Assembly (NCBI GenBank): GCA_020073665.1
Contig: JAIQEU010000001.1
Coordinates: 1-64,000 of the forward strand
DNA from: Terriglobia bacterium
Lineage (GTDB): Bacteria; Acidobacteriota; Terriglobia; Terriglobales; Acidobacteriaceae
DNA: 64,000 nucleotides
Direction: 5' to 3'
Shown here: piece after piece, positions 1-64,000 of the stretch
How positions within the stretch are numbered: the stretch's first letter is position 1
Layout of the letters: the number at the start of each line of letters is the position of its first letter
The notes under the pieces: generated by a model
Databases searched by the model: none
What the model was told of the DNA's origin: nothing
The model's input: only the letters and a program-made list of their open reading frames with translations
Translations under genes and position numbers: made by a program

Positions 1-411
1 TGGACGAAGGGGCTGGAGCTGGCCAAGCTGGCGCGCCGGGACGGGCAGCGCTTCGATTGTGCAACCTGGTTGCACAAAGCCCGGCAAATGCCGAAGGAGG
101 ACTTCCGGCGGGAGGTGGAGAAGGAATTGACGGGGAAGGACGCGGAACCGTCGGAGCTGATCTACTTCAAGGTCTACAAAAGCCAGATTCCCGTCATCGA
201 GCAGGCCATCGAGACGGCGGCTCGGATGCTGGGCACGGACAAATCCCGCGGCTACTGCCTGGAGATGATCTGCGCCGACTTCCTGGCCGGAGCGAATCTC
301 GACAATGGCTGTCCGGACCTGCTGCTCGAGTCAATCTCCCGATTCTTCAAGTTCCTGCCCGGCGAACAGCGGCAGGAGTTTCTGCGCCACGTGACCCGGA
401 AGGCGTCGTGA
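1..411 (+). CDS. Partial conserved hypothetical protein, 3' end only
   Basis: The reading frame is open from the first base of the window, so the gene begins upstream; 136 residues are visible before the TGA at 409-411. A TTG at 70 lies in frame, but open coding-like sequence continues upstream of it, so I treat the gene as cut by the window edge. The product is charged and apparently helical (for example KEDFRREVEKELTG and IEQAIETAARMLG), with no transmembrane segment. I recognise no catalytic motif and assign no function. Its stop overlaps the GTG start of the HNH gene (GTGA, 408-411), so the two are probably translated together and may form one functional unit. Confidence 0.6.
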   Translation, partial: WTKGLELAKLARRDGQRFDCATWLHKARQMPKEDFRREVEKELTGKDAEPSELIYFKVYKSQIPVIEQAIETAARMLGTDKSRGYCLEMICADFLAGANLDNGCPDLLLESISRFFKFLPGEQRQEFLRHVTRKAS

Positions 412-638
412 ATCGCGTCTGGAGAAAAGAACCCCGCGTGCGGCTTGAAGTGAAAGAGTACGAACAGCTGCGGCTGCAGGTGTTACGTCGCGACAGCTGG
501 AGATGTCAAGGCTGCGGCACGATGTCAAATCTGGAAGTTCACCACCAAGAATTTCGCAGCCAATCCGGCGATGATTCGGAGCAGAACCTGATTACGCTGT
601 GTGCGGCGTGTCACGCGGGTGTGCATGGTGTTTATTAA
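408..638 (+). CDS. Small HNH endonuclease
   Basis: A 76-aa protein made of little more than an HNH nuclease fold. The motif series is visible: CQGCG (first zinc-knuckle pair), LEVHH (the catalytic His pair), an Asn in SEQNLITLC and a closing CAACH. HNH proteins of this size are metal-dependent nucleases common in mobile elements, phages and their remnants. GTG at 408 is chosen as start because it overlaps the preceding stop and directly precedes the domain. The same frame stays open further upstream, but there it runs out of register with the real upstream gene. It could act as a homing-type nuclease or be a relic; its partner is the cut-off gene upstream. Confidence 0.75.
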   Translation: MNRVWRKEPRVRLEVKEYEQLRLQVLRRDSWRCQGCGTMSNLEVHHQEFRSQSGDDSEQNLITLCAACHAGVHGVY

Positions 639-1939
639 AACTGTTGGACGCTGATTTCCTGTCTCAGTAAAAGTCGCCCTCCATAGGGCCAAAGCCCGGC
701 GGATTTTGAGTTCCAAGCGAACGAAGAATCAACAACTTGCGACGAACAATGACGAGATGTGACGAAGTGCTGCGAAAGCCACGTCCAACAAGGGTTTCGG
801 CTCGCTCCTTGGCCCTGCACCGACAATTCGTCGCAGGTGGTCGAGTGTGGTGGTGGGCACAAATTTGGGCACAAGTCGAAACGGTCTCGCACTCGTGTTG
901 CATCTTCCGATGCAGGCCCCGCGTCAGGGATGTTCCACGCCAAATCATCGAGCACCGGGGTCGTTCCTTCGGCTACGTGCTCGTCTGCGGAGGCCTAGGC
1001 ACTCACACAGCAGCATCAGAAATTCGGTGTCTACAAAGTTGATAGACCATTCCAAGGCCATTCGTGCGGTAGAGTTCCCTATAAGGGGGAAAACTTTACC
1101 AGCTATGCCAAGCAGAGAATCCAAGTGGCGAGCTATGAACGCAGGGTGGGAGGTGCCGCCCCAGGGAGCACAGAAACTGGCCTATCACCGTTGGAAGAAG
1201 CAGCGGCAACGCGAGATGCTGCTGGTTTACGGCGACCCAGCGGGAAGGTGGAAGCCTGAGCAGGAACCTCCGGGTTTGCCAGTGCCGGGCCGCCCCTGGT
1301 GGCGCAAATCCAGGGAAAGATTAGGCTTGCCGGTACCGCCACTGCCACTTCCATCGCCGCACCGCGATCCTGCCTTGGCGCGAGCCCAAGCTGATTTGCG
1401 GAAGCTGCGGCGGAGGAAGCTCACCCAGGGCCGTTGAGCGTCAGCCCTTGCTGATTGTCTCTTGCCGATTGTCAGGGGGTGGTGCCCTGAGTGCCGTATA
1501 TGCGCGTTGGCTCGTGCCCGGCTGAGAACAAAATTAGAAAAATCGGACGACCTGCGGGCACCGCTCTTGATCGCCAATTGTCAATGAGTGTAATCGCCTG
1601 TTTACAACATTAACGGCCTGCGAGACTTGAGTCCGCAACCGCACCAAAAACGGTCATTGCACTGCCGTACCCCGGTCGTACCGTGGGTCGGTCTCGTGTT
1701 GGCCACCGCCAAAGCTCCGTCGCATCTCTCGTTTACAGCGACCTAGCAGTGGCCTTGACCCACGAGAAAATTCGGGCAGTTGAAATTCACGCCACTTTGC
1801 GGCCGTCTCCGATGACGGTCTAGGCCCGAGTTGAATGGTGGTCAAGCAGTTGGTCGCAAGACCGACTCCACCCAAGTCACAACCACGCCGGCCAGCTTCG
1901 ACCGGCGCCTGCCAAGACAAGCGCAGAAGGAGTGCTTCC
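639..1939. other. Gene-poor stretch with repeat fragments
   Basis: About 1.3 kb with no gene I can support. Short frames exist on both strands, the longest being a Pro/Arg-rich frame that could start at ATG 1105 and end at 1437. None has a well-placed ribosome binding site or a recognisable domain. The stretch carries a tandem pair of GGGCACAA (855-862 and 867-874, inside TGGGCACAAATTTGGGCACAA-like sequence) and a 22-bp element at 1585-1606 that recurs exactly at 8642-8663. Together with the HNH gene just upstream, this looks like decayed accessory DNA. Confidence 0.5.
1585..1606 (+). repeat. 22-bp dispersed repeat, copy 1
   Basis: The 22-base sequence beginning TGAGTGTAATCG and ending CTGTTTACA is identical to 8642-8663. 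The overlapping segment 1581-1594 also matches, in inverted orientation, 8620-8633. Both copies lie in gene-poor DNA flanking the 2.3-8.5 kb block. They may be recombination or mobile-element footprints; no transposase or integrase is visible in the window. Confidence 0.7.
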
Positions 1940-2263
1940 ATGTTTACGCGAACTGTTGAAGTAATCACCAAACCAGGAAAGGCAAGAGAACTCTCGAACA
2001 CCATCAGCGACAAGGTGCTGCCGATTTTGAAGAAACAGGCAGGATTTGTGGATGAGACGGTTCTGGTATCTGATGCAGAACCGAATCGCGTCCTGGCGAT
2101 CAGCTTCTGGAATACCAAACAAGATGCTGAGCGGTACCATCGGGAGCAGTATCCGGCCATCCACGAGATGATCCGATCTCTCCTCGACGCAGAGCCCGTG
2201 GTTCGGACTTTCAATGTCGATAGTTCAACCGTGCACAAAATTGCTGCCACAAGAGCCGCCTAG
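1940..2263 (+). CDS. ABM-domain (antibiotic biosynthesis monooxygenase-like) protein
   Basis: A 107-aa soluble protein with the alpha/beta ferredoxin-like pattern of the ABM family: an N-terminal strand MFTRTVEVITKPGKA, a central VLAISFWNTKQDAERYH and a C-terminal VVRTFNVDSST. ABM proteins include small monooxygenases and stress-related proteins of unknown substrate, so no reaction is assigned. The ATG at 1940 is preferred over the longer open frame because AGAAGGAG lies at 1925-1932 with good spacing and the domain begins at this Met. It is convergent with the SDR gene (gap 38 bases) and shows no functional link with the EPS genes. Confidence 0.75.
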   Translation: MFTRTVEVITKPGKARELSNTISDKVLPILKKQAGFVDETVLVSDAEPNRVLAISFWNTKQDAERYHREQYPAIHEMIRSLLDAEPVVRTFNVDSSTVHKIAATRAA

Positions 2264-2301
2264 GATCGGCTCCGGCGGGATACCGACCCGAGACACAACA
2301 T

Positions 2302-3036
2302 CTATGCCATGGCACCCCCATCGACGATAATTGTTTGCCCGGTGACAAAAGCCGCCGCATCCGAGCACAGGAATTTGACGACACCCGCCACGTCTTCGCT
2401 GCGGCCGAGCCTCCCTGCGGGAGTGCGGCGTAAGATCTGATCTTTCTGCTCTGGAGACAATCCGTGAGTCATTTCCGTCTCCAGAAATCCTGGCGCCACC
2501 GAGTTCACGGTAATTCCGCGGTCTCCGAGCTCCCGCGCCAGGCTTCTGGTAAATCCGTCGAGCCCTGCCTTGGTCATGGAGTACACGGATAGTCCGCGAA
2601 ATCCGCTCTTCCCGACAATGGAGGTGATCGTAACGATCCTGCCCCAGCGATTGATAAGCATCTCCCGGACACATGCCTTAGTGAGAGCGACTGACCCCTT
2701 CAGGTTGATATCAACCATCTGGTCGACTGCCGTGTCCGTCTGCAGAGCAAGAACTCCATCCACTGCCACACCCGCGTTATTCACCAACACATGAACGCTG
2801 CCGAAGCGCTCTCTAACCTCGCGCACATACTCGTGAACAGCGGCTCGATCGGAGAGATCCACTTGCTTAAACAGGAAGCGGCTCTTCAGCCGCTCCTCCG
2901 CTAACACGGAATCGATAAACTCCGTGCGCGAGCGGCTGCAGATGGCGACGTTGTAGTCATCTTCAGCCAGAAAAGCCTTGGTTAGGACCGCACCGAGGCC
3001 GCGGCTTCCTCCACTGATCACGACCGTTCTAGGCAC
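2302..3036 (-). CDS. FabG-like short-chain dehydrogenase/reductase
   Basis: A 244-aa classical SDR. The N-terminal cofactor loop SGGSRGLG is a variant of TGxxxGxG, followed by the structural VNNAGV and the catalytic Ser with YSMTK (YxxxK), and a C-terminal VTGQTIIVDGG typical of 3-oxoacyl-ACP reductases. It would reduce a keto group with NAD(P)H. Because it is the last gene of a unit that also encodes an acyl carrier protein and an AMP-forming ligase, an ACP-bound acyl or hydroxyacyl substrate is the likeliest. Its start overlaps the ligase gene by 8 bases, implying translational coupling. A sugar ketone substrate cannot be excluded. Confidence 0.85.
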   Translation of the reverse strand: MPRTVVISGGSRGLGAVLTKAFLAEDDYNVAICSRSRTEFIDSVLAEERLKSRFLFKQVDLSDRAAVHEYVREVRERFGSVHVLVNNAGVAVDGVLALQTDTAVDQMVDINLKGSVALTKACVREMLINRWGRIVTITSIVGKSGFRGLSVYSMTKAGLDGFTRSLARELGDRGITVNSVAPGFLETEMTHGLSPEQKDQILRRTPAGRLGRSEDVAGVVKFLCSDAAAFVTGQTIIVDGGAMA

Positions 3037-4393
3037 TTCCCCTCCTAACTAGCTTTTCGTTTCTTCTTTCCAGCCGCTCTACAATTCTCAACAGACGCGG
3101 CTGTTCATAACGGCTGAGGGCGGCCCCGCAGGCCTGTTGCGCCATCTCGCGCACAGCATCTTCATCAGCTCCCTCTTCGAGTTCAATGTCGCAGGCGACA
3201 ATATGGCCGGTAATTGGGTTCGCTGCGCTGTAAACTCGAACCGCGGACACACCCGCCACGCGCAGGATAATCTCTTCCACCTTCAACGGGTGAACTTTGA
3301 CTCCGGCCACATTGATGATTTCACTTTTGCGACCGCGAAAGATGACGCGATCATCGGTCCGTTCCACCAGATCTCCGGTCGCTATCCACTCCGGGGCAGG
3401 ACTGCCGTCGATATAACTGATCATTGAAGCTGAAGACCGCACATACAATTCCCCATCGATAATCTTCAGTTCAACATTTCCCACTGGACGGTCCAGGAAG
3501 GAGACCGGAAAGCCTGGCATAGCGTCCTTGACCGCAAAACAAGTACCCGCTTCGGTGGTTGCATACACCTGTGTAATGGCAGCGGATGGAAATCTCGTTC
3601 TCAATCTCTCCAGAAGATCGGCCGTGGAGGCTTCTCCTCCCAGCGTGATCTGCTCGATCTCGAGGCGCTCTGCCTGCTCATCGGTGACGCGTCCAACCAG
3701 CATTCGCCAGAACGTTGGCGTGCCTGAAACAGAGTCCACCCTATGCTTGATCAAGGTATCAATGATCGTCCGAAAATCGCGGGCTTCAGGGATAACGAGC
3801 GTACTGCGGTCCCTGAGTGCCGTAAGCAGGACCTGCACACCCGCAAAGTGATTCAAGGGATAGGCGAGCAGCCACCTCTTTCCTTGCACCGCATCGCGCG
3901 ACGGGATTCTTCCCAGCAGCCGTTGCCAGGTATATTGCGCTGCCTTCGGTATGCCAGTCGTTCCTGTCGTCAAGATGACTATCGTGCCAGGCTTAAAGTG
4001 AACTGACTTGACACTGCCCCTTCGACTTGCAGCATCGTGGATCAGATCGTCAATTTGGACAATTTTCTTAGCTGGAAATGTGCCCTGGGCATCCGTGACC
4101 AAAGCAGCGGTGCCCAACCGCTCCAAGATTGCGGCGATCTCACTTGACGGCGACTGACGATTCAGAACGCAGCATTGTAAACCCGCAGCTTCTGTTGCCA
4201 GAATAGATTGGACGAGGCGAGCAGAATCCTGTACATAAAAACAAATACCATCCTCGCCTATTTCTTTGAGGACTTGCACAAGACCCGATAACTGTTCACC
4301 CGCTCCCCGCGCGGTTACTGTCCCTTGCGCATCGATGATGAAGGCGCCCCCCGGGAGGGAGGTCGCATAGCGTTCGAGGAGCGCCGAAATCAT
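3029..4393 (-). CDS. AMP-forming acyl-CoA/acyl-ACP ligase
   Basis: A 454-aa member of the ANL (acyl-CoA synthetase/adenylation) superfamily. The P-loop-like motif ILTTGTTGIPKAA, the YATTEAG motif, the ATP-contacting GDLVERTDD with FRGRKSEIINVAG, and a C-terminal lysine in ERRNEKLVRRG are all visible, so it is probably active. It is shorter than a typical 500-550-aa acyl-CoA ligase. The ACP gene immediately upstream ends at the base before this ATG, so the ligase most likely loads an acyl group on that ACP. Exosortase-A loci often carry an AMP-forming ligase and an ACP; whether this is the same subfamily needs a profile search. Confidence 0.85.
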   Translation of the reverse strand: MISALLERYATSLPGGAFIIDAQGTVTARGAGEQLSGLVQVLKEIGEDGICFYVQDSARLVQSILATEAAGLQCCVLNRQSPSSEIAAILERLGTAALVTDAQGTFPAKKIVQIDDLIHDAASRRGSVKSVHFKPGTIVILTTGTTGIPKAAQYTWQRLLGRIPSRDAVQGKRWLLAYPLNHFAGVQVLLTALRDRSTLVIPEARDFRTIIDTLIKHRVDSVSGTPTFWRMLVGRVTDEQAERLEIEQITLGGEASTADLLERLRTRFPSAAITQVYATTEAGTCFAVKDAMPGFPVSFLDRPVGNVELKIIDGELYVRSSASMISYIDGSPAPEWIATGDLVERTDDRVIFRGRKSEIINVAGVKVHPLKVEEIILRVAGVSAVRVYSAANPITGHIVACDIELEEGADEDAVREMAQQACGAALSRYEQPRLLRIVERLERRNEKLVRRGSA

Positions 4394-4645
4394 TTAGCTC
4401 TTCTTCCCCGCAGAATAAAACTCAACGATTTCCGCGACGGTCTGCGGGAACTCGCCGGAGTTGTAAGGGTCCAAGTTGAACTCGTGATCGAGCATGGCTG
4501 CCAGCGTCGCCGCGTCAAGCGAGTCCAGCCCTATTCCGTCTTCATAAAGCCGATCTTCCGGCTTGAAAACAGATCGGTCCACACCCTTTGCCTTCAAAAC
4601 ACGAGCCAGAATGGTAGATATCTGCGTGAACAACGCTTCCGTCAC
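4394..4645 (-). CDS. Acyl carrier protein
   Basis: An 83-aa acidic four-helix carrier protein. The Ser in GIGLDSLDAATLAAM (DSL motif) is the expected 4'-phosphopantetheine attachment site. It is probably a dedicated carrier rather than the housekeeping fatty-acid ACP, because it sits between an unrecognised gene and an AMP ligase and is far from fab genes. Its stop codon abuts the ATG of the ligase. No phosphopantetheinyl transferase is in the window, so activation must come from elsewhere. Likely role: holding an acyl group activated by the ligase and reduced by the SDR before transfer to a sugar or another acceptor. Confidence 0.88.
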   Translation of the reverse strand: MTEALFTQISTILARVLKAKGVDRSVFKPEDRLYEDGIGLDSLDAATLAAMLDHEFNLDPYNSGEFPQTVAEIVEFYSAGKKS

Positions 4646-4689
4646 AATTAGGTTCCTCGCCTGTTCGGGGCTTTACTGCAACACCATTT

Positions 4690-5625
4690 TCAATTTTCGT
4701 TGAACTCTGGATGCCGATGCACCGATTGCATCATCTGCTTACGCGACCATAACACCAAGCCCAGCGTAGGCTTAAATTTCCCGCTCTTGTATTGCTCTCT
4801 CCGTTGGGCGCTGCCGGCCAAATAGCCAGCTGATTCGTCCGCGATCCCCATCGTAGTTACTAGAGCTCCGGACTCTACAAACGGCTTGTTGATGAACGAA
4901 AGATGTGGGCTGACCCGATACGTGTCCGGCGAGTGCAGCCAGGAGGAGGCCACCAGTCCCCGGATGCCCGGCCATAGCTGGGCCGAAGATGCCATCCGGA
5001 ACCAGGATTTATTCGATTCCTTCTCCAGCAACATCAGACGATTCTTTCGCCGCGTGGCCATGTGAGGAACAAAGCACGGAGCAAATCCTCCCAACTCCGC
5101 GGCGAGGAAATAAGCCACTCGCGGAAGTATCTGCCTCGGCACCTTGAATAGCCAGGAACGTGGAAAGCCGGAGATCTCCCAATGAAATTGCCCGGCAGGG
5201 AACCGCTGGAGAACTGCAATCTTGCACAAGGCAAGAAACGAATATTTCTGCGGATCAAAAAGCACCATCTCTCCTGCAGCAGGTTTCGCGAAGAATTGAA
5301 ACTCTTCGCAGATCAGTCTCTTGACGGATTGCTCAACCGGTAGATGATCGAGTTTTTCAAGACTGACGAGAGCCGCACGGAGCAGTAGCACCCGTTGCAA
5401 GTTGGAGTTGGCGATTTCTTCCTGCAGTCCGACTTCGCCGGCCAACTTGGCAAGTTCAGCCCTTCGGTCCCGGGAGTGAGCAAGTGAGTGAACAATTGAG
5501 GTCGATTTAATGCTAGGGACAGAGGATAGGACAAGTTTCTCGCTGATTTGAGCGAACGGCGCCTTCCGCAATTCGCTCAAACAGATTTCCTCGGTCTCAG
5601 CTATTTGTGTCCAGAGATCCTTCAT
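4690..5625 (-). CDS. Unrecognised 311-aa protein of the ACP module
   Basis: I do not recognise this family. The protein has no signal peptide and no clear transmembrane helix. Its N-terminal third is helical. The middle contains an aromatic stretch FHWEISGFPRSWLFKVP, and the C-terminal third contains WLHSPDTYRVSPHLSFINKPF and a Gly-rich region near LVTTMGIADESAGYLAG. It overlaps the upstream deacetylase by ATGA (5622-5625) and precedes the ACP by 44 bases, so it belongs to the same operon. Given those partners it could be the acyltransferase that uses the ACP-bound group, but no motif supports this. Confidence 0.7.
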   Translation of the reverse strand: MKDLWTQIAETEEICLSELRKAPFAQISEKLVLSSVPSIKSTSIVHSLAHSRDRRAELAKLAGEVGLQEEIANSNLQRVLLLRAALVSLEKLDHLPVEQSVKRLICEEFQFFAKPAAGEMVLFDPQKYSFLALCKIAVLQRFPAGQFHWEISGFPRSWLFKVPRQILPRVAYFLAAELGGFAPCFVPHMATRRKNRLMLLEKESNKSWFRMASSAQLWPGIRGLVASSWLHSPDTYRVSPHLSFINKPFVESGALVTTMGIADESAGYLAGSAQRREQYKSGKFKPTLGLVLWSRKQMMQSVHRHPEFNEN

Positions 5626-6644
5626 CGGCGCGGCAGGAGCTCCCCAATGCCTACAAGCCAGCTTTCAAATTCTAGCGTGGACAGACAAGACGTATCCACC
5701 AATCGGGGAACCAGCAGCGGGTCAGTCTTCACGGACGCAAGCCCCGGATCACAGGTCGTAGCCGATTTCACCCCAAGTTCCTTCAGCCATGGCAAGAATT
5801 TCATTTGGTAATCGCCGCCTGGATAACAAAAATGCTCTGGCGCCGAGCCCAGCACATCCCTAATATATTCGCGATTTTCGTTCAAATTGCGTTTGAAATC
5901 CTGCTCATCATCTGGATTGACGTGGTGGTGCATATGCAACTGAACGGAAACACCCTCTCTGGCAAGCTCACGAACTTCATCCGGTTGGAGCAAATGCAGA
6001 ATGCGCCTCGCCCGTATTTCTTCGTAATCCGCGCCAACGATCCCCGCTAATTCCTGCGTGATCGCGTCTCTCTGCATTCCATCGAGGTTCTGCGCCTTCG
6101 CAAACGAGACCAGTAGGTGCAGGGCTTTTGCTCTACCACTATCGGTAGTGAGATCCATCTGTGCGTCATCGCCAAGAACCTTTGGCGCGCGATAAACGGA
6201 GCCGCGCTTTTTCCAAAGAAAATAGCTCCAGATGACAGGTACGACAGGCAGCGCCATCGTTACCCAATAAGTGGTCAAGTATAGAGTGGCGGGGTATCCG
6301 TACTCTTTGAGTATCGGCCATGCAACTGTATGAAAGTCGCATGTACCGTCGTCAAAGGTAAGCACAACAGCGCGTTCTGGGAGTGCCCCGCGGTACAGCA
6401 AGTCGAGCGCCTCGCTCAGATCGAGCACATGGCAGTCACACCTCTTGAGCGTCTCCATCCTGGCGCGAAAGCTCGCTGGACTGAAAAAGAGACCCGGACG
6501 CCACTGATGCTCGTCTGCGAGAGACACGCCGTGGTAGCCGATCATCAGAAGCCGCGACCTCCTGCGGCTGGAACCGCCCATCAGTCCGAAGACCCCGCAG
6601 AACTTTGCTGCGGCCAAACAGGCCCGTTTTGCTCGTTTTAGCAT
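5622..6644 (-). CDS. Polysaccharide deacetylase (NodB/CE4 family)
   Basis: A 340-aa protein with a NodB homology domain. Motif 1 is LTFDDGTCDF, with the catalytic and metal-binding Asp pair. A candidate motif 2 is HMHHH, supplying the metal histidines, and CYPGGDYQ gives the later arginine/glycine-type motif in altered form. CE4 enzymes remove N- or O-acetyl groups from polysaccharides. The N-terminus is basic (LKRAKRACLAAAKFCGVFG) and may be a membrane anchor. It is the first gene of the minus-strand five-gene unit and overlaps the next by four bases. A role in deacetylating the EPS or a lipid-linked sugar is an inference from context. Confidence 0.83.
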   Translation of the reverse strand: MLKRAKRACLAAAKFCGVFGLMGGSSRRRSRLLMIGYHGVSLADEHQWRPGLFFSPASFRARMETLKRCDCHVLDLSEALDLLYRGALPERAVVLTFDDGTCDFHTVAWPILKEYGYPATLYLTTYWVTMALPVVPVIWSYFLWKKRGSVYRAPKVLGDDAQMDLTTDSGRAKALHLLVSFAKAQNLDGMQRDAITQELAGIVGADYEEIRARRILHLLQPDEVRELAREGVSVQLHMHHHVNPDDEQDFKRNLNENREYIRDVLGSAPEHFCYPGGDYQMKFLPWLKELGVKSATTCDPGLASVKTDPLLVPRLVDTSCLSTLEFESWLVGIGELLPRR

Positions 6645-7164
6645 CCGTTCTCACCGGGTCGGAGTTCGATACTCCGCAATTGATAGTGGGACAATTCCCA
6701 CCCCACGCAGTCACGCTGAAGATTCAGACGGTACTTCTTCTATGAACGCAGTTGGTGCTTTCCCGAATAGCGTTGGCAGTGGGAAAGCCAAAATCTCCTT
6801 TCTAACTCTGATCGACTGCCATTATAGACGCGGTCGCCAAGGCAGTGTGGGCGCGCCACTATTTGTGTTTCCCATCGGGCCTGACGGTTGCGCTTGATCT
6901 CCGAACATTCCCCAGAAGATGCACTGCCCCAGGCTGCTCCGCCCAACTTTGCCTCCCCCGTGAATTTGACAGACTGGCGAAGCGCGGAATCTGTCTGAAG
7001 GGTCAAATACCCGAGTCCCACTTGGCCGTGACTCGACAGCGACTCGAGATTCTTTCCCTTGTGAAAAGGCACTGTGAACGTCTAGAGAACCGTACGAAAG
7101 TGGAGTATCTTAGTTCGACCCCCACGGAACACGTAGGGACACGTTCTTTTCGGGGAGGCAGAGG
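6645..7164. other. Divergent intergenic region
   Basis: About 520 bases between two divergently transcribed genes, so promoters for both should lie here, though I cannot name a convincing -35/-10 pair. Two small hairpins lie just upstream of the deacetylase start: GGAGT/ACTCC (6661-6675) and GTGGG/CCCAC (6686-6701). A ribosome binding site GGGGAGG lies at 7152-7158 before the GTG at 7165. Short frames in the region lack initiation signals or domains. Confidence 0.5.
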
Positions 7165-8451
7165 GTGAGTACAACTGCCAAAATATGCAGCTGGTTGGAA
7201 TCGCTCAATATCAAGCATGTTGTTTTGTTTTTGCTGGCCCTCGGAATTGTTACCCGTCTCACCGCCTTAGCAGTCCTTAGAATTCATCCCACCATCGCTT
7301 TCGCTGAAATGGAGAAGATTGCGCGGAGCTTGGCCGAGAATGGCACCTTTGCCAATCCTTACAAGATTCCTACTGGACCGACGGCCCACCACGCTCCCAT
7401 CTACCCTATGCTCCTGAGCGTTATCTTTCGAGCTTTCGGATACGGTGCTGCGGCAGCGTATGCGATGGCGGTGATGAACATATTTTTTGCTGCTTTGCAC
7501 TATGCGCTTATACCGGTCTTGACCGATGTGGCAAAGATTCATCGCGTTGTAGGTGTCTTGGCCGGATTTGTTGCAGCCTTAGTCCCTTACCGTATCATGA
7601 GGGAAATTCGTTGGGAAACGACCCTATCAGCGTTGGCAATTATCTTGGTGATTCTCGTTGCCACGCGCTGGTGGCAAGACCCGCAGCCCACGCGCTTCCA
7701 CACGTTTTGCCTTGGCCTTGCGTGGGGCGGGGGGATGTTGTGCTGTCCCGCCTTGTTGCCGGTGTTTCTCCTGATACTTCTGTACTTCGGCGTATTCGCG
7801 TGGAAACGGAAACACCCACGGTGGCTAATCACCGTCGCGATTGCCGCGCTGGGCATGGTCGTGGCCATTGCGCCTTGGACTATCCGGAACTATCGAGCTC
7901 TGGGCGGCTTGGTTTTCGTTCGCAGCAACTTCGGACTGGAAGTCGATCTATCGAACAATTCCGAAGCACACGCCACGTTCGCCGATAATATAGCGATTGG
8001 ATTTCCTAACAACTACTATCACCTGAACCACCCATGGGCTAGCAGAGCACACGCCGAGATGGTTCTGCAGTTGGGAGAAATTCAGTACAACCGCCAATAC
8101 TTACACAAAGGTATAAACTGGATCCGATCAAATCCGCGCGCGTTCGCGAAGCTGGCCCTGCAAAGAGTTGTCTTCTTTTGGTTCATGCCGACCGAAGCGC
8201 AACCGCTGAAAGCTTTCTTCTTGGTTCCCTGGACCCTACTGGCCATCTATGGGCTTTGGCTTGCTCTGCACCGGCATCGTCCCCTCGGGACCTTACTGCT
8301 GTGCTTATGGATCGCATACCCATTGGTTTACTATTTGCTGCAGACTGACACTCGATATCGTTATACGGTCGACTGGAGCTTCACCTTGCTCGCTGTTTAC
8401 GTTTTGACGAAGCGCCTCTGGGACGCAGGCCGGCCGCCGGCTCACCGCTGA
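7165..8451 (+). CDS. GT-C (family 39-like) membrane glycosyltransferase
   Basis: A 428-aa integral membrane protein with about ten hydrophobic segments, resembling ArnT/PMT-type GT-C enzymes that transfer sugars from polyprenyl-phosphate donors on the outer face of the inner membrane. The first periplasmic loop carries an acidic pair in AFAEMEKIARSLAENG, the position of the catalytic acidic residue in this fold, followed by a conserved-looking HHAPIYPMLL. The GTG at 7165 is chosen because GGGGAGG lies six bases upstream. It is separated from the GT2 gene by a 323-base region, so it may be a single-gene unit. Acceptor and donor are unknown. Confidence 0.75.
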   Translation: MSTTAKICSWLESLNIKHVVLFLLALGIVTRLTALAVLRIHPTIAFAEMEKIARSLAENGTFANPYKIPTGPTAHHAPIYPMLLSVIFRAFGYGAAAAYAMAVMNIFFAALHYALIPVLTDVAKIHRVVGVLAGFVAALVPYRIMREIRWETTLSALAIILVILVATRWWQDPQPTRFHTFCLGLAWGGGMLCCPALLPVFLLILLYFGVFAWKRKHPRWLITVAIAALGMVVAIAPWTIRNYRALGGLVFVRSNFGLEVDLSNNSEAHATFADNIAIGFPNNYYHLNHPWASRAHAEMVLQLGEIQYNRQYLHKGINWIRSNPRAFAKLALQRVVFFWFMPTEAQPLKAFFLVPWTLLAIYGLWLALHRHRPLGTLLLCLWIAYPLVYYLLQTDTRYRYTVDWSFTLLAVYVLTKRLWDAGRPPAHR

Positions 8452-8641
8452 CGAAGTGAAAAAGCTGGCCGCGGAAACCAAGCTAGATGCTCAGTGGCGC
8501 GCGGCCGGAATCTGGCCTTGACCCTTCAGATTGTCGCTTGGTCACCCGCTGGATCGTTTCTGGTCGGGTCGTCAACAACTCGGAAACTGGCGCCCGCTCG
8601 TTGTTGACGTAATATCGCCATTACACTCATTGACCGGGTTT

Positions 8642-8663
8642 TGAGTGTAATCGCCTGTTTACA
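8642..8663 (+). repeat. 22-bp dispersed repeat, copy 2
   Basis: Identical to 1585-1606. Here its first nine bases also form the right arm of an inverted repeat with 8621-8629, so the copy at this site is palindromic where copy 1 is not. The two copies bracket the lower-GC block that contains the ACP module and the GT-C gene. Confidence 0.7.
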
Positions 8664-8739
8664 GCAGTTATCATTGCTAGCATGAATCGCTATGCTTTTG
8701 CTGCTGGTGCGGTAGCACGCGAGTGCGCCCACTCGCAAG

Positions 8740-8745
8740 TATAAT
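8740..8745 (+). promoter_or_regulatory. Possible -10 box (TATAAT)
   Basis: A perfect TATAAT in GC-rich surroundings, 30 bases before the ATG at 8775. No TTGACA-like -35 is visible at the expected distance, so the call is weak. If used, transcription would start near 8752, which would favour the long form of the GT2 protein. Confidence 0.3.
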
Positions 8746-8774
8746 ATTTTACAGCAGCTTACGATAGCGCCTAG

Positions 8775-10064
8775 ATGTCCCTCCAGTCACCCGAGGGGGG
8801 ACTGCGGGATACCGTAATCGAGCGGTTAGATGATAAACTACAGCGATTGTGCGCGTTTCTGACCGAAGCACTCGGCGTTGTCCTCCGGGGCCGATTCATA
8901 ATAGTTTGGGGATGTGGAGGATTGCCTGAAGTGTTTGTCAAGAACACTGGATCGCCAGCGGCCGCCGCTCGCCACCTCGCTCACGGAGGTGTCCGCCCGC
9001 AGCGCGATGATTCTCAAAGTGAGGGCGAATCAGTGCTGGTGAGTGTAGTCATTCCTGCGTATCAAGCGGCTCGGTACATCGCCCAGGCCCTGGACTCGGT
9101 ACTCACCCAGACCTATGTGGACTTCGAAGTTCTCGTCATCAACGACGGTTCGCCGGACACCGACCTGTTGGAACAGGTCCTGCAGCCTTACTTGGCAAGC
9201 ATCCGTTATTTCAAGCAGGAGAATCGGGGCCCCAGCGGCGCACGCAACACTGGAATACTGCAGGCGCGAGGAAAGTACGTCGCCTTTCTCGACAGCGATG
9301 ACGTTTGGTTTCCGATACACCTTGCCAGCCAGATGGCGTTGTTGCAGAAGGATCCTGCGCTGGGACTGGTTTACGGCGACTCAGTATTGCTGAAAAACGA
9401 CGTTCCGGTAGACCATGCTTTCGGCCGCGAGCCCCAGGCTTCAGAAGTCACTTTCGAAAGTCTGCTGCGGTGGAACTGTACGGTGGGTACATCCACCACC
9501 GTGGCATCGCGCCAAGCCCTTATCGATGCCGGCCTTTTCGATGAACAATTCATGCGCTGCGAAGATTTTGATCTCTGGCTGCGCATGGCCTTTAGGGGCG
9601 TTGCCATGGATTACTCGCGAGACGCCACCATCTTTCACCGTTTGACCAGCGACGGCTTGGCAGCCGACCCTGCCCGGATGCGCCTGGCCCGCATTGAGGT
9701 CTACGAGAAGATCGCGGCTAAGCTGCCGGTTTCAGATGCGCAAGAAAAACTGATCCGCAGCATGATTGAAAAGACAGAGGCATTTTGCCAGGTGGTCCTG
9801 GCCAAGAAATTTCTGCAGGAAGGCGAATACAGCCGCGCCCTGGATGCCGCTAAGAGGGCCAGTGACGTGCTCGACGACTGGAGACTGCGGGTCGCGGTTT
9901 TTGGCTTGCGCAGGTTTCCCCGTTCGCTTCGCCATTCTCATCGCGCGTATGAGCAGATGATGGATTTGCGGAACCGTATCGGCTGGGGCAATTCAGCTCG
10001 CAATCTGAAGCCACTCAGCCTCGAACCCAGGCCCGAAGTCAGACCGACTGAACCTGTTCTTTGA
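8775..10064 (+). CDS. Glycosyltransferase family 2
   Basis: A cytoplasmic inverting GT-A glycosyltransferase. The GT2 core starts near residue 88 with LVSVVIPAYQAARYI, continues with VINDGSPDTD and the metal-binding AFLDSDDVWFP (DxD), and has the acceptor-loop region CEDFDLWLRMA. The first 85 residues do not resemble a GT2 extension and may not be translated; a GTG at 9033 lies in frame immediately before the core. I keep ATG 8775 because a TATAAT lies just upstream, but neither start has a strong ribosome binding site. It stands at the head of the plus-strand block of sulfotransferase and sugar genes, suggesting it adds a sugar to the EPS repeat unit. Confidence 0.82.
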   Translation: MSLQSPEGGLRDTVIERLDDKLQRLCAFLTEALGVVLRGRFIIVWGCGGLPEVFVKNTGSPAAAARHLAHGGVRPQRDDSQSEGESVLVSVVIPAYQAARYIAQALDSVLTQTYVDFEVLVINDGSPDTDLLEQVLQPYLASIRYFKQENRGPSGARNTGILQARGKYVAFLDSDDVWFPIHLASQMALLQKDPALGLVYGDSVLLKNDVPVDHAFGREPQASEVTFESLLRWNCTVGTSTTVASRQALIDAGLFDEQFMRCEDFDLWLRMAFRGVAMDYSRDATIFHRLTSDGLAADPARMRLARIEVYEKIAAKLPVSDAQEKLIRSMIEKTEAFCQVVLAKKFLQEGEYSRALDAAKRASDVLDDWRLRVAVFGLRRFPRSLRHSHRAYEQMMDLRNRIGWGNSARNLKPLSLEPRPEVRPTEPVL

Positions 10065-10209
10065 CTTACGCACGCCTGGGGAGTGCGGTACGCTGAAACT
10101 ATGGCGACGCAGCTTGCCCGCCTGGATTCAACCTCCCTTAAGAGAGCAACCGGGTTTTCATGAGACCGGCGTTCACGAACGGCCGAAGCACATCAGGTGA
10201 GCCTTACGA

Positions 10210-11076
10210 ATGATTGCGCGCATCATTGCCGGGACCAGGCAACTACTGGAGTTACACCATCCGGGGCGTAATCTGGTGGTCTTTCCCGACGACGTGTTTA
10301 TTGTGTCCTACCCCAAGTCGGGAAATACCTGGACACGTTTCCTGATTGCCAACCTGGTGCATCCCGAGGAGCCCGCAAATTTCGCCAATATCAACCGCAT
10401 CATCCCGGACCCGGAGGCGTTGTCGAAGCGCGAACTCGGCCGCTTGCCGCGTCCCCGGTATATCAAGAGCCATCAATATTTCGACCCGCGCTATCAGAAG
10501 ATCGTCTATGTGGTCCGCGATCCCCGCGACGTTGCCCTTTCGCAGTATCACTTCCACCGTAAACGCCGCCTGATCGACGATGACTATCCGAAAGAAAAGT
10601 TCGTCACCCTCTTCGTAGCCGGGGAAACCAGCGTTTACGGGTCCTGGGGAGAAAATGTGGCCAGCTGGGTAGCCACGCGCCACGGCCGCCCTGGGTTCCT
10701 GCTGCTGCGCTACGAAGATATGATGGAAAACGCTATGCGCGAAATGGCGGAGGTCGCTTCCTTCCTGGGTATCGCCGTCACGCCGGAGCGTTTGGCTCGG
10801 GTTGTGGAACTCAGCTCCGCGGACGAGATGCGCAAGCTGGAAGCCGCCCAGGCGCACATGTGGTCTTCCACGAAAGACACACGCCAGGATGTTCCGTTCG
10901 TACGCGCGGCCAAGTCCGGCGGCTGGAGAGCGGAATTGCCAGAATCTGCCATTGCGGAACTGGAGACCGCGTGGGCTCCCCTGATGCAGTGGCTGAGCTA
11001 CGAGCTTTCCCTGGCGAAGGCACCGGCCAACGATTCACGTGTCCTGCAAGCCACGTTGGAGGCACCCCGCCGATGA
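10210..11076 (+). CDS. PAPS-dependent sulfotransferase A
   Basis: A 288-aa cytosolic-type sulfotransferase. The 5'-phosphosulfate loop is YPKSGNTWTRFL (residues about 34-45), the 3'-phosphate motif is VYVVRDPRDVALSQY, and a His in IKSHQYF occupies the region of the catalytic base. These are the signatures of the Sulfotransfer_1 fold, which moves sulfate from PAPS to a hydroxyl or amine. Its stop overlaps the start of a close paralogue (ATGA, 11073-11076). PAPS would be provided by the synthase at 16142. The acceptor is unknown, but sugar-nucleotide and flippase genes follow in the same direction, which suggests a glycan intermediate. Confidence 0.9.
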   Translation: MIARIIAGTRQLLELHHPGRNLVVFPDDVFIVSYPKSGNTWTRFLIANLVHPEEPANFANINRIIPDPEALSKRELGRLPRPRYIKSHQYFDPRYQKIVYVVRDPRDVALSQYHFHRKRRLIDDDYPKEKFVTLFVAGETSVYGSWGENVASWVATRHGRPGFLLLRYEDMMENAMREMAEVASFLGIAVTPERLARVVELSSADEMRKLEAAQAHMWSSTKDTRQDVPFVRAAKSGGWRAELPESAIAELETAWAPLMQWLSYELSLAKAPANDSRVLQATLEAPRR

Positions 11077-11966
11077 AGTACGGGATAAAGCGGGCGATCA
11101 AGTACCTGCTGGGCACCGACATCGCGGGACGCAACCTGGCCGTTTATCCCGACGATACCTTCATCGTTTCCTACCCGCGCTCGGGAAATACCTGGACCCG
11201 TTTCCTGGTGGGGAACTTGATCAGTCCCGACCAGCCGGCCACTTTCGCCAACATCGAGCGCCTGGTTCCGGACGCCGAGGCCCAATCCAGCCGTTACCTG
11301 AAGCGCGTGCCGAGGCCGCGAGTTATCAAGAGCCATCAGTATTTCGACCACCGCTACCCGAGGGTTATTTACATTGTGCGCGACCCTCGGGATGTGGCGC
11401 TTTCCTACTACAACTTTCAGAGGAAATATCGCCAAATCGAGGATGGCTTCGACCTGACCCGTTACGTCAGCGATTTTGTCGGCGGCCGTCTGAGTTCCTC
11501 GGGCTGGGGAACCTGGGGAGAAAACGTCGGCAGCTGGATCGCCGCACGTGGCGGCCAGACTGGCTTCCTGCTGCTGCGCTATGAAGACATGATCGCCGAC
11601 ACTCCACGGGAACTGGCCAAGGTCGCCGCCTTCTTCGGAATCGCAGCCCCACCGCAGAGGCTGGCTACGGCCATCGAGCGAAGTTCAGCCGACCACATGC
11701 GCCAACTGGAGAAGACTCAAGGTGGCGAGTGGGTTTCCACAAAGAACAAGCGCGACGACATTCCCTTCATAGGAGCGGCGTCGCCTGGGACCTGGAAAGC
11801 GAAGCTGCCCGAGAGTTCAGTGGCCGAGGTCGAATCGGCCTGGGCGCCGTTGATGACCCGGCTCGGCTATGAACTGATGAACCCTCCACCCGGCGATGCC
11901 CGCACCGCGCGGGTGGTGCGCGATGCTGCCCCGCATCCCGTGGCCGCCAAAGGACCCTCCGAATGA
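11073..11966 (+). CDS. PAPS-dependent sulfotransferase B
   Basis: A 297-aa paralogue of the preceding gene, colinear over its whole length and sharing, for instance, IKSHQYFD, IVRDPRDVALSYY and GFLLLRYEDM. The PAPS loop reads YPRSGNTWTRFL. The start is ATG 11073, within the ATGA overlap; a longer open frame exists upstream but lies inside gene A. The pair probably arose by tandem duplication and may sulfate different positions or residues. Its stop overlaps the Gfo/Idh gene (ATGA, 11963-11966), so these genes form one translationally coupled unit. Confidence 0.9.
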   Translation: MKYGIKRAIKYLLGTDIAGRNLAVYPDDTFIVSYPRSGNTWTRFLVGNLISPDQPATFANIERLVPDAEAQSSRYLKRVPRPRVIKSHQYFDHRYPRVIYIVRDPRDVALSYYNFQRKYRQIEDGFDLTRYVSDFVGGRLSSSGWGTWGENVGSWIAARGGQTGFLLLRYEDMIADTPRELAKVAAFFGIAAPPQRLATAIERSSADHMRQLEKTQGGEWVSTKNKRDDIPFIGAASPGTWKAKLPESSVAEVESAWAPLMTRLGYELMNPPPGDARTARVVRDAAPHPVAAKGPSE

Positions 11967-13000
11967 CCGACCCGATTCGCCTGGCGATCCTGGGCTGCGG
12001 GACCATAGCCCGGACGTCACATCTGCCGGCGGTGCTGGTCCATCCGGATGTGCGTCTGGCGGCCCTCGTTGATTCAGATCTGAAACGGGCCCAGTCACTG
12101 CTCCCGGGCACTCCCGAAGGATGTGTGGCGGTCACCTATTACCGTCCCCTGTTTGGGCAGTTAGACGCCATCATTAACACGCTGCCCAACAGCCTGCACG
12201 CTCCAGTCACGCTCGAGGCCCTGCGTGCTGGAGTTCACGTCTTGTGCGAGAAGCCGCTCGCCACCACCGCAGCCGACGCCCGGGTCTGCGCCGAGACGGC
12301 CGAACAGAAGAACCGCGTGCTGGCGGTGGGCATGAACCGCCGCTTCGTGGCCAGCCATCCTCTGCTGCGACTGGTGCTGCGGGAAGGCTTGCTGGGCCCG
12401 GTTCAAGACTACGAATGGCAATACGGTGGCGCTTTCGCCTGGAAGAGTGCCTCCGGTTTTTATTTCTCGCGGGCCTTGGCGGGCGGCGGCGCACTGATTG
12501 ATTTTGGCGTCCACATGCTCGACAGCCTGATCGACTGGTTTGGCCCGGTGTCGGAGTTCGACTACCAGGATGACAACTTGGGCAGCGGCATTGAAGCCAA
12601 CGCCCTCCTGGATGTGAAGCACGCCGGACCTTACGGCGAAATTCAGGGGCATCTGCGAGTCAGCCGCACTTACACGTTAAAGAACAGTTTGCTGGTACGT
12701 GGCGCCGCAGCCACGGCGGAAATACCGGCGACTGATCCTGATGTGGTGATCCTGCACCGCACCATCCAGGGACAAGCGGTCAGCGAAACCCTGCGCCTGC
12801 CGGATTATCCCGCGACCAGCAGCTTCTACAAGCAGCTGGATAATTTTGTGGAAAGCATCCGCGGCCGCCAGAAGCCGGAGGCCGACGGGCGGCGCGCCCT
12901 CGAGGTCATCGGCCTGATCGAGGATTGCTATCGCCAGGCGCGGCGCATTCCCGAACCCTGGTTCGAACCGCTTCCGGAACTCGCGAAGGCCGGCGCATGA
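11963..13000 (+). CDS. Gfo/Idh/MocA-family oxidoreductase
   Basis: A 345-aa NAD(P)-dependent sugar oxidoreductase. The Rossmann motif LAILGCGTIARTSHLPA is at the N-terminus, followed by VLCEKPLATT, which carries the EKP signature lysine, and a C-terminal alpha/beta domain with GGGALIDFGVHMLD. Family members oxidise or reduce hydroxyls of sugars or sugar nucleotides. It overlaps both neighbours by ATGA, so it is fixed in an operon with the sulfotransferases and the epimerase and probably helps make the activated sugar of the repeat unit. The exact substrate cannot be read from the sequence. Confidence 0.85.
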   Translation: MTDPIRLAILGCGTIARTSHLPAVLVHPDVRLAALVDSDLKRAQSLLPGTPEGCVAVTYYRPLFGQLDAIINTLPNSLHAPVTLEALRAGVHVLCEKPLATTAADARVCAETAEQKNRVLAVGMNRRFVASHPLLRLVLREGLLGPVQDYEWQYGGAFAWKSASGFYFSRALAGGGALIDFGVHMLDSLIDWFGPVSEFDYQDDNLGSGIEANALLDVKHAGPYGEIQGHLRVSRTYTLKNSLLVRGAAATAEIPATDPDVVILHRTIQGQAVSETLRLPDYPATSSFYKQLDNFVESIRGRQKPEADGRRALEVIGLIEDCYRQARRIPEPWFEPLPELAKAGA

Positions 13001-14148
13001 ACTGGAAAGACAAAACCGTGCTCGTGACCGGCGCCACCGGCTTCATTGGTGGGCGAATTTGTGAGCGCCTGGTGCAGGCGGGCAACACGCGCGTGCGTGC
13101 CCTGGTCCACACGGTGCAGCATGCGGCCCGCATCGCGCGGCTTCCCATCGAGCTTTGCCCGGGCAACCTGCTGGATGCGGCCTCCTTGCGCTCGGCCATG
13201 GGTGACGCCAAGATCGTCATTCATTGCGGCCTGGGCAGCGGGCGGGGCATCGCACGCGGGACCGAGAATCTGCTGCGACAAGCACAGGCGGTCGGGGTCG
13301 AACGGTTCATCCACATGAGCACCGCCGCGGTGTACGGTTTCACCCCGCCACCGGGAAGCGAGACCGAGGATGCGCCGCTGCGTCTCACCGGCGATGCGTA
13401 TTGTGACAACAAGCTGCGCGCCGAGCGGGTGGTGCGGCGGTTCCGCGGAGGCGGCGTGCCGGCCGTCATCCTGCGCCCGTCTATCGTCTACGGACCTTGC
13501 TCTGCCTGGTCGACCCGTCTGATTCCTGATCTGCAGGAAGGCCGAGTCGTGCTCATCGATGGGGGCCGCGGCGCCTGCAATACCACCTACGTCGACAACC
13601 TGGTGGATGCCATTTTTCTGTCCCTGGAAAATGACAAGTCAGTCGGGCAAACGTTCTTCATCACCGACGGCGAGCGGTTGACCTGGGGAGATTTCATCCA
13701 GAGTCACGTGGCCATGTTAGGCGAGAAAATGACGCTGCCCGTGGTTTCGAAGGAGGAAATTCTGGCTTACTACCGGCAGCAGCCCGGCCTGATTGCCGGA
13801 TCAATCAAAGCCACCGGCCGCGCCTTGCGCAGCAAGGAACTGCGGCAGATCCTGCAGCAGATCCCCGCCACGGAACGGGTCCTCTCGGGAATGTGGGGAT
13901 GGTTGGGATCCCTCCCGGAAGAACGGCGGGAGAAGATTCGTGGCCGCGTCGGCGTGCCTCGGCGTTCCCCAGACCCAACCACCAACGGCAGGTACATGCC
14001 GGACGAAGTCACCTTGGCGACTCAGACTGGAACCGTCTTTTTCCAGATTGACAAGGCTAAGAGGATCTTGGGGTACACTCCGCGGATTCCATTCGCCCGG
14101 GGCATTCAGCTGGTCGAACAGTGGTTGCGCTTTGCAAACTACCTGTAG
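12997..14148 (+). CDS. NAD-dependent epimerase/dehydratase (extended SDR)
   Basis: A 383-aa extended SDR. It opens with VLVTGATGFIGGRICERL (TGxxGxxG), and HMSTAAVYG is followed by YCDNKLRAE (YxxxK in altered form: Y with K four residues later). The start is ATG 12997 within the ATGA overlap with the oxidoreductase gene; the longer open frame would begin inside that gene. The family acts on nucleoside-diphosphate sugars or related metabolites as epimerase, dehydratase or reductase. Its coupling to Gfo/Idh suggests a two-step sugar conversion. The C-terminal 100 residues after GRALRSKELR are family-variable. Confidence 0.83.
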   Translation: MNWKDKTVLVTGATGFIGGRICERLVQAGNTRVRALVHTVQHAARIARLPIELCPGNLLDAASLRSAMGDAKIVIHCGLGSGRGIARGTENLLRQAQAVGVERFIHMSTAAVYGFTPPPGSETEDAPLRLTGDAYCDNKLRAERVVRRFRGGGVPAVILRPSIVYGPCSAWSTRLIPDLQEGRVVLIDGGRGACNTTYVDNLVDAIFLSLENDKSVGQTFFITDGERLTWGDFIQSHVAMLGEKMTLPVVSKEEILAYYRQQPGLIAGSIKATGRALRSKELRQILQQIPATERVLSGMWGWLGSLPEERREKIRGRVGVPRRSPDPTTNGRYMPDEVTLATQTGTVFFQIDKAKRILGYTPRIPFARGIQLVEQWLRFANYL

Positions 14149-14228
14149 CTCTTTTACGATGAAGACACTCCGCCTCACCGCTGCGACCAAGTCTTCAAAT
14201 CCAGCGCCAAGCTACGTTCCTGGGACAT

Positions 14229-15797
14229 ATGCGTAAGCTCGAGAAACGTCAGATCATCAAGAACGTCGGCTCCAGCTGGATATCCCTGGGCCTGAACATC
14301 GTGGTCGGGATTCTTCTTTCTCCGTTCATCCTGCACCGGCTGGGCGATGCCGCTTTCGGCATCTGGGTCCTGATTTTTTCGGTCACCGGGTACTACGGAC
14401 TCTTCGATCTTGGCATTCGCTCCTCCATCGTCCGCTACGTAGCAAAATTCTCTGCCACGGAAGACACCGAAGACCTGGCCAAGCTAGTCAACACCAGCCT
14501 CTTCAGTTACACCCTGATCGGGGTGGCCTGCATGGTAGTGACCGTGCTGGTGTGCCTGTTCGTCGACCACTTGTTTCACATTCCCGCCGAATTCCATGAC
14601 ACCGCGCGCTGGCTTCTGCTGATGGTGGGAGCATCGGTCGCGCTGGGATTTCCGTTGGGCATTTTTGGCGGATATCTGGAAGGTCTGCAGAAGTTCTACA
14701 TCCTGAACTGGACCAACATCGCGGCCACGCTACTGCGCGCCGTCTTCATCGTGGTGTTCTTGAACCGGGGCTACGGACTCTTGACGGTTGCCTTTATCAC
14801 CGTCTTCCTTCCCCTCGTCACCTCGGTGATCCGCAGCGTCCTGGCCTTGCGGATCCAGCCGGTCGCCTTCGGGCGCCGCTTCGTCGACCGGGACACTTTC
14901 CGGCAGATGGCGAACTACAGCGGCATCACCTTCATCATCATTCTCGCGGCTCGACTGAAGTTCAAGACCGATGAAATCGTGATCGGCGCTTTCCTTTCCG
15001 CCACCGCCATTACGTATTTCAATATTGGGGCCCGCATCGTCGATTATGCCGGGGAGGTGGTGGTCAGCCTATCGCAGATTTTTGTCCCCATGTCCAGCCA
15101 GTCTGACGCGGTGGGCAACATGAACCGCCTGCGAAAAATATTCGTCGCCGGCAATCGGCTTTGCGCTTTCACTATTTTTCCCATCTGCGCCATCCTGGTC
15201 ATCTCCGGCAAATCGGTGATTGAGGCCTGGGTGGGCAGTAAGTACATCGCGACCAGCTACCCGGTCATGCTGATCCTGGTCCTGCCAACCACCCTGATGC
15301 TGGCACAGGGGGCTTCCAGCCGAGTGCTGTTTGGCATGGGCAAGCACGGAACCTGGGCAGTGGTATCGCTGATTGAAGGAGTCTCGAACCTGGTTTTGAG
15401 CATCTTGCTGGTCCGTCCATACGGCATCATTGGCGATGCCGTGGGCACTGCGATTCCCCTGACATGTTCGATGGTATTTTTCATGCCTTCGCATCTGTGC
15501 AAGCGGCTGGGAATTCGCTTGCAGACGTTCCTGCGGGAAGCTTATCTTTTGCCCCTGCTGGCGTGCCTCCCGCTGATCGCGGTGCTGCTGCTGATGCAGC
15601 GCTGGTTCGTTGCCCACACCTATCGGCAGCTGGCCGTCCATCTACTCGCCGCAGGGTCGGCATACGGCCTGTGTCTGTTGTGGGCTTTCATGTCCAATGA
15701 GGCCCTTCGCGTGGGAGAGCTGACGGAAAAGGAAGCCGTTCATACGGACGTACAGGATGAAGAACCGCTGGTTGAGACCTTTCGCGAGGAGGTGTGA
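14229..15797 (+). CDS. Wzx-like polysaccharide flippase
   Basis: A 522-aa MOP-superfamily transporter with 12-14 predicted transmembrane helices. The N-terminus (NVGSSWISLGLNIVVGILLSPFILHRLG) is the typical first helix of O-antigen flippases, and YYGLFDLGIRSSIVRYVAKF is the characteristic second-helix/loop motif. It would move a polyprenyl-linked repeat unit across the inner membrane before Wzy polymerisation by the product of 45504-46856. It lies 80 bases behind the epimerase gene and is probably in the same transcript. A dyad at 15868-15897 follows. Confidence 0.88.
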   Translation: MRKLEKRQIIKNVGSSWISLGLNIVVGILLSPFILHRLGDAAFGIWVLIFSVTGYYGLFDLGIRSSIVRYVAKFSATEDTEDLAKLVNTSLFSYTLIGVACMVVTVLVCLFVDHLFHIPAEFHDTARWLLLMVGASVALGFPLGIFGGYLEGLQKFYILNWTNIAATLLRAVFIVVFLNRGYGLLTVAFITVFLPLVTSVIRSVLALRIQPVAFGRRFVDRDTFRQMANYSGITFIIILAARLKFKTDEIVIGAFLSATAITYFNIGARIVDYAGEVVVSLSQIFVPMSSQSDAVGNMNRLRKIFVAGNRLCAFTIFPICAILVISGKSVIEAWVGSKYIATSYPVMLILVLPTTLMLAQGASSRVLFGMGKHGTWAVVSLIEGVSNLVLSILLVRPYGIIGDAVGTAIPLTCSMVFFMPSHLCKRLGIRLQTFLREAYLLPLLACLPLIAVLLLMQRWFVAHTYRQLAVHLLAAGSAYGLCLLWAFMSNEALRVGELTEKEAVHTDVQDEEPLVETFREEV

Positions 15798-15867
15798 GTA
15801 CCTCTGGGCTTCTGCCCTGGCGGCGAGGCCTATGTCAGTTTTGTCGCAACAATTTGCACATTTAGCT

Positions 15868-15897
15868 GGCAATTGGGCTGTGCCAAATCCAATTGCC
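15868..15897. terminator. Inverted repeat after the flippase gene
   Basis: Perfect arms GGCAATTGG (15868-15876) and CCAATTGCC (15889-15897) with a 12-base spacer, 70 bases after the flippase stop. The following bases (TATTTGTTTTCAT) are T-rich, which fits a weak intrinsic terminator. The symmetric sequence could equally be an operator for the sulfate genes downstream. Confidence 0.45.
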
Positions 15898-16086
15898 TAT
15901 TTGTTTTCATATAGATAGACTTCTTTGAGATTTGCCCGAAGGAACCGGGATTGCTCAGCAAAAGGTGCGATCTTAAATAAGCGCACGTGGGGCTCGCTCC
16001 TCTAAGCTCTCCTTGAAGATGGTCTCGCTGGTGTACTTTCCCCTTGGTCCTTAGGGCAAGTCGAGAGAGTGTTCTTCCGTGGAGCT

Positions 16087-16117
16087 TTGACTGGACGAGC
16101 CGTACATACAATAAAAT
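16087..16117 (+). promoter_or_regulatory. Candidate promoter of the sulfate module
   Basis: TTGACT (16087-16092) resembles a -35 box. Two overlapping -10 candidates follow: TACAAT (16107-16112, 14-base spacer) and TAAAAT (16112-16117, 19-base spacer). Neither spacer is ideal, so this is tentative. Confidence 0.35.
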
Positions 16118-16141
16118 CATCGAACCTGGGAGGTTCACGCA

Positions 16142-17887
16142 TTGGTCGCTTCGACAAGTCATCTGGTTACACCACACGGTGGTGAACTCATTGATCTCAT
16201 TTCAAGCCCTGAACGAGCCAACGAACTTAAATCGCACTCGCGGGAATGGCCTTCCTGGGACCTGACCGCGCGCCAGCTCTGCGACCTGGAGCTGCTGATG
16301 AACGGCGGCTTCTCTCCCTTGCGCGGGTTCATGAACCGCAAGGACCACGAAAGCGTCTGCCACAACATGCGTCTGGCCAACGGCACGCTGTGGCCGATGC
16401 CCATCACCCTGGATGTGAAGGAAGAGTTCGCCAAGACACTGACCCCGGGCAGCAGCACGATTGCGTTGCGCGACCCCGAAGGAGTCATGCTCGCGGTGCT
16501 GCACGTAGAAGATGTGTGGCAACCTGATCGGAAGGAAGAAGCCAAAGCCGTTTTCAATTCTGTTTCCAGCGCCCACCCGGGAGCGGACTACGCCATCAAT
16601 CGATCCAACCCCTGGTATGTCGGCGGACGCATCGAAGGTCTGCAAAATCCATCCCACTATGATTTCCGCGCCCTGCGCCTGACACCGGCGGAGCTGCGCG
16701 CCGAGTTTGCCCGCATGGGCTGGCGCAAAGTGGTGGCTTTCCAGACCCGCAATCCCATGCACCGCGCCCACGTCGAGTTGACCCTGCGGGCTGCCAAGCA
16801 GGTGGAGAGCAATCTCCTCATCCACCCCTCGGTGGGCATGACCAAGCCCGGCGACGTGGACTACTTCATCCGCACCCGCTGCTACCAATTGCTCCTGGCC
16901 AAGTACCCGCAGGGCACGGTGAAGCTCTCCATGCTTCCCCTGGCCATGCGCATGGGCGGCCCTCGCGAAGCCCTGTGGCACGGACTGATTCGCAAAAACC
17001 ATGGCTGCACTCATTTCATTGTCGGCCGCGACCACGCCGGTCCAGGCAAGGACACGGACGGCAAACCGTTCTACGGTCCCTATGAAGCACAGGAACTGTT
17101 CAAGAAGCACGAAGCCGAGTTGGGCGTAACCATGGTGCCTTTCCAGATGATGGTGTACCTGGAAGATGAAGACCGCTACGTCCCCCAGGACGAGGTGCCC
17201 AAGGGCGCGCGGGTGCTCGACATCTCCGGTACGGAATTGCGACGGCGCTTGAACGAAGGCCGCGATATTCCCTCCTGGTTCACCTATCCGGAGGTGGTGA
17301 AGGAACTGCGCCGCAGCTATCCGCCGCGGCACAAGCAGGGCGTCACCATTTTCTTCACCGGCCTTTCCGGCTCGGGTAAATCGACCATCGCCAACGCTTT
17401 GATCACCAAGTTCCTCGAGTTGGGAGGACGCCCGGTCACCCTGCTCGACGGCGACCTGGTTCGCAAGCACCTTTCCTCGGAGCTGGGTTTCTCCAAGGAA
17501 CACCGCGACATCAACATCCGTCGCATCGGGTACGTGGCCTCGGAAATTACCAAGAATGGCGGCATCGCGATTTGCGCTCCCATCGCTCCCTACGAGGCTA
17601 CGCGCAAGGCTGTCCGCGAAATGGTCGAACGCTTTGGCGGCTTTGTGCTGGTCCACGTGGCCACACCCATCGAGGTCTGCGAGCAACGCGACCGCAAGGG
17701 ACTGTACGCCAAAGCGAGGGCTGGAATCGTAAAGGAGTTCACCGGCATCTCTGATCCTTATGAAGTACCGGAGAAAGCCGAAATGGTCATTAACACTGCG
17801 GACCTGTCTCCCGAAGAAGCCGCGCAGCAGATCCTCTTGCATCTGGAGCGGGAAGGCTTCATCGGGGTCAACGGGGACGGGGCCTAG
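16142..17887 (+). CDS. sat-cysC: Bifunctional sulfate adenylyltransferase/adenylylsulfate kinase (PAPS synthase)
   Basis: A 581-aa fusion that turns sulfate and ATP into APS and then PAPS. After a PUA-like N-terminal domain, the ATP sulfurylase core carries QTRNPMHRAH (about residue 200) and GRDHAGPGKD. The C-terminal APS kinase starts near residue 400 with the P-loop GLSGSGKS, and has RKGLYAKARAG and the phosphorylated-Ser-type region. Both halves look intact, so it can supply PAPS unaided. TTG 16142 is chosen for the TGGGAGG eight bases upstream and the family-typical LVTPHGGELIDL opening. No cysH, cysI or cysJ is nearby, so its role here is more likely sulfation than cysteine synthesis. 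Confidence 0.94.
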   Translation: MVASTSHLVTPHGGELIDLISSPERANELKSHSREWPSWDLTARQLCDLELLMNGGFSPLRGFMNRKDHESVCHNMRLANGTLWPMPITLDVKEEFAKTLTPGSSTIALRDPEGVMLAVLHVEDVWQPDRKEEAKAVFNSVSSAHPGADYAINRSNPWYVGGRIEGLQNPSHYDFRALRLTPAELRAEFARMGWRKVVAFQTRNPMHRAHVELTLRAAKQVESNLLIHPSVGMTKPGDVDYFIRTRCYQLLLAKYPQGTVKLSMLPLAMRMGGPREALWHGLIRKNHGCTHFIVGRDHAGPGKDTDGKPFYGPYEAQELFKKHEAELGVTMVPFQMMVYLEDEDRYVPQDEVPKGARVLDISGTELRRRLNEGRDIPSWFTYPEVVKELRRSYPPRHKQGVTIFFTGLSGSGKSTIANALITKFLELGGRPVTLLDGDLVRKHLSSELGFSKEHRDINIRRIGYVASEITKNGGIAICAPIAPYEATRKAVREMVERFGGFVLVHVATPIEVCEQRDRKGLYAKARAGIVKEFTGISDPYEVPEKAEMVINTADLSPEEAAQQILLHLEREGFIGVNGDGA

Positions 17888-17929
17888 TTTCGACGCCGGT
17901 CCTGGAGGTAGGACAGAAACGATCCGGTA

Positions 17930-18697
17930 ATGGATATCCTGGCTAAAATCGTGATCGGCTTCGGTGTTGGCACCTTGATTGGGCTGACCGGGCTGGGAGG
18001 CGGCGTGTTGCTGCTTCCCATCCTGATCTTCGTCCTCAAGGTGCCACCGATCATGGCCGTTGGTTCCGACGCTCTATTCAATTTCGTCACCAAGATCGGA
18101 TCCAGCTGGGTTCACCTGAACAAAGGTACCGTACGGCGCAAGGTGGTCGTAGCCCTGGCTGTCGGCAGCATGCCGGGTTCGATCCTGGGCGTTAGCTTCC
18201 TCACCCATTTGCGCAATGTCTACGGCGCCGGGGTTAACACGTTCATTACTACCGCCGTGGGCGTCCTTCTGATTTGCATCCCCATGCTTTTGATTTTCCA
18301 GCGGCGTATCGAAGATCACGTTGTGAACCGCCCACCCACGATGAAGTCTTTTGTGGGAATGTACGCAATTGGCCTGCTGGCGGGGTTCCTGGTGGGCATG
18401 ACGTCGGTAGGATCTGGCAGCATTATCATGATGCTGTTGCTGCTGTTTTACAGTTTCCCGCCCAAAGTCATGGTCGGGACCGACATTGTGCACGCCGTGC
18501 TGCTAACTGGCGTCACCAGCTTGCTCCACTGGCGCCTGGGAAATATCAACTTGCCGCTAGTGGCAGCGCTGCTACTGGGTTCCATCCCGGGCGGATTGCT
18601 CGGCTCGCATTTGAGCACACGTGTCCCCGTCCTCTGGCTGCGAAGGTTGCTATGCGCCGTACTGCTGGCAACTGGCGCACGCATGCTTTGGGCATAA
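17930..18697 (+). CDS. TauE/SafE-family sulfite/sulfate permease
   Basis: A 255-aa inner-membrane protein with about eight hydrophobic helices and the family's internal repeat. The first half opens with GFGVGTLIGLTGLGGGVLLLP and the second with GLLAGFLVGMTSVGSGSIIM, each carrying the glycine-rich G(L/M)T(G/S)xGxG signature. The family moves sulfur-containing anions such as sulfite, sulfoacetate and possibly sulfate. Lying between the PAPS synthase and CysQ genes it probably feeds sulfate to, or relieves by-products from, the sulfation pathway; direction and substrate are not visible. Confidence 0.85.
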   Translation: MDILAKIVIGFGVGTLIGLTGLGGGVLLLPILIFVLKVPPIMAVGSDALFNFVTKIGSSWVHLNKGTVRRKVVVALAVGSMPGSILGVSFLTHLRNVYGAGVNTFITTAVGVLLICIPMLLIFQRRIEDHVVNRPPTMKSFVGMYAIGLLAGFLVGMTSVGSGSIIMMLLLLFYSFPPKVMVGTDIVHAVLLTGVTSLLHWRLGNINLPLVAALLLGSIPGGLLGSHLSTRVPVLWLRRLLCAVLLATGARMLWA

Positions 18698-18715
18698 TCG
18701 ATCAAGAGACCTTTC

Positions 18716-19528
18716 ATGACCAATCCTTATAGCGATATACTCGAGCGCATTCAGAGCGCTATGGAAGCTGCCCGCACCATCTTCAGCCGCTACACCGCCG
18801 GGGCGATCGCCGCCGAATACAAGGCTGGGCATGACCCGGTCACCGAAGCCGACCGAGCCCTGGACGCGGCGCTGCGCCAGAAACTTCTGCGCGATGGCGA
18901 AGGCTGGCTCTCAGAAGAAACCGTTGACGATTTATCGCGTTTGGACAAGAAACGTGTCTGGGTAGTTGACCCGCTCGACGGCACCCGTGAATTCGTAGCC
19001 GGCATCCCTGAGTTCTGCGTGTCTATCGCCATGGTGGAAGATGGCCGACCGATCGCGGGTGGAATCTGCAATCCCGCTACCAACGAGACTTTCCTGGGAT
19101 CGATCGCATCGGGCCTGCTGTACAACGGTAAACCGGCGCGGCCTTCACAGAAGACCAGCCTTGAGGGCACGCTCATCCTGGCCAGCCGCAGTGAAGTGAA
19201 ACGCGGCGAGTGGAAGCCATTCGAGAACAGCTCGTTTCAAGTACGGCCGATGGGCTCGGTTGCATACAAACTAGCTTGCGTATCCGCAGGCCTGGCCGAC
19301 GCGACATTCACGCTCACTCCCAAGAACGAGTGGGACGTCGCCGCAGGCACGGCACTGGTCTTGAGCGCAGGCGGATTTGTGAGCACGCTGGACAAAGCGC
19401 CGCTGCATTGCAATCAGAAGAACCCGTTGCTCTCAGGCTTGATAGCGTGCGGCCCGCAGCTTCGTGACGCATTGCTTGCGCAGCTTGAACCGCACCTGCA
19501 ACCCGCAGGAGCGCGCAGCGGCGTCTGA
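18716..19528 (+). CDS. cysQ: 3'(2'),5'-bisphosphate nucleotidase (CysQ)
   Basis: A 270-aa Mg-dependent phosphatase of the inositol monophosphatase superfamily. The metal-site motif DPLDGTREFVAGIPEF is visible near residue 85, and the second motif ends in NEWDVAAGTALVLSAGG. LSEETVDD supplies the early acidic ligand. CysQ converts PAP, the inhibitory by-product of every PAPS-dependent sulfotransfer, to AMP. Its place 18 bases behind the permease and close to PAPS synthase makes a three-step unit that makes PAPS, imports the sulfur source and clears PAP. Confidence 0.92.
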   Translation: MTNPYSDILERIQSAMEAARTIFSRYTAGAIAAEYKAGHDPVTEADRALDAALRQKLLRDGEGWLSEETVDDLSRLDKKRVWVVDPLDGTREFVAGIPEFCVSIAMVEDGRPIAGGICNPATNETFLGSIASGLLYNGKPARPSQKTSLEGTLILASRSEVKRGEWKPFENSSFQVRPMGSVAYKLACVSAGLADATFTLTPKNEWDVAAGTALVLSAGGFVSTLDKAPLHCNQKNPLLSGLIACGPQLRDALLAQLEPHLQPAGARSGV

Positions 19529-19548
19529 AATGTAAGGAGTGATCTTGT

Positions 19549-20364
19549 ATGCCCAAGGTCGGAATTCTCAGACTAGTGGCGAGCAGAGCGCGAAATCACT
19601 ATCGCGAAAATTTTCTTCGTCTTGAGAGAAAGCTATTCCACGACAAGTCCGATCAGGGGGGCGGTTTCTTCGATGCGTATCCACGCTTTTATGAGACCAG
19701 CATCATTGGCGCACGGAACCGGCTTAACAAGAGGTATCGCGCACTGATTGAGCCGAATGAAGACATCATACGCGACAAATCCGTGTTAGACATCGCATCC
19801 CACGATGGTCGCTGGAGCTTCGCTGCCTACAAGGCCGGCTCTCGCTATGTGCTGGGTATTGAGGCGCGCCATCATCTGGTGCAACACTCTCAGGACAACA
19901 TGCGGATGTACGGGGTCCCGGAAGGTAAAGTCGAGTTTGTTTTGGGGGATGTCTTTGAGAAGCTCGACCAGCTTGAACCTGGCCGCTTTGACACAGTTTT
20001 CTGTCTTGGATTTTTTTATCACACGATGCATCACATGCTCTTGCTGAATAAGATCGGACACTTGCGACCGTCGCACATCATTCTGGACACCTGCATCGAT
20101 TTGGACCCGGACAGTTTCGTGGCCGTGCAATTGGAGCGGGTGGCGCACGAAAGCGCCGGAGCCGTACCGGACTCGGGGGACCCCGAACGCATCCTGGTTG
20201 GGTCCCCTACCAGGTCCGCTCTGGAGTTGATGCTGGCCAGTGCCGGATATCCCTCCATCAAGTATTTCGACTGGCATCGGGCGGGCATACGGCGGTGGGA
20301 TAACCTAATTGAATATCATCGTGGCCTCCGGGTTTCGTTGGTGGCAGTTCGCAAGCCGGCTTAG
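19549..20364 (+). CDS. Class I SAM-dependent methyltransferase
   Basis: A 271-aa protein with a Rossmann-type SAM-binding motif VLDIASHDGRWSFAAY and the following acidic VLGIEARHH. FDTVFCLGFFYHTMHH corresponds to motif IV. A ribosome binding site TAAGGAG lies just before ATG 19549, 20 bases after cysQ, so it may be the last gene of the sulfate unit. Methylation of a sugar hydroxyl or of a glycan end is plausible from context. The fold resembles small-molecule and glycan methyltransferases rather than rRNA or DNA enzymes, but the substrate is not visible. Confidence 0.8.
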   Translation: MPKVGILRLVASRARNHYRENFLRLERKLFHDKSDQGGGFFDAYPRFYETSIIGARNRLNKRYRALIEPNEDIIRDKSVLDIASHDGRWSFAAYKAGSRYVLGIEARHHLVQHSQDNMRMYGVPEGKVEFVLGDVFEKLDQLEPGRFDTVFCLGFFYHTMHHMLLLNKIGHLRPSHIILDTCIDLDPDSFVAVQLERVAHESAGAVPDSGDPERILVGSPTRSALELMLASAGYPSIKYFDWHRAGIRRWDNLIEYHRGLRVSLVAVRKPA

Positions 20365-20505
20365 TCCGGCCAATCTTCGTCCAATCTGACTCCTGGTGGC
20401 GGGCACGGCAACGGGTTAGACACTTGTCAAACTCCGCCCGTCGCGAAAACATGTCAGCAGTATGAGTCCATTTCTGCCTGAACTTTAGGAGAGGCTGCTC
20501 CTGAG

Positions 20506-21300
20506 ATGGCTGGCCCACGCACCGTCTTCCTGATGTACCACGAACTCGAACTGCCGGGTCGTCGCCTGTGCCAGTCGGACCCAGGCTACGTTCGCTACAC
20601 CCTGCCGGTAGCCGAATTCCAAGCCCAAATTGAATTCTTGAAGACCGCGGGTTGGCACGGCGTGAGCGTGGGCACGGCGCTGGCTCCCCAGACCTCGCCC
20701 GCGATAGCGATCACCTTCGACGATGGCTGTGAAACAGACTGCCTGACGGCTGCTCCGCTGCTGAAGCAGGCCGGGTTTGGCGCCACCTTCTACATCACTA
20801 CCGGATTCCTAGGAAAGCCCGGGTATATGTCGCCGTCGCAGGCCCGCCAACTGGGCGAGCAGGGCTTCGAACTTGGTTGCCATTCCATGAGCCATTCTTA
20901 CCTAACCGACCTCGACGAGGCCGGACTTCGCTGCGAGATTGGCGACGCCAAGCGGAAGTTAGAAGATGTTGCGGGCGGGCCAGTCGAGCATTTTTCCTGC
21001 CCGGGGGGACGCTACGACCAGCGCGTGGCGGAAATGGCTCGTGAAGCCGGATACAGCACCGTCGCGACAAGTCGCGCCCACGCCAACGGCCCGAACACAG
21101 ACCGCTTCGCACTCGGCCGGGTGGCGGTCATGCGCGATCTGAGCCTGCGCGTTTTCGAGGGCATCTGTAGCGGCGAAGCCCTTCGTACTATGGCGCTGCG
21201 AGATAGCTTCCGCAACAGTGCGAAGCGGGTGCTGGGAAATACAGTGTACGATCGCGTGCGTGCCGCTCTACTCCGCAATCCCTCAGGCGCGAAGTCTTAG
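20506..21300 (+). CDS. Polysaccharide deacetylase (NodB/CE4), second copy
   Basis: A 264-aa protein consisting mainly of a NodB domain. Motif 1 is ITFDDGCETD, motif 2 is CHSMSHSYL (HSxxH metal histidines) and motif 3 is CPGGRYDQRV. Its length fits the deacetylase subfamily commonly present in exosortase-A loci. There is no signal peptide (MAGPRTVFLMYHELELPG), so action in the cytoplasm, or export by other means, must be assumed. A purine-rich TAGGAGAGG precedes the start. N-deacetylation would expose an amine for sulfation or amidation, but that link is inferred. Confidence 0.87.
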   Translation: MAGPRTVFLMYHELELPGRRLCQSDPGYVRYTLPVAEFQAQIEFLKTAGWHGVSVGTALAPQTSPAIAITFDDGCETDCLTAAPLLKQAGFGATFYITTGFLGKPGYMSPSQARQLGEQGFELGCHSMSHSYLTDLDEAGLRCEIGDAKRKLEDVAGGPVEHFSCPGGRYDQRVAEMAREAGYSTVATSRAHANGPNTDRFALGRVAVMRDLSLRVFEGICSGEALRTMALRDSFRNSAKRVLGNTVYDRVRAALLRNPSGAKS

Positions 21301-21519
21301 ACTCATCGAATCGCACCCTCAATTCCTCCACCAAGCCCGACTCTGTCAGCAGAATTCACCCCTAACTATCTCCCGCTCATAGGCAGTAACAGCGTCTGTT
21401 CAAGAGTCGTGGTTGGGTGCTTTCCTTGCTCGCGTCCGGATGCGCTCTGTGGAGAAAATGGACTGCGCATCGTGTAACGATCTTTCATGCTAATCTTCTG
21501 ACGAACGAGGCGTAGACGA

Positions 21520-22317
21520 ATGGCTGCCAATCCCAGAATTCCTGCACCCGCGCCAGGTCGGCGGCTGCGGGAAATTGCGCAGGTGCTTGACTCCCAGGGA
21601 ATATTTACGGGTGGCCCGCTGCGATACTTCGAAATTGCGGGACGGCTTCAACTGGCGACACTGTTGCGCAAAGGAATTTATCCGCAGTTGAAGGTCTTGG
21701 ATCTGGGTTGCGGCTGCCTGGGCGGTGGTTACTGGTTGATTCACTTTCTTGATCCCGGATGCTACTTCGGCATCGAACCAGCTGCACGGATGTTGCAGCA
21801 GGGTATCGATCATCTGATAGAGCCGGAGATCCTGAAGGTAAAGCAGCCATGCTACGACACCAATGATCGTTTCGATTTGTCAGTGTTTGGCGTGAAGTTC
21901 GACATCGTTCTGGCTCGCTCCATCTGGACTCACTCGTCCAAGGGCCAGATCGTTACGATGCTCGACGCGTTCCTCGCTAACTCATCCCCAGATGCTTTTT
22001 TTCTGACTTCCTACTATCCCGCCGGATTTTGGAAGAAGCCTGACTACAAGGGCAACAGTTGGAATGGAAGAAGCCACCAGACGGACAAGCCGGGCAAGGT
22101 GCACCACTCCTTCCGCTGGGTCGAAGAGCGAGTGAAAGCCCGGGGCGTGGTTGTGAAGCAACTACCGGACCTAGTCTTCAATGGACAGTACTGGCTCAAG
22201 ATCAGCCGGGGTCAGGATGTCCTCAGCATGCAGGTTACGACTTCCGATGATCAGTTCTCCCTCCCGAAAATCAGTTCTCTGTGTAGTGGAACCCTGCCAA
22301 AACGTCAGCGCGCGTGA
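21520..22317 (+). CDS. Class I SAM-dependent methyltransferase, second copy
   Basis: A 265-aa protein with SAM motif I VLDLGCGCLGGGYWL and the acidic motif II FGIEPAARML; FDIVLARSIWTHSSK corresponds to motif IV. An ACGAGGCG purine tract lies a few bases upstream of ATG 21520. It is unrelated in detail to the methyltransferase at 19549. The gene stands alone between 219- and 213-base gaps. It probably modifies a small molecule or sugar; the substrate is unknown. Confidence 0.78.
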   Translation: MAANPRIPAPAPGRRLREIAQVLDSQGIFTGGPLRYFEIAGRLQLATLLRKGIYPQLKVLDLGCGCLGGGYWLIHFLDPGCYFGIEPAARMLQQGIDHLIEPEILKVKQPCYDTNDRFDLSVFGVKFDIVLARSIWTHSSKGQIVTMLDAFLANSSPDAFFLTSYYPAGFWKKPDYKGNSWNGRSHQTDKPGKVHHSFRWVEERVKARGVVVKQLPDLVFNGQYWLKISRGQDVLSMQVTTSDDQFSLPKISSLCSGTLPKRQRA

Positions 22318-22530
22318 TGTTCTTTGCTAACCCTTAACCACGGGGCAGAAAAATGCCTTCGTCCCCACCCGTTACCCACTCAACACTGCCCTGTCGTCAG
22401 GAGGCGGCTATGTACCGCCGTGTTCTGGTAGGTCAAGCCCCTTAGTTATCTGTCTGACCGCAAATATTTTCTATAAGGTACCGATACGGACTGGATTACC
22501 TCGGTCCCCCAACTTAATCCGAGGGGTGGC

Positions 22531-23535
22531 ATGTCACCAGAAAATTGCTTACCAAAGCCGGCGGGCAATCCTGCCAGCCAAATCATCTTTCAGTTAGGCG
22601 CAAGCTTACCGGTGCTAATTCTGACGCTTATTATGAGCGCGTGCACCGGTGGCATGCAGAACTTCGCGCAAACCGCGAAGGCTCCAGTGCCCAAGGCAAT
22701 TGATGGGGATCCGCCCAAAACTGAGACCGTATCGATCACGGTCACGCCTTCCAATCCTTCGCTGACCTCGGGAAACACGATGCAATTTACTGCGACCGTC
22801 ACCAGCACTACCAAGACCGCGGTGACCTGGTCGTGCAGCCTAGGGACTATCTCGGGCAGTGGGCTGTTTACAGCGCCGAATGTTACTAGTCCGACCACGG
22901 CGAGAGTGACGGCCAGACTTGTGGCAACGCCCACCACCGACGGCGGCACCAACGTCACGGTGAACCCAGCCGGGCCTCCGCCTCCACCTTTGCCCACCAT
23001 CACGACCACATCCCTACCCAGCGGAACCAGCGGTCAACCCTATAGCGCCTCGATTGTCGCAACCGGAGGCAAGCTACCCTACCAATGGAGTGGGATTGCA
23101 GGCGCCTTGCCGAAGGGCTTGGCGCTCAACGCATCCACAGGAACCGTGTCTGGCACGACCAGCCTGTCAGGTAACTTCTCGTTCACGGCGCAAGTACAGG
23201 ATGCATCGCTGAACAAAGCCAGCCGTGCCTTCGTGGTATCGATGACGACCAGCAACGGTGGCAATTTTGATGGGCCTGCGGAGCTGCCGCGAGTTTACCT
23301 GCAAACCACTCTGGCCGACACTCCCGCGCCCGGCAAAGTCATTTCCGTCAATGCCGGAGGAGACTTCCAAGCCGCGCTCGATAGCGCCAACTGCGGCGAC
23401 ACCATTCAACTGCAGTCGGGGGCAAGCTTTCCCGGCAAGTTCACCTTGCCAGCCAAGTCCTGCGATGACCAGCACTGGATCATCATTCGAACCAGTGCGG
23501 CGGCTACGACCAGAGCGCCGGCAACGGCCCCATGA
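22531..23535 (+). pseudogene. N-terminal half of a broken beta-helix lipoprotein
   Basis: This frame encodes an exported lipoprotein signal (LILTLIMSAC lipobox), a BIG2-like Ig domain (VTPSNPSLTSGNTMQF), a second Ig-like domain (LPSGTSGQPYSASIV through VSMTTS) and the start of the beta-helix domain (FDGPAELPRVYLQTTLADTP). It then stops after RTSA at a point where the intact paralogue at 28614 continues. The right-hand part follows in another frame from 23532. Comparison shows that roughly 40 codons plus a frame-changing number of bases are missing at about 23498. The halves overlap by ATGA, so two separate peptides could still be made. Confidence 0.75.
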
Positions 23536-24854
23536 TTCTGGCCTCCGGAGCAAACCACTACCGCTTCCTCGGCTTGGAGATCACCCGGCTCAAGGGAACG
23601 GGATACATCGGAAGTCTGGTCTCGGTGAGCAGCGGATTCGCCGCCGATCACATTATTCTTGATCGAGTTTGGATGCATGGTACCGCGCAGGACGAAACCA
23701 ATGTGGGCATCGGCCTCAACGGGATGACCAGTACCGCAGTCATCGACTCCTTCTTCACCGACTTCCATTGCACATCGCTGAGCGGCAGCTGTACCGATTC
23801 CCATGCCACCAGTGGTGGCAGTGGCGATCTTCCCGGCGGGCCGTACAAGATTGTCGGCAACTTCCTGGAAGCCGCCGGTGAGAACATCATCTTCGGCGGT
23901 GGGCCTGCAACGTTGACCCCGGCCGACATCGAAGTTCGCAGAAACCATCTGTTCAAGCCCCTGATCTGGTTGAAAGGCCAGCCTGGATTCGTCGGTGGGT
24001 CGGGCAATAATCCGTTTGTGGTGAAGAACCTGTTTGAGCTCAAAAACGCGCAGCGCGTGCTGTTCGAAGCCAACATACTGGAGTACAGCTGGGGTGGGTT
24101 CAGCCAGAATGGCTACGCCATTCTGCTTACCCCCAAGAACCAGTGGACGGGCAAAACCAGCGTCTGCCCGATTTGCCAAGTCACTGATGTGACCATTCGC
24201 TATTCCACCGTAAGCCATACGGGCGCCGGGATCCAGACCGAGACTGCTCTGTCTGGCTCCGGGTTAGGAGGCGAGGCTCTGGCGGGCGAACGCTTCAGCA
24301 TTCACGACGTGACTCTGGACGATATCAATTCCTCCAAGTACGTGGGCACGGGTACACTTTTCGCGGTGCTGAACGGCTGGAGCCAGAACGTGCTGAACAA
24401 CGTCAGCATCAACCACATCACCGCATTCCCGGACCCAACCAGCCACTTCATGACTCTGCTGGACCTTACCACCAATCCGCAGATGAGCGCCTTCACGTTC
24501 ACCAACAACCTGGTCACCTCTGGAATATATCCGATGTGGTCCGCCGGCGGTGGCTCCACGAACTGTGCCGTCAAAGACATTCCGATCACCAGCCTGAGCA
24601 CGTGCTTTGCGGTGTTTAGTTTTAGCGATAATGCGCTGATCGCGGTCCCCTCGAACTATCCACCCAACGATTGGCCGGCGGGGAACTACTTTCCTGCCGA
24701 CACCAATGCGGTCCAGTTCGTGAATTACAAGAACGGAATCGGCGGCGACTATCACCTGTTGTCGTCGAGTCCATACAAACATGCCGGCAGCGATGGCAAG
24801 GATCTGGGCGCCGACATCGACGCCATCCTAGCCGCCACGTCCGGCGTGTACTAA
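23532..24854 (+). pseudogene. C-terminal half of the broken beta-helix lipoprotein
   Basis: A 440-aa right-handed parallel beta-helix region closely similar to the intact protein at 28614-30425: shared blocks include RVWMHGTAQDET, FELKNAQRVLFE, GGFSQ and the C-terminal GKDLGADIDAI. The coding frame actually continues upstream of ATG 23532 (GGYDQSAGNGP matches the paralogue's KGGSGP), which shows that this is the displaced remainder of 22531-23535. On its own it has no export signal. The fold occurs in polysaccharide lyases and in surface proteins that bind glycans, so the original protein probably acted on or anchored the EPS. Confidence 0.75.
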
Positions 24855-24872
24855 CCCCGTCGCACTCAGTAC

Positions 24873-24901
24873 AAGGGCCGGCGTATCCTGCCGGCCCTTT
24901 T
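24873..24901 (+). terminator. Intrinsic terminator
   Basis: Perfect 10-bp stem AAGGGCCGGC/GCCGGCCCTT (24873-24882 and 24890-24899) with a 7-base loop, ending in TTTT. It lies 20 bases after the stop of the broken beta-helix gene and isolates it from the gene at 25099. Confidence 0.8.
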
Positions 24902-25098
24902 CACTTCCAGTTCCTAACCCCAGCGCGTCCTTATATTTGCCGTTACCGCGCGCTCCGGCTTCTTATGCTGTGACCGTTATGGACAAGTAAGCATGTTGAA
25001 AACTGAGACTTTGCCCCACACTTGACCTTCTGATAACATGACCGAAGTCACTTCGTTGTAGTTGGGACACCCGTCTTAGAAGATCGGTTGGAACCAAA

Positions 25099-26547
25099 AT
25101 GGACAGACGCCTCCCCGTCGTCTTCTTGGAGCTCAACGAGCTCACGCCAGCAATCATGGACCGCTTCATCGCGGAAGGCCAGCTTCCGAACTTCAAGCGG
25201 TTGCGCGATCGTTCAGAGGTTTTCACCACCGATGCTGAGGAGCCGCCGCCTTACCTGGAGCCTTGGATCCAGTGGGTCACGGTGCACACAGGAGTACCGT
25301 ATTCTGAACATGGTGTTTACCGGCTTTCGGAAGGGCACAAGATAGGCCAGAAATGCATCTGGGACCTGGTATCCCAGGCGGGAGAAGTAGTTTGGGTGTG
25401 CGGCAGTATGAACTGCCGTTATGATCGCGGGACGCGAGGCTGGGTCTTGCCCGATCCGTGGTCGACGGATGTAGCGCCGTACCCGGATGCGTTGCTACCT
25501 TACTTGCACTTCGTCCAGCGAAACGTGCAGGAATACACCAGCGACCGTGTTCCTCTCGGCAGGCGCGATTACCTTAAATTCCTGGGGTTCATGGCCGGAC
25601 ACGGCCTGTCTGCCGCTACCGCGGCTTCCATCGTGCAACAGTTGATCGCTGAAAAGCGGACTCGCCGCGGTGGCTGGCGCCGTGCATTCATTCTGGAGAA
25701 ACTGCAACTTGATCTGTTCAGCGCGATGTATCGCCGGCTCAAGCCCAGCTTCTCGACCTTTTTCCTGAACAGCACGGCGCACATGCAGCATTGCTATTGG
25801 CGGTACATGGAACCGGAATTGTTCAAACTGCCGATTTCCACCGACAAGCAGCGTGAATACCAGAATGCCATCCTCGAAGGCTATCGGGCCATGGACAAAC
25901 TGATCGGCCGGATACTCAAACTGGTCGGCGATGACGCCGTGATTGTTATGGCCACCGCGCTTAGCCAACAGCCCTGCCTGGTATACGAAGAGCAGGGTGG
26001 GAAGCAGTCCTATCGCCCGAAAGACTTTGCCGATTTGATGACCTTTGCCGGCATCACCAGCGCGTATCAAGTGTCTCCCGTGATGGCGGAACAATTTTGG
26101 CTCAAGATGGAGAACCCTTCCGATGCCATCGAAGCCGAGACCCAACTCGGGGCCTTGATGGTCGGGGAGCAGAAAGCGATGGCCATTAGACGAGGCGGAA
26201 ATGATTTGTTCGTAGCCTGCGGCATAAAACAAGCCGTTCCCCAGAATTCAGCACTTCAGGTGGCAAATTCCGACCGCAGCACTCCCTTCTTCGAGCTGTT
26301 TTATCCCCTGGAGGGAGGAAAGAGCGGCATGCATCATCCCGACGGAATATTATGGGTTAGACATCCCCAGCGGGCCCCCGCGGCGCATGGCGAGAAGGTA
26401 GGATTGCTCACTGTAGCGCCGACAATTCTGGATGTCCTCGGAATTGAAAAGCCGGAGTACATGAAGGGGACATCGCTCTATTCAAGGGTCACGCCGGTCA
26501 GTCCGCGAACTCGGGAAGCAGAAGTGGCACAACGAAAATCGGCGTAA
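25099..26547 (+). CDS. Atypical alkaline-phosphatase-superfamily protein
   Basis: A 482-aa protein resembling type I phosphodiesterase/nucleotide pyrophosphatase folds of the alkaline phosphatase superfamily. The opening VVFLELNELTPAIMDRF, the FKRLRD helix and WVTVHTGVPYSEHGVYR correspond to the first metal ligand and the TGxxPxxHG motif. However, the usual Asp is replaced by the LELNE sequence, and the late ADHG-type motif appears only as MATALSQQP. HMQHCYW and MHHPDG supply candidate histidines. No signal peptide is present. Members include sulfatases, phosphodiesterases and phosphoglycerol transferases; here it could act on a phosphate or sulfate ester of a glycan intermediate, but catalysis is uncertain. 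Confidence 0.6.
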   Translation: MDRRLPVVFLELNELTPAIMDRFIAEGQLPNFKRLRDRSEVFTTDAEEPPPYLEPWIQWVTVHTGVPYSEHGVYRLSEGHKIGQKCIWDLVSQAGEVVWVCGSMNCRYDRGTRGWVLPDPWSTDVAPYPDALLPYLHFVQRNVQEYTSDRVPLGRRDYLKFLGFMAGHGLSAATAASIVQQLIAEKRTRRGGWRRAFILEKLQLDLFSAMYRRLKPSFSTFFLNSTAHMQHCYWRYMEPELFKLPISTDKQREYQNAILEGYRAMDKLIGRILKLVGDDAVIVMATALSQQPCLVYEEQGGKQSYRPKDFADLMTFAGITSAYQVSPVMAEQFWLKMENPSDAIEAETQLGALMVGEQKAMAIRRGGNDLFVACGIKQAVPQNSALQVANSDRSTPFFELFYPLEGGKSGMHHPDGILWVRHPQRAPAAHGEKVGLLTVAPTILDVLGIEKPEYMKGTSLYSRVTPVSPRTREAEVAQRKSA

Positions 26548-26628
26548 GTGCTCCGCGCATCTTCGGAGACCATGGGCCGACGCGTGTACTTGACGCTTGT
26601 CCTCCGGGTGCTACCATAACGGCTGCTC

Positions 26629-28380
26629 ATGGTCTCTTACTTCCGTTTTTCCCCGGCGGCCCGGCCCCAACTGCGTATCGGACTCCTGCTGGATGGCCCG
26701 GAACTTTCCGCATTCTTTGCCCGGATTGTGGAAGACATCCAGGCCAGCAATTTCGCCAAAATCGAGTTGCTGGTGTACCGAAAGTTCCCTCCAGATCCCA
26801 GGCCCAACAAGACTCCCAAAACCGCGCTCGGCAAGCTCGCCAACCGGTTCCTCGATCCCAAGCTGCGGAAGCATGCGTTGTATGACATGTATATGCGGCT
26901 GGATAAGCGCCGCCGCCCCCCGCACCATCCGCTCGACATAGTTGATTGCTCGGCGAAATTTGCCGGCATCGACAGCATCGAGGTAGAGCCAATCGGCAAG
27001 AAGTTTATTCATCGCTTTCCGCTCGAAGCTTTGGAAATAATCCGCGCCAAGGATCTGGACGTCCTTATCCGCTTCGGCTTCAACATCCTTCATGGCGAGA
27101 TTCTGAAAGCGGCGCGCTACGGTGTCTGGTCCTACCACCACGGCGACAACGATTACTATCGTGGCGGCCCGTCGCATTTTTGGGAGCTTCTGGAAGGTGC
27201 TCCCATGTCGGGTGTGATTCTTCAAGTGCTGACCGAAGAACTGGATGGCGGCGCTGTGTTGTGCAAGTCGCTGTTCACCACCGAAAAGACCATCAGCGTC
27301 TCACAGAACCGCTTTGCCCCGTACTGGGGATCAGCCGATATGGCCATTCGAAAGCTCAACGAACTTCACCGCTTCGGCTGGGACCACCTGCGCCAGCGCG
27401 CGGTACCGCATGCGCCCTACCAGGGCAAACGCAAGATATACCGCACGCCTGAAAATGCGGACCTGTTCCGCTGGCTGGCGCCAGTACTGCTGAAGAAAGC
27501 GATTCGCCGGCCGTTTCGGCAAAAGACGGTGCAGCACTGGCGGATCGCGATCCGCATGAATGCCAAGCCGCTGTTCGAATCCAGCGACGAGCTTGATGTG
27601 AGTGGCTTCCGCTGGATTGAGCCGCCTCGCGGCCACTTCTGGGCCGACCCGTTCGGCCTGGAACACACGAACAAGAACTGGATATTCTTCGAAGACTATT
27701 CTTACGAGAAGAAGCGGGCTTGGATTTCTTGCGCCGAGATCGCGGGTGACGGCACGTTGATCTCTCCTCAGCCTTGCCTGGAGAATCCCAATCATCACTA
27801 TTCGTATCCGCATGTCTTTTCGGCGGGTAACGATCTGTTCATGATTCCTGAGGCTTACGACTCCGCGCTGGTGGACCTCTACCGTTGCCACGAATTTCCT
27901 CACAAATGGAAGCGCGAGGCCACGCTGCTCGAGGGCAAGTACGTGGATACGACCGTCTGGCAGCACGACGGCCTGTGGTGGATGGCCACGACCAGCGCGG
28001 AGCCGGATGCGCGCGCCGGTACACTCCTGCTGTTCTATTCCGCCACTCTAACCGGCGAATGGCACTTCCATCCCGCTAACCCGATCTGCACTGACATTCG
28101 CTACAACCGTGGCGCCGGACGCGTATTTCCGTATGGCGCCGGCTTCATTCGGCCCAGCCAGAGTGGTTGCCCCATTTACGGCTACAGCTTCACGTTGAAT
28201 GAAATCACCGAATTGTCGAAAGACCGCTATGCTGAGCGCCCGCTGCAAACTGTTACATCAGATCTCTTCAAGGGTCTGCACGGAGTTCACACCTATAACT
28301 GGGTGCGCAACATCGAACTGATCGACGGGCAAATCAAGAAACGCCTCAATTCGGTTTCCAGCCCGCCGAAAGGGCTTTAA
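26629..28380 (+). CDS. Formyltransferase-like domain fused to a GH43-like beta-propeller domain
   Basis: A 583-aa two-domain protein. Residues about 15-260 resemble the N-terminal domain of methionyl-tRNA/sugar formyltransferases: SYHHGDNDYYRGGPSHFWE aligns with the NxHxSLLPxYRG region, and LTEELDGGAV with the catalytic-Asp LDxGD motif. The usual catalytic Asn is Ser here. Residues about 310-583 resemble a five-bladed propeller like that in GH43 and in glucosamine inositolphosphorylceramide transferase-type proteins: GHFWADPFG, SYPHVF and WWMATTSAEPD. Likely role: acyl or formyl modification of an amino sugar linked to recognition or processing of the glycan. No signal peptide is seen. Confidence 0.68.
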   Translation: MVSYFRFSPAARPQLRIGLLLDGPELSAFFARIVEDIQASNFAKIELLVYRKFPPDPRPNKTPKTALGKLANRFLDPKLRKHALYDMYMRLDKRRRPPHHPLDIVDCSAKFAGIDSIEVEPIGKKFIHRFPLEALEIIRAKDLDVLIRFGFNILHGEILKAARYGVWSYHHGDNDYYRGGPSHFWELLEGAPMSGVILQVLTEELDGGAVLCKSLFTTEKTISVSQNRFAPYWGSADMAIRKLNELHRFGWDHLRQRAVPHAPYQGKRKIYRTPENADLFRWLAPVLLKKAIRRPFRQKTVQHWRIAIRMNAKPLFESSDELDVSGFRWIEPPRGHFWADPFGLEHTNKNWIFFEDYSYEKKRAWISCAEIAGDGTLISPQPCLENPNHHYSYPHVFSAGNDLFMIPEAYDSALVDLYRCHEFPHKWKREATLLEGKYVDTTVWQHDGLWWMATTSAEPDARAGTLLLFYSATLTGEWHFHPANPICTDIRYNRGAGRVFPYGAGFIRPSQSGCPIYGYSFTLNEITELSKDRYAERPLQTVTSDLFKGLHGVHTYNWVRNIELIDGQIKKRLNSVSSPPKGL

Positions 28381-28455
28381 CCACAAAGGACACGAGGTAT
28401 CACCACGAAACGATTCATGGTTTTTCCTTCGTGAACCCTCGGGCTCTTTGTGGTT
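28379..28455. repeat. Imperfect palindromic repeat element
   Basis: Outer arms AACCACAAAG (28379-28388) and CTTTGTGGTT (28446-28455) enclose CGAGG/CCTCG (28393-28397, 28437-28441) and CACGAA/TTCGTG (28404-28409, 28428-28433). The element starts at the stop codon of the preceding gene. Sequences beginning ACCACAAAGGACACGA are frequent intergenic repeats in several bacterial groups, so this is probably a REP/MITE-like unit; it could also end transcription. Confidence 0.6.
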
Positions 28456-28613
28456 GATCCAGATCGCATTGGAACCCTTCTGCAAGTCGAAAATTACATC
28501 GCTTCACCGTGGTATCATCGGCTTATCCCAAATGACTCCCGTCGGTCAGAAAGTGCATCTCACTCGTCAGCGGATGGGGTAAGCGCTCAGCCAACGCGCC
28601 AGGAAGGAAACTC

Positions 28614-30425
28614 ATGCAGGTTCTGCGGTTTCGAGGATATCCATTTTTTCTTGTCATTCTCCTGACGCTGATTCCGTCATGCTCTTCCGGCGCAAGCCCG
28701 GCATCGTCGCCTGACGACGCTCCCGCCGCCGGCCGTTTTGATGGCCCTGCCGAACTCCCTCGTGTCTATGTGAAGAGTGCGATGGCTGATACGCCCGCTT
28801 CAGGCCGCGTCCGTACGGTACAGGCCAGCGACAACCTGCAGGATGCTATCGATAGTGCCAAGTGCGGCGACACCCTGAAGCTGCAGGCCGGCGCCACCTT
28901 CATCGGAACTTTCAGGTTACCCGGCAAGTCCTGCGACGATTCCCACTGGATTGTTTTGCGCACCAGCGCGCCGGACGAAAGCTTCCCTGCCGAAAGCACA
29001 CGCCTCACCCCGTGCTATGCCGGAGTTGCGGGGCTGCCCGGACGTCCCGACCTGCATTGCTCGGCCGTGAAGAACGTCATGGCAAAGATAGAATTCGACG
29101 GCAAGGGCGGATCGGGTCCATTGATATTTGTGGATGGAGCCAACCACTATCGCTTCATTGGGCTGGAAATCACGCGCAGCAATCCCGGCGCGAATATCTC
29201 GAATCTCGCCGCCCCACAACCGGGCGCAATCGTGCACCACCTTATTTTCGATCGGGTGTGGATGCACGGCACCGCGCAGGATGAGACCAAGGGCGGCCTG
29301 CATCTAAACGGCGCGACCTACGTGGCAGTAATCGATTCTTACTTCAGCGATTTCCACTGCATCGCTGCCGGCGGCGCCTGCACCGATGCGCAAACCATCA
29401 ACGGCGGCGGCGGTGACGCTCCTGGCGGTCCCTACAAGATAGTGAACAACTTCCTTGAGGCCTCCGGGGAATGCATTCTCTTCGGCGGCAGCGGCGGGAC
29501 GACCACCCCGACTGATATGGAAATCCGGCGCAATCATCTCTTCAAACCCATGATCTGGAAGCCAGACCAGCCGGGCTTTGTGGGGGCAGCTTCCGGCCGC
29601 CCGTTTATTGTGAAGAACCACTTCGAGCTCAAAAATGCACAGCGGGTGCTGTTCGAGGGCAATATCCTGGAAAACAACTGGGGTGGGTTCAGCCAGGCGG
29701 GTTTCTCGATTCTGCTCACCCCCAAAAACCAGTACGACAAGTGCCGGGATTGTAAGGTCACCGACGTCACCATTCGCTACAACAAGATCAGCCATGTCGC
29801 CGGCGCTCTCATGTTGGCGAACGCCCTGTCGGGCGCAAAAGTGCCGTCGGGCGGCGGCGGGCGTTATAGCATTCACGACCTGGTGGTGGACGACATCAGC
29901 GCTGAAGCCTACAAGGGCTTCGGATCATTCGCCATCATTGAATCAATCATGCCGCCGCTTAAGGACATCAAGATCGATCACGTCACCGCCTTCCCGCCGC
30001 GGGTGCTGATTTCTTTGTTAAGCGCTACCGATCGCCCGAAGATCGCCAACGTCACCATCACCAACAACATTCTTGGTGCCGGCAAGCGCCAGATCGCATC
30101 CGCCGGTGGCGGTCCGCAGAATTGCGCCTTCCATCAGGACCCCGAAGGCGTCATGAAGAACTGTTTCGAGAATGCCACCTTCAGCCACAACCTGATTGTG
30201 GGCGGGGGAGGAGGCTGGCCCGCAGGGAACATGGAGGCGAAGGACCCGGCCGCTTCCGGTATTCGCGACTTTCGCGAGAACGGCGGCAGTGATTTTCATT
30301 TGTGCAGGGAAAAGGACGAAGGGCGGTGCAGCAAGCCTTCGCCTGCGCTCCGCGCAGGAACTGACGGAAAAGACCTTGGCGCCGACATGGACGCTATCGA
30401 CAAAGCCACAGTGGGCGTGAACTAG
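28614..30425 (+). CDS. Right-handed beta-helix lipoprotein
   Basis: A 603-aa exported lipoprotein: a hydrophobic signal ends in the lipobox LIPSC near residue 23, then a Ser/Ala-rich linker leads to FDGPAELPRVYVKSAMADTP. The rest has the short beta-strand periodicity of a parallel beta-helix, with ANHYRFIGLEITRS, RVWMHGTAQDET and FELKNAQRVLFEGNILENNWGG-type rungs, ending GKDLGADMDAI. This fold is shared by pectate/alginate-type lyases and carbohydrate-binding surface proteins. AGGAAGGA at 28601-28608 supports the start. It is the intact counterpart of the broken gene at 22531-24854 but lacks the two Ig-like domains. It probably works at the outer membrane on the EPS. Confidence 0.82.
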   Translation: MQVLRFRGYPFFLVILLTLIPSCSSGASPASSPDDAPAAGRFDGPAELPRVYVKSAMADTPASGRVRTVQASDNLQDAIDSAKCGDTLKLQAGATFIGTFRLPGKSCDDSHWIVLRTSAPDESFPAESTRLTPCYAGVAGLPGRPDLHCSAVKNVMAKIEFDGKGGSGPLIFVDGANHYRFIGLEITRSNPGANISNLAAPQPGAIVHHLIFDRVWMHGTAQDETKGGLHLNGATYVAVIDSYFSDFHCIAAGGACTDAQTINGGGGDAPGGPYKIVNNFLEASGECILFGGSGGTTTPTDMEIRRNHLFKPMIWKPDQPGFVGAASGRPFIVKNHFELKNAQRVLFEGNILENNWGGFSQAGFSILLTPKNQYDKCRDCKVTDVTIRYNKISHVAGALMLANALSGAKVPSGGGGRYSIHDLVVDDISAEAYKGFGSFAIIESIMPPLKDIKIDHVTAFPPRVLISLLSATDRPKIANVTITNNILGAGKRQIASAGGGPQNCAFHQDPEGVMKNCFENATFSHNLIVGGGGGWPAGNMEAKDPAASGIRDFRENGGSDFHLCREKDEGRCSKPSPALRAGTDGKDLGADMDAIDKATVGVN

Positions 30426-30447
30426 AACTGCGGGCTGGATGGTTCAG

Positions 30448-31476
30448 CTACAGCCAGGACAGGTTCTTAGTAACGAAGTAGCGGCCCAGCGGAGTGTTGG
30501 CTTTTAGCCAAAGCCTCAGCGCGAAATAATTCAGTTGAGTCGCCCGCATTACTTTGAAGTGGGATGCTTGTCGCGCAGCATCTTCCCCGAAAGCCAGCGG
30601 GTACCCGAGGTCCTGCAAAGCGCCGCCAATCACACCTTCCAGCACTAATACATCCTGGCGAGGCAATTCGCGCCAGCGTCCTACAGGATTGAATACGCGT
30701 TCACCGCCGCCCGCCTGGAACGACGTGTTGGGCTCGGCCACCGAACCAATCGCCACCTCGCGGATGCGATCGTAGTCCAGATCCTGGTCGATGAACCGGC
30801 TTAGCTGCGCCAGCACGCGGCGGGGATCCTGGATGAGGTCCTCAAAGCGAACCTCGCAGTAGTCCGCGCCCAATCCACGGCCATCCTCCCGTCCCTTCCG
30901 CACCATCCACTCCCAATACAGCGCGCCCGCCAGGCGAGTGGAGCCGCGATACATGGGCAGCGGACGAATCCATTTTTGCTTTTCCAGTGACAGCGCTACG
31001 TCGCGCCCGTCGCGGATCACGTGAATGATGAGCGCGTCCGGAATCGTCTGCTTGATCCGGGGGAGGAAGAGCAGGTGCTCCGGAGTACATTCGGCCCAAC
31101 GTTCCACGCCCTGGTTGCGGGCAATCTCTTCCATGACGATGCGCAGGAAGTCGCCGCCATTGCGGCATTCGGCCAGCACTTTCTGCTCAATTTTCTCCGC
31201 GTCCAGACCGGAGATTTTGAACAGCTTGCTGTCGAGCCAGGCCGCCATTAACTTCTTCTTGTTGGTGAGGACGCTCAAGTCGCCGAAGCGTGGCTCCAGC
31301 AAGTTGATGGCGTGCGACTCGCTGCGATACACCGCAAACCCACCGGCGGACAGCAGCATGTGATACAGCAGAGTTGTCCCCGACCGCACGCAGCCCAGCA
31401 CGAACACCGGGGCTTTCGCTCTCGCCCTCGGCGTTTTCTCGGCCTCGGATTTGCCGGATGTGGTCGGCTGGCTCAT
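30448..31476 (-). CDS. Sulfotransferase C
   Basis: A 342-aa protein of the Sulfotransfer_3-like group. The 5'-phosphosulfate loop is VFVLGCVRSGTTLLYHML (residues about 25-42) and the 3'-phosphate motif is IIHVIRDGRDVALSLEKQKW. Its first base overlaps the FemAB-like gene by ATGA (31473-31476). It is the last gene of the algD-sulfotransferase-FemAB-sulfotransferase unit and is convergent with the beta-helix gene. It is clearly paralogous to the sulfotransferase at 32550 (shared LSAGGF, VLAEC, FLRIVMEE, DLDYDRI). A hydroxyl or amine of a glycan is the likely acceptor. Confidence 0.88.
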   Translation of the reverse strand: MSQPTTSGKSEAEKTPRARAKAPVFVLGCVRSGTTLLYHMLLSAGGFAVYRSESHAINLLEPRFGDLSVLTNKKKLMAAWLDSKLFKISGLDAEKIEQKVLAECRNGGDFLRIVMEEIARNQGVERWAECTPEHLLFLPRIKQTIPDALIIHVIRDGRDVALSLEKQKWIRPLPMYRGSTRLAGALYWEWMVRKGREDGRGLGADYCEVRFEDLIQDPRRVLAQLSRFIDQDLDYDRIREVAIGSVAEPNTSFQAGGGERVFNPVGRWRELPRQDVLVLEGVIGGALQDLGYPLAFGEDAARQASHFKVMRATQLNYFALRLWLKANTPLGRYFVTKNLSWL

Positions 31477-32516
31477 GGCTTCTTTTCGTCGAGCGGCGCC
31501 GCATCCTGCTTCGGCGCATGCTCCGCTTTCAACCAGCCGAGGAATTTTTGTTTGCGGACAAACATTTTTCGTGCTTCCTCACGCAGCCGGGAAACCACCT
31601 GATTACGCGACTTGATGAACCACGGGACCCGGTGCACCACGCAACCGTACTTTTCCTTGTAGGTGCCCTCGCCACCCCAGTCGTAGACCTCAACCCCGCG
31701 CTGCTTCCAGTAGCGCATCACATACCATTGAATCAATTCGTTGGGGCGCAGAATCTGGCTGGAGCGGAAGCTGGCGTTTCCCCAGAATTCGGTGATCTTG
31801 TTGAAGCCCGGGAAAATCCCGGTGGCAATGCACTTCCCTTCCGGATCACGCGCCCGCAAAAGCAGAACCCGCCCGGTAGGCTCCATGTGCTTGACCAGCG
31901 CCCGCACGCGCTCCACGGGATAAGTAGGCACCAGCCCCTGCTTGGCGAATACATCCTTCAGTTGCTCGTAGTACTCGTCGGCAAATGCGATGTCATGAGC
32001 CTCCTCCACGGTGACGCCGCTCTTCTCTGCCTTACGCACGCAACGGCGGCAGGCGCTGTCCATCTTGTTGAAGAGTTCCTCTTCTTGCAATCTCAAATCG
32101 GTGCGGTAGGAGGTATAGAAATCGCACTTGAAGCCCAGTGCCTTCCCGTCTTCGGGGACGAAATACGGGTCTGAGACTTCAATGTGCAGGCATTTCAATT
32201 CTTCCCAAGCCAACTCTTCCACTGCCTTCAGCGCGGCGGCACGCGAGGCATCGGGCACAAGATTGAAACCCATGTAAGGTGTCGTCCAGCCTGGGAAAGA
32301 GCTGCCCAGTACTTTCACACCAAACTTCGAGAAAGTCAGCCCAGTGAAATAGCCAGCCACGTTCTTGCCTTCACGCAACTCGACGACCAGCGGCGAGGCT
32401 TTCTGCGTCTCACTGACGAATCGCAGCCACTCGCGCGTCTGGAAGACGGTCCGGTCCGCAAACTTGTCCAGTAGCTCCCAGTCAACCGCGTCAAATTTTA
32501 TGATCTGGCACTTCAT
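31473..32516 (-). CDS. FemAB-like/GNAT-fold N-acyltransferase
   Basis: A 347-aa protein with the two-lobed GNAT pattern of FemAB-related enzymes: TVFQTREWLRFV near the N-terminus, then FNKMDSACRRCVRKAEKSGV (a lysine/arginine-rich segment typical of this group), FWGNASFRSSQILRPNELI and YDWGGEGTYKEKYGC. FemAB proteins transfer aminoacyl groups in peptidoglycan, and a related subgroup recurs in exosortase-A EPS loci. Here it lies between two sulfotransferases, 33 bases behind one and overlapping the other, so it probably acylates the same glycan, perhaps at an amine. The acyl donor is not identifiable. Confidence 0.8.
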   Translation of the reverse strand: MKCQIIKFDAVDWELLDKFADRTVFQTREWLRFVSETQKASPLVVELREGKNVAGYFTGLTFSKFGVKVLGSSFPGWTTPYMGFNLVPDASRAAALKAVEELAWEELKCLHIEVSDPYFVPEDGKALGFKCDFYTSYRTDLRLQEEELFNKMDSACRRCVRKAEKSGVTVEEAHDIAFADEYYEQLKDVFAKQGLVPTYPVERVRALVKHMEPTGRVLLLRARDPEGKCIATGIFPGFNKITEFWGNASFRSSQILRPNELIQWYVMRYWKQRGVEVYDWGGEGTYKEKYGCVVHRVPWFIKSRNQVVSRLREEARKMFVRKQKFLGWLKAEHAPKQDAAPLDEKKP

Positions 32517-32549
32517 TCGGCGTCCCAGGTTCCGATCTGCAATTGTCCG

Positions 32550-33536
32550 CTACTTGTCGATCAATATGTCGGAATAGCTCACCATCATGCGAGACAGCGG
32601 CGTATGCACCTTGGCCCACTGCTTGGCCTCGTAGAACAGGCTATAGATGAACCGCATCTTTCGCACTGCGAACCGGTTTTTCGTTTTGTCGCTCGTGCCG
32701 GAAGCAGCATAGCCCAAGTCCTGCAAGTAATCTCCGACCAGGCTCTCGAACCATACCAGTTGCTCCGGCGGAAACTTGTCTTTCCAGCGTCCGACCGGAG
32801 TAAAGCGCCCATCCTTCAAGTCTTCTTTGAACGAGGTAAGTGGACTCTTCAGCGACCCAATCCGGTCACGTTGAATGCGGTCGTAATCCAGATCGTGCTG
32901 CAGAAACTCACCGAGTCGCGGCAGAGTCTCGCGCGGCTGGTGCACCAGATCCTCGTAGCGTACCTCCATATAGCTCGGACCCAGCGCAGCGCCGTTCTTC
33001 CTGCCCATGCGGACAATCCACTCCCAGTAGATTCCGGCAGCCAGGAGGCTTTTGTCTTTGTCCCAGGGCAGTGGGCGGCTCCAGTGCCGCTTGTCGAGCG
33101 ACAGGGCCACATCGCGGCCGTCGCGGATGATGTGCACGAAGCGGGCGTCAGGAAAATCCTTCTTGATCCTCAACATGTGCGGAACATTGGTCGGAGTGGA
33201 GTCGATCCAGCGGTCCACACCTTGCTTGCGCGCCACCTCTTCCATCACGATGCGCAGAAAATCACTCGCGCCCGCGCACTCGGCCAGCACCTTGGCTTCG
33301 ATCTCACCAGCGTCCAAGCCGGACACCTTGAACGCCTTGCTCTGCAGCCACTCCTGCATCATCTTCTTCTTGTGGGCGGAGGAATTGAAGTTCCCGTAGA
33401 TCGGCTCCAGAACGTCGTACACGTTCATCTGGGTGTGGAACTCCACGAAGCCGCCCGCCGAGATAAGCAGGTGATACAGGAAGCTCGTGCCCGAGCGCGG
33501 ACAGCCCACGATGAACACCGGTGGCTTCATCAGCAT
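32550..33536 (-). CDS. Sulfotransferase D
   Basis: A 328-aa PAPS-dependent sulfotransferase. The N-terminal PVFIVGCPRSGTSFLYHLL is the 5'-phosphosulfate loop and FVHIIRDGRDVALSLDKRHW the 3'-phosphate motif. It shares long colinear stretches with sulfotransferase C, including FLRIVMEEVARKQGVDRW, so the two are duplicates flanking the FemAB-like gene. It starts two bases after the algD stop and is therefore translated with it. This contiguity links sulfation to a uronic-acid precursor more firmly than the other sulfotransferases do. Confidence 0.88.
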   Translation of the reverse strand: MLMKPPVFIVGCPRSGTSFLYHLLISAGGFVEFHTQMNVYDVLEPIYGNFNSSAHKKKMMQEWLQSKAFKVSGLDAGEIEAKVLAECAGASDFLRIVMEEVARKQGVDRWIDSTPTNVPHMLRIKKDFPDARFVHIIRDGRDVALSLDKRHWSRPLPWDKDKSLLAAGIYWEWIVRMGRKNGAALGPSYMEVRYEDLVHQPRETLPRLGEFLQHDLDYDRIQRDRIGSLKSPLTSFKEDLKDGRFTPVGRWKDKFPPEQLVWFESLVGDYLQDLGYAASGTSDKTKNRFAVRKMRFIYSLFYEAKQWAKVHTPLSRMMVSYSDILIDK

Positions 33537-33538
33537 GC

Positions 33539-34864
33539 CTACCAGCAGATTCCTTGATACTGAGCGGCGCCTTTAGGGCGGCGTGACGCATCCAGGTTGA
33601 CCAGGTCGAAGACGATTTGCCCCGGCGCCAGCAGGCCTTCGAGTTGGTCCTTCTGCACGCCCCGGGTGCCAATGATCACAACCTCGGCGCTCTTGACCAC
33701 CTGCTCCAGATCGGTGGAGAGCAGCGATCCGATGTGAGGTATGACTTCCTCAATGTACTGGCGGTTCGAGCCGGCCAGGTGTCCCAGCGACACGTCCTTA
33801 TCCCAGACGCGGAGCTGGCAGCCCTCACCCAGCAGCCGCTTGATGAGCTGGACCTGCGGGCTCTCGCGCAAGTCGTCGGTGCCCGCTTTAAAGCTTAAGC
33901 CCAGCACCGATACTCTCTTCTTCTTGGTGTGGAGTACCGCTTCCACCGCGCGATCCACGTGTTCCTGGTTACTCGGAAGGATGGATTCCAGCAGCGGCAG
34001 GCTCAGGTCGAGTTCCTTCGCCCGATAGCCCAGCGCGCGCAAATCCTTGGGCAGACATGATCCTCCAAAAGCGAAACCCGGCGAGAGGTAAGTGGGCGAG
34101 ATATTCAGCTTGGTGTCAGACGTGAAGATTGATGTCACCACTTGTGCATCCACGCCGAGGTGCTTGCACAGCGTGCCGATCTCGTTAGCGAAGCCCACCT
34201 TCAGCGCGTGGTAGGCATTCGACACGTATTTCACCATCTCAGCTGCGCCGATGGAGGTTTCGTAGATCGCCGCGGGCGTTCCCTGGTAAAGCTGGCGCAG
34301 CGCGGCTAGGTGCTCGCCATCCTGCGATCCGAGAATGGTGTAGGGGGGCTGCAGAAAGTCTCCCACGGCGCTGCCTTCGCGCATGAACTCGGGGTTGTAG
34401 CAAACCGTGAAGTCTTTGCCGGCCCGGCGGCCGCTGGCCTTCTCCAGAGTCGGAATCATCAGCGATTCGGTAGTTCCCGGAAGCACCGTGCTGCGCAGGA
34501 CCACCACATGGCGCGACTTCTTGTCTTTGAGGGCAGTGCCGATCTCTCCGGCAACGTGCTCAATGTGGCTCAAGTCGAGCTTGCCACTGCGCAGGCTGGG
34601 AGTGCCGACACAGACGAAGGTAATCTCGGAGTTGCGGACTGCCGCCACCGAATCCGTGGTGGCTTTCAGGCGACCGGCGCCGTGCGCCTCGGCTACCAGT
34701 TCGTTCATCCGGGCTTCGATAATCGGGCTGCGCCCCGAGCCCAGCATCTCCACCTTGGCCGGGCTGATGTCCACGCCAATGACACTGTGGCCCATGTGGG
34801 CAAAGCAAGCCGCGCTGACCGATCCCACGTAGCCCAAGCCAAACACACTGATCGAGAAACTCAC
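33539..34864 (-). CDS. algD: AlgD-like GDP-mannose 6-dehydrogenase (UDP-glucose/GDP-mannose dehydrogenase family)
   Basis: A 441-aa NAD-dependent sugar-nucleotide dehydrogenase that oxidises C6 to a carboxylate in two steps. The Rossmann motif SVFGLGYVGSVSAACF, the catalytic Cys in GFAFGGSCLPKDLRAL, and LGLSFKAGTDDLRESP are intact. As far as I can recall Pseudomonas AlgD, the resemblance extends along most of the chain and to the terminal GICW, favouring GDP-mannose over UDP-glucose; a profile search would settle this. GTG 34864 is chosen over the open frame beginning at 35041 because GGGGGAAGAG precedes it and the Rossmann strand follows at once. Its product, probably GDP-mannuronate, would make the EPS a uronate polymer. 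Confidence 0.85.
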   Translation of the reverse strand: MSFSISVFGLGYVGSVSAACFAHMGHSVIGVDISPAKVEMLGSGRSPIIEARMNELVAEAHGAGRLKATTDSVAAVRNSEITFVCVGTPSLRSGKLDLSHIEHVAGEIGTALKDKKSRHVVVLRSTVLPGTTESLMIPTLEKASGRRAGKDFTVCYNPEFMREGSAVGDFLQPPYTILGSQDGEHLAALRQLYQGTPAAIYETSIGAAEMVKYVSNAYHALKVGFANEIGTLCKHLGVDAQVVTSIFTSDTKLNISPTYLSPGFAFGGSCLPKDLRALGYRAKELDLSLPLLESILPSNQEHVDRAVEAVLHTKKKRVSVLGLSFKAGTDDLRESPQVQLIKRLLGEGCQLRVWDKDVSLGHLAGSNRQYIEEVIPHIGSLLSTDLEQVVKSAEVVIIGTRGVQKDQLEGLLAPGQIVFDLVNLDASRRPKGAAQYQGICW

Positions 34865-35187
34865 GCGCTCTTCCCCCAAATCATTGATAAGACGTCGAAA
34901 ACTCCCCAGCGGGCTGGCAGAGGCTGCCAGTTTCCAGTATGACAGCACTTGAGCCGGCGCGCTGGTTACCCAAGTTTTCCCGGATGCTTGACCAGAATAC
35001 CAAGCCATGAACCTGCCGCTGTTCACGAAAACGGTTCGCATTCGACCGTTTTTTGCACTTCAATGCGCCGGCGAGCCGCGTTTTCTATTGCCGGTAGCCA
35101 CTGTTGGTGCAATCGATTCGCTCCATGCCTGCGTCCTGCCGCGCTAATTTATAGTAAGAGGCAGATTCAGACCTCAGGCAGGATTCC
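34865..35187. other. Divergent intergenic region, algD/lyase
   Basis: 323 bases between divergent genes, so both promoters should be here; no convincing boxes were identified. A terminator-like hairpin at 35028-35054 lies in the leader of the heparinase-type gene. A purine tract GGCAGGA lies shortly before the TTG at 35188. Confidence 0.5.
35028..35054 (+). terminator. Terminator-like hairpin in the lyase leader
   Basis: AAAACGGT (35028-35035) and ACCGTTTT (35045-35052) form an 8-bp stem with a 9-base loop, running into six T residues (35049-35054). It lies about 135 bases upstream of the lyase gene and on its strand, where it could attenuate transcription or stop antisense reading from algD. 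Confidence 0.4.
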
Positions 35188-37545
35188 TTGGCGACCTCGG
35201 CATGGCGAACGAAATGGTCTCGCCTGACTCGTATGAGTTGGGACGAGTTTCGCACCCGTGTTGGCCAAGAGGCCGGCAAGCGGCTCGACCTCGCACTGTA
35301 TCGCGCCGGCCTGCATCCGTCCGTCGTCAGACTGAACGGTCAAGGTCCGGCCCCCGGAAGGTTCTTCTTTCTGGCGGACGAGTTGCCCTCGCGAGCCAGC
35401 CTGTTGCGCCAGCATCTGCCCGCACAGGTCGAAACCATCCTCAGCGAAGCCGACGAAATCTGCGCTCACCGGTTTCAATTGCTCGGGTACAACAGTCTCG
35501 ACTACGGCCCGGAGATCGACTGGCATCTCGACGCCGCACACGGCAAGCGCGCCCCGCTCAAACCCTGGTTCAAGATTGATTTTCTTGATTTCGCTGAAGT
35601 CGGCGATCACAAAGTCACCTGGGAACTGAACCGCCACCAGCACCTGGTCACCCTGGCGAAAGCCTGGCGCCTGACCCAGGACGAGCGCTATCCCAAAGAG
35701 TTATTGCAGCAGTGGTACGCCTGGCAACGCGCCAATCCCTATCCCCTCGGCATCAACTGGGGCAGCAGCCTGGAAGTGGCCTTCCGCAGTCTGTCCTGGC
35801 TCTGGGTGCGTTCCCTGCTGGCCGGTTGTCCGGCGGTCCCTGCGGCTCTCGAGACTGACTTGTTGCAAGCCTTGGCACGAAACGGGCGATACATCCACCG
35901 CTATCTCTCGACCTACTTCTCTCCCAACACCCATCTGATTGGTGAAGCGGTGGCTCTGTTCTTCATCGGCACGGTTTGTCCGGGGATTCCGGATGCCGCG
36001 AAGTGGCGCGGCCAGGGCTGGCAAATTCTGCTGCAGGCGGCCAAAGACCAGGTCCGTTTGGATGGCGTGTACTTCGAGCAGTCCCTCTACTATCACGTCT
36101 ATGCCTTGGACTTTTTCCTGCACGCGCGGCACCTAGCCGCCCACAATCAAATCGAGATTCCCAGCAACTTTGACCAGGCCTTGAGGAAAATGCTGGACGT
36201 GGTGGAGGCCGTCAGCCAATCCGGCCCGCCCGATGGCTTTGGAGACGATGACGGCGGCCGGGTCTTCAATCCGCGGCGCAACCGTGCGGAGCATTTGAGT
36301 GATCCGCTGGCGCTCGGCGCCACCACTTTCGGGCGCAACGACCTGGCGGGGGCAAGCCTCACCGAAGAGGCGATCTGGCTCTTTGGGGAGCAGACCGTCG
36401 CTTGCCTGGGTGAGCGCAGCGGCGCCCGAAGCAGGCCACAACCATCTGGTTTCGAAGCAGGCGGAATCTATGTGTCGGTGAGCCCGGAGAACGTAACCCA
36501 GCAGATGGTGATCGACGCCGGACCGCAGGGCACCGGCCGCAGCGGCCACGGACATGCCGATGCGCTCAGCGTGCGAGTAAGCGCAGACGGGCGTCGCTGG
36601 CTGGTTGATCCGGGCACCTACTGCTACATATCCGATAACGACGAGCGCAATCGCTTCCGCGGCACTGCTGCGCACAACACTCTGCGGGTTGACGGCCAGG
36701 ACCAGGCTGTTCCCGAGGGCCCATTCGCATGGGGTTCCCTGCCGTTGGTGCGGGCCGAGTGTTGGCTGACGGGCGAGACTTTCTCGCTTCTTACCGGCAG
36801 CCACACCGGCTATCTCCGGCTTCCCGACCCAGTGCTTCACCGGCGTTGTGTCTTTCATCTTTTCGGAAGTTTCTGGCTGGTGCTGGATAGCGCCACGGGA
36901 AGGGCGTCGCATGAGCTTGATATCTTCTGGCATTTTGCTCCCGACCTGAAGGTTCTGGAAGCGAAAGGTGGCTTCATAGCGGCACCCAACCCGGATGCCG
37001 CCAGCAGCACAGGCTTCGGGCTGCTTCCAGTCGCAAAATCCGACTGGAAGTGTGAAGTCGTTTCGGACTATGTCTCACCGGCATACGGCTGCAAGGTACC
37101 GGCAGCGGTGGTACGCATGAGTTCACGGGTTCAGTTGCCAGCACAAATGGCAACCGTGCTGTTCCCGTCGGTCCGCCACAGTGACCTCGGGGAACTCGGC
37201 GAAGTCGACGCCAACTCTGCTCGCGGCTATCGCCTCAGGCATGGCGATATAACCGATTATATGATCTTCGGTGAACGTGAAGGGGCCTCGTGGAGCTTGG
37301 GGCCTTGGGCCAGTGATGCCGATTTTCTTTACTGTGGCGTCGAAAACCAGCACGTCACCCATCTGGTTTTCTGCGGCGGCAGCTTCGTGAAAATCCAGGG
37401 GCAAGGGGTCCTCACCCATCACCGAAAAATCGAACGCTTCGAATGGCTCATTCAGGGGGGCGTGCGCCGGATTTTTTCGTCGGACGATACCGCGGGCCAC
37501 TCCCTTTCGGAAGGCCCGCTCGCATCCGGCGATCCTGTATTCTAA
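35188..37545 (+). CDS. Heparinase II/III-family lyase
   Basis: A 785-aa protein with an N-terminal alpha/alpha toroid (to about residue 370) and a C-terminal beta-sheet domain. Family residues are visible: NTHLIGE (about residue 247), EQSLYYHVYALDF, GHGHADALS (about 452), and DPGTYCY with RNRFRGTAAHNTLRVDG. The family eliminates uronate-containing glycans such as heparin, heparan and alginate. There is no signal peptide, as is usual for versions encoded in EPS loci, which may act in assembly or turnover rather than feeding. TTG 35188 is chosen because the family's short Trp-Arg-rich prefix precedes MSWDEF; ATG 35233 is the alternative. It is co-directional with the amidotransferase gene 24 bases downstream. 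Confidence 0.86.
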   Translation: MATSAWRTKWSRLTRMSWDEFRTRVGQEAGKRLDLALYRAGLHPSVVRLNGQGPAPGRFFFLADELPSRASLLRQHLPAQVETILSEADEICAHRFQLLGYNSLDYGPEIDWHLDAAHGKRAPLKPWFKIDFLDFAEVGDHKVTWELNRHQHLVTLAKAWRLTQDERYPKELLQQWYAWQRANPYPLGINWGSSLEVAFRSLSWLWVRSLLAGCPAVPAALETDLLQALARNGRYIHRYLSTYFSPNTHLIGEAVALFFIGTVCPGIPDAAKWRGQGWQILLQAAKDQVRLDGVYFEQSLYYHVYALDFFLHARHLAAHNQIEIPSNFDQALRKMLDVVEAVSQSGPPDGFGDDDGGRVFNPRRNRAEHLSDPLALGATTFGRNDLAGASLTEEAIWLFGEQTVACLGERSGARSRPQPSGFEAGGIYVSVSPENVTQQMVIDAGPQGTGRSGHGHADALSVRVSADGRRWLVDPGTYCYISDNDERNRFRGTAAHNTLRVDGQDQAVPEGPFAWGSLPLVRAECWLTGETFSLLTGSHTGYLRLPDPVLHRRCVFHLFGSFWLVLDSATGRASHELDIFWHFAPDLKVLEAKGGFIAAPNPDAASSTGFGLLPVAKSDWKCEVVSDYVSPAYGCKVPAAVVRMSSRVQLPAQMATVLFPSVRHSDLGELGEVDANSARGYRLRHGDITDYMIFGEREGASWSLGPWASDADFLYCGVENQHVTHLVFCGGSFVKIQGQGVLTHHRKIERFEWLIQGGVRRIFSSDDTAGHSLSEGPLASGDPVF

Positions 37546-37569
37546 GTATGTGGGGTGGTCAACGAGCCG

Positions 37570-39528
37570 ATGTGTGGAATCGCGGGGATAGTTCAATTTA
37601 AGGGCGACGCGCCGGTGGATGCCGCGGTCTTGCGGCGGATGTGCGACGTCATGGCGCACCGCGGGCCCGATGATGATGGGTTCTACCTGCAGGGCCGTGT
37701 TGGCCTGGGCATGCGCCGGCTCAGCATTATCGATCTCACCACCGGACACCAGCCGATCAGCAATGAGGACGGGACTCTGTGGATCGTCTTCAACGGCGAA
37801 ATCTACAATCACGCCCAGTTGCGCGAGCAGCTGCAGGCCCGCGGCCACCAGTACCGCACCCACAGCGATACCGAGACCATCGTCCACCTCTACGAAGAAT
37901 ACGGCCGGGATTGCGTTCAGCACTTGCGCGGCATGTTTGCATTCGCCATCTGGGACACGCGCACGCGGCGTCTGTTCGTGGCTCGTGACCGTCTCGGCAT
38001 CAAGCCTCTCTACTACCGCCTCACCTCCGATAATTTTGTGTTTGGTTCGGAAATCAAGGTTGTCCTCGCCTACCCTGACGTTCGCCGTGAGTTCCACCGG
38101 GCGGGCCTGCCGGAGTATCTCGCCTTTGGTTATCTTTCCGGTGAGGAGACCTTCTATCGTGGCATCCGTAAGCTGATGCCCGGCCACACCCTGGAGTTGG
38201 AAGAGGGCAAAGAGCCGAAGATCGCTCCCTACTGGGACCTCACCCTTAACCAGAGCGACTCGTCACACTCCGAGAGCTATTACATCCAGACCTATCGCGA
38301 GATGCTGGAGCAGGCGGTCAACAGCCACCTGATGAGCGATGTGCCGCTGGGGGTGTTTTTAAGCGGCGGTGTCGACTCGAGCGCCGTGGCCGCGCTGATG
38401 ACGAAAATCCGGCAGGCGCCGGTTGAGACCTTCTCTGTCGGTTACGCCGAGCACGCCTACAGCGAACTGCCTTACGCACGCATCGTGGCCAAGCACCTGA
38501 ACTCGGTTCATCACGAGGTGCTGCTGACGCGGGAAGGATTTTTCGATTCACTCCCCAAGTTGATCTGGCACGAGGATGAACCCATCACCTGGCCATCGAG
38601 CGTATCGCTCTACATCGTCGCCCAGTTGGCGCGCCAGCGGGTGAAGGTGGTTTTGACCGGCGAGGGCAGCGACGAGACTCTGGGGGGCTACTCGCGCTAT
38701 GCCTTTACTCTGAAGAACGCGGCAATGGACCGCTACTACCGAGGGCTGGTTCCTGACGCGCTGCGGCGCGGTATCCGCCAGTTTATTGCCGAGTCATCCT
38801 TGCTACACGCCACCACGCGCCGTAAGCTGTCGCACACCTTCTTGGGCTTGGACGGCAACTCGTGGGCCTCGTTCTACTTCGACAATTTCTTCTCTGCGTT
38901 CAATGAGCACGACCAGTCAGCCCTGCTGAACCCCGATCTCGCCGCTGAACTCACTCCCGGCTCCGCTTACCGCGACGTCATGGACTACTGGGAGCGTTCG
39001 TCCGGCGACCTTCTGGGCCGGTTGCTCTACACCGATATCAAGACCTACCTGGTCGAGTTGCTCATGAAGCAGGACAACATGAGCATGGCGGCCTCCATCG
39101 AGAGCCGGGTGCCGTTTCTGGATCATGTGCTGGTGGAATTTGCCACCAACATTCCGCGGAGATTTCAGCTGAAAGGACTGTCGGGCAAGCACGTCCTCAA
39201 GAAAGCCGTGGAAGACCTGCTGCCCCACTCCATTCTCTACCGGCCGAAGTTAGGGTTCCCCACGCCTTGGAGCGGTTGGCTGGCGGGTCCACAGCTCGAC
39301 ACGATCCAAGCGATGCTGCTCGAGCCTCGCAGCCTGGAACGCGGACTGTTCCAACGGGCAGCCGTGGAGCGCCTGTTTCAGGAGCATCGCGCAAATTACC
39401 GCGACCACTACGACCGCATCTGGCGGCTGCTTAACCTGGAGTTGTGGCACCGGGTTTGCTTGGAAGGCAAATCTCACGACTCCGGTGCCGGCGATGTGAA
39501 TGAAGCCAGGCTAGCTTCTCGGGTTTAA
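37570..39528 (+). CDS. AsnB-like amidotransferase 1
   Basis: A 652-aa glutamine-dependent amidotransferase. The N-terminal nucleophile is Cys2 (MCGIAGIV), with MAHRGPDDDG and FNGEIYNH of the glutaminase domain, followed by the ATP pyrophosphatase motif SGGVDSSAVAALM. ATG 37570 is required to place Cys at position 2; an upstream GTG would bury it. Exosortase-A loci usually carry two such proteins, thought to amidate carboxyl groups of the EPS or of a precursor. With an AlgD-like enzyme nearby, uronate amidation is an attractive idea, but free asparagine synthesis is not excluded. Confidence 0.88.
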   Translation: MCGIAGIVQFKGDAPVDAAVLRRMCDVMAHRGPDDDGFYLQGRVGLGMRRLSIIDLTTGHQPISNEDGTLWIVFNGEIYNHAQLREQLQARGHQYRTHSDTETIVHLYEEYGRDCVQHLRGMFAFAIWDTRTRRLFVARDRLGIKPLYYRLTSDNFVFGSEIKVVLAYPDVRREFHRAGLPEYLAFGYLSGEETFYRGIRKLMPGHTLELEEGKEPKIAPYWDLTLNQSDSSHSESYYIQTYREMLEQAVNSHLMSDVPLGVFLSGGVDSSAVAALMTKIRQAPVETFSVGYAEHAYSELPYARIVAKHLNSVHHEVLLTREGFFDSLPKLIWHEDEPITWPSSVSLYIVAQLARQRVKVVLTGEGSDETLGGYSRYAFTLKNAAMDRYYRGLVPDALRRGIRQFIAESSLLHATTRRKLSHTFLGLDGNSWASFYFDNFFSAFNEHDQSALLNPDLAAELTPGSAYRDVMDYWERSSGDLLGRLLYTDIKTYLVELLMKQDNMSMAASIESRVPFLDHVLVEFATNIPRRFQLKGLSGKHVLKKAVEDLLPHSILYRPKLGFPTPWSGWLAGPQLDTIQAMLLEPRSLERGLFQRAAVERLFQEHRANYRDHYDRIWRLLNLELWHRVCLEGKSHDSGAGDVNEARLASRV

Positions 39529-39558
39529 GCGGAATTTAGACCGTGGTCCGTTCCGACA

Positions 39559-40227
39559 CTAAGTGAAAACCACCCACACCAGCTTAATGAACTCCATGAA
39601 GGTGGTCTTCGCGTAGATTCGCTCTCTCCACCATCCTTGGGGCTGGAATTCGGGGTCCGAAACCGCGTGGACCCAAAGGTGCGCCGACGGGTCCCGTTTC
39701 TCCATCACCTTACTCCAGATGATTCCCGCACGCCGGGTGTGATAGCTCGAAGTGACCACTGCCACCGTCGGCCATCCGTGGGCGAGGATGCACTTGCTAA
39801 GCGCTTTCGCCTCGTCTTCGGTGGAGTTCACGTCCGGCCCGGTTTCGCAGAAATCCACGCGGCCGGCCACGTCGTTGCCGTAGGTCTGCTCCAAGTAGTG
39901 ACGCGCCAGCGATTGCACAGCTTCATCCCAATACGACTCTTGCGGAATGCTGAGCAGGACGCGGCTGACCTTGCCCTCTTGCAGCAATTGCATAGCTCCC
40001 GCCAAGCGTGCCTTCTGGCCGATAACCGACCCTTGTAGCACGACGGCAACCTCTACGTGGGCCGGCAGGGCATCGTCTGCGATCAGAAGATACGCGCCCC
40101 AGCGGAAAGCGCAAATACCGGCAAGGGCAACGATGGCAGCTAGAACAGCAAGATGCCGTGCGGGCAAGCGGCGCGCTGACTCTATCAAGTGGGCCGGGGG
40201 GGCGGTGACTACCGAAGCGTCGCTCAT
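39559..40227 (-). CDS. YdcF/SanA-like DUF218 membrane protein
   Basis: A 222-aa protein with a single transmembrane helix (about residues 26-46) and a DUF218 domain: AVVLQGSVIGQKARLAGAMQL, then GPDVNSTEDEAKAL and VAVVTSSYHTRRAGIIW. DUF218 proteins occur in envelope and polysaccharide loci; their chemistry is poorly defined. ATG 40227 overlaps the stop of the preceding GT4-GT4 gene by ATGA, so it is the last gene of the long EPS operon. The longer frame from 40293 would lie inside the glycosyltransferase gene. It probably acts at the periplasmic face. Confidence 0.78.
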   Translation of the reverse strand: MSDASVVTAPPAHLIESARRLPARHLAVLAAIVALAGICAFRWGAYLLIADDALPAHVEVAVVLQGSVIGQKARLAGAMQLLQEGKVSRVLLSIPQESYWDEAVQSLARHYLEQTYGNDVAGRVDFCETGPDVNSTEDEAKALSKCILAHGWPTVAVVTSSYHTRRAGIIWSKVMEKRDPSAHLWVHAVSDPEFQPQGWWRERIYAKTTFMEFIKLVWVVFT

Positions 40228-42536
40228 GCCACCACCGTCATTTCTGAAGCTGTCTCGCTTCGTACGGCAAGCGAACGATATACCTCGAGCCATTGCTCAC
40301 GGACTACGCCCCAGCAGTACCGCTTGGATTCCTGGTAAGCATTCGACGTCAGCCGCGAAGCCAGGTCCGCGTCCCGAAGCACTCGAAGCACATTTTCCGC
40401 CAGAGCATGCGCGTTCCCCGGCTCGGAAAGCAGCCCGGTCCGGCCGTCGTCAACCAGGTAGCTCATGCTTTCCGGGGCGGTCGTCACCACCGGTGTTCCG
40501 GAGGCAAACGCCTCCAGTACCGACACCGGCATGTTGTCGAGATTGGAAGCATTAATAAAGATGTCGGCCGCGTCGTAGAACTGGCCGATGTTCTGCCGCG
40601 TCGCGACTCCGGCGAAATTGACGCCTTCCAGCCCAAGGTCCTGCACCAGCTTTCGGATCTCCGCCTCCGAAGGCCCTCCGCCCACAAGGTCAAGCTTCGC
40701 TCGGGGAAAAAGTTTTTGCACTTCCGCAAATGCCCGCACGACGACGTCAACACTGTAATAAGGATGGAACCCACGCGTGCAAACCAGATGCGGACGCAGC
40801 TGCGGACGTGGACGGAATGAAAACTGCGACAAGTCGATGATGTTGGGAACCACTTGCGATTCGAGGCCGAACTCACGGAACACCTCCACCAGGTAACCCG
40901 AAGGGGCCACCAGCCGGTCCACGCGCTCGAGCACGGCACGCGCAAAACGTGAGCGCTGCAGATGGTCCCGAGCCTCGCCGCTGCGGTAGTTGATGATCGT
41001 CTTCTTTCCCCGCAGACGAGCCACGAACCACGCAGGCACGGGCGCCAGGAGGAATGACGAGTACGACGCAGAAAAAATGTGCGCAATGTCCGCGTGTTCC
41101 AAGCCTCGCCACAGTGCCGTCAGGTAAAGAGGCATGCGGACCAATGTACGCAACGCCGGAATGCGCTCGATCCAGGCCAGCAGTCGTGGCAGCGCAGGAT
41201 CCACCGGAATGAAACAGGCCTCAACGTCGGGATCGTTGTTCCACTGGCGCATGAGGAGATCGGCCTGCACCGCTTGTCCGCCGACATAGCGCAGGGTGGG
41301 CGCTACAATAGCGACCCGCAGTTTGCGGCCAGCAGGTGCAGCCGTGACCGAGGTTTGCGGACGCCAGCCCTTCTTCTCCAGCAGTTCGGTGTAAAGTTCC
41401 TCGTAGCGCAAGCGCATCCGCTCCAGACTGAAGTTTGCCTGCACGAATTGCCGGCTCATAGCGCCAACAGAGGCCCGCGTGTCGGAGTCTCTCAGCAATC
41501 GTTCCATAGCCGCGGCCAGCGCCGGCTCATCGCCGAGTGGAACTAGCAATCCACCGCCGTCACCCAGCAACTCGGGATTGCCTCCTACATTCGTCGCGAT
41601 GACGGGTACACCCGCTGCCATGGATTCCAAGACCGCGTTCGACAAGCTCTCCGAGTCGGACGGAACCACGGTCACGTCCAACGAAGCCAGCACCGCGGGA
41701 ATGTCTCTGCGGTCGCCCAGAAAACACACCTGGTCGCGTATGCCAAGCTCCTCGGCCTCGCGCTCCAGTTCCGGACGCAGCGGGCCATCGCCCACCAGCA
41801 CGAACTCCACATCAGGGAATTTGCCGCGCAGTCGAGCAGCGGCGCGCAGAAAATTGCTGTGGTTCTTGTACGGGTTATTCATGCGGGCAATCATGCCTAC
41901 GCGCAGCAGGCCAGGTCGAGCGGGCAACGACGGCTCGGTGCGAGCGAAGGCCTCAGGCGGCAAGCCATTGCCAATCACCACAATTCGCTTTTCAGACAGG
42001 CCCTTATCGGTCAGCCCCTGCGCCGCCGCGCGGGAGTTGCAGACCACCACGTCGCACCAGCGAAACATGACTGCTTGAATACGCGCCTGCCCGGGCGTCA
42101 TCAAGTCGCCAATCTGGCGCTGGCTTCCGATGATGACGGGAACGCACGCCAGGTGCGCTGCCGGAATCAGGCTGATGTTCGAATAGAAGTCGAATGCGTG
42201 CGCCACCACGATGTTGTGACGACGGAGATGACGCGCCAATCGAAAGCGCGTGCGCCAGGAATTGAGCCCGTGCGAACTGCCGCCCAGACGAAAGTGCGGC
42301 ACCTCGCCCAAGCCTTCCAGGAAGGGACCTTGCGGCTTGACGCACCCCAGGTGCCGGTGGAAGCGGCGCGGATCCAGAGACTGAGCCAGAGCGGCGAACT
42401 GGCGCTCGCTGCCACCCGTCTCCAGCGTGTTGATCATCAGGAACAGATCTGGAATCGTTTCCGGCCGCGGGTTCGCCTGCGGTGCACCTTCGGCGGTGGC
42501 TAGGCCTGGGGCTTCAGGACCCGCGTGGGAGGTCAT
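40224..42536 (-). CDS. Fused double GT4 glycosyltransferase
   Basis: A 770-aa protein containing two GT-B family 4 modules. The first (residues about 25-390) has NTLETGGSERQ at the N-lobe and SDSESLSNAVLESMAAGVPVIAT, the EX7E donor-binding motif, in its C-lobe. The second (about 405-765) starts with LRVAIVAPTLRYVGGQAVQA and ends with NMPVSVLEAFASGTPVVTT. Each half is the usual length of one enzyme, so two sugars could be added consecutively, or one half may be inactive. ATG 42536 overlaps the AsnB stop (ATGA). It belongs to the long EPS operon and acts on the cytoplasmic face. Confidence 0.87.
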   Translation of the reverse strand: MTSHAGPEAPGLATAEGAPQANPRPETIPDLFLMINTLETGGSERQFAALAQSLDPRRFHRHLGCVKPQGPFLEGLGEVPHFRLGGSSHGLNSWRTRFRLARHLRRHNIVVAHAFDFYSNISLIPAAHLACVPVIIGSQRQIGDLMTPGQARIQAVMFRWCDVVVCNSRAAAQGLTDKGLSEKRIVVIGNGLPPEAFARTEPSLPARPGLLRVGMIARMNNPYKNHSNFLRAAARLRGKFPDVEFVLVGDGPLRPELEREAEELGIRDQVCFLGDRRDIPAVLASLDVTVVPSDSESLSNAVLESMAAGVPVIATNVGGNPELLGDGGGLLVPLGDEPALAAAMERLLRDSDTRASVGAMSRQFVQANFSLERMRLRYEELYTELLEKKGWRPQTSVTAAPAGRKLRVAIVAPTLRYVGGQAVQADLLMRQWNNDPDVEACFIPVDPALPRLLAWIERIPALRTLVRMPLYLTALWRGLEHADIAHIFSASYSSFLLAPVPAWFVARLRGKKTIINYRSGEARDHLQRSRFARAVLERVDRLVAPSGYLVEVFREFGLESQVVPNIIDLSQFSFRPRPQLRPHLVCTRGFHPYYSVDVVVRAFAEVQKLFPRAKLDLVGGGPSEAEIRKLVQDLGLEGVNFAGVATRQNIGQFYDAADIFINASNLDNMPVSVLEAFASGTPVVTTAPESMSYLVDDGRTGLLSEPGNAHALAENVLRVLRDADLASRLTSNAYQESKRYCWGVVREQWLEVYRSLAVRSETASEMTVVA

Positions 42537-44470
42537 CCCATACCCCCGTGCATGGCGGCGGCCCCGGCGGGTTCTCCCAGGGTTGGCGTGCGAAATGTTT
42601 CCAGATAATTTCGGTGCCACAATTCGAACATCAACAGCCGCCAGATGCGGCCCGACTGGTCGCGGCGTCCGGTGAAGTGCTCATGCAGTATCTGGCGCAC
42701 CCCTTCCGGCCGGAAATATCCCCGCTGCAGTGTCCGCGGCTCGAGCAGCACCGTCATGATCAGGTCCTTCAGTTCGTGCCGGATCCAATGGACCAGGGGC
42801 ATGGCAAAGCCTTGCTTGCGCCGGTACAGCACATCGCGGGGCACACCTACGCGCTCGGCCAGCCTGCGCAGGACGTATTTCTGCGTCTTGCCGCGCAGCT
42901 TCCATTCCGGAGGCAGGCTGGTCACCAGCTCGACAAACTCATGATCCAGAATTGGCGCCCGGCATTCGAGCGAAGTCGCCATGCTCATGCGGTCGACCTT
43001 GGTCAGGATATCGCCGACCATGTAGGTCTTGGTGTCGACGTAGAGCATCTGGCTGACCGGGTCATCGCTCTTTGCCTGGTCAAAATAGGCGAGCATCTGG
43101 TTGGTCGGATCGGGCCCGCCGTTCAGAGATGCCCGGAAATCGTCGGTGAGCAGCGGCATATCTCGCTCGAACGCGGGGAGAAAGGAAATCCCGTCGACGT
43201 AGCGCTCCCGCCAAGGCAACGAAACGTTGTAGCTGAACTTGCGGCCGCGCATGTTAAGCGGCAAGCGCGGGTAAACCGCCTCTCGATAGAGGCGCCGCGC
43301 CCACTCCGGCGTGCGTGCGAAAATCTGGCGTTGCGAGTGAATTCGGTAGCGGTCATAGCCCGCGAACAGTTCGTCGCCGCCGTCGCCGGAGAGGGCGACA
43401 GTCACGTGTTTGCGCGCCAGGCAGGACACGTAGTAGGTGGGCAGCATAGAGGAATCACCAAACGGTTCCTCCAGCGAGCGCGTCAGCGTCTCGACGGTCT
43501 CCACCACGTCCGGCTCCAGGATCAATTCGTGGTGTTCGGTGGCAAAATGCTCTGCCACTCTCCGCGCGAAGGGAGCTTCGTTGAAATCGGCCTGCTTGAA
43601 TCCAATGGCAAAAGTTTTGACCGGCTTGGAACTCGCCCGCGCCATCAACGCGACGACGGTGGATGAGTCCGTGCCGCCGCTGAGCATGGCGCCTAGCGGC
43701 ACATCGGAAATCAGCCGGATGCGCACCGCTTCGGCCAGCTTGAATTCCAGCTCTTCCAGGCATTCTTCTTCGCTGCGCGGGTGGTGCGTGCCGTACTCCG
43801 GCAAGTCCCAATACTGTCGGACGCGCACCTCCCCTCGTTCATATTCCAGCAGGTGGCCCGGAGGCAGTTTCTGAATGGCCAGGAACGCCGTTTCCGGGTC
43901 GGGGATGTATCCGAAGTGAAGATATTGCAGAAGTCCCTGCGAGTTGACGTCGGCCAACTCAGGCGCCACCGCAAGGATGGACTTGATCTCTGACCCAAAT
44001 AACAGGCGGCCATTCACTGCCGCGTAATGGACCGGCTTCTTGCCCAGCCGGTCACGCGCCAGCAGCAAGCGCCGGCGCTTCTCATCGTAGAGAGCGATCC
44101 CAAACATGCCACGCAGCTTCGTAATGCAGTCCGAGCCCATGTCTTCGTAGAGATGGACGATGACTTCGGTATCGGAGTGGGTGTAGAAGCGGTGCCCGCG
44201 GGCTTCGAGTTCCTGGCGCAGTTCGGGGAAATTGTAGATCTCGCCGTTGAAGACGACCCAGACGGTGCGATCTTCGTTAAAGACGGGCTGGTGGCCCCCG
44301 GCCAGGTCAATGATGCTGAGGCGGCGCATGCCCAGGCCGGTGCCGTCCTTGACGAAAATGCCTTCGTCGTCGGGTCCACGGTGCACGATGGCCTGGCACA
44401 TCCGGTGGATGGTCGCCGACTCCACCCGGCTGCCGGCCTCAGTGCTAACGATTCCCGCGATTCCGCACAT
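42533..44470 (-). CDS. AsnB-like amidotransferase 2
   Basis: A 645-aa glutamine-hydrolysing amidotransferase related to that at 37570. Cys2 (MCGIAGIV), IVHRGPDDEG and FNGEIYNFPEL form the glutaminase domain. LSGGTDSSTVVALM, with Thr for Val, is the ATP pyrophosphatase motif, and SGDGGDELFAGYDRY is the AsnB loop. Its place inside the EPS operon between the methyltransferase and the GT4-GT4 gene matches the amidotransferases of exosortase-A systems. The two paralogues likely amidate different acceptors. Confidence 0.88.
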   Translation of the reverse strand: MCGIAGIVSTEAGSRVESATIHRMCQAIVHRGPDDEGIFVKDGTGLGMRRLSIIDLAGGHQPVFNEDRTVWVVFNGEIYNFPELRQELEARGHRFYTHSDTEVIVHLYEDMGSDCITKLRGMFGIALYDEKRRRLLLARDRLGKKPVHYAAVNGRLLFGSEIKSILAVAPELADVNSQGLLQYLHFGYIPDPETAFLAIQKLPPGHLLEYERGEVRVRQYWDLPEYGTHHPRSEEECLEELEFKLAEAVRIRLISDVPLGAMLSGGTDSSTVVALMARASSKPVKTFAIGFKQADFNEAPFARRVAEHFATEHHELILEPDVVETVETLTRSLEEPFGDSSMLPTYYVSCLARKHVTVALSGDGGDELFAGYDRYRIHSQRQIFARTPEWARRLYREAVYPRLPLNMRGRKFSYNVSLPWRERYVDGISFLPAFERDMPLLTDDFRASLNGGPDPTNQMLAYFDQAKSDDPVSQMLYVDTKTYMVGDILTKVDRMSMATSLECRAPILDHEFVELVTSLPPEWKLRGKTQKYVLRRLAERVGVPRDVLYRRKQGFAMPLVHWIRHELKDLIMTVLLEPRTLQRGYFRPEGVRQILHEHFTGRRDQSGRIWRLLMFELWHRNYLETFRTPTLGEPAGAAAMHGGMG

Positions 44471-44527
44471 GCACTATCCTTTCGGGTTTACTGCTAAGCC
44501 TGGGAAACATCCTCACCATGGCAGGTG

Positions 44528-45514
44528 CTAAGGAGTGCGTAGCTCCATACTCACAGTCTCCGGCTGTTGCCTGCGGGCACCGGTCGCGGGCTTGTGGCCC
44601 TTCACAGCGATAGGCGTTTCGATCACCCTCAAGTCCTCGAGGCCGCAGCTCTCAAACCAGCGAAACACCTGCTCATAGGTGTGTTTGGACTGGTACTTGG
44701 GGGCGTACCAATCGAACGTATCCAGCACCCGCCACTGCGGATTGGGATTCCGGTTGACCGGGAACAAGTGGTGGACAAAACCAGCCAGGGGGCGTCCCAC
44801 CAGGGGCAGCACGCTCAAGCCGCGGCCTAGGTTATAAAACGTTGGCACCGCCACCCTCAACGCTGCATGCAGAGAGCGTGGCGACATACGGGGCGTGACC
44901 TTGCGATAAATGTCGCTGAAGCGATACCACTTGTTGTACGCGCTGTAAAGCCAGACGGCCAGGATGCCACCGGGCTTCAGATATTGCGGCAAGACCTTCA
45001 CTGCCTGCTCGCAGTCGGGCGTGTGATGCAGCACCCCAATGCTGTAAATGATGTCGAAGCTTTCCGGCGCAAAAGGGAGCGCAAACACGTCGGCTTGCAG
45101 CGCGACAAAGTCCCGGTCCGCCAGGTTGCGTGCCGCCACTTCTGCCGCTGCGCTCAAGTCAATGCCCACCACGCGCGCGCCCCAGCGGGTGGCGACTTCG
45201 GCGTACCGGCCCATGCCGCAGCCCACGTCGAGTATCAGCTTCCCTCGGACTTCCTCCGGCGTCAGGCCAGCCTTCTTCAGAAAGTCTTCTTCGGAGTCGC
45301 GCTTGGTGGCGTCATCCAGCTGGGTGCGGGAATATTTCTGCCACTGAAAGCCGAAGCTGTCGGCATAGTTCTCGGGATCGACAAAGCGGGACACGCCGCG
45401 AGTGAAAGGAAAGCTCCGCCCGCAGCCCAGGCACTTGAACCCGCCGCCAGCCTCTTCCGCCATCCCGCCGTGACACGTGGGACAGCGCAGAATGCTTGCC
45501 AGATCAGCGGACAT
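44528..45514 (-). CDS. Zinc-ribbon SAM-dependent methyltransferase
   Basis: A 328-aa methyltransferase. An N-terminal zinc ribbon (LRCPTCHG and FKCLGCGRSFPF) precedes the SAM motif ILDVGCGMGRYAEVA, the acidic VVGIDLSAAAEV, and YSIGVLHHTPDCEQ. The C-terminal part after WLYSAYNKWY is membrane-proximal in character. ATG 45514 overlaps the polymerase gene by 11 bases. ATG 45547 is an alternative with a better purine tract, but it overlaps by 44. Zinc-ribbon methyltransferases of this type are common in O-antigen and EPS loci; the product probably caps or decorates the chain. Confidence 0.8.
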   Translation of the reverse strand: MSADLASILRCPTCHGGMAEEAGGGFKCLGCGRSFPFTRGVSRFVDPENYADSFGFQWQKYSRTQLDDATKRDSEEDFLKKAGLTPEEVRGKLILDVGCGMGRYAEVATRWGARVVGIDLSAAAEVAARNLADRDFVALQADVFALPFAPESFDIIYSIGVLHHTPDCEQAVKVLPQYLKPGGILAVWLYSAYNKWYRFSDIYRKVTPRMSPRSLHAALRVAVPTFYNLGRGLSVLPLVGRPLAGFVHHLFPVNRNPNPQWRVLDTFDWYAPKYQSKHTYEQVFRWFESCGLEDLRVIETPIAVKGHKPATGARRQQPETVSMELRTP

Positions 45515-46856
45515 AGGAAAGCTCGTCGTTTGTTCTGTTCCTCGCATAGGTCTCCGCGCTTACTTGATCCTGCCCCGGTAAACTCTTTACCGGCACCGCA
45601 GCCTTCTCACGCTCTCTGAGCATGGCTACCAGCGCCGAGGTATAGGCAATTGTGAAATAGGGGAAGAACTGGTACGCCTCGGGAGCAAACAGCGCACCTA
45701 CGGCAAAACCGATGAGCGTACTGTGCAGAGCTCCCACGAAGAGCCTGGTCTCTTCGTCGAGATCTTTTCGTTTTCTCAGCTTCTTCAAGTTGACAAATCC
45801 TGCGCGAAAGAACAGGAGATACAGGATGAAGACCGGAATCCCGCCTTCCACGCAAATCTGCAGGTAGGTCATGTGCACGTCGTGCCAGATGGTCGAGTAT
45901 TCCTGGAAGTTGCGGATTCCAACCCCCAACACGGGATAGTGTTCAATTCCTTCCACCGCCCTGCGCATCAGGAATTCCCGGGCTTCGACCGAGCTCAGCG
46001 CGCTGTTCGCCAATTGGGAATCGGGGTCTTCGCTCCAGAGCGCGGTAAACCGCTCCTTGAGCGTGCCTCCAGCCACTGTCAGCAACAGCAATCCAAACAA
46101 TCCGGCGGCTGCAATCAGGTAGTAACGCTTGCCCTTGATGCCGAAATGCCACAGACAAACCGTGCCCGCGATCACTACATCGATGAACCCTGCGCGCGAC
46201 GCGGTCAGGACCAGGGCGGCCGCCATCGCCAGCATCGACGCGATCCAGAGCAATTTGCGCACTACGCTCTTAGTGGTCAGCATGAACATCAGGGCGAACG
46301 GCAGCGTGAGCACCATGGCGAAAGCCAGGTCATTAGGATTACCGTAGATGCCGCCCAGAACCCCGGCCAGGCGAGGCAAGGAATGGCCCTTCACGATAGA
46401 GACCACAGCCACCAGCGCCACCGACGCCGTCTGAATAAAGATAATTCGCCGTAACCGGGCAACAGTGGTGACCAGTAGAAAGGTGAGCACCCAGACCACG
46501 TACACTTTCGAAAAATCGAGCGTGTGCGAAACCGCCCCGCCTTTCCAGATGGGTGAGAGCAGGCCGGACACGAACAGCAGCCCAATCAGCACCAGAAGGT
46601 AACCTGCCTCTTTGGGAAGGTCCTTAAAGCTGCGCTGGGTCTTGCCCGCACTCATCAGAAGGCCCAGAAAGGCCGCAATGGCCGTGATCTTGGCCAGAGG
46701 GGTCGCTCCCATGGGGATCCAGTCCTCGGGCCGGGCACAATACACCACGTAGAATGCCGTGAGCCAGAAGAACGGGCCACGCAAGGCCTCTACCGTCGGC
46801 TTCTTAACTGGCGAGACCTGTTCGTCGGTTTCTGTCAAAGCTCCCCCTTGCCCCAT
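45504..46856 (-). CDS. Wzy/WaaL-type O-antigen polymerase or ligase
   Basis: A 450-aa membrane protein with about ten helices and a large periplasmic loop between residues roughly 250 and 340, typical of the Wzy_C family. RFTALWSEDPDSQL, GVGIRNFQEYSTIWHDVHMTYLQIC and the surrounding Arg/His residues are characteristic. In exosortase-A loci this position holds the O-glycosylation-ligase-type protein. It could polymerise the repeat unit or transfer it to an acceptor; the two are not separable by sequence alone. It is the only Wzy-like gene in the window. Confidence 0.82.
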   Translation of the reverse strand: MGQGGALTETDEQVSPVKKPTVEALRGPFFWLTAFYVVYCARPEDWIPMGATPLAKITAIAAFLGLLMSAGKTQRSFKDLPKEAGYLLVLIGLLFVSGLLSPIWKGGAVSHTLDFSKVYVVWVLTFLLVTTVARLRRIIFIQTASVALVAVVSIVKGHSLPRLAGVLGGIYGNPNDLAFAMVLTLPFALMFMLTTKSVVRKLLWIASMLAMAAALVLTASRAGFIDVVIAGTVCLWHFGIKGKRYYLIAAAGLFGLLLLTVAGGTLKERFTALWSEDPDSQLANSALSSVEAREFLMRRAVEGIEHYPVLGVGIRNFQEYSTIWHDVHMTYLQICVEGGIPVFILYLLFFRAGFVNLKKLRKRKDLDEETRLFVGALHSTLIGFAVGALFAPEAYQFFPYFTIAYTSALVAMLREREKAAVPVKSLPGQDQVSAETYARNRTNDELSYVR

Positions 46857-46901
46857 TTCTCCACCATGGCCCGGCTACGCCAGTCGCAACTCCTTGCCCC
46901 T

Positions 46902-48140
46902 TCAGGCGGGAGTAGCAGCGTATTTTGCGGTGCTGGCGGGCACGGCGCCGACCAGGCTTTCCAGCACGTCACCAAATTTTTGGCCGATCGCGCACCAGTC
47001 ATACTGCGCGGCTAGTTGGGCCGCCGCGTGCTCGTATCGTCGCCGCAGTTCATGGTCCTGCAGCAGCATGACCACGGCTTGCGAGAAAGTGCGCGCATCG
47101 TCAGCCAGGATCACGTCGTGACCATGGTGCACATCGAGCCCCTCGGCACCCACCGCGGTGGACACCACGGCTTTCCCCATCGCCATGGCTTCGTAAATCT
47201 TGAGCCGGGTGCCGCCGCCAATCCGCAAAGGCACCACGAACACTGCCGCCTCGCGCAGATGATCGACCACCGAAGGTACCGAACCGGTGACTTCGACCGA
47301 ATCTGACGCCAGGCTGTGTACCCTGCGGTCCGGATTCCGGCCCACAATGCGAAACTTCGCTTCCGGCACGGCCGACTGGATCGCCGGCCAGATGTCGCGG
47401 CAGAAGTGCTCAACCGCGTCGATGTTGGGCTCCCAATCCATCGCGCCCACAAACATCACCCGCGGGGCAGTTGCCGACGCCGTCGGCTCCGCCCGGTACT
47501 GCTGCAGGTCAACGCCGGTGGGCACCACCGTGATCCGGGAAGCCTCGACCCATGCGCTCATCAACTGCCGGTCATGCTCCGACACCGCGATCACGTGATC
47601 GAACTTGCGTACCATCTGCTTTTCATAACGCAGCATCTTCGCGAATTCCATTTTGTACATCAGCTTGCGCGCTGGGTTGGACTCGGTCAGAGCATGGCGC
47701 CGCCAGATTTCGCTCTCCACGTTGTGCTGAAACAACACCGCAGGAATGCTCGACTTCTGCGGAAAATTCACCGCCGCGTCGAGGAAGTCGCACACCGCCA
47801 CATCGAATCGCCCTTCGTCGAAGCCTGCTTTCAGCCGGCTCCGCACCCGGGAACATTCGAACCGGCTCACCGCATAAGGAGCCGCGGCCGGCAATCGCAG
47901 CAGGTAATCCAGGGCGCGCGCGCCCGCGGACCCTTCCCGCTTCTCGGTATTCACGCACATGGCACCGGGAAATTGGCTTGCCAGCTCCTTCTCATAGGCG
48001 GCATCGGCCCCGCCACCGTAGTAGGAAAAGAAAGTCAGCTGGTGGCGGGCCGCCAGCTGACGGGCAATGTGGAAGGAACGGATATTGCCGCCGTTGTGCA
48101 CCGGCAGAAGCTTGTCCGCTTTGATCCACAAAATTCTCAC
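46902..48140 (-). CDS. GT4 glycosyltransferase
   Basis: A 412-aa GT-B enzyme that opens with MRILWIKADKLLPVHNGGNI and ends with VPLRIGGGTRLKIYEAMAMGKAVVST, the C-lobe EX7E-type donor site. It resembles the exosortase-A-associated sugar transferases that often flank the tyrosine kinase and AAA ATPase genes. It lies 45 bases before the polymerase gene and 22 behind the membrane GT2. The donor sugar is not readable from sequence. Confidence 0.87.
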   Translation of the reverse strand: MRILWIKADKLLPVHNGGNIRSFHIARQLAARHQLTFFSYYGGGADAAYEKELASQFPGAMCVNTEKREGSAGARALDYLLRLPAAAPYAVSRFECSRVRSRLKAGFDEGRFDVAVCDFLDAAVNFPQKSSIPAVLFQHNVESEIWRRHALTESNPARKLMYKMEFAKMLRYEKQMVRKFDHVIAVSEHDRQLMSAWVEASRITVVPTGVDLQQYRAEPTASATAPRVMFVGAMDWEPNIDAVEHFCRDIWPAIQSAVPEAKFRIVGRNPDRRVHSLASDSVEVTGSVPSVVDHLREAAVFVVPLRIGGGTRLKIYEAMAMGKAVVSTAVGAEGLDVHHGHDVILADDARTFSQAVVMLLQDHELRRRYEHAAAQLAAQYDWCAIGQKFGDVLESLVGAVPASTAKYAATPA

Positions 48141-48162
48141 GCCTCATCACCCGCTTCAGAAA

Positions 48163-49284
48163 TTAACGTGCCCATACCGCCTTGCGTCCGGTAACGAAGT
48201 TGGCAAAAGCCACCAGAGCCGCCAGATTGAGCATGACAAAGGTGAACGCAGCTTCCGCCATCCGCCCCACCGGACCTCGTTTCCAATGCAGGATAGCCAG
48301 CGCGCTCAGTCCATAAAATGCCAACTGCAGGCCCAGCGCGACCCGGTAAATCGGCTGTGGCAGAAAACACGAGGCAATCAACAACGCCGCCAACGCAAAA
48401 GGTACGACCAGCCGCAGCAGCTTGTGGCTAACGAACCCGAACCACGCTGGATTCCCGCTGCCCAGCAGCCAGGGCGCCAACTGCAGCAACTGGTAATTGC
48501 CGCTCAAGGTCCTCACCTTCCGCGCAAACTCGCGGCCGGTCCCCTGGTCAGCCAAGTCCCAGGCGCGCGCCAGGGGGTTGAACACCACCCTTGATCCCTG
48601 GCGCAGTACGTGCATGGGGATGAAAACGTCATCCAAAATCGTTTCCGTCGGTACCTTCACCAGCAAACAGCGACGGACGGCGTACAACGCCCCGGTCGCG
48701 CCGATTACCGATCCCGAAGCCGCTTCCATCTCGCGGATCTTCTTCTCGATTCTCCAGTACAGCCCGACTCCCTTGGCCGCTTCCCCCGAAGCCGGGTCGC
48801 CCAACATCAGTTCGCCGCTCACACAACCCACGGTGGGGTCGGCAAAGTCTTCCATCAACCGGCGAACCGCATCGGGTTCGATCTCCTGCCGGGCGTCGGC
48901 AAACACCACGATCTCCCCAGTTGCTGCGGCAATGGCATCATTCAATCCGGCGGCCTTGCCACGCAACTGCTCATGCACGATCGGGTATACGCCCCCTTGT
49001 CCGGCGTGCGTGGCCAGGATTTCGTTGCTGCCGTCGTTCGAACCATCCGACACCACCACGATCTGGCGCAGATTCGCCGGGTAATTCAATCCCAGCAGGT
49101 TGTTCAGTTTCCGCTCCAGCACCTGGGCTTCGTTCCGCACCACCATCACAATCGAAATCGGTGGCTGGTAAACGCCCGATCGCACCGGCTGCGGACGCCA
49201 GCGGCTCTTCACCCACAACCATCCGGGATACCCGAAATAGGTGTAGGCGATGACCCCGGCCGCGCCCCAGAAGAGCCATTTCAT
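48163..49284 (-). CDS. Membrane-anchored GT2 glycosyltransferase
   Basis: A 373-aa protein with an N-terminal helix, a cytoplasmic GT-A domain and two or three C-terminal helices. The catalytic region includes PISIVMVVRNEAQVL, VVVSDGSNDGSNE and VFADARQEIEPDAV, giving the D,D,D-type sites, with LDDVFIPMHVLRQGSRVVF completing the acceptor site. Such proteins resemble processive synthases but are shorter and usually add one residue. It overlaps the preceding sugar transferase by ATGA (49281-49284). Confidence 0.86.
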   Translation of the reverse strand: MKWLFWGAAGVIAYTYFGYPGWLWVKSRWRPQPVRSGVYQPPISIVMVVRNEAQVLERKLNNLLGLNYPANLRQIVVVSDGSNDGSNEILATHAGQGGVYPIVHEQLRGKAAGLNDAIAAATGEIVVFADARQEIEPDAVRRLMEDFADPTVGCVSGELMLGDPASGEAAKGVGLYWRIEKKIREMEAASGSVIGATGALYAVRRCLLVKVPTETILDDVFIPMHVLRQGSRVVFNPLARAWDLADQGTGREFARKVRTLSGNYQLLQLAPWLLGSGNPAWFGFVSHKLLRLVVPFALAALLIASCFLPQPIYRVALGLQLAFYGLSALAILHWKRGPVGRMAEAAFTFVMLNLAALVAFANFVTGRKAVWAR

Positions 49285-50654
49285 TGCGCGCCCCTGCCCA
49301 GCAGCACGATCTTTATGGTCTGGAACATGATCATGACGTCCAGCCCCAAAGACATGTTCTTGATGTAATACAGGTCGTACTGCAGCTTTTCCTTGGCGTC
49401 ATCGAGCGTGTTGCCGTACTTGTACCGGACCTGCGCCCACCCGGTAATGCCCGGTGGCACCGCGTGCCGCACCGGGTAATACGGAATCTCCTTGCTCAGC
49501 CACTCGACGAACTCGGGCCGCTCCGGCCTCGGTCCCACGAATCCCATTTCTCCCCGCAACACGTTCCACAACTGCGGGATCTCATCCAGACGCGAGCTGC
49601 GCAGGAAATGTCCGACCCGGGTGATGCGCGGATCGTCATCGGTGGCCCAGGTTGCTCCCGTGTCCGCCTCGGCATCGGGCCGCATGGTGCGGAACTTGTG
49701 GCAGTAGAAGGTCACGCCGCCGCGCCCCACCCGCTTCTGGTGGTACAACACCGGCCCTGGAGAACCCAGCTTGATGGCCAGAATCACCAGGGGAATGACC
49801 GGCATCACCACGGTCAAAAGCACGGCCGAGGCGAGGAAGGAGAGCATCCGCCGCAACAGCATGTAGGTGGCGCTGAAACGGAACCCTTCGGCGAAAATCA
49901 GCCAGCTCGGGTACAACTGCTCGACTTCGATTCGGCCGGACATCTTTTCCAGCCAGGAGGTGGCTTCTTCGATCTTGATGCCGTCGAGACGAAGCTGCAG
50001 CAGTTCGTTGACCGGCATGGTTCCCCGCCGGTCCGGCATGGCTACAATCACCCGGTGAACCTTCTGGTGGCGTACGACTTCCGCCACGTGGGAAGCGATC
50101 GAGTCCAGGGTAAACGCACCTTCCAGGTTTCCGGTCCAGCCCACCACCTCGATCCCCAGTTCCGCCCGCGAGCGTAAGCCCTGCACCAGTCGCTGCGCCC
50201 GCTCCCCCATGCCCAGCACATAGACCTTCTCCCTCAGGTAGGGTTGCTGCACCAGCCAGGAGTACGCCGTGCGCCAGCCAAACAGGGCCATGGTGAGGAT
50301 AATCAGCCCGATTGGAAACGAGTCTTTGCCCAGCATGATGTCGGGGAAGGCGTACCCCACCAATGCCAGGGCCAGGGCCAGAACGCCGGGCACCAGCAGC
50401 AGGCGGAAGTAGAGCTCGCCCTTGGCGTCGAGGTGCGAGGGGTCGTACAGGTCAAACCAGTGGGAAAACAGCAACACCAGAACGGTCACTCCCAATATCT
50501 TGTAGTAACCGTACTCGAAGTTCAGGACCAGGTAACTGTCTTCGCGAAACTGCAACAGGATGGCCAGCAGGAACGAGGTCCAGACAATCAGGGCCTCGCC
50601 CGCCAGCAGCACCAGCGTGCGTATCGGGTAGTAGACATTGAAAAGGCGGATCAC
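49281..50654 (-). CDS. Undecaprenyl-phosphate sugar phosphotransferase (EPS priming enzyme)
   Basis: A 457-aa polyisoprenyl-phosphate hexose-1-phosphate transferase that starts the repeat unit. Four or five N-terminal helices precede a CoA-binding-like cytoplasmic domain (VYVLGMGERAQRLVQGL), then the WcaJ/WbaP catalytic part: HKFRTMRPDAE, LDEIPQLWNVLRGEMGFVGPRPERPEFV and PGITGWAQVRYKYG. The arrangement is that of the exosortase-A-associated group. It is coupled to the GT2 gene by overlap and begins three bases after the tyrosine kinase gene. Confidence 0.9.
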   Translation of the reverse strand: MIRLFNVYYPIRTLVLLAGEALIVWTSFLLAILLQFREDSYLVLNFEYGYYKILGVTVLVLLFSHWFDLYDPSHLDAKGELYFRLLLVPGVLALALALVGYAFPDIMLGKDSFPIGLIILTMALFGWRTAYSWLVQQPYLREKVYVLGMGERAQRLVQGLRSRAELGIEVVGWTGNLEGAFTLDSIASHVAEVVRHQKVHRVIVAMPDRRGTMPVNELLQLRLDGIKIEEATSWLEKMSGRIEVEQLYPSWLIFAEGFRFSATYMLLRRMLSFLASAVLLTVVMPVIPLVILAIKLGSPGPVLYHQKRVGRGGVTFYCHKFRTMRPDAEADTGATWATDDDPRITRVGHFLRSSRLDEIPQLWNVLRGEMGFVGPRPERPEFVEWLSKEIPYYPVRHAVPPGITGWAQVRYKYGNTLDDAKEKLQYDLYYIKNMSLGLDVMIMFQTIKIVLLGRGAQ

Positions 50655-50657
50655 GCT

Positions 50658-51590
50658 TTAGCCTTGGGCTTTTCCTTTGCTGTTCATGTACCCGGTGCTG
50701 TAGTAGTAGCGCGAGTAGTTCGACGAAGAAACCTCCACTCCATTCAGCACCACCCCGAGCAGGTGCTTGTCGCGGAACTCCTGGCGAGCCTTGTGGGCCA
50801 CGTCAAAGGGAGTGGCATTGGAGCGAACCACCATCAGCACTCCATCGCACTGATTGGCCAGCAGCCCGGCGTCGGAAACCAACGCGGCCGGCGGGGAATC
50901 AATAATGATCCAGTCGAACAGGGGTTCCACCCGGTTGAGCAGGATCTTCAAGCGGCCGTTGGCCACCAGTTCCGCCGGACTCGACACCAGGCGTCCCGCC
51001 GGCACGAAGAACAGGTTTTCCATGGGACCGCGCTGCATCACGCCGAATTCGTCCGCTTCTCCCATCAAATATTCCGAAAGGCCGGGTTCCGAGTTAGTCC
51101 CCAGGTTGATGTGCAAGCGCGGGCTGCGAAGATCAGCATCGATCAGCAAGGCCCGGCGTCCCTGTTGGCGCACCAGCACCTGGGCCAGGTTGGCCGCGAC
51201 AAAAGACTTTCCTTCTTTTGGCAGCGAACTGGTCACCAGCACCTTCTTCAGTGGCCGTTTTTCCCGTATCTGATAAAGACGGGAGCGCAGGGTACGGAAT
51301 TCTTCGGTGCCGTAGCCCTGTTCCTCGGCGTTGAAGAACAGCATGGTCTTGCTGTCAGGCGTCCAGCTGGCCTGCGGGCACCGCGCCAGGAGCGTGTCGA
51401 AGGTGAATGGGCTGGAGAAAGCCGGAGCCGCAGCCACCGCATGCGATCCGGCGGTTTCGACCGCAGTGGCCAGCGGCGCCGCGTCCGGGGCGGCGGTGTC
51501 CACTGCTCTGCCGGGATCAGCGCTGCTGCCTCCCTGGGACGCAGCCCGCTCCTGTTCGGCTCTCTTCAAAGCTTCGTGAATACGGCTCAT
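50658..51590 (-). CDS. CpsD/CapB-like tyrosine autokinase
   Basis: A 310-aa BY-kinase lacking a membrane part. Walker A (TSSLPKEGKSFVAANLA), Walker A' (ALLIDADLRSPRLH) and Walker B (WIIIDSPPA) are intact, and the tail is tyrosine-rich (NYSRYYYSTGY), the usual autophosphorylation cluster. An Ala-rich linker precedes the kinase core. It probably works with the Wzz-like protein at 52547 to control chain length. Its start overlaps the AAA ATPase gene (ATGA, 51587-51590). Confidence 0.88.
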   Translation of the reverse strand: MSRIHEALKRAEQERAASQGGSSADPGRAVDTAAPDAAPLATAVETAGSHAVAAAPAFSSPFTFDTLLARCPQASWTPDSKTMLFFNAEEQGYGTEEFRTLRSRLYQIREKRPLKKVLVTSSLPKEGKSFVAANLAQVLVRQQGRRALLIDADLRSPRLHINLGTNSEPGLSEYLMGEADEFGVMQRGPMENLFFVPAGRLVSSPAELVANGRLKILLNRVEPLFDWIIIDSPPAALVSDAGLLANQCDGVLMVVRSNATPFDVAHKARQEFRDKHLLGVVLNGVEVSSSNYSRYYYSTGYMNSKGKAQG

Positions 51591-52540
51591 AGTTTCCTTT
51601 CTTTGGGGAGGTCTTCTTCGGATCGGCGCAGCCGTTCGGCCAGCGTTGCCAGAGTTTTCAATGCGTCCACTAAATCGAACTTTTCCACACCATCGGGCGC
51701 GCTCACCGGCATCGCGGTGGAGACGGTGGCATCGCCCAGATCGAAATCACGGGCCACGGCCTCTACCACGTCGGCGGTGATCACCTTCTGCTGGTCGACA
51801 AAGGCGCTGACCAGGCAATGTTCACAAACCAGGTTGACCACGCGGGGAATGCCGCTGGAGAAGCGATGAATGGCCAACAGCGCATCCGGTTCAAAGATCT
51901 GCTGACCGTTCGACCCGGCGATGCGCAGCCGTTGCGCCACGTATGACTTAGTCTCCTCGAGCGAAAGCGCGTGGGTCTTGGCCCGCAGGGTCAAGCGCTG
52001 GCGCAGTTGCCGGAGCTGTGGCTGCTTAAGCTTCTGTTCCAGTTCCGGCTGTCCCACCAGGACGATCTGCAAAAGCTTTTCGGTGAAGGTTTCCAGATTC
52101 GTCATCATGCGAATCTCTTCCAGCACTTCGTCGGAAAGGTTTTGGGCTTCGTCCACGATCAGCACCGCGGTTTCTCCCGCGCGGTAACGGTCCAGCAGCC
52201 AGTTGTAAAGCCGCAACAAGACTTGGCTCTTGGCCTTGGAATCGCAGGGAATACCGAAATCGGCCATCATGTAATCCAGGAACTGGGGAACATTCATCCG
52301 CGAATTGAAGATGAAGGCCGTGGGCACCTGCTGCAGGCGCAACCATTCCAGCAGCTTGTTGATCAGCGTGGTTTTCCCGGTCCCCACTTCTCCGGTCAGA
52401 AGCACGAACCCCTTACGCCCCTGGATGCCATAGGTGAGGCAGGCCAAGGCCTCCTCGGTGTGCCGCGTTAAGAACAGATACCGCGGGTCCGGGTTTACGT
52501 TGAACGGGTTCGCTCGTAATCCAAAAAATTCTTTGTACAT
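51587..52540 (-). CDS. ExeA-like AAA ATPase of exosortase-A EPS loci
   Basis: A 317-aa ATPase that opens with the family's typical MYKEFFGLRANPFNVNPDPR. Walker A is LTGEVGTGKTTLINKLL and Walker B AVLIVDEAQNL; the C-terminal helical part (FSSGIPRVVNLVCEHCL) is that of the general secretion ExeA group. This protein regularly accompanies exosortase A and EPS genes; its role is unclear but probably concerns assembly or export. It lies between the Wzz-like and kinase genes. Confidence 0.9.
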   Translation of the reverse strand: MYKEFFGLRANPFNVNPDPRYLFLTRHTEEALACLTYGIQGRKGFVLLTGEVGTGKTTLINKLLEWLRLQQVPTAFIFNSRMNVPQFLDYMMADFGIPCDSKAKSQVLLRLYNWLLDRYRAGETAVLIVDEAQNLSDEVLEEIRMMTNLETFTEKLLQIVLVGQPELEQKLKQPQLRQLRQRLTLRAKTHALSLEETKSYVAQRLRIAGSNGQQIFEPDALLAIHRFSSGIPRVVNLVCEHCLVSAFVDQQKVITADVVEAVARDFDLGDATVSTAMPVSAPDGVEKFDLVDALKTLATLAERLRRSEEDLPKERKL

Positions 52541-52546
52541 GAATCG

Positions 52547-54088
52547 CTAAACCTCGACCGTGTCTTTCCTGTCGACTTGTCCTTTGCCTTCGGCGCGATC
52601 GCCAGCATCCACGCCGACCCAGGGCACCGATACCAGCATCGGCAGTTCCATGACCGCTATTACATCCTGTTCGGTGCGGATGGACTTGTCGCGTAATTCC
52701 AGCCACATGGCTAAGCCCAAGCCAATAGCCAATCCCGCACCCAGGCCACCTCCGGCAAACAGCAGCCGGTTAGGGAAACTGGGCGCGTCGGGCAGGTTGG
52801 CGGGGTTGAGCAGTCTCATCTGTTCGCCCTGCTGCCGGCGCTCCAGGTCAGTCTGCATGACCGACTGGCTCTTGTTGGTCAGCAGGTCGTTATAGAGCTT
52901 CAACGCCGTGTCGTAGTCCCGGGTCAGTTCCTTGTACTGTTCCTCTACGGTCGGACTGAGTGAAACCCGGCCCTGGTAGAGGCTGATCTGGCCCTGCAAA
53001 CGCTTCTGCTCCGCGGTGGCCTGGGCGATGACGGCGTCGTACTGGTGAATCTGCAACCGCACTTGCCGGATCTCCGGCGGCTCGGCCACGTTCTCTTTGT
53101 CTTTCTCGTTGGCGTGGGCATCGTCGGAGGCCGCTGAGTTCAGTTCGTTGAGCTTGCGCTTCAGTTCGGCGATGTCGTTCTTGGCCTTGACCACATCGGG
53201 ATGATCATTGGTGTAGCGTGCTTGCAGCGTGATCAACTGGCTCTGCAGCGCCGCCAATTGCTGTTCCAGCACCTGCGGACTGGTCGAAAGCTGCGAAGAC
53301 TTCCAGGTGTTCAAATTCTGCGCCAGCAGCGACTCCGCATAGGCTTTGTCCTGCTGTGCCCGGTTCAGCGTCTGGGTGTTGGCTTCCAGTTGCGAATTGA
53401 GCCCCATGAGGATCCTCATGTTGTTCTCTTCGTCGCCGGGCAACTGGCCCATGTACTGCTTCTTGAACCCCGCCAGCTTACTGTCGAGGTCATCGAGGTT
53501 CTTCTTGGCCTCATCGAGCTGCCGCGTCAGGAAGTCGGTGGTCCCTTGGGCTACCTGCTCGCGCGCTTTGAGGTTCTCTTCCAGCAGCATGGAGGTGAGT
53601 TCATTGCAAATCTGCTGCGCATCGCGGGGATTGTCCGCGGTGAAATTGACGTAGAATCCGGGCACGTCGGTGCTGCTCTGTCCCGGCTTCTTCGAGGACT
53701 TCTTGCCGCCGCTGCTGCTCCCGCCGGCCACCGGCTCGATGGAGAGGTTCTGCCGGATATCGTCGATGACTTCATCTACGTTCTTGCCCTTCTTCAGCAG
53801 GCCCAGGCGTTCGATGACCGGTTGCAGCCGGTTGCGGCTGAGCACCTGCTGCTGCATGGTGGCAATACGCTGGGTAAGGTCCTCGGTAACCACCGGCTTC
53901 ACGTAGCCTTCCGGCACCTTCTGCCCTTCCACCAGTACCAACGATTGCGAGGTGTACTTGGGCTGAAACGCAAAGGAGATGAGGAAGCCAACGAATGGCG
54001 CCAGCAGCGTCGGGATCAGGATCACCTTGATCCGCCGGCGTAACATCGCCAGATAGTCGTCCATGCTTAGTTCGCGATTTCCAATCAT
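52547..54088 (-). CDS. Wzz-like chain-length determinant
   Basis: A 513-aa inner-membrane protein with an N-terminal helix (about residues 22-42), a long periplasmic coiled-coil region rich in Gln, Ala and Lys (about 150-400), and a second helix near 440-460 (RLLFAGGGLGAGLAIGLGLAMW). MDDYLAMLRRRIKVILIP and the closing segment around SFPNRLLF are family-typical. It sets EPS chain length and couples polymerisation to the outer-membrane exporter through the cognate kinase. The C-terminal tail is cytoplasmic and has no kinase fused. Confidence 0.89.
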   Translation of the reverse strand: MIGNRELSMDDYLAMLRRRIKVILIPTLLAPFVGFLISFAFQPKYTSQSLVLVEGQKVPEGYVKPVVTEDLTQRIATMQQQVLSRNRLQPVIERLGLLKKGKNVDEVIDDIRQNLSIEPVAGGSSSGGKKSSKKPGQSSTDVPGFYVNFTADNPRDAQQICNELTSMLLEENLKAREQVAQGTTDFLTRQLDEAKKNLDDLDSKLAGFKKQYMGQLPGDEENNMRILMGLNSQLEANTQTLNRAQQDKAYAESLLAQNLNTWKSSQLSTSPQVLEQQLAALQSQLITLQARYTNDHPDVVKAKNDIAELKRKLNELNSAASDDAHANEKDKENVAEPPEIRQVRLQIHQYDAVIAQATAEQKRLQGQISLYQGRVSLSPTVEEQYKELTRDYDTALKLYNDLLTNKSQSVMQTDLERRQQGEQMRLLNPANLPDAPSFPNRLLFAGGGLGAGLAIGLGLAMWLELRDKSIRTEQDVIAVMELPMLVSVPWVGVDAGDRAEGKGQVDRKDTVEV

Positions 54089-54131
54089 GCCAATGTCCCG
54101 TTCTGGCCATCTGTTCCGGATGGCCGCAAAG

Positions 54132-55619
54132 TTAGTCGAGCCGGATTGGGCGGGGGTGCCAATCTAAACCGATCAGCGCCACATGCCGTTGAGAAACGTG
54201 GCTGCCGGTCGAAAACGCGCCACCGTCAAAACTGAGATCGTGGAACTGGTAGCTGATCACGCCACTGAAGTACCGTCCTAGTTGCCGGCGCATCGAGCCG
54301 CCGATGTAGCCGTACTGGTAGGACGTTGCATTCACTCCCAGGAGCGATTGCTGCAACCGGCTGTTATGCGCGTACCCGATATCGGCAACCGCCTCCCAGT
54401 TCCTACCCAGCGGGCGGGAATAGCTCAGTCGCGCCAGGTTGGTATTCGCTCCCGCGAAGAAGCCGGAACCGCTGGTGGTGTAGCGGCTGAACTCCAGACT
54501 CATACTCCCCTTGGGCAGTCGGTAGCGCAGTGAAGCCCGGCCGCTTACCGAGAGGCGTTGAAAGTCGCCGAACAAGGCGCTGTGAATGATCGTAAGTTGC
54601 GGACCACCGCCCGCAACCAGGTCCAGCCGGCCGGTAATCCGGTGGCCGTACAACACGTGCCACAGGTAGGTATTGAAGTTGCCTGCGGCCGTGATCGGAT
54701 AACGAAAGCCCTGGAAGCCGGCGACCAGGCCTATCTGGTCATGCCGGCTGATCTGGTGGTTGTAGCCCACCTGCAGGGAAACGTGCTCGCTGTTGATGAG
54801 CCCCTGCGTGTTGTCGATGTAGTCCGTAAAGCCATACCCGCCGGTCAGGGTAACCTGTGACCGCGGCGTTAGGGCTTCGGCAATTTCTGCCAGCGTCAGG
54901 TTGTTGATGCGCGGCTGCTGTCCCAGGGACCCCAGCTGACCGCCGCCGAAAAATCCGCCGCCACCGCCGGCGATGCCCCCTCCGAGACCCCCACCGACGC
55001 CGCCGCCAATGCCGCCGACGCTGCCGCCCGGATAACCGCCTGACCCGCCGAACGAACCGTAGCCAAATGTGCCTTCCGGTTCATAAGCAAAGGAGTCGCG
55101 AAGGATAAGCTGGCCGGTTCGCCATTGCACCCGCTCATCCGCATTCAATTCCTGAAGCACCGAATTGCTGCGGCCGATTCCGCTGTAGAACGCAGCTCCG
55201 CCGATGTAGTCGAGCGTAGTTGTGTAGTGATTCCAAAGTTTCTGCAGCGCCAGTGACCCCACCGCGCGGGTTACCGAATGCACCGCGGAACTGCCTGTAC
55301 TCCCGCCCACGTTCGAGTCCGCCGACTCGCTGACGTGTACTCCGGGAATCAGGAAGCTCCGGGCCAGGAACCCAGGCTCCAGCGAGGGCTGGTCCAGTCC
55401 GGAAAGGGGCGGATTGTCGGCGGGCTGAGCGGTCGGGCCGTTCTGCCCAAAAGCCGGTTGTGGCGCCGTGCTTGATGGCGTAGCGTCACCCGGCTGCTGC
55501 GCCGTGTTCGACGGGGTAGCGTCACCCGACGGCTGTTGTCCGCTATCGCTCTGTGCCCAGACCACTCCCAGCGAAATCGCCAGGAACAGCAGCACCCGAA
55601 TCGTGTGGTGTTTGTTCAT
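54132..55619 (-). CDS. Outer-membrane beta-barrel protein with glycine-rich loop
   Basis: A 495-aa protein with a signal peptide ending near residue 23 (VVWAQ). After a Pro/Ser/Thr-rich linker come amphipathic beta strands spread to the C-terminus, as in exosortase-associated outer-membrane proteins of unknown function. A markedly Gly-rich block, about 45 residues near residue 200 (bases 54910-55080), interrupts the barrel-like sequence. ATG 55619 is preferred because GAGGAA lies six bases upstream and the signal peptide starts there; a longer frame begins at 55643. It follows the Wza-like gene and may partner it. Confidence 0.72.
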   Translation of the reverse strand: MNKHHTIRVLLFLAISLGVVWAQSDSGQQPSGDATPSNTAQQPGDATPSSTAPQPAFGQNGPTAQPADNPPLSGLDQPSLEPGFLARSFLIPGVHVSESADSNVGGSTGSSAVHSVTRAVGSLALQKLWNHYTTTLDYIGGAAFYSGIGRSNSVLQELNADERVQWRTGQLILRDSFAYEPEGTFGYGSFGGSGGYPGGSVGGIGGGVGGGLGGGIAGGGGGFFGGGQLGSLGQQPRINNLTLAEIAEALTPRSQVTLTGGYGFTDYIDNTQGLINSEHVSLQVGYNHQISRHDQIGLVAGFQGFRYPITAAGNFNTYLWHVLYGHRITGRLDLVAGGGPQLTIIHSALFGDFQRLSVSGRASLRYRLPKGSMSLEFSRYTTSGSGFFAGANTNLARLSYSRPLGRNWEAVADIGYAHNSRLQQSLLGVNATSYQYGYIGGSMRRQLGRYFSGVISYQFHDLSFDGGAFSTGSHVSQRHVALIGLDWHPRPIRLD

Positions 55620-55629
55620 CGCATGTTCC

Positions 55630-56241
55630 TCAGGGGACGACAATCGTATCGCCCGGCTTCAGCATGATGTTCTGGGCCATGGCTTCACCCTTCACCACTT
55701 GCTTGTAGTTGAAGGGCATCTTCTGCTGTTTGCCGTTTTCCGTACGCAGGATGTAAATCCCTTTGGTGTTGGCAAACTGGGTGAACCCGGCACTGGCCAG
55801 CGCCTGCAGCACCGTCATGTCGGGTAGCAGGGCCATTGCCCCGGTGTGCGCCACTTCTCCCAGCACATAAATCCGCTTGCTGTTCATCTGCGTGACCACC
55901 ACGGTCACGCGCGGATCTGCCAGGTATTTCTTCAGCTTTTCGGTCAGCGAGGCCGCCAGTTGCATCGGCGTCAGACCCGCGGCCTGCACGTCGTTCAGCA
56001 ACGGCAATGAGATCTTGCCGTCCGGGCGCACCGGCAGCGTGGCAGTGAGGTCAGGTTCTTTCCAGACGGAGATATGGAGATCGTCGTTGGCCCCGATCAC
56101 ATAGTCCGATCCCGTCGCCGGCATGGGTTCTTTCGCCTCCGGCGGGGCAGCGGCCGGCTTGTCCTTCGCGTCGTCCTGCGCCCAGCCCGCCAGCGGCAAA
56201 GCGAGCAGGAAACATAAAATGAACGCAAACTTTCCCTTCAT
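55630..56241 (-). CDS. Wza-like polysaccharide export protein
   Basis: A 203-aa periplasmic protein with a signal peptide (FAFILCFLLALPLAGWA) but no obvious lipobox cysteine. The poly-export core reads YVIGANDDLHISVWKEPDLT with VRPDGKISLPLL, followed by a SLBB-type segment KRIYVLGEVAHTGAMAL. It is short for a Wza (about 350 aa), as usual for exosortase-A loci, so it may form only part of the pore and depend on the barrel protein encoded next. It opens the structural part of the operon, 16 bases after the regulator gene. Confidence 0.87.
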   Translation of the reverse strand: MKGKFAFILCFLLALPLAGWAQDDAKDKPAAAPPEAKEPMPATGSDYVIGANDDLHISVWKEPDLTATLPVRPDGKISLPLLNDVQAAGLTPMQLAASLTEKLKKYLADPRVTVVVTQMNSKRIYVLGEVAHTGAMALLPDMTVLQALASAGFTQFANTKGIYILRTENGKQQKMPFNYKQVVKGEAMAQNIMLKPGDTIVVP

Positions 56242-56257
56242 GCTGTCTCCTCAGAAA

Positions 56258-57214
56258 CTACGAAGTTCCGTACTCCCCGTAACCAATCTGTTTCAGCTTG
56301 TAGAGCAGGGCCTTGTAACTGATCTGCAACTCGCGTGCGGCCCGGCGCCGGTTCCACCGTGTCCGGGTCAGTACCTTCAAAATCAATTCTTTCTCGGCTT
56401 CCCGCGAGGCCACCCGGGCGGCGTGCTTCAGCGAGACTTGCTCGCCATTGGCCGACCATTCCGACTTCAGCAGCACCGAGCGCAGCCCGCCCATGGCGAT
56501 GGCTTCATCGCCCAGCGCCACGATGGCTTTGGCCGCGTCTTCCAGTTCCCGTATATTTCCCGGCCAGGCGTAGTCGCGAAACAACTGCAGCGTCTGCGGA
56601 CTTAGCACAGGTACCGGACGCCGGAAATCCTGGGCATACTTGGATAAGAAGAAGCTGGTCAAGTAAGGTATGTCTTCCTTGCGCTGCCGGAGTGGGGGCA
56701 AGCGCAGGCACACCGCACTGATGCGGTAATACAGGTCTTCGCGGAACCGTCCTGACCGGACCTCGTGCTCAAGATCGCGGGCGCTGCCGCAAATCAGCCG
56801 GGCTCGCAGGCGATCATTCCCGTTCCCCTCTGCGGCCGAGAGCGATTCCAGCAGCTTGACTTGGGAGGCAGAGTTCAGGTCCCCAATCTCCTCCAGGAAC
56901 ACTGTGCCTTGGGCAAACAGGCTGTCCGGTCCTGTGGCGTCGAATACATCCGGCGTCAAACTGGAGCAGCGAGCGATTCCAAACTCTTCGTTAGAGCGGG
57001 CCGAGGCCTCGTGGATTCGACGAGCGACGGTGCGTTTGCCCGCCCCCGCTTCGGCCAGCAGCAATACCGGGATTTCCCTCTGCGCCAGCTCGCCAATCAC
57101 CGCTTCCACCGCCTTGACGCTCGGGCTCATACCCTCCAAGAACAGTCCTTCGACTTGTTCGGGGCTGGAATGGTTACCCCAAGCCTCAGCCTTCACCGGG
57201 ACCTCTTCATTCAT
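56258..57214 (-). CDS. Degenerate sigma-54-activator-like regulator lacking GAFTGA
   Basis: A 318-aa AAA+ regulator without a receiver domain. Walker A is AEAGAGKR (residues 54-61). The Walker B region GTVFLEEIGDL (103-113) has Glu where Asp is usual. FREDLYYRIS and the WPGNIRELE motif are preserved, and a Fis-type helix-turn-helix (WNRRRAARELQISYKALLYKLKQIGY-like) closes the chain. Between residues 83 and 102 about 25 residues are missing, including the GAFTGA loop that contacts sigma-54. It therefore probably cannot activate sigma-54 in the normal way and may act as a repressor or sigma-70 regulator. It is the first gene of the minus EPS operon. Confidence 0.85.
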   Translation of the reverse strand: MNEEVPVKAEAWGNHSSPEQVEGLFLEGMSPSVKAVEAVIGELAQREIPVLLLAEAGAGKRTVARRIHEASARSNEEFGIARCSSLTPDVFDATGPDSLFAQGTVFLEEIGDLNSASQVKLLESLSAAEGNGNDRLRARLICGSARDLEHEVRSGRFREDLYYRISAVCLRLPPLRQRKEDIPYLTSFFLSKYAQDFRRPVPVLSPQTLQLFRDYAWPGNIRELEDAAKAIVALGDEAIAMGGLRSVLLKSEWSANGEQVSLKHAARVASREAEKELILKVLTRTRWNRRRAARELQISYKALLYKLKQIGYGEYGTS

Positions 57215-57547
57215 TGTTCAACCTGTATACTTTGGGGGGTAAGCTGTAACCACGCTTTGACGAGTCACAGAATGCGTCTTCCAGATGCAAGGCTGCTGCC
57301 AACCGCCGAGTCGTGACGGCGCGCCGATGTTCCAAGCCTGTACCAATATTTTCAATTGCTTAGACGAAAACTCTTCGCCTCACCCGGGCCCCTTGCGTTT
57401 GAATAACCTACATCAAACCGGCACAAAAGGGAAAAAATTTGCTCATTCTATGGTAACGAGTGCCCTAGTTACTACCGGAGCCAGCTTTCCATCTTTGCTA
57501 AGTCATTGCAAAATAAGTAGCGAACCGAACGGCAGCGGGTTCGCTCC
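57215..57547. other. Divergent intergenic region, EPS operon/exosortase
   Basis: 333 bases between the minus EPS operon and the plus-strand exosortase genes, the likely control point for both. No good -35/-10 pair was found. A weak GG-N10-GC arrangement lies at 57531-57544 (GGCAGCGGGTTCGC). If the exosortase starts at the internal GTGs rather than ATG 57548, the region extends about 170-210 bases further. Confidence 0.5.
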
Positions 57548-58627
57548 ATGGTCTTGTCCAAGTGGAAAATCCACCGCAAAGAGTCCACTTCTTTTCCACG
57601 TTTTGCATCCGACGAAATTGCTCTCAGGCGGGGCAAAAATTACCCTCGGCAACGACCTTGGTTGGTTGCGCGCCTCCCGCGTTTCGCTTATGCTAGGCAC
57701 TCTCCCCGAATCCAGAGCGTGGGCTACCTCGCACAAGTCGCATCTCTGCCTGGGCGAGACGTGCAGCCTGCCCAGAAGCGGTATTGGTGGTGGCAAGCGG
57801 CGGTCTTGTTCTTGCTAATGGGGTGGCTTTACGCCTCCATCCTCTCTCGCTTGGCCGTACAGTGGTGGAACGATCCGAATTTCTCCCATGGCTTTTTCGT
57901 GCCCCTGTTTGCTCTCTTCGTGCTTTGGCAGGATCGCTCGCGGCTGGCGACGCTATCCGCCAAGCCCTCCTATTGGGGCCTACCGATCCTGATACTCGCG
58001 GTGGGCGTGCTGCTGGTCGGGGCGCTGGGTGCGGAACTGTTTCTGTCGCGCATCTCTTTACTTCTCGTTCTGGCTGGTCTGGTGATTTTCTTTTTGGGAT
58101 GGGGCTGCTTTCGGGCCGTGGTCTTTCCCTGGGCATTTCTCCTTCTGATGATTCCGATCCCGGCGCTCATCTTCAACCAGATCACTTTTCCGCTGCAGTT
58201 GTTGGCGTCCAAAGTGGCAGCAACACTATTGCCTCTGGCCGGGGTACCGGTTCTACGGGAAGGCAACGTCATCACCCTTCCGGCCATGCCGCTGGAAGTG
58301 GCGGAAGCCTGCAGCGGCATTCGCTCCCTGCTCTCGCTGGTCACGCTGGCCATCATCTACGGCTACATGGTGGAAGGAAACCGCTGGATGCGCGTGGCCG
58401 TGCTCGCCCTGGGTGCCATCCCCATTGCTGTCGCCGCCAATAGCCTGCGCATCGTCGGCACCGGACTGTTGGTGCAATACTGGGACCCGGACAAAGCGGA
58501 GGGTTTCTTTCACGCCTTTTCCGGGTGGCTGATCTTCGTGGTTTCCCTGGGAATGCTGTTTCTGCTACACCGGCTTATGCGCCTCATCGGGCCCGGGAAG
58601 GATAAAAGCAGTGGGCTCTCGGCTTAG
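57548..58627 (+). CDS. xrtA: Exosortase (XrtA type)
   Basis: A membrane cysteine protease/transpeptidase that recognises PEP-CTERM tails. At least eight helices follow an N-terminal stretch. The catalytic Cys lies in EVAEACSGIRSLL (residue about 255), the Arg in NSLRIVGTG (about 301) and the His in GFFHAFSGWLIF (about 322). The first 75 residues are unlike the family and are perhaps not translated; GTG 57719 and GTG 57761 are alternative starts nearer the first helix. It overlaps epsI by 17 bases. Together with the EPS operon it defines an exosortase-A system; its likely substrate in this window is the PEP-CTERM protein at 63068. Confidence 0.9.
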   Translation: MVLSKWKIHRKESTSFPRFASDEIALRRGKNYPRQRPWLVARLPRFAYARHSPRIQSVGYLAQVASLPGRDVQPAQKRYWWWQAAVLFLLMGWLYASILSRLAVQWWNDPNFSHGFFVPLFALFVLWQDRSRLATLSAKPSYWGLPILILAVGVLLVGALGAELFLSRISLLLVLAGLVIFFLGWGCFRAVVFPWAFLLLMIPIPALIFNQITFPLQLLASKVAATLLPLAGVPVLREGNVITLPAMPLEVAEACSGIRSLLSLVTLAIIYGYMVEGNRWMRVAVLALGAIPIAVAANSLRIVGTGLLVQYWDPDKAEGFFHAFSGWLIFVVSLGMLFLLHRLMRLIGPGKDKSSGLSA

Positions 58628-59258
58628 ATTCTCGATTGCGGTCATCCTTCTGGCCGGCACCGCCATATTTCTGCAGGCCCGCAGTGGCCAGGAAGTGATT
58701 GCTCCGCGCCAGCCGCTGAACTCGTTTCCGCGTCAACTGGGTGATTGGATCGGCACGGATGTGCCCATCCCCAGCGATCAATTGGCAATTCTGGGGCCGG
58801 GAGATTTTCTGCTGCGGGTTTACCAACAAACCGCGGTCCGCAGCCCATATGTGGACCTGTACATCGCCTACTTCCCCAGCCAGCGTGCTGGAGACACCAT
58901 CCACTCACCCAAGAATTGTCTTCCTGGGTCGGGATGGTTTCCGCTGGAAGCCAGCCGCATTACACTCGCCTTGCCGGGGCACACGCCGTTCCCGGCCAAT
59001 CGATATGTGATTGCCAAGGGCGATGACCGTCAACTGGTGCTGTACTGGTACTGGGCGCATGACCGCGCGGTGGCGAGCGAGTACTGGGCTAAGTTCTACT
59101 TGCTGACCGACTCCATGCGTATGAACCGCAGCGATGGCTCGTTGATTCGGGTGACCACGCCCATGGCTCCCGGAGAAAACCCCGACGCCGCCCAGCAGCG
59201 GCTGGTTTCGTTTGCCGGCGGGGTGGTCCCGGTGATCAACAACTATGTTCCGCGCTGA
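58611..59258 (+). CDS. epsI: EpsI, exosortase-associated protein
   Basis: A 215-aa protein with a single N-terminal helix (IAVILLAGTAIFLQ) and an exposed domain containing the family hallmark HSPKNCLPGSGW and the later LYWYWAHDRAVASEYWAKFYL. EpsI is found beside or fused to exosortases and is needed for EPS formation or protein processing in some species, with no known catalytic activity. The start is GTG 58611, overlapping xrtA by 17 bases, so the two are translationally coupled. Confidence 0.9.
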   Translation: MGSRLRFSIAVILLAGTAIFLQARSGQEVIAPRQPLNSFPRQLGDWIGTDVPIPSDQLAILGPGDFLLRVYQQTAVRSPYVDLYIAYFPSQRAGDTIHSPKNCLPGSGWFPLEASRITLALPGHTPFPANRYVIAKGDDRQLVLYWYWAHDRAVASEYWAKFYLLTDSMRMNRSDGSLIRVTTPMAPGENPDAAQQRLVSFAGGVVPVINNYVPR

Positions 59259-59376
59259 CCAGCCCACCGCGCCCGGTGACGGGAGTAATGTTTGGTTGGT
59301 GCAGAAATTGCTATACCTTGGGTTCTGCGGCAAGCCTTGGTTTGGCGTCGTAGCGAACGCTTTGGGAGATTAGTTA

Positions 59377-61677
59377 ATGAGGAATTCATCCGCATTTCGT
59401 TTCGTCCTGGCTCTGGGTCTGATCTGTTCCCTGTTCGTCGGATGCTCCCGCGATCCCAACGTGCGCAAACAGAAATATCTGGAGAGCGGCCAGCGCTACT
59501 TCGAGAAGGGCAAGTATCGCGAGGCCTCCATCCAGTTCAGCAATGCGATCCAAGTGGACCCGCGCTTTGCCGAGGCCCACTACCAGTTGGCCCAGACCTA
59601 CCTGAAGCAGCAGCTATGGGTTCGTGCCTACAGCGAACTCAGCCGCACCCTGGAGCTGCAGCCGGACAATTTTCAGGCGCGCCTCGATGTGGCGAACCTG
59701 CTGATCGCCGGCGGAGACTTGAAACAAGCCAAGGACCACGTGGAGTGGCTGCTGGCCAAGCGGCCAAATGATCCGCAAACGCATATTGCCGTGGCCAACA
59801 TGGCGGCTGCGGAACAGGACTTTGCCGCAGCCATCCTGGAAATGCAGAAGGCGGTCAGCCTTGATCCGGCGCGCTCCGAATCGTACCTGAACCTGGCGCT
59901 GCTGCAGTTGCGCACCAATGAGCCGGACGCCGCCGAAGTCAACTTCAAGAAAGCCGTCGAGCTCGGTCCCAAGTCGATCAGTGCGATCGTCGCCCTGGGT
60001 AGCTTCTACCAGTCTCGCAGCCGTTTCGCCGAGGCCGAGCAGCAGTTTCACCACGCCATCGATGTCGAGCCCAAAAACCCCGATCCTCGCGCCGCCCTCG
60101 CCCGGCTTTTGCTGGCGCAAGGGAAAAAGAACGAGGCCGAAGAGTTCCTGAAGCAGAGCAAGCGCGAGCTGAGCGATGACTCGGTCGGGTACCGCATGCT
60201 GGGCGACTTCTATTTTGCGACCGGTGACCTCGACAGGGCCACCACCGAATACAGCCAGTTGAACCAGGACCATCCCAAAGACCCGCAGGTAAAGAAGAAC
60301 TACATTCAGCTACTCATCCTGAAGAACCGGCTGGACGAAGCCCGCAAACTGAATGATGAAATTCTCAAGACTACCCCCAGCGATACCGACGGCCTAGTCT
60401 ACCGGGGCCAGATCCAGCTTCGCGACGGGCACCCCACCGACGCCGCACAAACTTTGCAGACCGCGCTGAAGAATGATCCCGATAACGGCGTCGCCCATTA
60501 CCACCTGGGCCTGGCCTTCGATCAAGTGGGTGACCTGGCACGCGCCGAAGGCGAGTGGCGGAACGCCGTTCGCCTTCGTCCCGACCTGGCTGAGGCCCAG
60601 CGTGCCTTGGCAGCAGTGGCGCTGCGCAAGAACGACATGGACGAACTGGAACAGGCCGCGACCCAGATCATCAACCTGCAGCCGGCTTCCCCCGACGGCT
60701 ATGCCTTGCGGGGAATCTCTGCCATCAACCGCAGGCAGTTCGATAAGGCCGAGCAGGACATCCGTAAAGCCATGGAAGTCGCGCCCCAAAGCCCTGTGGG
60801 TTTCATTCAACTGGGCAACTTGCGCATCGCTCAGAAGAACTTTGCCGACGCGGAGAAGTCCTTTCAGCAGGCCCTGGATCGCGACGCTAGCTCATCCGAC
60901 GGACTGAGCGGCCTGATGAACACTTACCTTCTGGAGAAGCAGGTAGACAAGGCGGTTGCCGCTGCCCACACACAGATTGCCAAGGTGCCGAACAGCAGCG
61001 TGTTTTACGACCTGCTGGGCACGGCCCTGTTCAACAACAAGAAAGACATCGCTGGCGCCGAAGCTGCCCTCAAGAAGGCGGCTGAACTCGACAAGAGCAA
61101 TTCCGACGCCCTGCTGAAGCTGGGCCAGGTACAGGTGGCCAAGGGTTCAACCGATCAGGCCATTGCCACCTACCAGCAATCCATCAAGGACAATCCGCGC
61201 GAGGCCAGCTTCTACATCCTGATGGGCGAGTTGTACGAATCCAAGCAGGACTGGGACAAAGCCAAGAATGCTTACCAGAAAGCGCTGGAGATCAAGCCTG
61301 ACAATCCTCTCGCCTCGAACAATCTTGCCTACGTCATTCTGGAGACCGGCGGCAACGTGGACGTGGCTCTTTCGCTGGCGCAAACCGCGCGCGGCGGCAT
61401 GCCCGATTCGCCCAACGCTGCCGATACCCTGGGCTGGGTTTACTACCAGAAAGGCGCCTACAAATCCGCCATCGATCTGTTCCAGGAAGCTCTGAAATTG
61501 GGTGAAAAAGCCAGGAACGCCGACGACCCAACCGTCCACTATCACTTGGGGATGGCGTATCAGAAAGACAACCAGCCGGCATTGGCCCGGCAGCACCTGG
61601 AACGCGTGCTGAAAATTAATCCCAGCTACTCCGCCGCAGGCGATGTGAAGAAGGCGTTGGCCCAGCTGAAATCCTAG
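59377..61677 (+). CDS. TPR-repeat lipoprotein of the PEP-CTERM/EPS system
   Basis: A 766-aa lipoprotein (lipobox LFVGC at about residue 24) made almost entirely of tetratricopeptide repeats from about residue 35 to the C-terminus. Units such as FAEAHYQLAQTYLKQQLW and NPLASNNLAYVILETGG show the W/L/G-A-Y pattern. Similar large TPR lipoproteins (PrsT group) are encoded beside exosortase genes and are proposed scaffolds for export or assembly in the periplasm. It is 118 bases after epsI and could share its transcript. Confidence 0.88.
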   Translation: MRNSSAFRFVLALGLICSLFVGCSRDPNVRKQKYLESGQRYFEKGKYREASIQFSNAIQVDPRFAEAHYQLAQTYLKQQLWVRAYSELSRTLELQPDNFQARLDVANLLIAGGDLKQAKDHVEWLLAKRPNDPQTHIAVANMAAAEQDFAAAILEMQKAVSLDPARSESYLNLALLQLRTNEPDAAEVNFKKAVELGPKSISAIVALGSFYQSRSRFAEAEQQFHHAIDVEPKNPDPRAALARLLLAQGKKNEAEEFLKQSKRELSDDSVGYRMLGDFYFATGDLDRATTEYSQLNQDHPKDPQVKKNYIQLLILKNRLDEARKLNDEILKTTPSDTDGLVYRGQIQLRDGHPTDAAQTLQTALKNDPDNGVAHYHLGLAFDQVGDLARAEGEWRNAVRLRPDLAEAQRALAAVALRKNDMDELEQAATQIINLQPASPDGYALRGISAINRRQFDKAEQDIRKAMEVAPQSPVGFIQLGNLRIAQKNFADAEKSFQQALDRDASSSDGLSGLMNTYLLEKQVDKAVAAAHTQIAKVPNSSVFYDLLGTALFNNKKDIAGAEAALKKAAELDKSNSDALLKLGQVQVAKGSTDQAIATYQQSIKDNPREASFYILMGELYESKQDWDKAKNAYQKALEIKPDNPLASNNLAYVILETGGNVDVALSLAQTARGGMPDSPNAADTLGWVYYQKGAYKSAIDLFQEALKLGEKARNADDPTVHYHLGMAYQKDNQPALARQHLERVLKINPSYSAAGDVKKALAQLKS

Positions 61678-61883
61678 CTGGCCGGTTATACGCGCCCGCC
61701 CATTGGGCCCGGCCGTGAGCTGCCTTCGCGCGCGTGGAACAACTCACGCGCTCCCGCCCAAATTTCACACACTGTTCATGTGCCCGTCGTCCCGCCGTAA
61801 CAGGATACTGGCTAGAATCCTCCCTGTCCTCTGCTGCCAGTTCCATCTCAGCGCGACCGCTGAACGCTTGGGGGAGGCTTTCC

Positions 61884-62054
61884 ATGAATCCAGTCGAAGG
61901 GTATCTTGCGATCGCCACCACTCTCATGTTTCTTGCCGGCGTGATCTGGTTGATTGTGCCGCTGCGGAAGCTAGGCGTGCGCCGGAAGCTGAGCAGGCGC
62001 ATTAAGGGACGGGTGCTGCGCGCCCTTCCCTTCCGCCAAAAGCGAGCCGCCTGA
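61884..62054 (+). CDS. Small single-helix membrane protein
   Basis: A 56-aa protein: a short polar start, one helix (LAIATTLMFLAGVIWLIVPL) and a very basic tail (RRKLSRRIKGRVLRALPFRQKR). ATG 61884 is supported by a near-perfect GGGGGAGG at 61870-61877. The longer frame upstream has no such signal. I do not recognise the family; the basic tail suggests contact with phospholipid heads or an acidic polymer. It lies between the TPR lipoprotein and PilZ genes. Confidence 0.6.
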   Translation: MNPVEGYLAIATTLMFLAGVIWLIVPLRKLGVRRKLSRRIKGRVLRALPFRQKRAA

Positions 62055-62096
62055 GGCCGGCTCCAGTCCGGGGCTTCGACGAAACCTGTCGCCCGC

Positions 62097-62113
62097 CTGA
62101 CAAAATGTGTCAG
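62097..62113. promoter_or_regulatory. Operator-like dyad CTGACA-N5-TGTCAG
   Basis: CTGACA (62097-62102) and TGTCAG (62108-62113) are perfect inverted arms about 5 bases apart, flanked by partly symmetric GCCCG/CGGGGC. No T-run follows, so it is not an obvious terminator. It lies about 170 bases before the PilZ gene and may bind a dimeric regulator. Confidence 0.4.
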
Positions 62114-62285
62114 TCGGGGCCGTATGTACCTTCGCGGGAACAAATCCCATACCGGCAAACCGTTGATCTATCAAGAGATCCGGGGTTCCATCTAGAGACC
62201 GATCAAACCCTCCTCTGGCATCCCACCTGCACTTCAACGGGGTAGATTGGGCACTTTAAGCACGTCGGGGCCAGAAGGTGCAATC

Positions 62286-62636
62286 ATGTCAACCGCAAGA
62301 CGCAAGCACAAGCGCATCAAGATGGTTTTGCCGATTCGAGTTTGGGCGAAGGACATCACCAACAAAGCCTTCAACGAATTGGCCCACACCTTGGACATCA
62401 CTCCCCAGGGTGCCCGTATTGGCGCCATTCACTACCAACTCAAGTTGGGTGACAAGGTGATGGTGCAGTACCGCCAGCGCAAGATTAGTTTTAAGGTTGT
62501 TTGGGTAAGAGCACTGGAAGGCACCAAGGAATTCCAGATTGGGGTGGAAGCGCTGGAGAGTGGCGAGACCTGGGGCCTGGAACTCACTGGCTGCGACCAA
62601 GCCGACTCCGACCAGCAGCCGGTCACTGTACAGTAG
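62286..62636 (+). CDS. PilZ-domain protein
   Basis: A 116-aa single-domain protein with PilZ c-di-GMP-binding features: an N-terminal RKHKR-type RxxxR, then LDITPQGARIG, which corresponds to D/NxSxxG with Thr-Pro in place of Ser. The strands that follow (KLGDKVMVQYRQ, FKVVWVRALEG) match the barrel. ATG 62286 has AGAAGGTG about seven bases upstream; the open frame extends to a TTG at 62247 without support. PilZ proteins adjust EPS production and motility in response to c-di-GMP. The changed second motif may lower nucleotide affinity. Confidence 0.78.
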   Translation: MSTARRKHKRIKMVLPIRVWAKDITNKAFNELAHTLDITPQGARIGAIHYQLKLGDKVMVQYRQRKISFKVVWVRALEGTKEFQIGVEALESGETWGLELTGCDQADSDQQPVTVQ

Positions 62637-63002
62637 GCTGACTCACGTTCAATCTCTGGTGCAGATTTCGGAAAAATCAATCTCACAGCATGTCCACTGC
62701 ACCGTCTCTCTCCGCTCGCGGTTGCCTTGAAGGCGGGGCGTCGGGCTCAAGATCCTATCCTCGTTAGAAGCTGGAACAAAGCCTGCAATTCAATCTTGCG
62801 GTTCGCCGGCGGGTGGCCCGCCCTTGGCGGGCAATTGTAAGTCAGAAAAATAATTCGGGGGTGCCATGCTCCTTGCGGTTTTTTGCAAGGGGCGGGTGTG
62901 TGCAGCGTCACCGAACTTTCCTTCATGGTGACGGTACGAACACCCGCATGCCGGGTGCTCCCACCGGCTGGGACGCCCGCGAGCCAACCGGTTTCAGGGC
63001 CC
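62637..63002. other. Intergenic region rich in hairpins
   Basis: About 370 bases with no supported gene. Several inverted repeats follow one another: GCCCGCC/GGCGGGC (62816-62822, 62826-62832), CCTTGC/GCAAGG (62871-62876, 62885-62890), a two-tier stem at 62892-62947, and CACCCG/CGGGTG (62941-62946, 62952-62957) that competes with it. The run suggests an interspersed palindromic element or a structured RNA. Confidence 0.5.
62892..62947. repeat. Two-tier palindrome, possible structured RNA
   Basis: Outer arms GCGGGTGT (62892-62899)/ACACCCGC (62940-62947) enclose a symmetric 6/6 internal loop and a perfect inner stem CGTCACC (62906-62912)/GGTGACG (62927-62933) with a 14-base loop. This long matching structure is unlikely to be incidental. 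Direction of transcription is not known. Confidence 0.5.
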
Positions 63003-63040
63003 AACAAGAAAAACCCTGCCGTGTTGCCACGGCAGGGTTT
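63003..63040 (-). terminator. Intrinsic terminator of the PEP-CTERM gene
   Basis: A perfect 13-bp stem AAACCCTGCCGTG/CACGGCAGGGTTT (63011-63023, 63028-63040) with a 4-base loop. Read on the minus strand it is followed by TTCTTG with T-rich sequence, 28 bases after the stop of the PEP-CTERM gene. Confidence 0.85.
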
Positions 63041-63067
63041 AGAAGAAATCAGGGGTTCCGGGGTCGA

Positions 63068-63682
63068 CTACGCCTTCTTTATCTTGCGGCGAACGACTCC
63101 GGCCAGGCTAACCAAACCGGTGCCCAGCAGGGTCAGAGAGCCCGGCTCGGGAACTACGATGTTGGTGTCACCGCTGGAGATCTGGGTCGAGCCATTGAAG
63201 AAGCCCTTGCCCGTATTGATGGTCAGCTGCACGGTCACGCCGTTGCTGGTGAAACCATTGGCATTGGTTCCCGTCAACACACCCGTCAGGATGTAGTTGT
63301 GGGTGCCGTTGGCCAGGGTTACTAGCGTCCAGCTTACCGGGCCGCTGAAACTGCCGGAGAAGATCACACCGTTGGGAACGCCATTGCTGCCGTTGCCCGC
63401 GATGGTAAAGCTGCCGCCGGCCGCAAACGTCCCACCCATCTGCAGTGAGCCGCTGGTCAGAGCGCCAGTGGAGAAGCTCAGGCTACCCAGGTTCGAACCG
63501 GTGATCAGTCCGCCCCCATTGAGCCCGTTGACGGCTACCAACGTGGAGCCACTCAGCGAAAGTCCGCTGCTGCTCCCGGTTAGCATGCCGCCGCTGTTGG
63601 TGAAATCTACTTGGCTGCTGGCAAACGCCGCCATCGGCAGAGCCAGAGCAAGAACAGCCAGTAGAATGAGTTTCTTTGCCAT
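63068..63682 (-). CDS. PEP-CTERM sorting-domain protein
   Basis: A 204-aa secreted protein with a signal peptide (LILLAVLALALPMAAFA, cleavage near residue 21), a Gly/Ser/Thr-rich beta-strand body, and a textbook C-terminal sorting tag: VVPEPGS, a hydrophobic helix (LTLLGTGLVSLAGVV) and a basic RRKIKKA. Exosortase XrtA is expected to cut at the PEP motif and release the protein to the cell surface or EPS. ATG 63682 is chosen because GGGAGG lies 11 bases upstream and the signal peptide starts there; a longer frame starts at 63718. The body is not recognised beyond being repetitive and non-catalytic in appearance. Confidence 0.88.
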   Translation of the reverse strand: MAKKLILLAVLALALPMAAFASSQVDFTNSGGMLTGSSSGLSLSGSTLVAVNGLNGGGLITGSNLGSLSFSTGALTSGSLQMGGTFAAGGSFTIAGNGSNGVPNGVIFSGSFSGPVSWTLVTLANGTHNYILTGVLTGTNANGFTSNGVTVQLTINTGKGFFNGSTQISSGDTNIVVPEPGSLTLLGTGLVSLAGVVRRKIKKA

Positions 63683-64000
63683 ACGTTTTACTGCCTCCCA
63701 GGAAGGTGCGAATTTCACCGCGTCAGGGGGGAATCGACGAAGTGGTTCCGCACGAGTGCGGGGGGAAGAATGCTCTCGTGCATCCTCTTAAAAGCACCCC
63801 GGATACCAAACTCGTGATTTTTGTAAGTTGCTACTGTTCAATAAGATAAGGAGCCCAAAGCAACCCACTCCCCGGCTTCCTATGCAAAGCCGTGCATAGC
63901 TAAGCAATATGTTTTCGCGTGTCAAAGATTGCAACACCCAAGAACAGGTCTGGCCACACCGGCTGGGTTGACACACGCGGCCGCGACTTGGAAGCACGCG
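63683..64000. other. Upstream region of the PEP-CTERM gene, to window end
   Basis: 318 bases with no supported gene. It contains the sigma-54-like boxes at 63792-63810 and a dyad CTATGCA/TGCATAG (63880-63886, 63893-63899) that may be an operator. An open minus frame near the right edge has no domain or ribosome binding site. Confidence 0.5.
63792..63810 (-). promoter_or_regulatory. Candidate sigma-54-type promoter of the PEP-CTERM gene
   Basis: On the minus strand TTGGTATCCGGGGTGCTTT has GG (63807-63806), exactly 10 bases, then GC (63795-63794), the -24/-12 geometry, and TGG plus TGC agree with the consensus TGGCAC-N5-TTGC. Start of transcription would be near 63782, about 100 bases before the ATG. 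Match outside those bases is poor. Confidence 0.3.

Follow-up and report, generated by a model that had tools for sequence, protein, structure and literature searches.

According to a 2021 report, sulfated polysaccharides are, among bacteria, made exclusively by cyanobacteria (PMC8205485); the later bacterial examples that we found are marine (Vibrio, Cobetia, Pontiella). The synechan (xss) cluster of the cyanobacterium Synechocystis 6803 is, according to the same source, a Wzx/Wzy-type exopolysaccharide (EPS) cluster whose two sulfotransferase genes belong to different subfamilies, and its product consists of Rha:Man:Gal:Glc:sulfate without uronic acid. The marine Vibrio sp. KMM 8419 exports a rhamnose-containing CPS by an ABC transporter, and the locus for it includes sulfotransferases as well as genes for PAPS synthesis, an arrangement presented as a hallmark of sulfated polysaccharide clusters (PMC11641403). 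XrtA/PEP-CTERM EPS loci are a further related type, with an exosortase, an AsnB-like amidotransferase, a FemAB-like protein and a Wza/Wzz/ATPase set.

The window analyzed here, a 64-kb stretch of DNA from a Terriglobia bacterium, contains a complete Wzx/Wzy, XrtA-type EPS cluster of ~50 kb that includes a PAPS module as well as four sulfotransferases (Table 1). It shares the XrtA/PEP-CTERM gene set listed above and encodes the exosortase EpsH, Wza, Wzz, the priming transferase and a sigma-54-type regulator, whereas the sulfation module is an addition to this type of locus. As in the Vibrio locus, a PAPS synthase and sulfotransferases (here four, together with a CysQ-like gene) lie within the polysaccharide locus. 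AlgD, FemAB, exosortase and a PAPS cassette are not reported for synechan in the available text of PMC8205485, and an AlgD-type enzyme is unmentioned in that of PMC11641403. Our literature search combining Acidobacteriota, sulfotransferase and polysaccharide biosynthesis found no report, which is weak evidence of absence as most subscription journals lay outside its scope. We consider it reasonably probable that four genes of this Terriglobia-group cluster, encoding an AlgD-like dehydrogenase, two sulfotransferases and a FemAB-like protein, form one modification operon that would place mannuronate, sulfate and an amino acid on one repeat.

Table 1. Features of the EPS cluster and its four-gene unit (positions in the window).
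Feature	Start	End	Strand	Remarks
Sulfotransferase A	10210	11076	+	PF00685
Sulfotransferase B	10860	11966	+	PF00685; tandem paralogue of A, 57% identity
Wzx-type flippase	14229	15797	+	family assignment
Bifunctional ATP sulfurylase/APS kinase (PAPS synthase)	16142	17887	+	genome's only PF01747 ATP sulfurylase
TauE/SafE-family transporter	17930	18697	+	family assignment
CysQ-like 3'(2'),5'-bisphosphate nucleotidase (PAP removal)	18716	19528	+	CysQ best model, 126.5 bits, below cut-off
Right-handed beta-helix protein, lipoprotein-like N-terminus	28614	30425	+	convergent neighbour; uronan lyase/epimerase-like predicted fold
Sulfotransferase C	30448	31476	-	PF13469, 342 aa
FemAB-like aminoacyl transferase (predicted)	31473	32516	-	347 aa
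Sulfotransferase D	32550	33536	-	PF13469, 328 aa
AlgD-type GDP-mannose 6-dehydrogenase (predicted)	33539	34864	-	441 aa; operon's first gene
Heparinase II/III-like protein	35188	37545	+	divergent neighbour; kept beside AlgD in synteny comparison
AsnB-like amidotransferase, XrtA-system type	37555	39528	+	TIGR03108 618 bits, below cut-off 817
Second AsnB-like amidotransferase	42533	44470	-	family assignment
Wzy-type polymerase/ligase	45504	46856	-	family assignment
GT4-family glycosyltransferase, candidate GDP-mannuronate user	46902	48140	-	tree placement
Priming polyprenyl-phosphate sugar transferase	49281	50654	-	PF02397
Wzz-type chain-length protein	52547	54088	-	family assignment
Wza-type export protein	55630	56241	-	family assignment
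Exosortase (XrtA/EpsH)	57548	58627	+	family assignment

Inspection of the open reading frames confirmed that the four genes run head to tail in the order algD-like, sulfotransferase D, FemAB-like and sulfotransferase C. The original prediction had read this order, the 2-nt gap between the algD stop and the start of sulfotransferase D, the 33-nt gap before FemAB and the 4-nt ATGA overlap of FemAB with sulfotransferase C exactly to the base. It had also argued from this packing for one product; however, 23/39 same-strand neighbours in the window lie within 40 nt of each other and six share a 4-nt overlap, and we therefore dropped tight packing as evidence in itself. The four genes can be one transcription unit, since they are bounded by a convergent and a divergent plus-strand gene (beta-helix and heparinase II/III-like, respectively). 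A sigma-70 consensus scan found no promoter, the promoter/terminator scan gave nothing above shuffled sequences, and an Rfam scan of the window returned zero matches. An upstream algD start (ATG 35041, 500 aa) was ruled out, as homology of the 441-aa form already sets in at residue 4-5. Elsewhere in the cluster, the true start of sulfotransferase B probably lies further downstream than the listed one, which overlaps A.

The FemAB-like protein exceeds the threshold of a single Pfam model, PF13480 (Acetyltransf_6; FemAB-like GNAT), and falls short of Pfam FemAB (PF02388; 23.4 bits, gathering score 24) and of the XrtA-associated TIGR03019 (50.3 bits, NCBIfam cut-off 260), in which it differs from its counterparts in XrtA/PEP-CTERM loci. 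Comparison of its predicted structure (pLDDT 86) gave Z scores of 22.9-27.9 to Fem ligases and to the tRNA-dependent streptothricin synthases Sba18/Sbb17, over ~270-300 residues at 14-20% identity, and of 16-19 to MprF-type domains. Because the predicted fold is that of tRNA-dependent aminoacyl transferases, addition of an amino acid is the protein's probable activity; it seems to resemble a Fem ligase in its mode of action while lying outside PF02388 by score, and its acceptor, in difference to those of the Fem and streptothricin enzymes, is presumably a sugar amine. Judged by predicted fold, the acylating step originally proposed is better taken as aminoacylating. That the protein is instead a GNAT using acetyl-CoA or another acyl-CoA to acetylate the polymer, with everything else in our explanation kept, is unlikely: PF13480 alone passing the Pfam threshold would fit, whereas Z reaches 23-28 with the tRNA-dependent Fem-type enzymes and at most 14.4 with acetyl-CoA enzymes.

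Sulfotransferases C and D both score above the PF13469 cut-off and carry 5'-PSB and 3'-PB motifs (PRSGTSFL and RDGRDVALS in D); C is a paralogue of D with 48% identity, and orthologues of D (70-73%) are found beside or near FemAB in loci L026, L010, L036 and further loci. The conservation of the exact four-gene order, expected if the original proposal held, was not seen: it occurs in 0/43 related FemAB loci, with the window as the sole instance. Nevertheless, an AlgD-(sulfotransferase)-FemAB-(sulfotransferase) module does recur in looser form: in 28 of the 43 loci AlgD lies upstream of FemAB, and 17 have AlgD-FemAB-sulfotransferase. AlgD and sulfation genes are also associated across genomes. 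Among 398 genomes, a PAPS synthase of the cluster's type is present in 64/78 with the AlgD clade compared to 30/320 without it (Fisher 1e-36), counts that are inflated by shared ancestry, with two genera contributing most genomes; by genus, the figures are 13/19 and 13/60 (p=4e-4). Both genes lie at most 25 kb apart in 31/64 genomes, and no link to PAPS synthase is seen for an AlgD clade that is more distant (3/31). FemAB occurs without the AlgD clade in 5/43 genomes, some of them incomplete, and 40/78 AlgD-clade genomes lack FemAB, so that one product does not require all four genes.

These data also bear on the view that the genes are co-transcribed yet serve different glycans, AlgD and FemAB the XrtA EPS and the sulfotransferases either a lipid or some other carbohydrate. 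FemAB-sulfotransferase pairs are known without AlgD, and the sulfotransferase type following FemAB differs by locus (PF00685 in relatives, PF13469 here). We regard this view as quite improbable, given the co-occurrence and linkage of the AlgD clade with PAPS synthase and the presence of PAPS synthase and all four sulfotransferases within one EPS cluster.

The dehydrogenase contains all three NDP-sugar dehydrogenase domains (Pfam), and its best PDB match is the P. aeruginosa GMD 1mfz (440.7 bits, full length; best UGDH 237). Group-specific GMD positions include His217, Ala263, Arg122 and Leu126, with Cys213 as the fifth (PMC4794789). Compared with PaAlgD (PDB 1mfz, 1mv8; PaAlgD numbering), the first four are kept, as are the catalytic Cys268 and Lys210; Cys213 is replaced by Ser, at a position only partly conserved in the family (25/45). 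The enzyme has nonetheless clearly diverged, with Ser at Arg259 and Thr at Tyr256, and it resides in a Wzx/Wzy cluster instead of an alginate operon. In the phylogenetic tree, which included just one biochemically proven GMD, it falls in a clade with PaAlgD (support 98/93), apart from UGDH and WecC. Tree, diagnostic residues and best solved relative thus support, at the sequence level, the proposed assignment as an AlgD-type, GDP-mannose-dehydrogenase-like enzyme, and placement among UDP-glucose or UDP-ManNAc enzymes was ruled out by the residues and the tree. Use of UDP-glucose or another NDP-sugar, giving an EPS with glucuronate and without mannuronate, could be argued from the frequent misannotation of family members and from the loss of Arg259 and Tyr256. 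We consider it very unlikely in view of the retained diagnostic residues and the tree position; the genome also encodes a TuaD-like UGDH as a distinct enzyme, in which Leu occupies the key position, and the His217 position is Leu, Arg or Val in its three other full-length dehydrogenases. Candidate GDP-mannose supply enzymes appear to be encoded outside the cluster, as adjoining GMP-, PMI- and phosphohexomutase-like genes on contig C42 (all scores below NCBIfam curated cut-offs).

Based on these assignments, we infer a pathway in which the AlgD-type enzyme would oxidize GDP-mannose to GDP-mannuronate, and a glycosyltransferase would place mannuronate on a lipid-linked, multi-sugar repeat unit. 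The best candidate is the GT4 enzyme of Table 1, which forms a clade (SH-aLRT 100) with 15 GT4 proteins whose genes directly follow algD in other loci, some of these loci representing one genome counted twice. PAPS would be supplied by the cluster's ATP sulfurylase/APS kinase and its by-product cleared by the CysQ-like phosphatase, while sulfation of the repeat, in the cytoplasm, may be the work of sulfotransferases D and C, joined by A and B from elsewhere in the cluster. Using aminoacyl-tRNA as donor, the FemAB-like protein would aminoacylate an amino group of the repeat; Wzx would then flip the unit, Wzy polymerize it and Wza provide its route of export.

A sulfated heteropolysaccharide with a mannuronic acid residue is the most likely product, rather than an alginate-like homopolymer. 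The sulfated mannuronate-type polymer first suggested holds with regard to sulfation genes and AlgD type, but overreaches as to the polymer: since the cluster belongs to the Wzx/Wzy type and also encodes a priming transferase as well as several glycosyltransferases, mannuronate is likelier one residue of a heteropolysaccharide repeat. A sulfated alginate-like mannuronan, with a processively polymerized mannuronate main backbone and the beta-helix and heparinase-like neighbours as epimerase and lyase, is highly improbable, because the AlgD-type enzyme, the heparinase II/III-like neighbour and the beta-helix match to alginate lyase and AlgE modules (Z 25-27) are countered by the heteropolysaccharide repeat set of Wzx, Wzy, Wzz, priming transferase and several GT2/GT4 enzymes, by the lack of recognized synthase-type alginate genes (Alg8/Alg44) in the annotated window, and by a beta-helix match common to tailspikes, NosD and polygalacturonases. 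The model of the beta-helix protein (pLDDT 89.5) matches alginate lyase 6kfn at Z 26.6 and AlgE4/AlgE6 and RbmB at ~25, with tailspikes and NosD at Z 24; as tailspikes, NosD and PfbA lie within 2-3 Z of the best match, we set this neighbour aside as proof of mannuronan processing. A profile search with PF16822 (AlgX) gave zero matches, as did its positive control.

The apparent combination of an acidic sugar with sulfate and a probable amino acid decoration is of a kind described so far mainly in marine bacteria and cyanobacteria, and none of the literature searched describes sulfate, mannuronate and aminoacyl groups on one heteropolysaccharide. We tentatively suggest that soil Terriglobia may make such a heteropolysaccharide, which would be sulfated, mannuronate-containing and aminoacylated (and thus possibly zwitterionic), and that a tRNA-dependent ligase of the Fem type may act on its repeat unit. 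If true, matrix composition would become predictable, and new sulfotransferases as well as a possible tRNA-dependent polysaccharide aminoacyl transferase would be on offer. In acidobacteria that are common in soil, a sulfation module tied to a GDP-mannuronate enzyme would bring sulfated matrix chemistry to land.

The AlgD-like dehydrogenase is best matched among solved structures by the P. aeruginosa GDP-mannose 6-dehydrogenase (PaAlgD; 440.7 bits, full length), followed by a UDP-glucose enzyme (237 bits); its closest relatives stem from Terriglobia/Acidobacteriaceae metagenome assemblies. The original prediction had made its substrate class depend on phylogenetic placement. In a maximum-likelihood tree with a single characterised GDP-mannose dehydrogenase, it shares a clade with PaAlgD (support 98/93), apart from WecC (UDP-ManNAc) and from the group of four UDP-glucose dehydrogenase references and the genome's TuaD-like enzymes (support 96/96); E. 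coli Ugd forms a very long branch of unsure placement. An analysis of 229 sequences assigned GDP-mannose specificity to five residues (His217, Leu126, Ala263, Arg122 and Cys213); His217 contacts the 2''-hydroxyl of mannose and is replaced by Leu in UDP-glucose and Arg in UDP-ManNAc enzymes (PMC4794789). At the five positions the window enzyme carries His, Leu, Ala, Arg and Ser, respectively. The histidine is kept in 107/108 relatives; the remaining three full-length members of the family in this genome carry Leu, Arg and Val in its place. As a caveat for substrate binding, Arg259 and Tyr256 of PaAlgD are not conserved. Adjacent candidates for GDP-mannose supply, scoring under curated cut-offs, lie on contig C42 (mannose-1-phosphate guanylyltransferase-like, phosphomannose isomerase-like and phosphohexomutase-like). 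Contig C20 encodes a UDP-glucose-dehydrogenase-family protein of 422 aa (268989-270191; locus L118:1501-2766) with Phe aligned at the catalytic Cys and Arg at the catalytic Lys, possibly a non-catalytic or changed member.

Features of the polysaccharide region in the window (contig C27)
Feature	Position	Strand	Remark
Sulfotransferases A, B	10.2-12.0 kb (10210-11966)		tandem
Sulfation cassette	16.1-19.5 kb		ATP sulfurylase/APS kinase fusion, TauE-type transporter, CysQ-like phosphatase
Formyltransferase-like/GINT1_N fusion	26629-28380		
Beta-helix protein	28614-30425		
Sulfotransferase C	31476-30448	-	ORF; 4-nt ATGA overlap with FemAB
FemAB	32516-31473	-	ORF; 33-nt gap after sulfotransferase D
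Sulfotransferase D	33536-32550	-	ORF; 2-nt gap after AlgD-like
AlgD-like dehydrogenase	34864-33539	-	ORF
GT4 glycosyltransferase	46902-48140		

Within the 5.4 Mb genome, alone of its genus in the comparison set, the sulfation cassette includes an equivalog match to the ATP sulfurylase/APS kinase fusion (PAPS synthase), the sole PF01747 enzyme. Across 398 genomes, PAPS synthase was present in 64/78 with the near AlgD clade and 30/320 without it (Fisher p 1e-36). Since shared ancestry inflates this genome-level figure, the genus-level figure (13/19 versus 13/60, p 4e-4) and physical linkage are safer; of the 64 genomes that carry both genes, 31 have them on a single contig no more than 25 kb apart. 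No such co-occurrence was seen for the distant AlgD clade, mostly at 45-55% identity (3/31). Based on identities of 48% (C/D) and 57% (A/B), the sulfotransferases form two paralogue pairs, A/B adjoining a Gfo/Idh/MocA oxidoreductase and an epimerase. Outside the window, a PF13469 sulfotransferase on contig C7 (23365-23970; L216), about 16 kb from the TuaD-like UDP-glucose dehydrogenase, possibly marks a second sulfated-glycan locus.

The predicted layout of the four-gene unit proved exact in strand, gaps and overlap. It is bordered by a beta-helix gene in convergent and a heparinase II/III-like gene in divergent orientation, which would make a single transcript plausible. The packing had been taken to argue for one product; close spacing is the usual state in the window (same-strand gaps ≤40 nt in 23/39 cases, 4-nt overlaps in six), and this argument falls away. 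Nor was the four-gene order conserved: among 43 FemAB loci out of 398 family genomes, it occurred in no other case, because the sulfotransferase after FemAB is mostly of the A/B type (PF00685) instead of the C type. AlgD lies upstream of FemAB, directly or with sulfotransferase D between (four loci), in 28/43, three further loci ending at contig boundaries; a co-directional sulfotransferase follows FemAB in 25/43, and 17/43 show the order AlgD-FemAB-sulfotransferase. In L177 (G259:C485), the intervening sulfotransferase D gene appears broken into two pieces, perhaps by a frameshift or through an error of assembly. Most loci have the heparinase and AsnB-like genes as divergent neighbours.

FemAB scored below the PF02388 and TIGR03019 thresholds in profile searches and was therefore filed in neither family. 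Its confident structure model (pLDDT 86) resembles Fem ligases and tRNA-dependent streptothricin synthases (Z 22.9-27.9) more than MprF-type aminoacyl transferases (Z 16-19) or acetyl-CoA GNATs (Z ≤14.4), so that, on the model, aminoacyl transfer from tRNA to a putative amino sugar acceptor is most likely. In a separate set of loci, a GT4 glycosyltransferase lies directly downstream of AlgD; the window GT4 falls in a fully supported clade with 15 of these (a few of them the same genome counted twice), which would make it the best candidate for GDP-mannuronate transfer. For the beta-helix model, structural matches to alginate lyase, RbmB and AlgE modules (Z 25-27) are closely followed by tailspikes and NosD (Z 24), so we limit the claim to fold. 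At least two copies of such large proteins occur in relatives' EPS clusters (L013, L020, L047, L048, L030). The heparinase-like protein is a relative of heparinase III. Two AsnB-like proteins could convert the carboxyl group of the uronate to an amide, as do the enzymes that form uronamides in O-antigens. The formyltransferase-like fusion to a glucosamine inositolphosphorylceramide transferase N-terminal region is odd for a bacterial EPS cluster.

The operon is embedded in a complete Wzx/Wzy cluster encoding a flippase, O-antigen-type polymerase, priming transferase, Wzz, Wza, CapB/BcsQ-like ATPase, GT2 and GT4 glycosyltransferases, exosortase and sigma-54-type regulator. Of the sulfated mannuronate-type polymer originally envisaged, sulfation and mannuronate are retained as probable features, and the polymer is now read as a heteropolysaccharide. 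The module resembles the synechan (PMC8205485) and Vibrio KMM 8419 (PMC11641403) loci in the logic of sulfated-polysaccharide loci; from both, as far as the consulted parts of these reports describe them, it differs by its GDP-mannuronate enzyme, Fem-type transferase, exosortase context and acidobacterial host. Taken at the level of sequence, its most likely task is to build and modify a sulfated heteropolysaccharide containing mannuronate.
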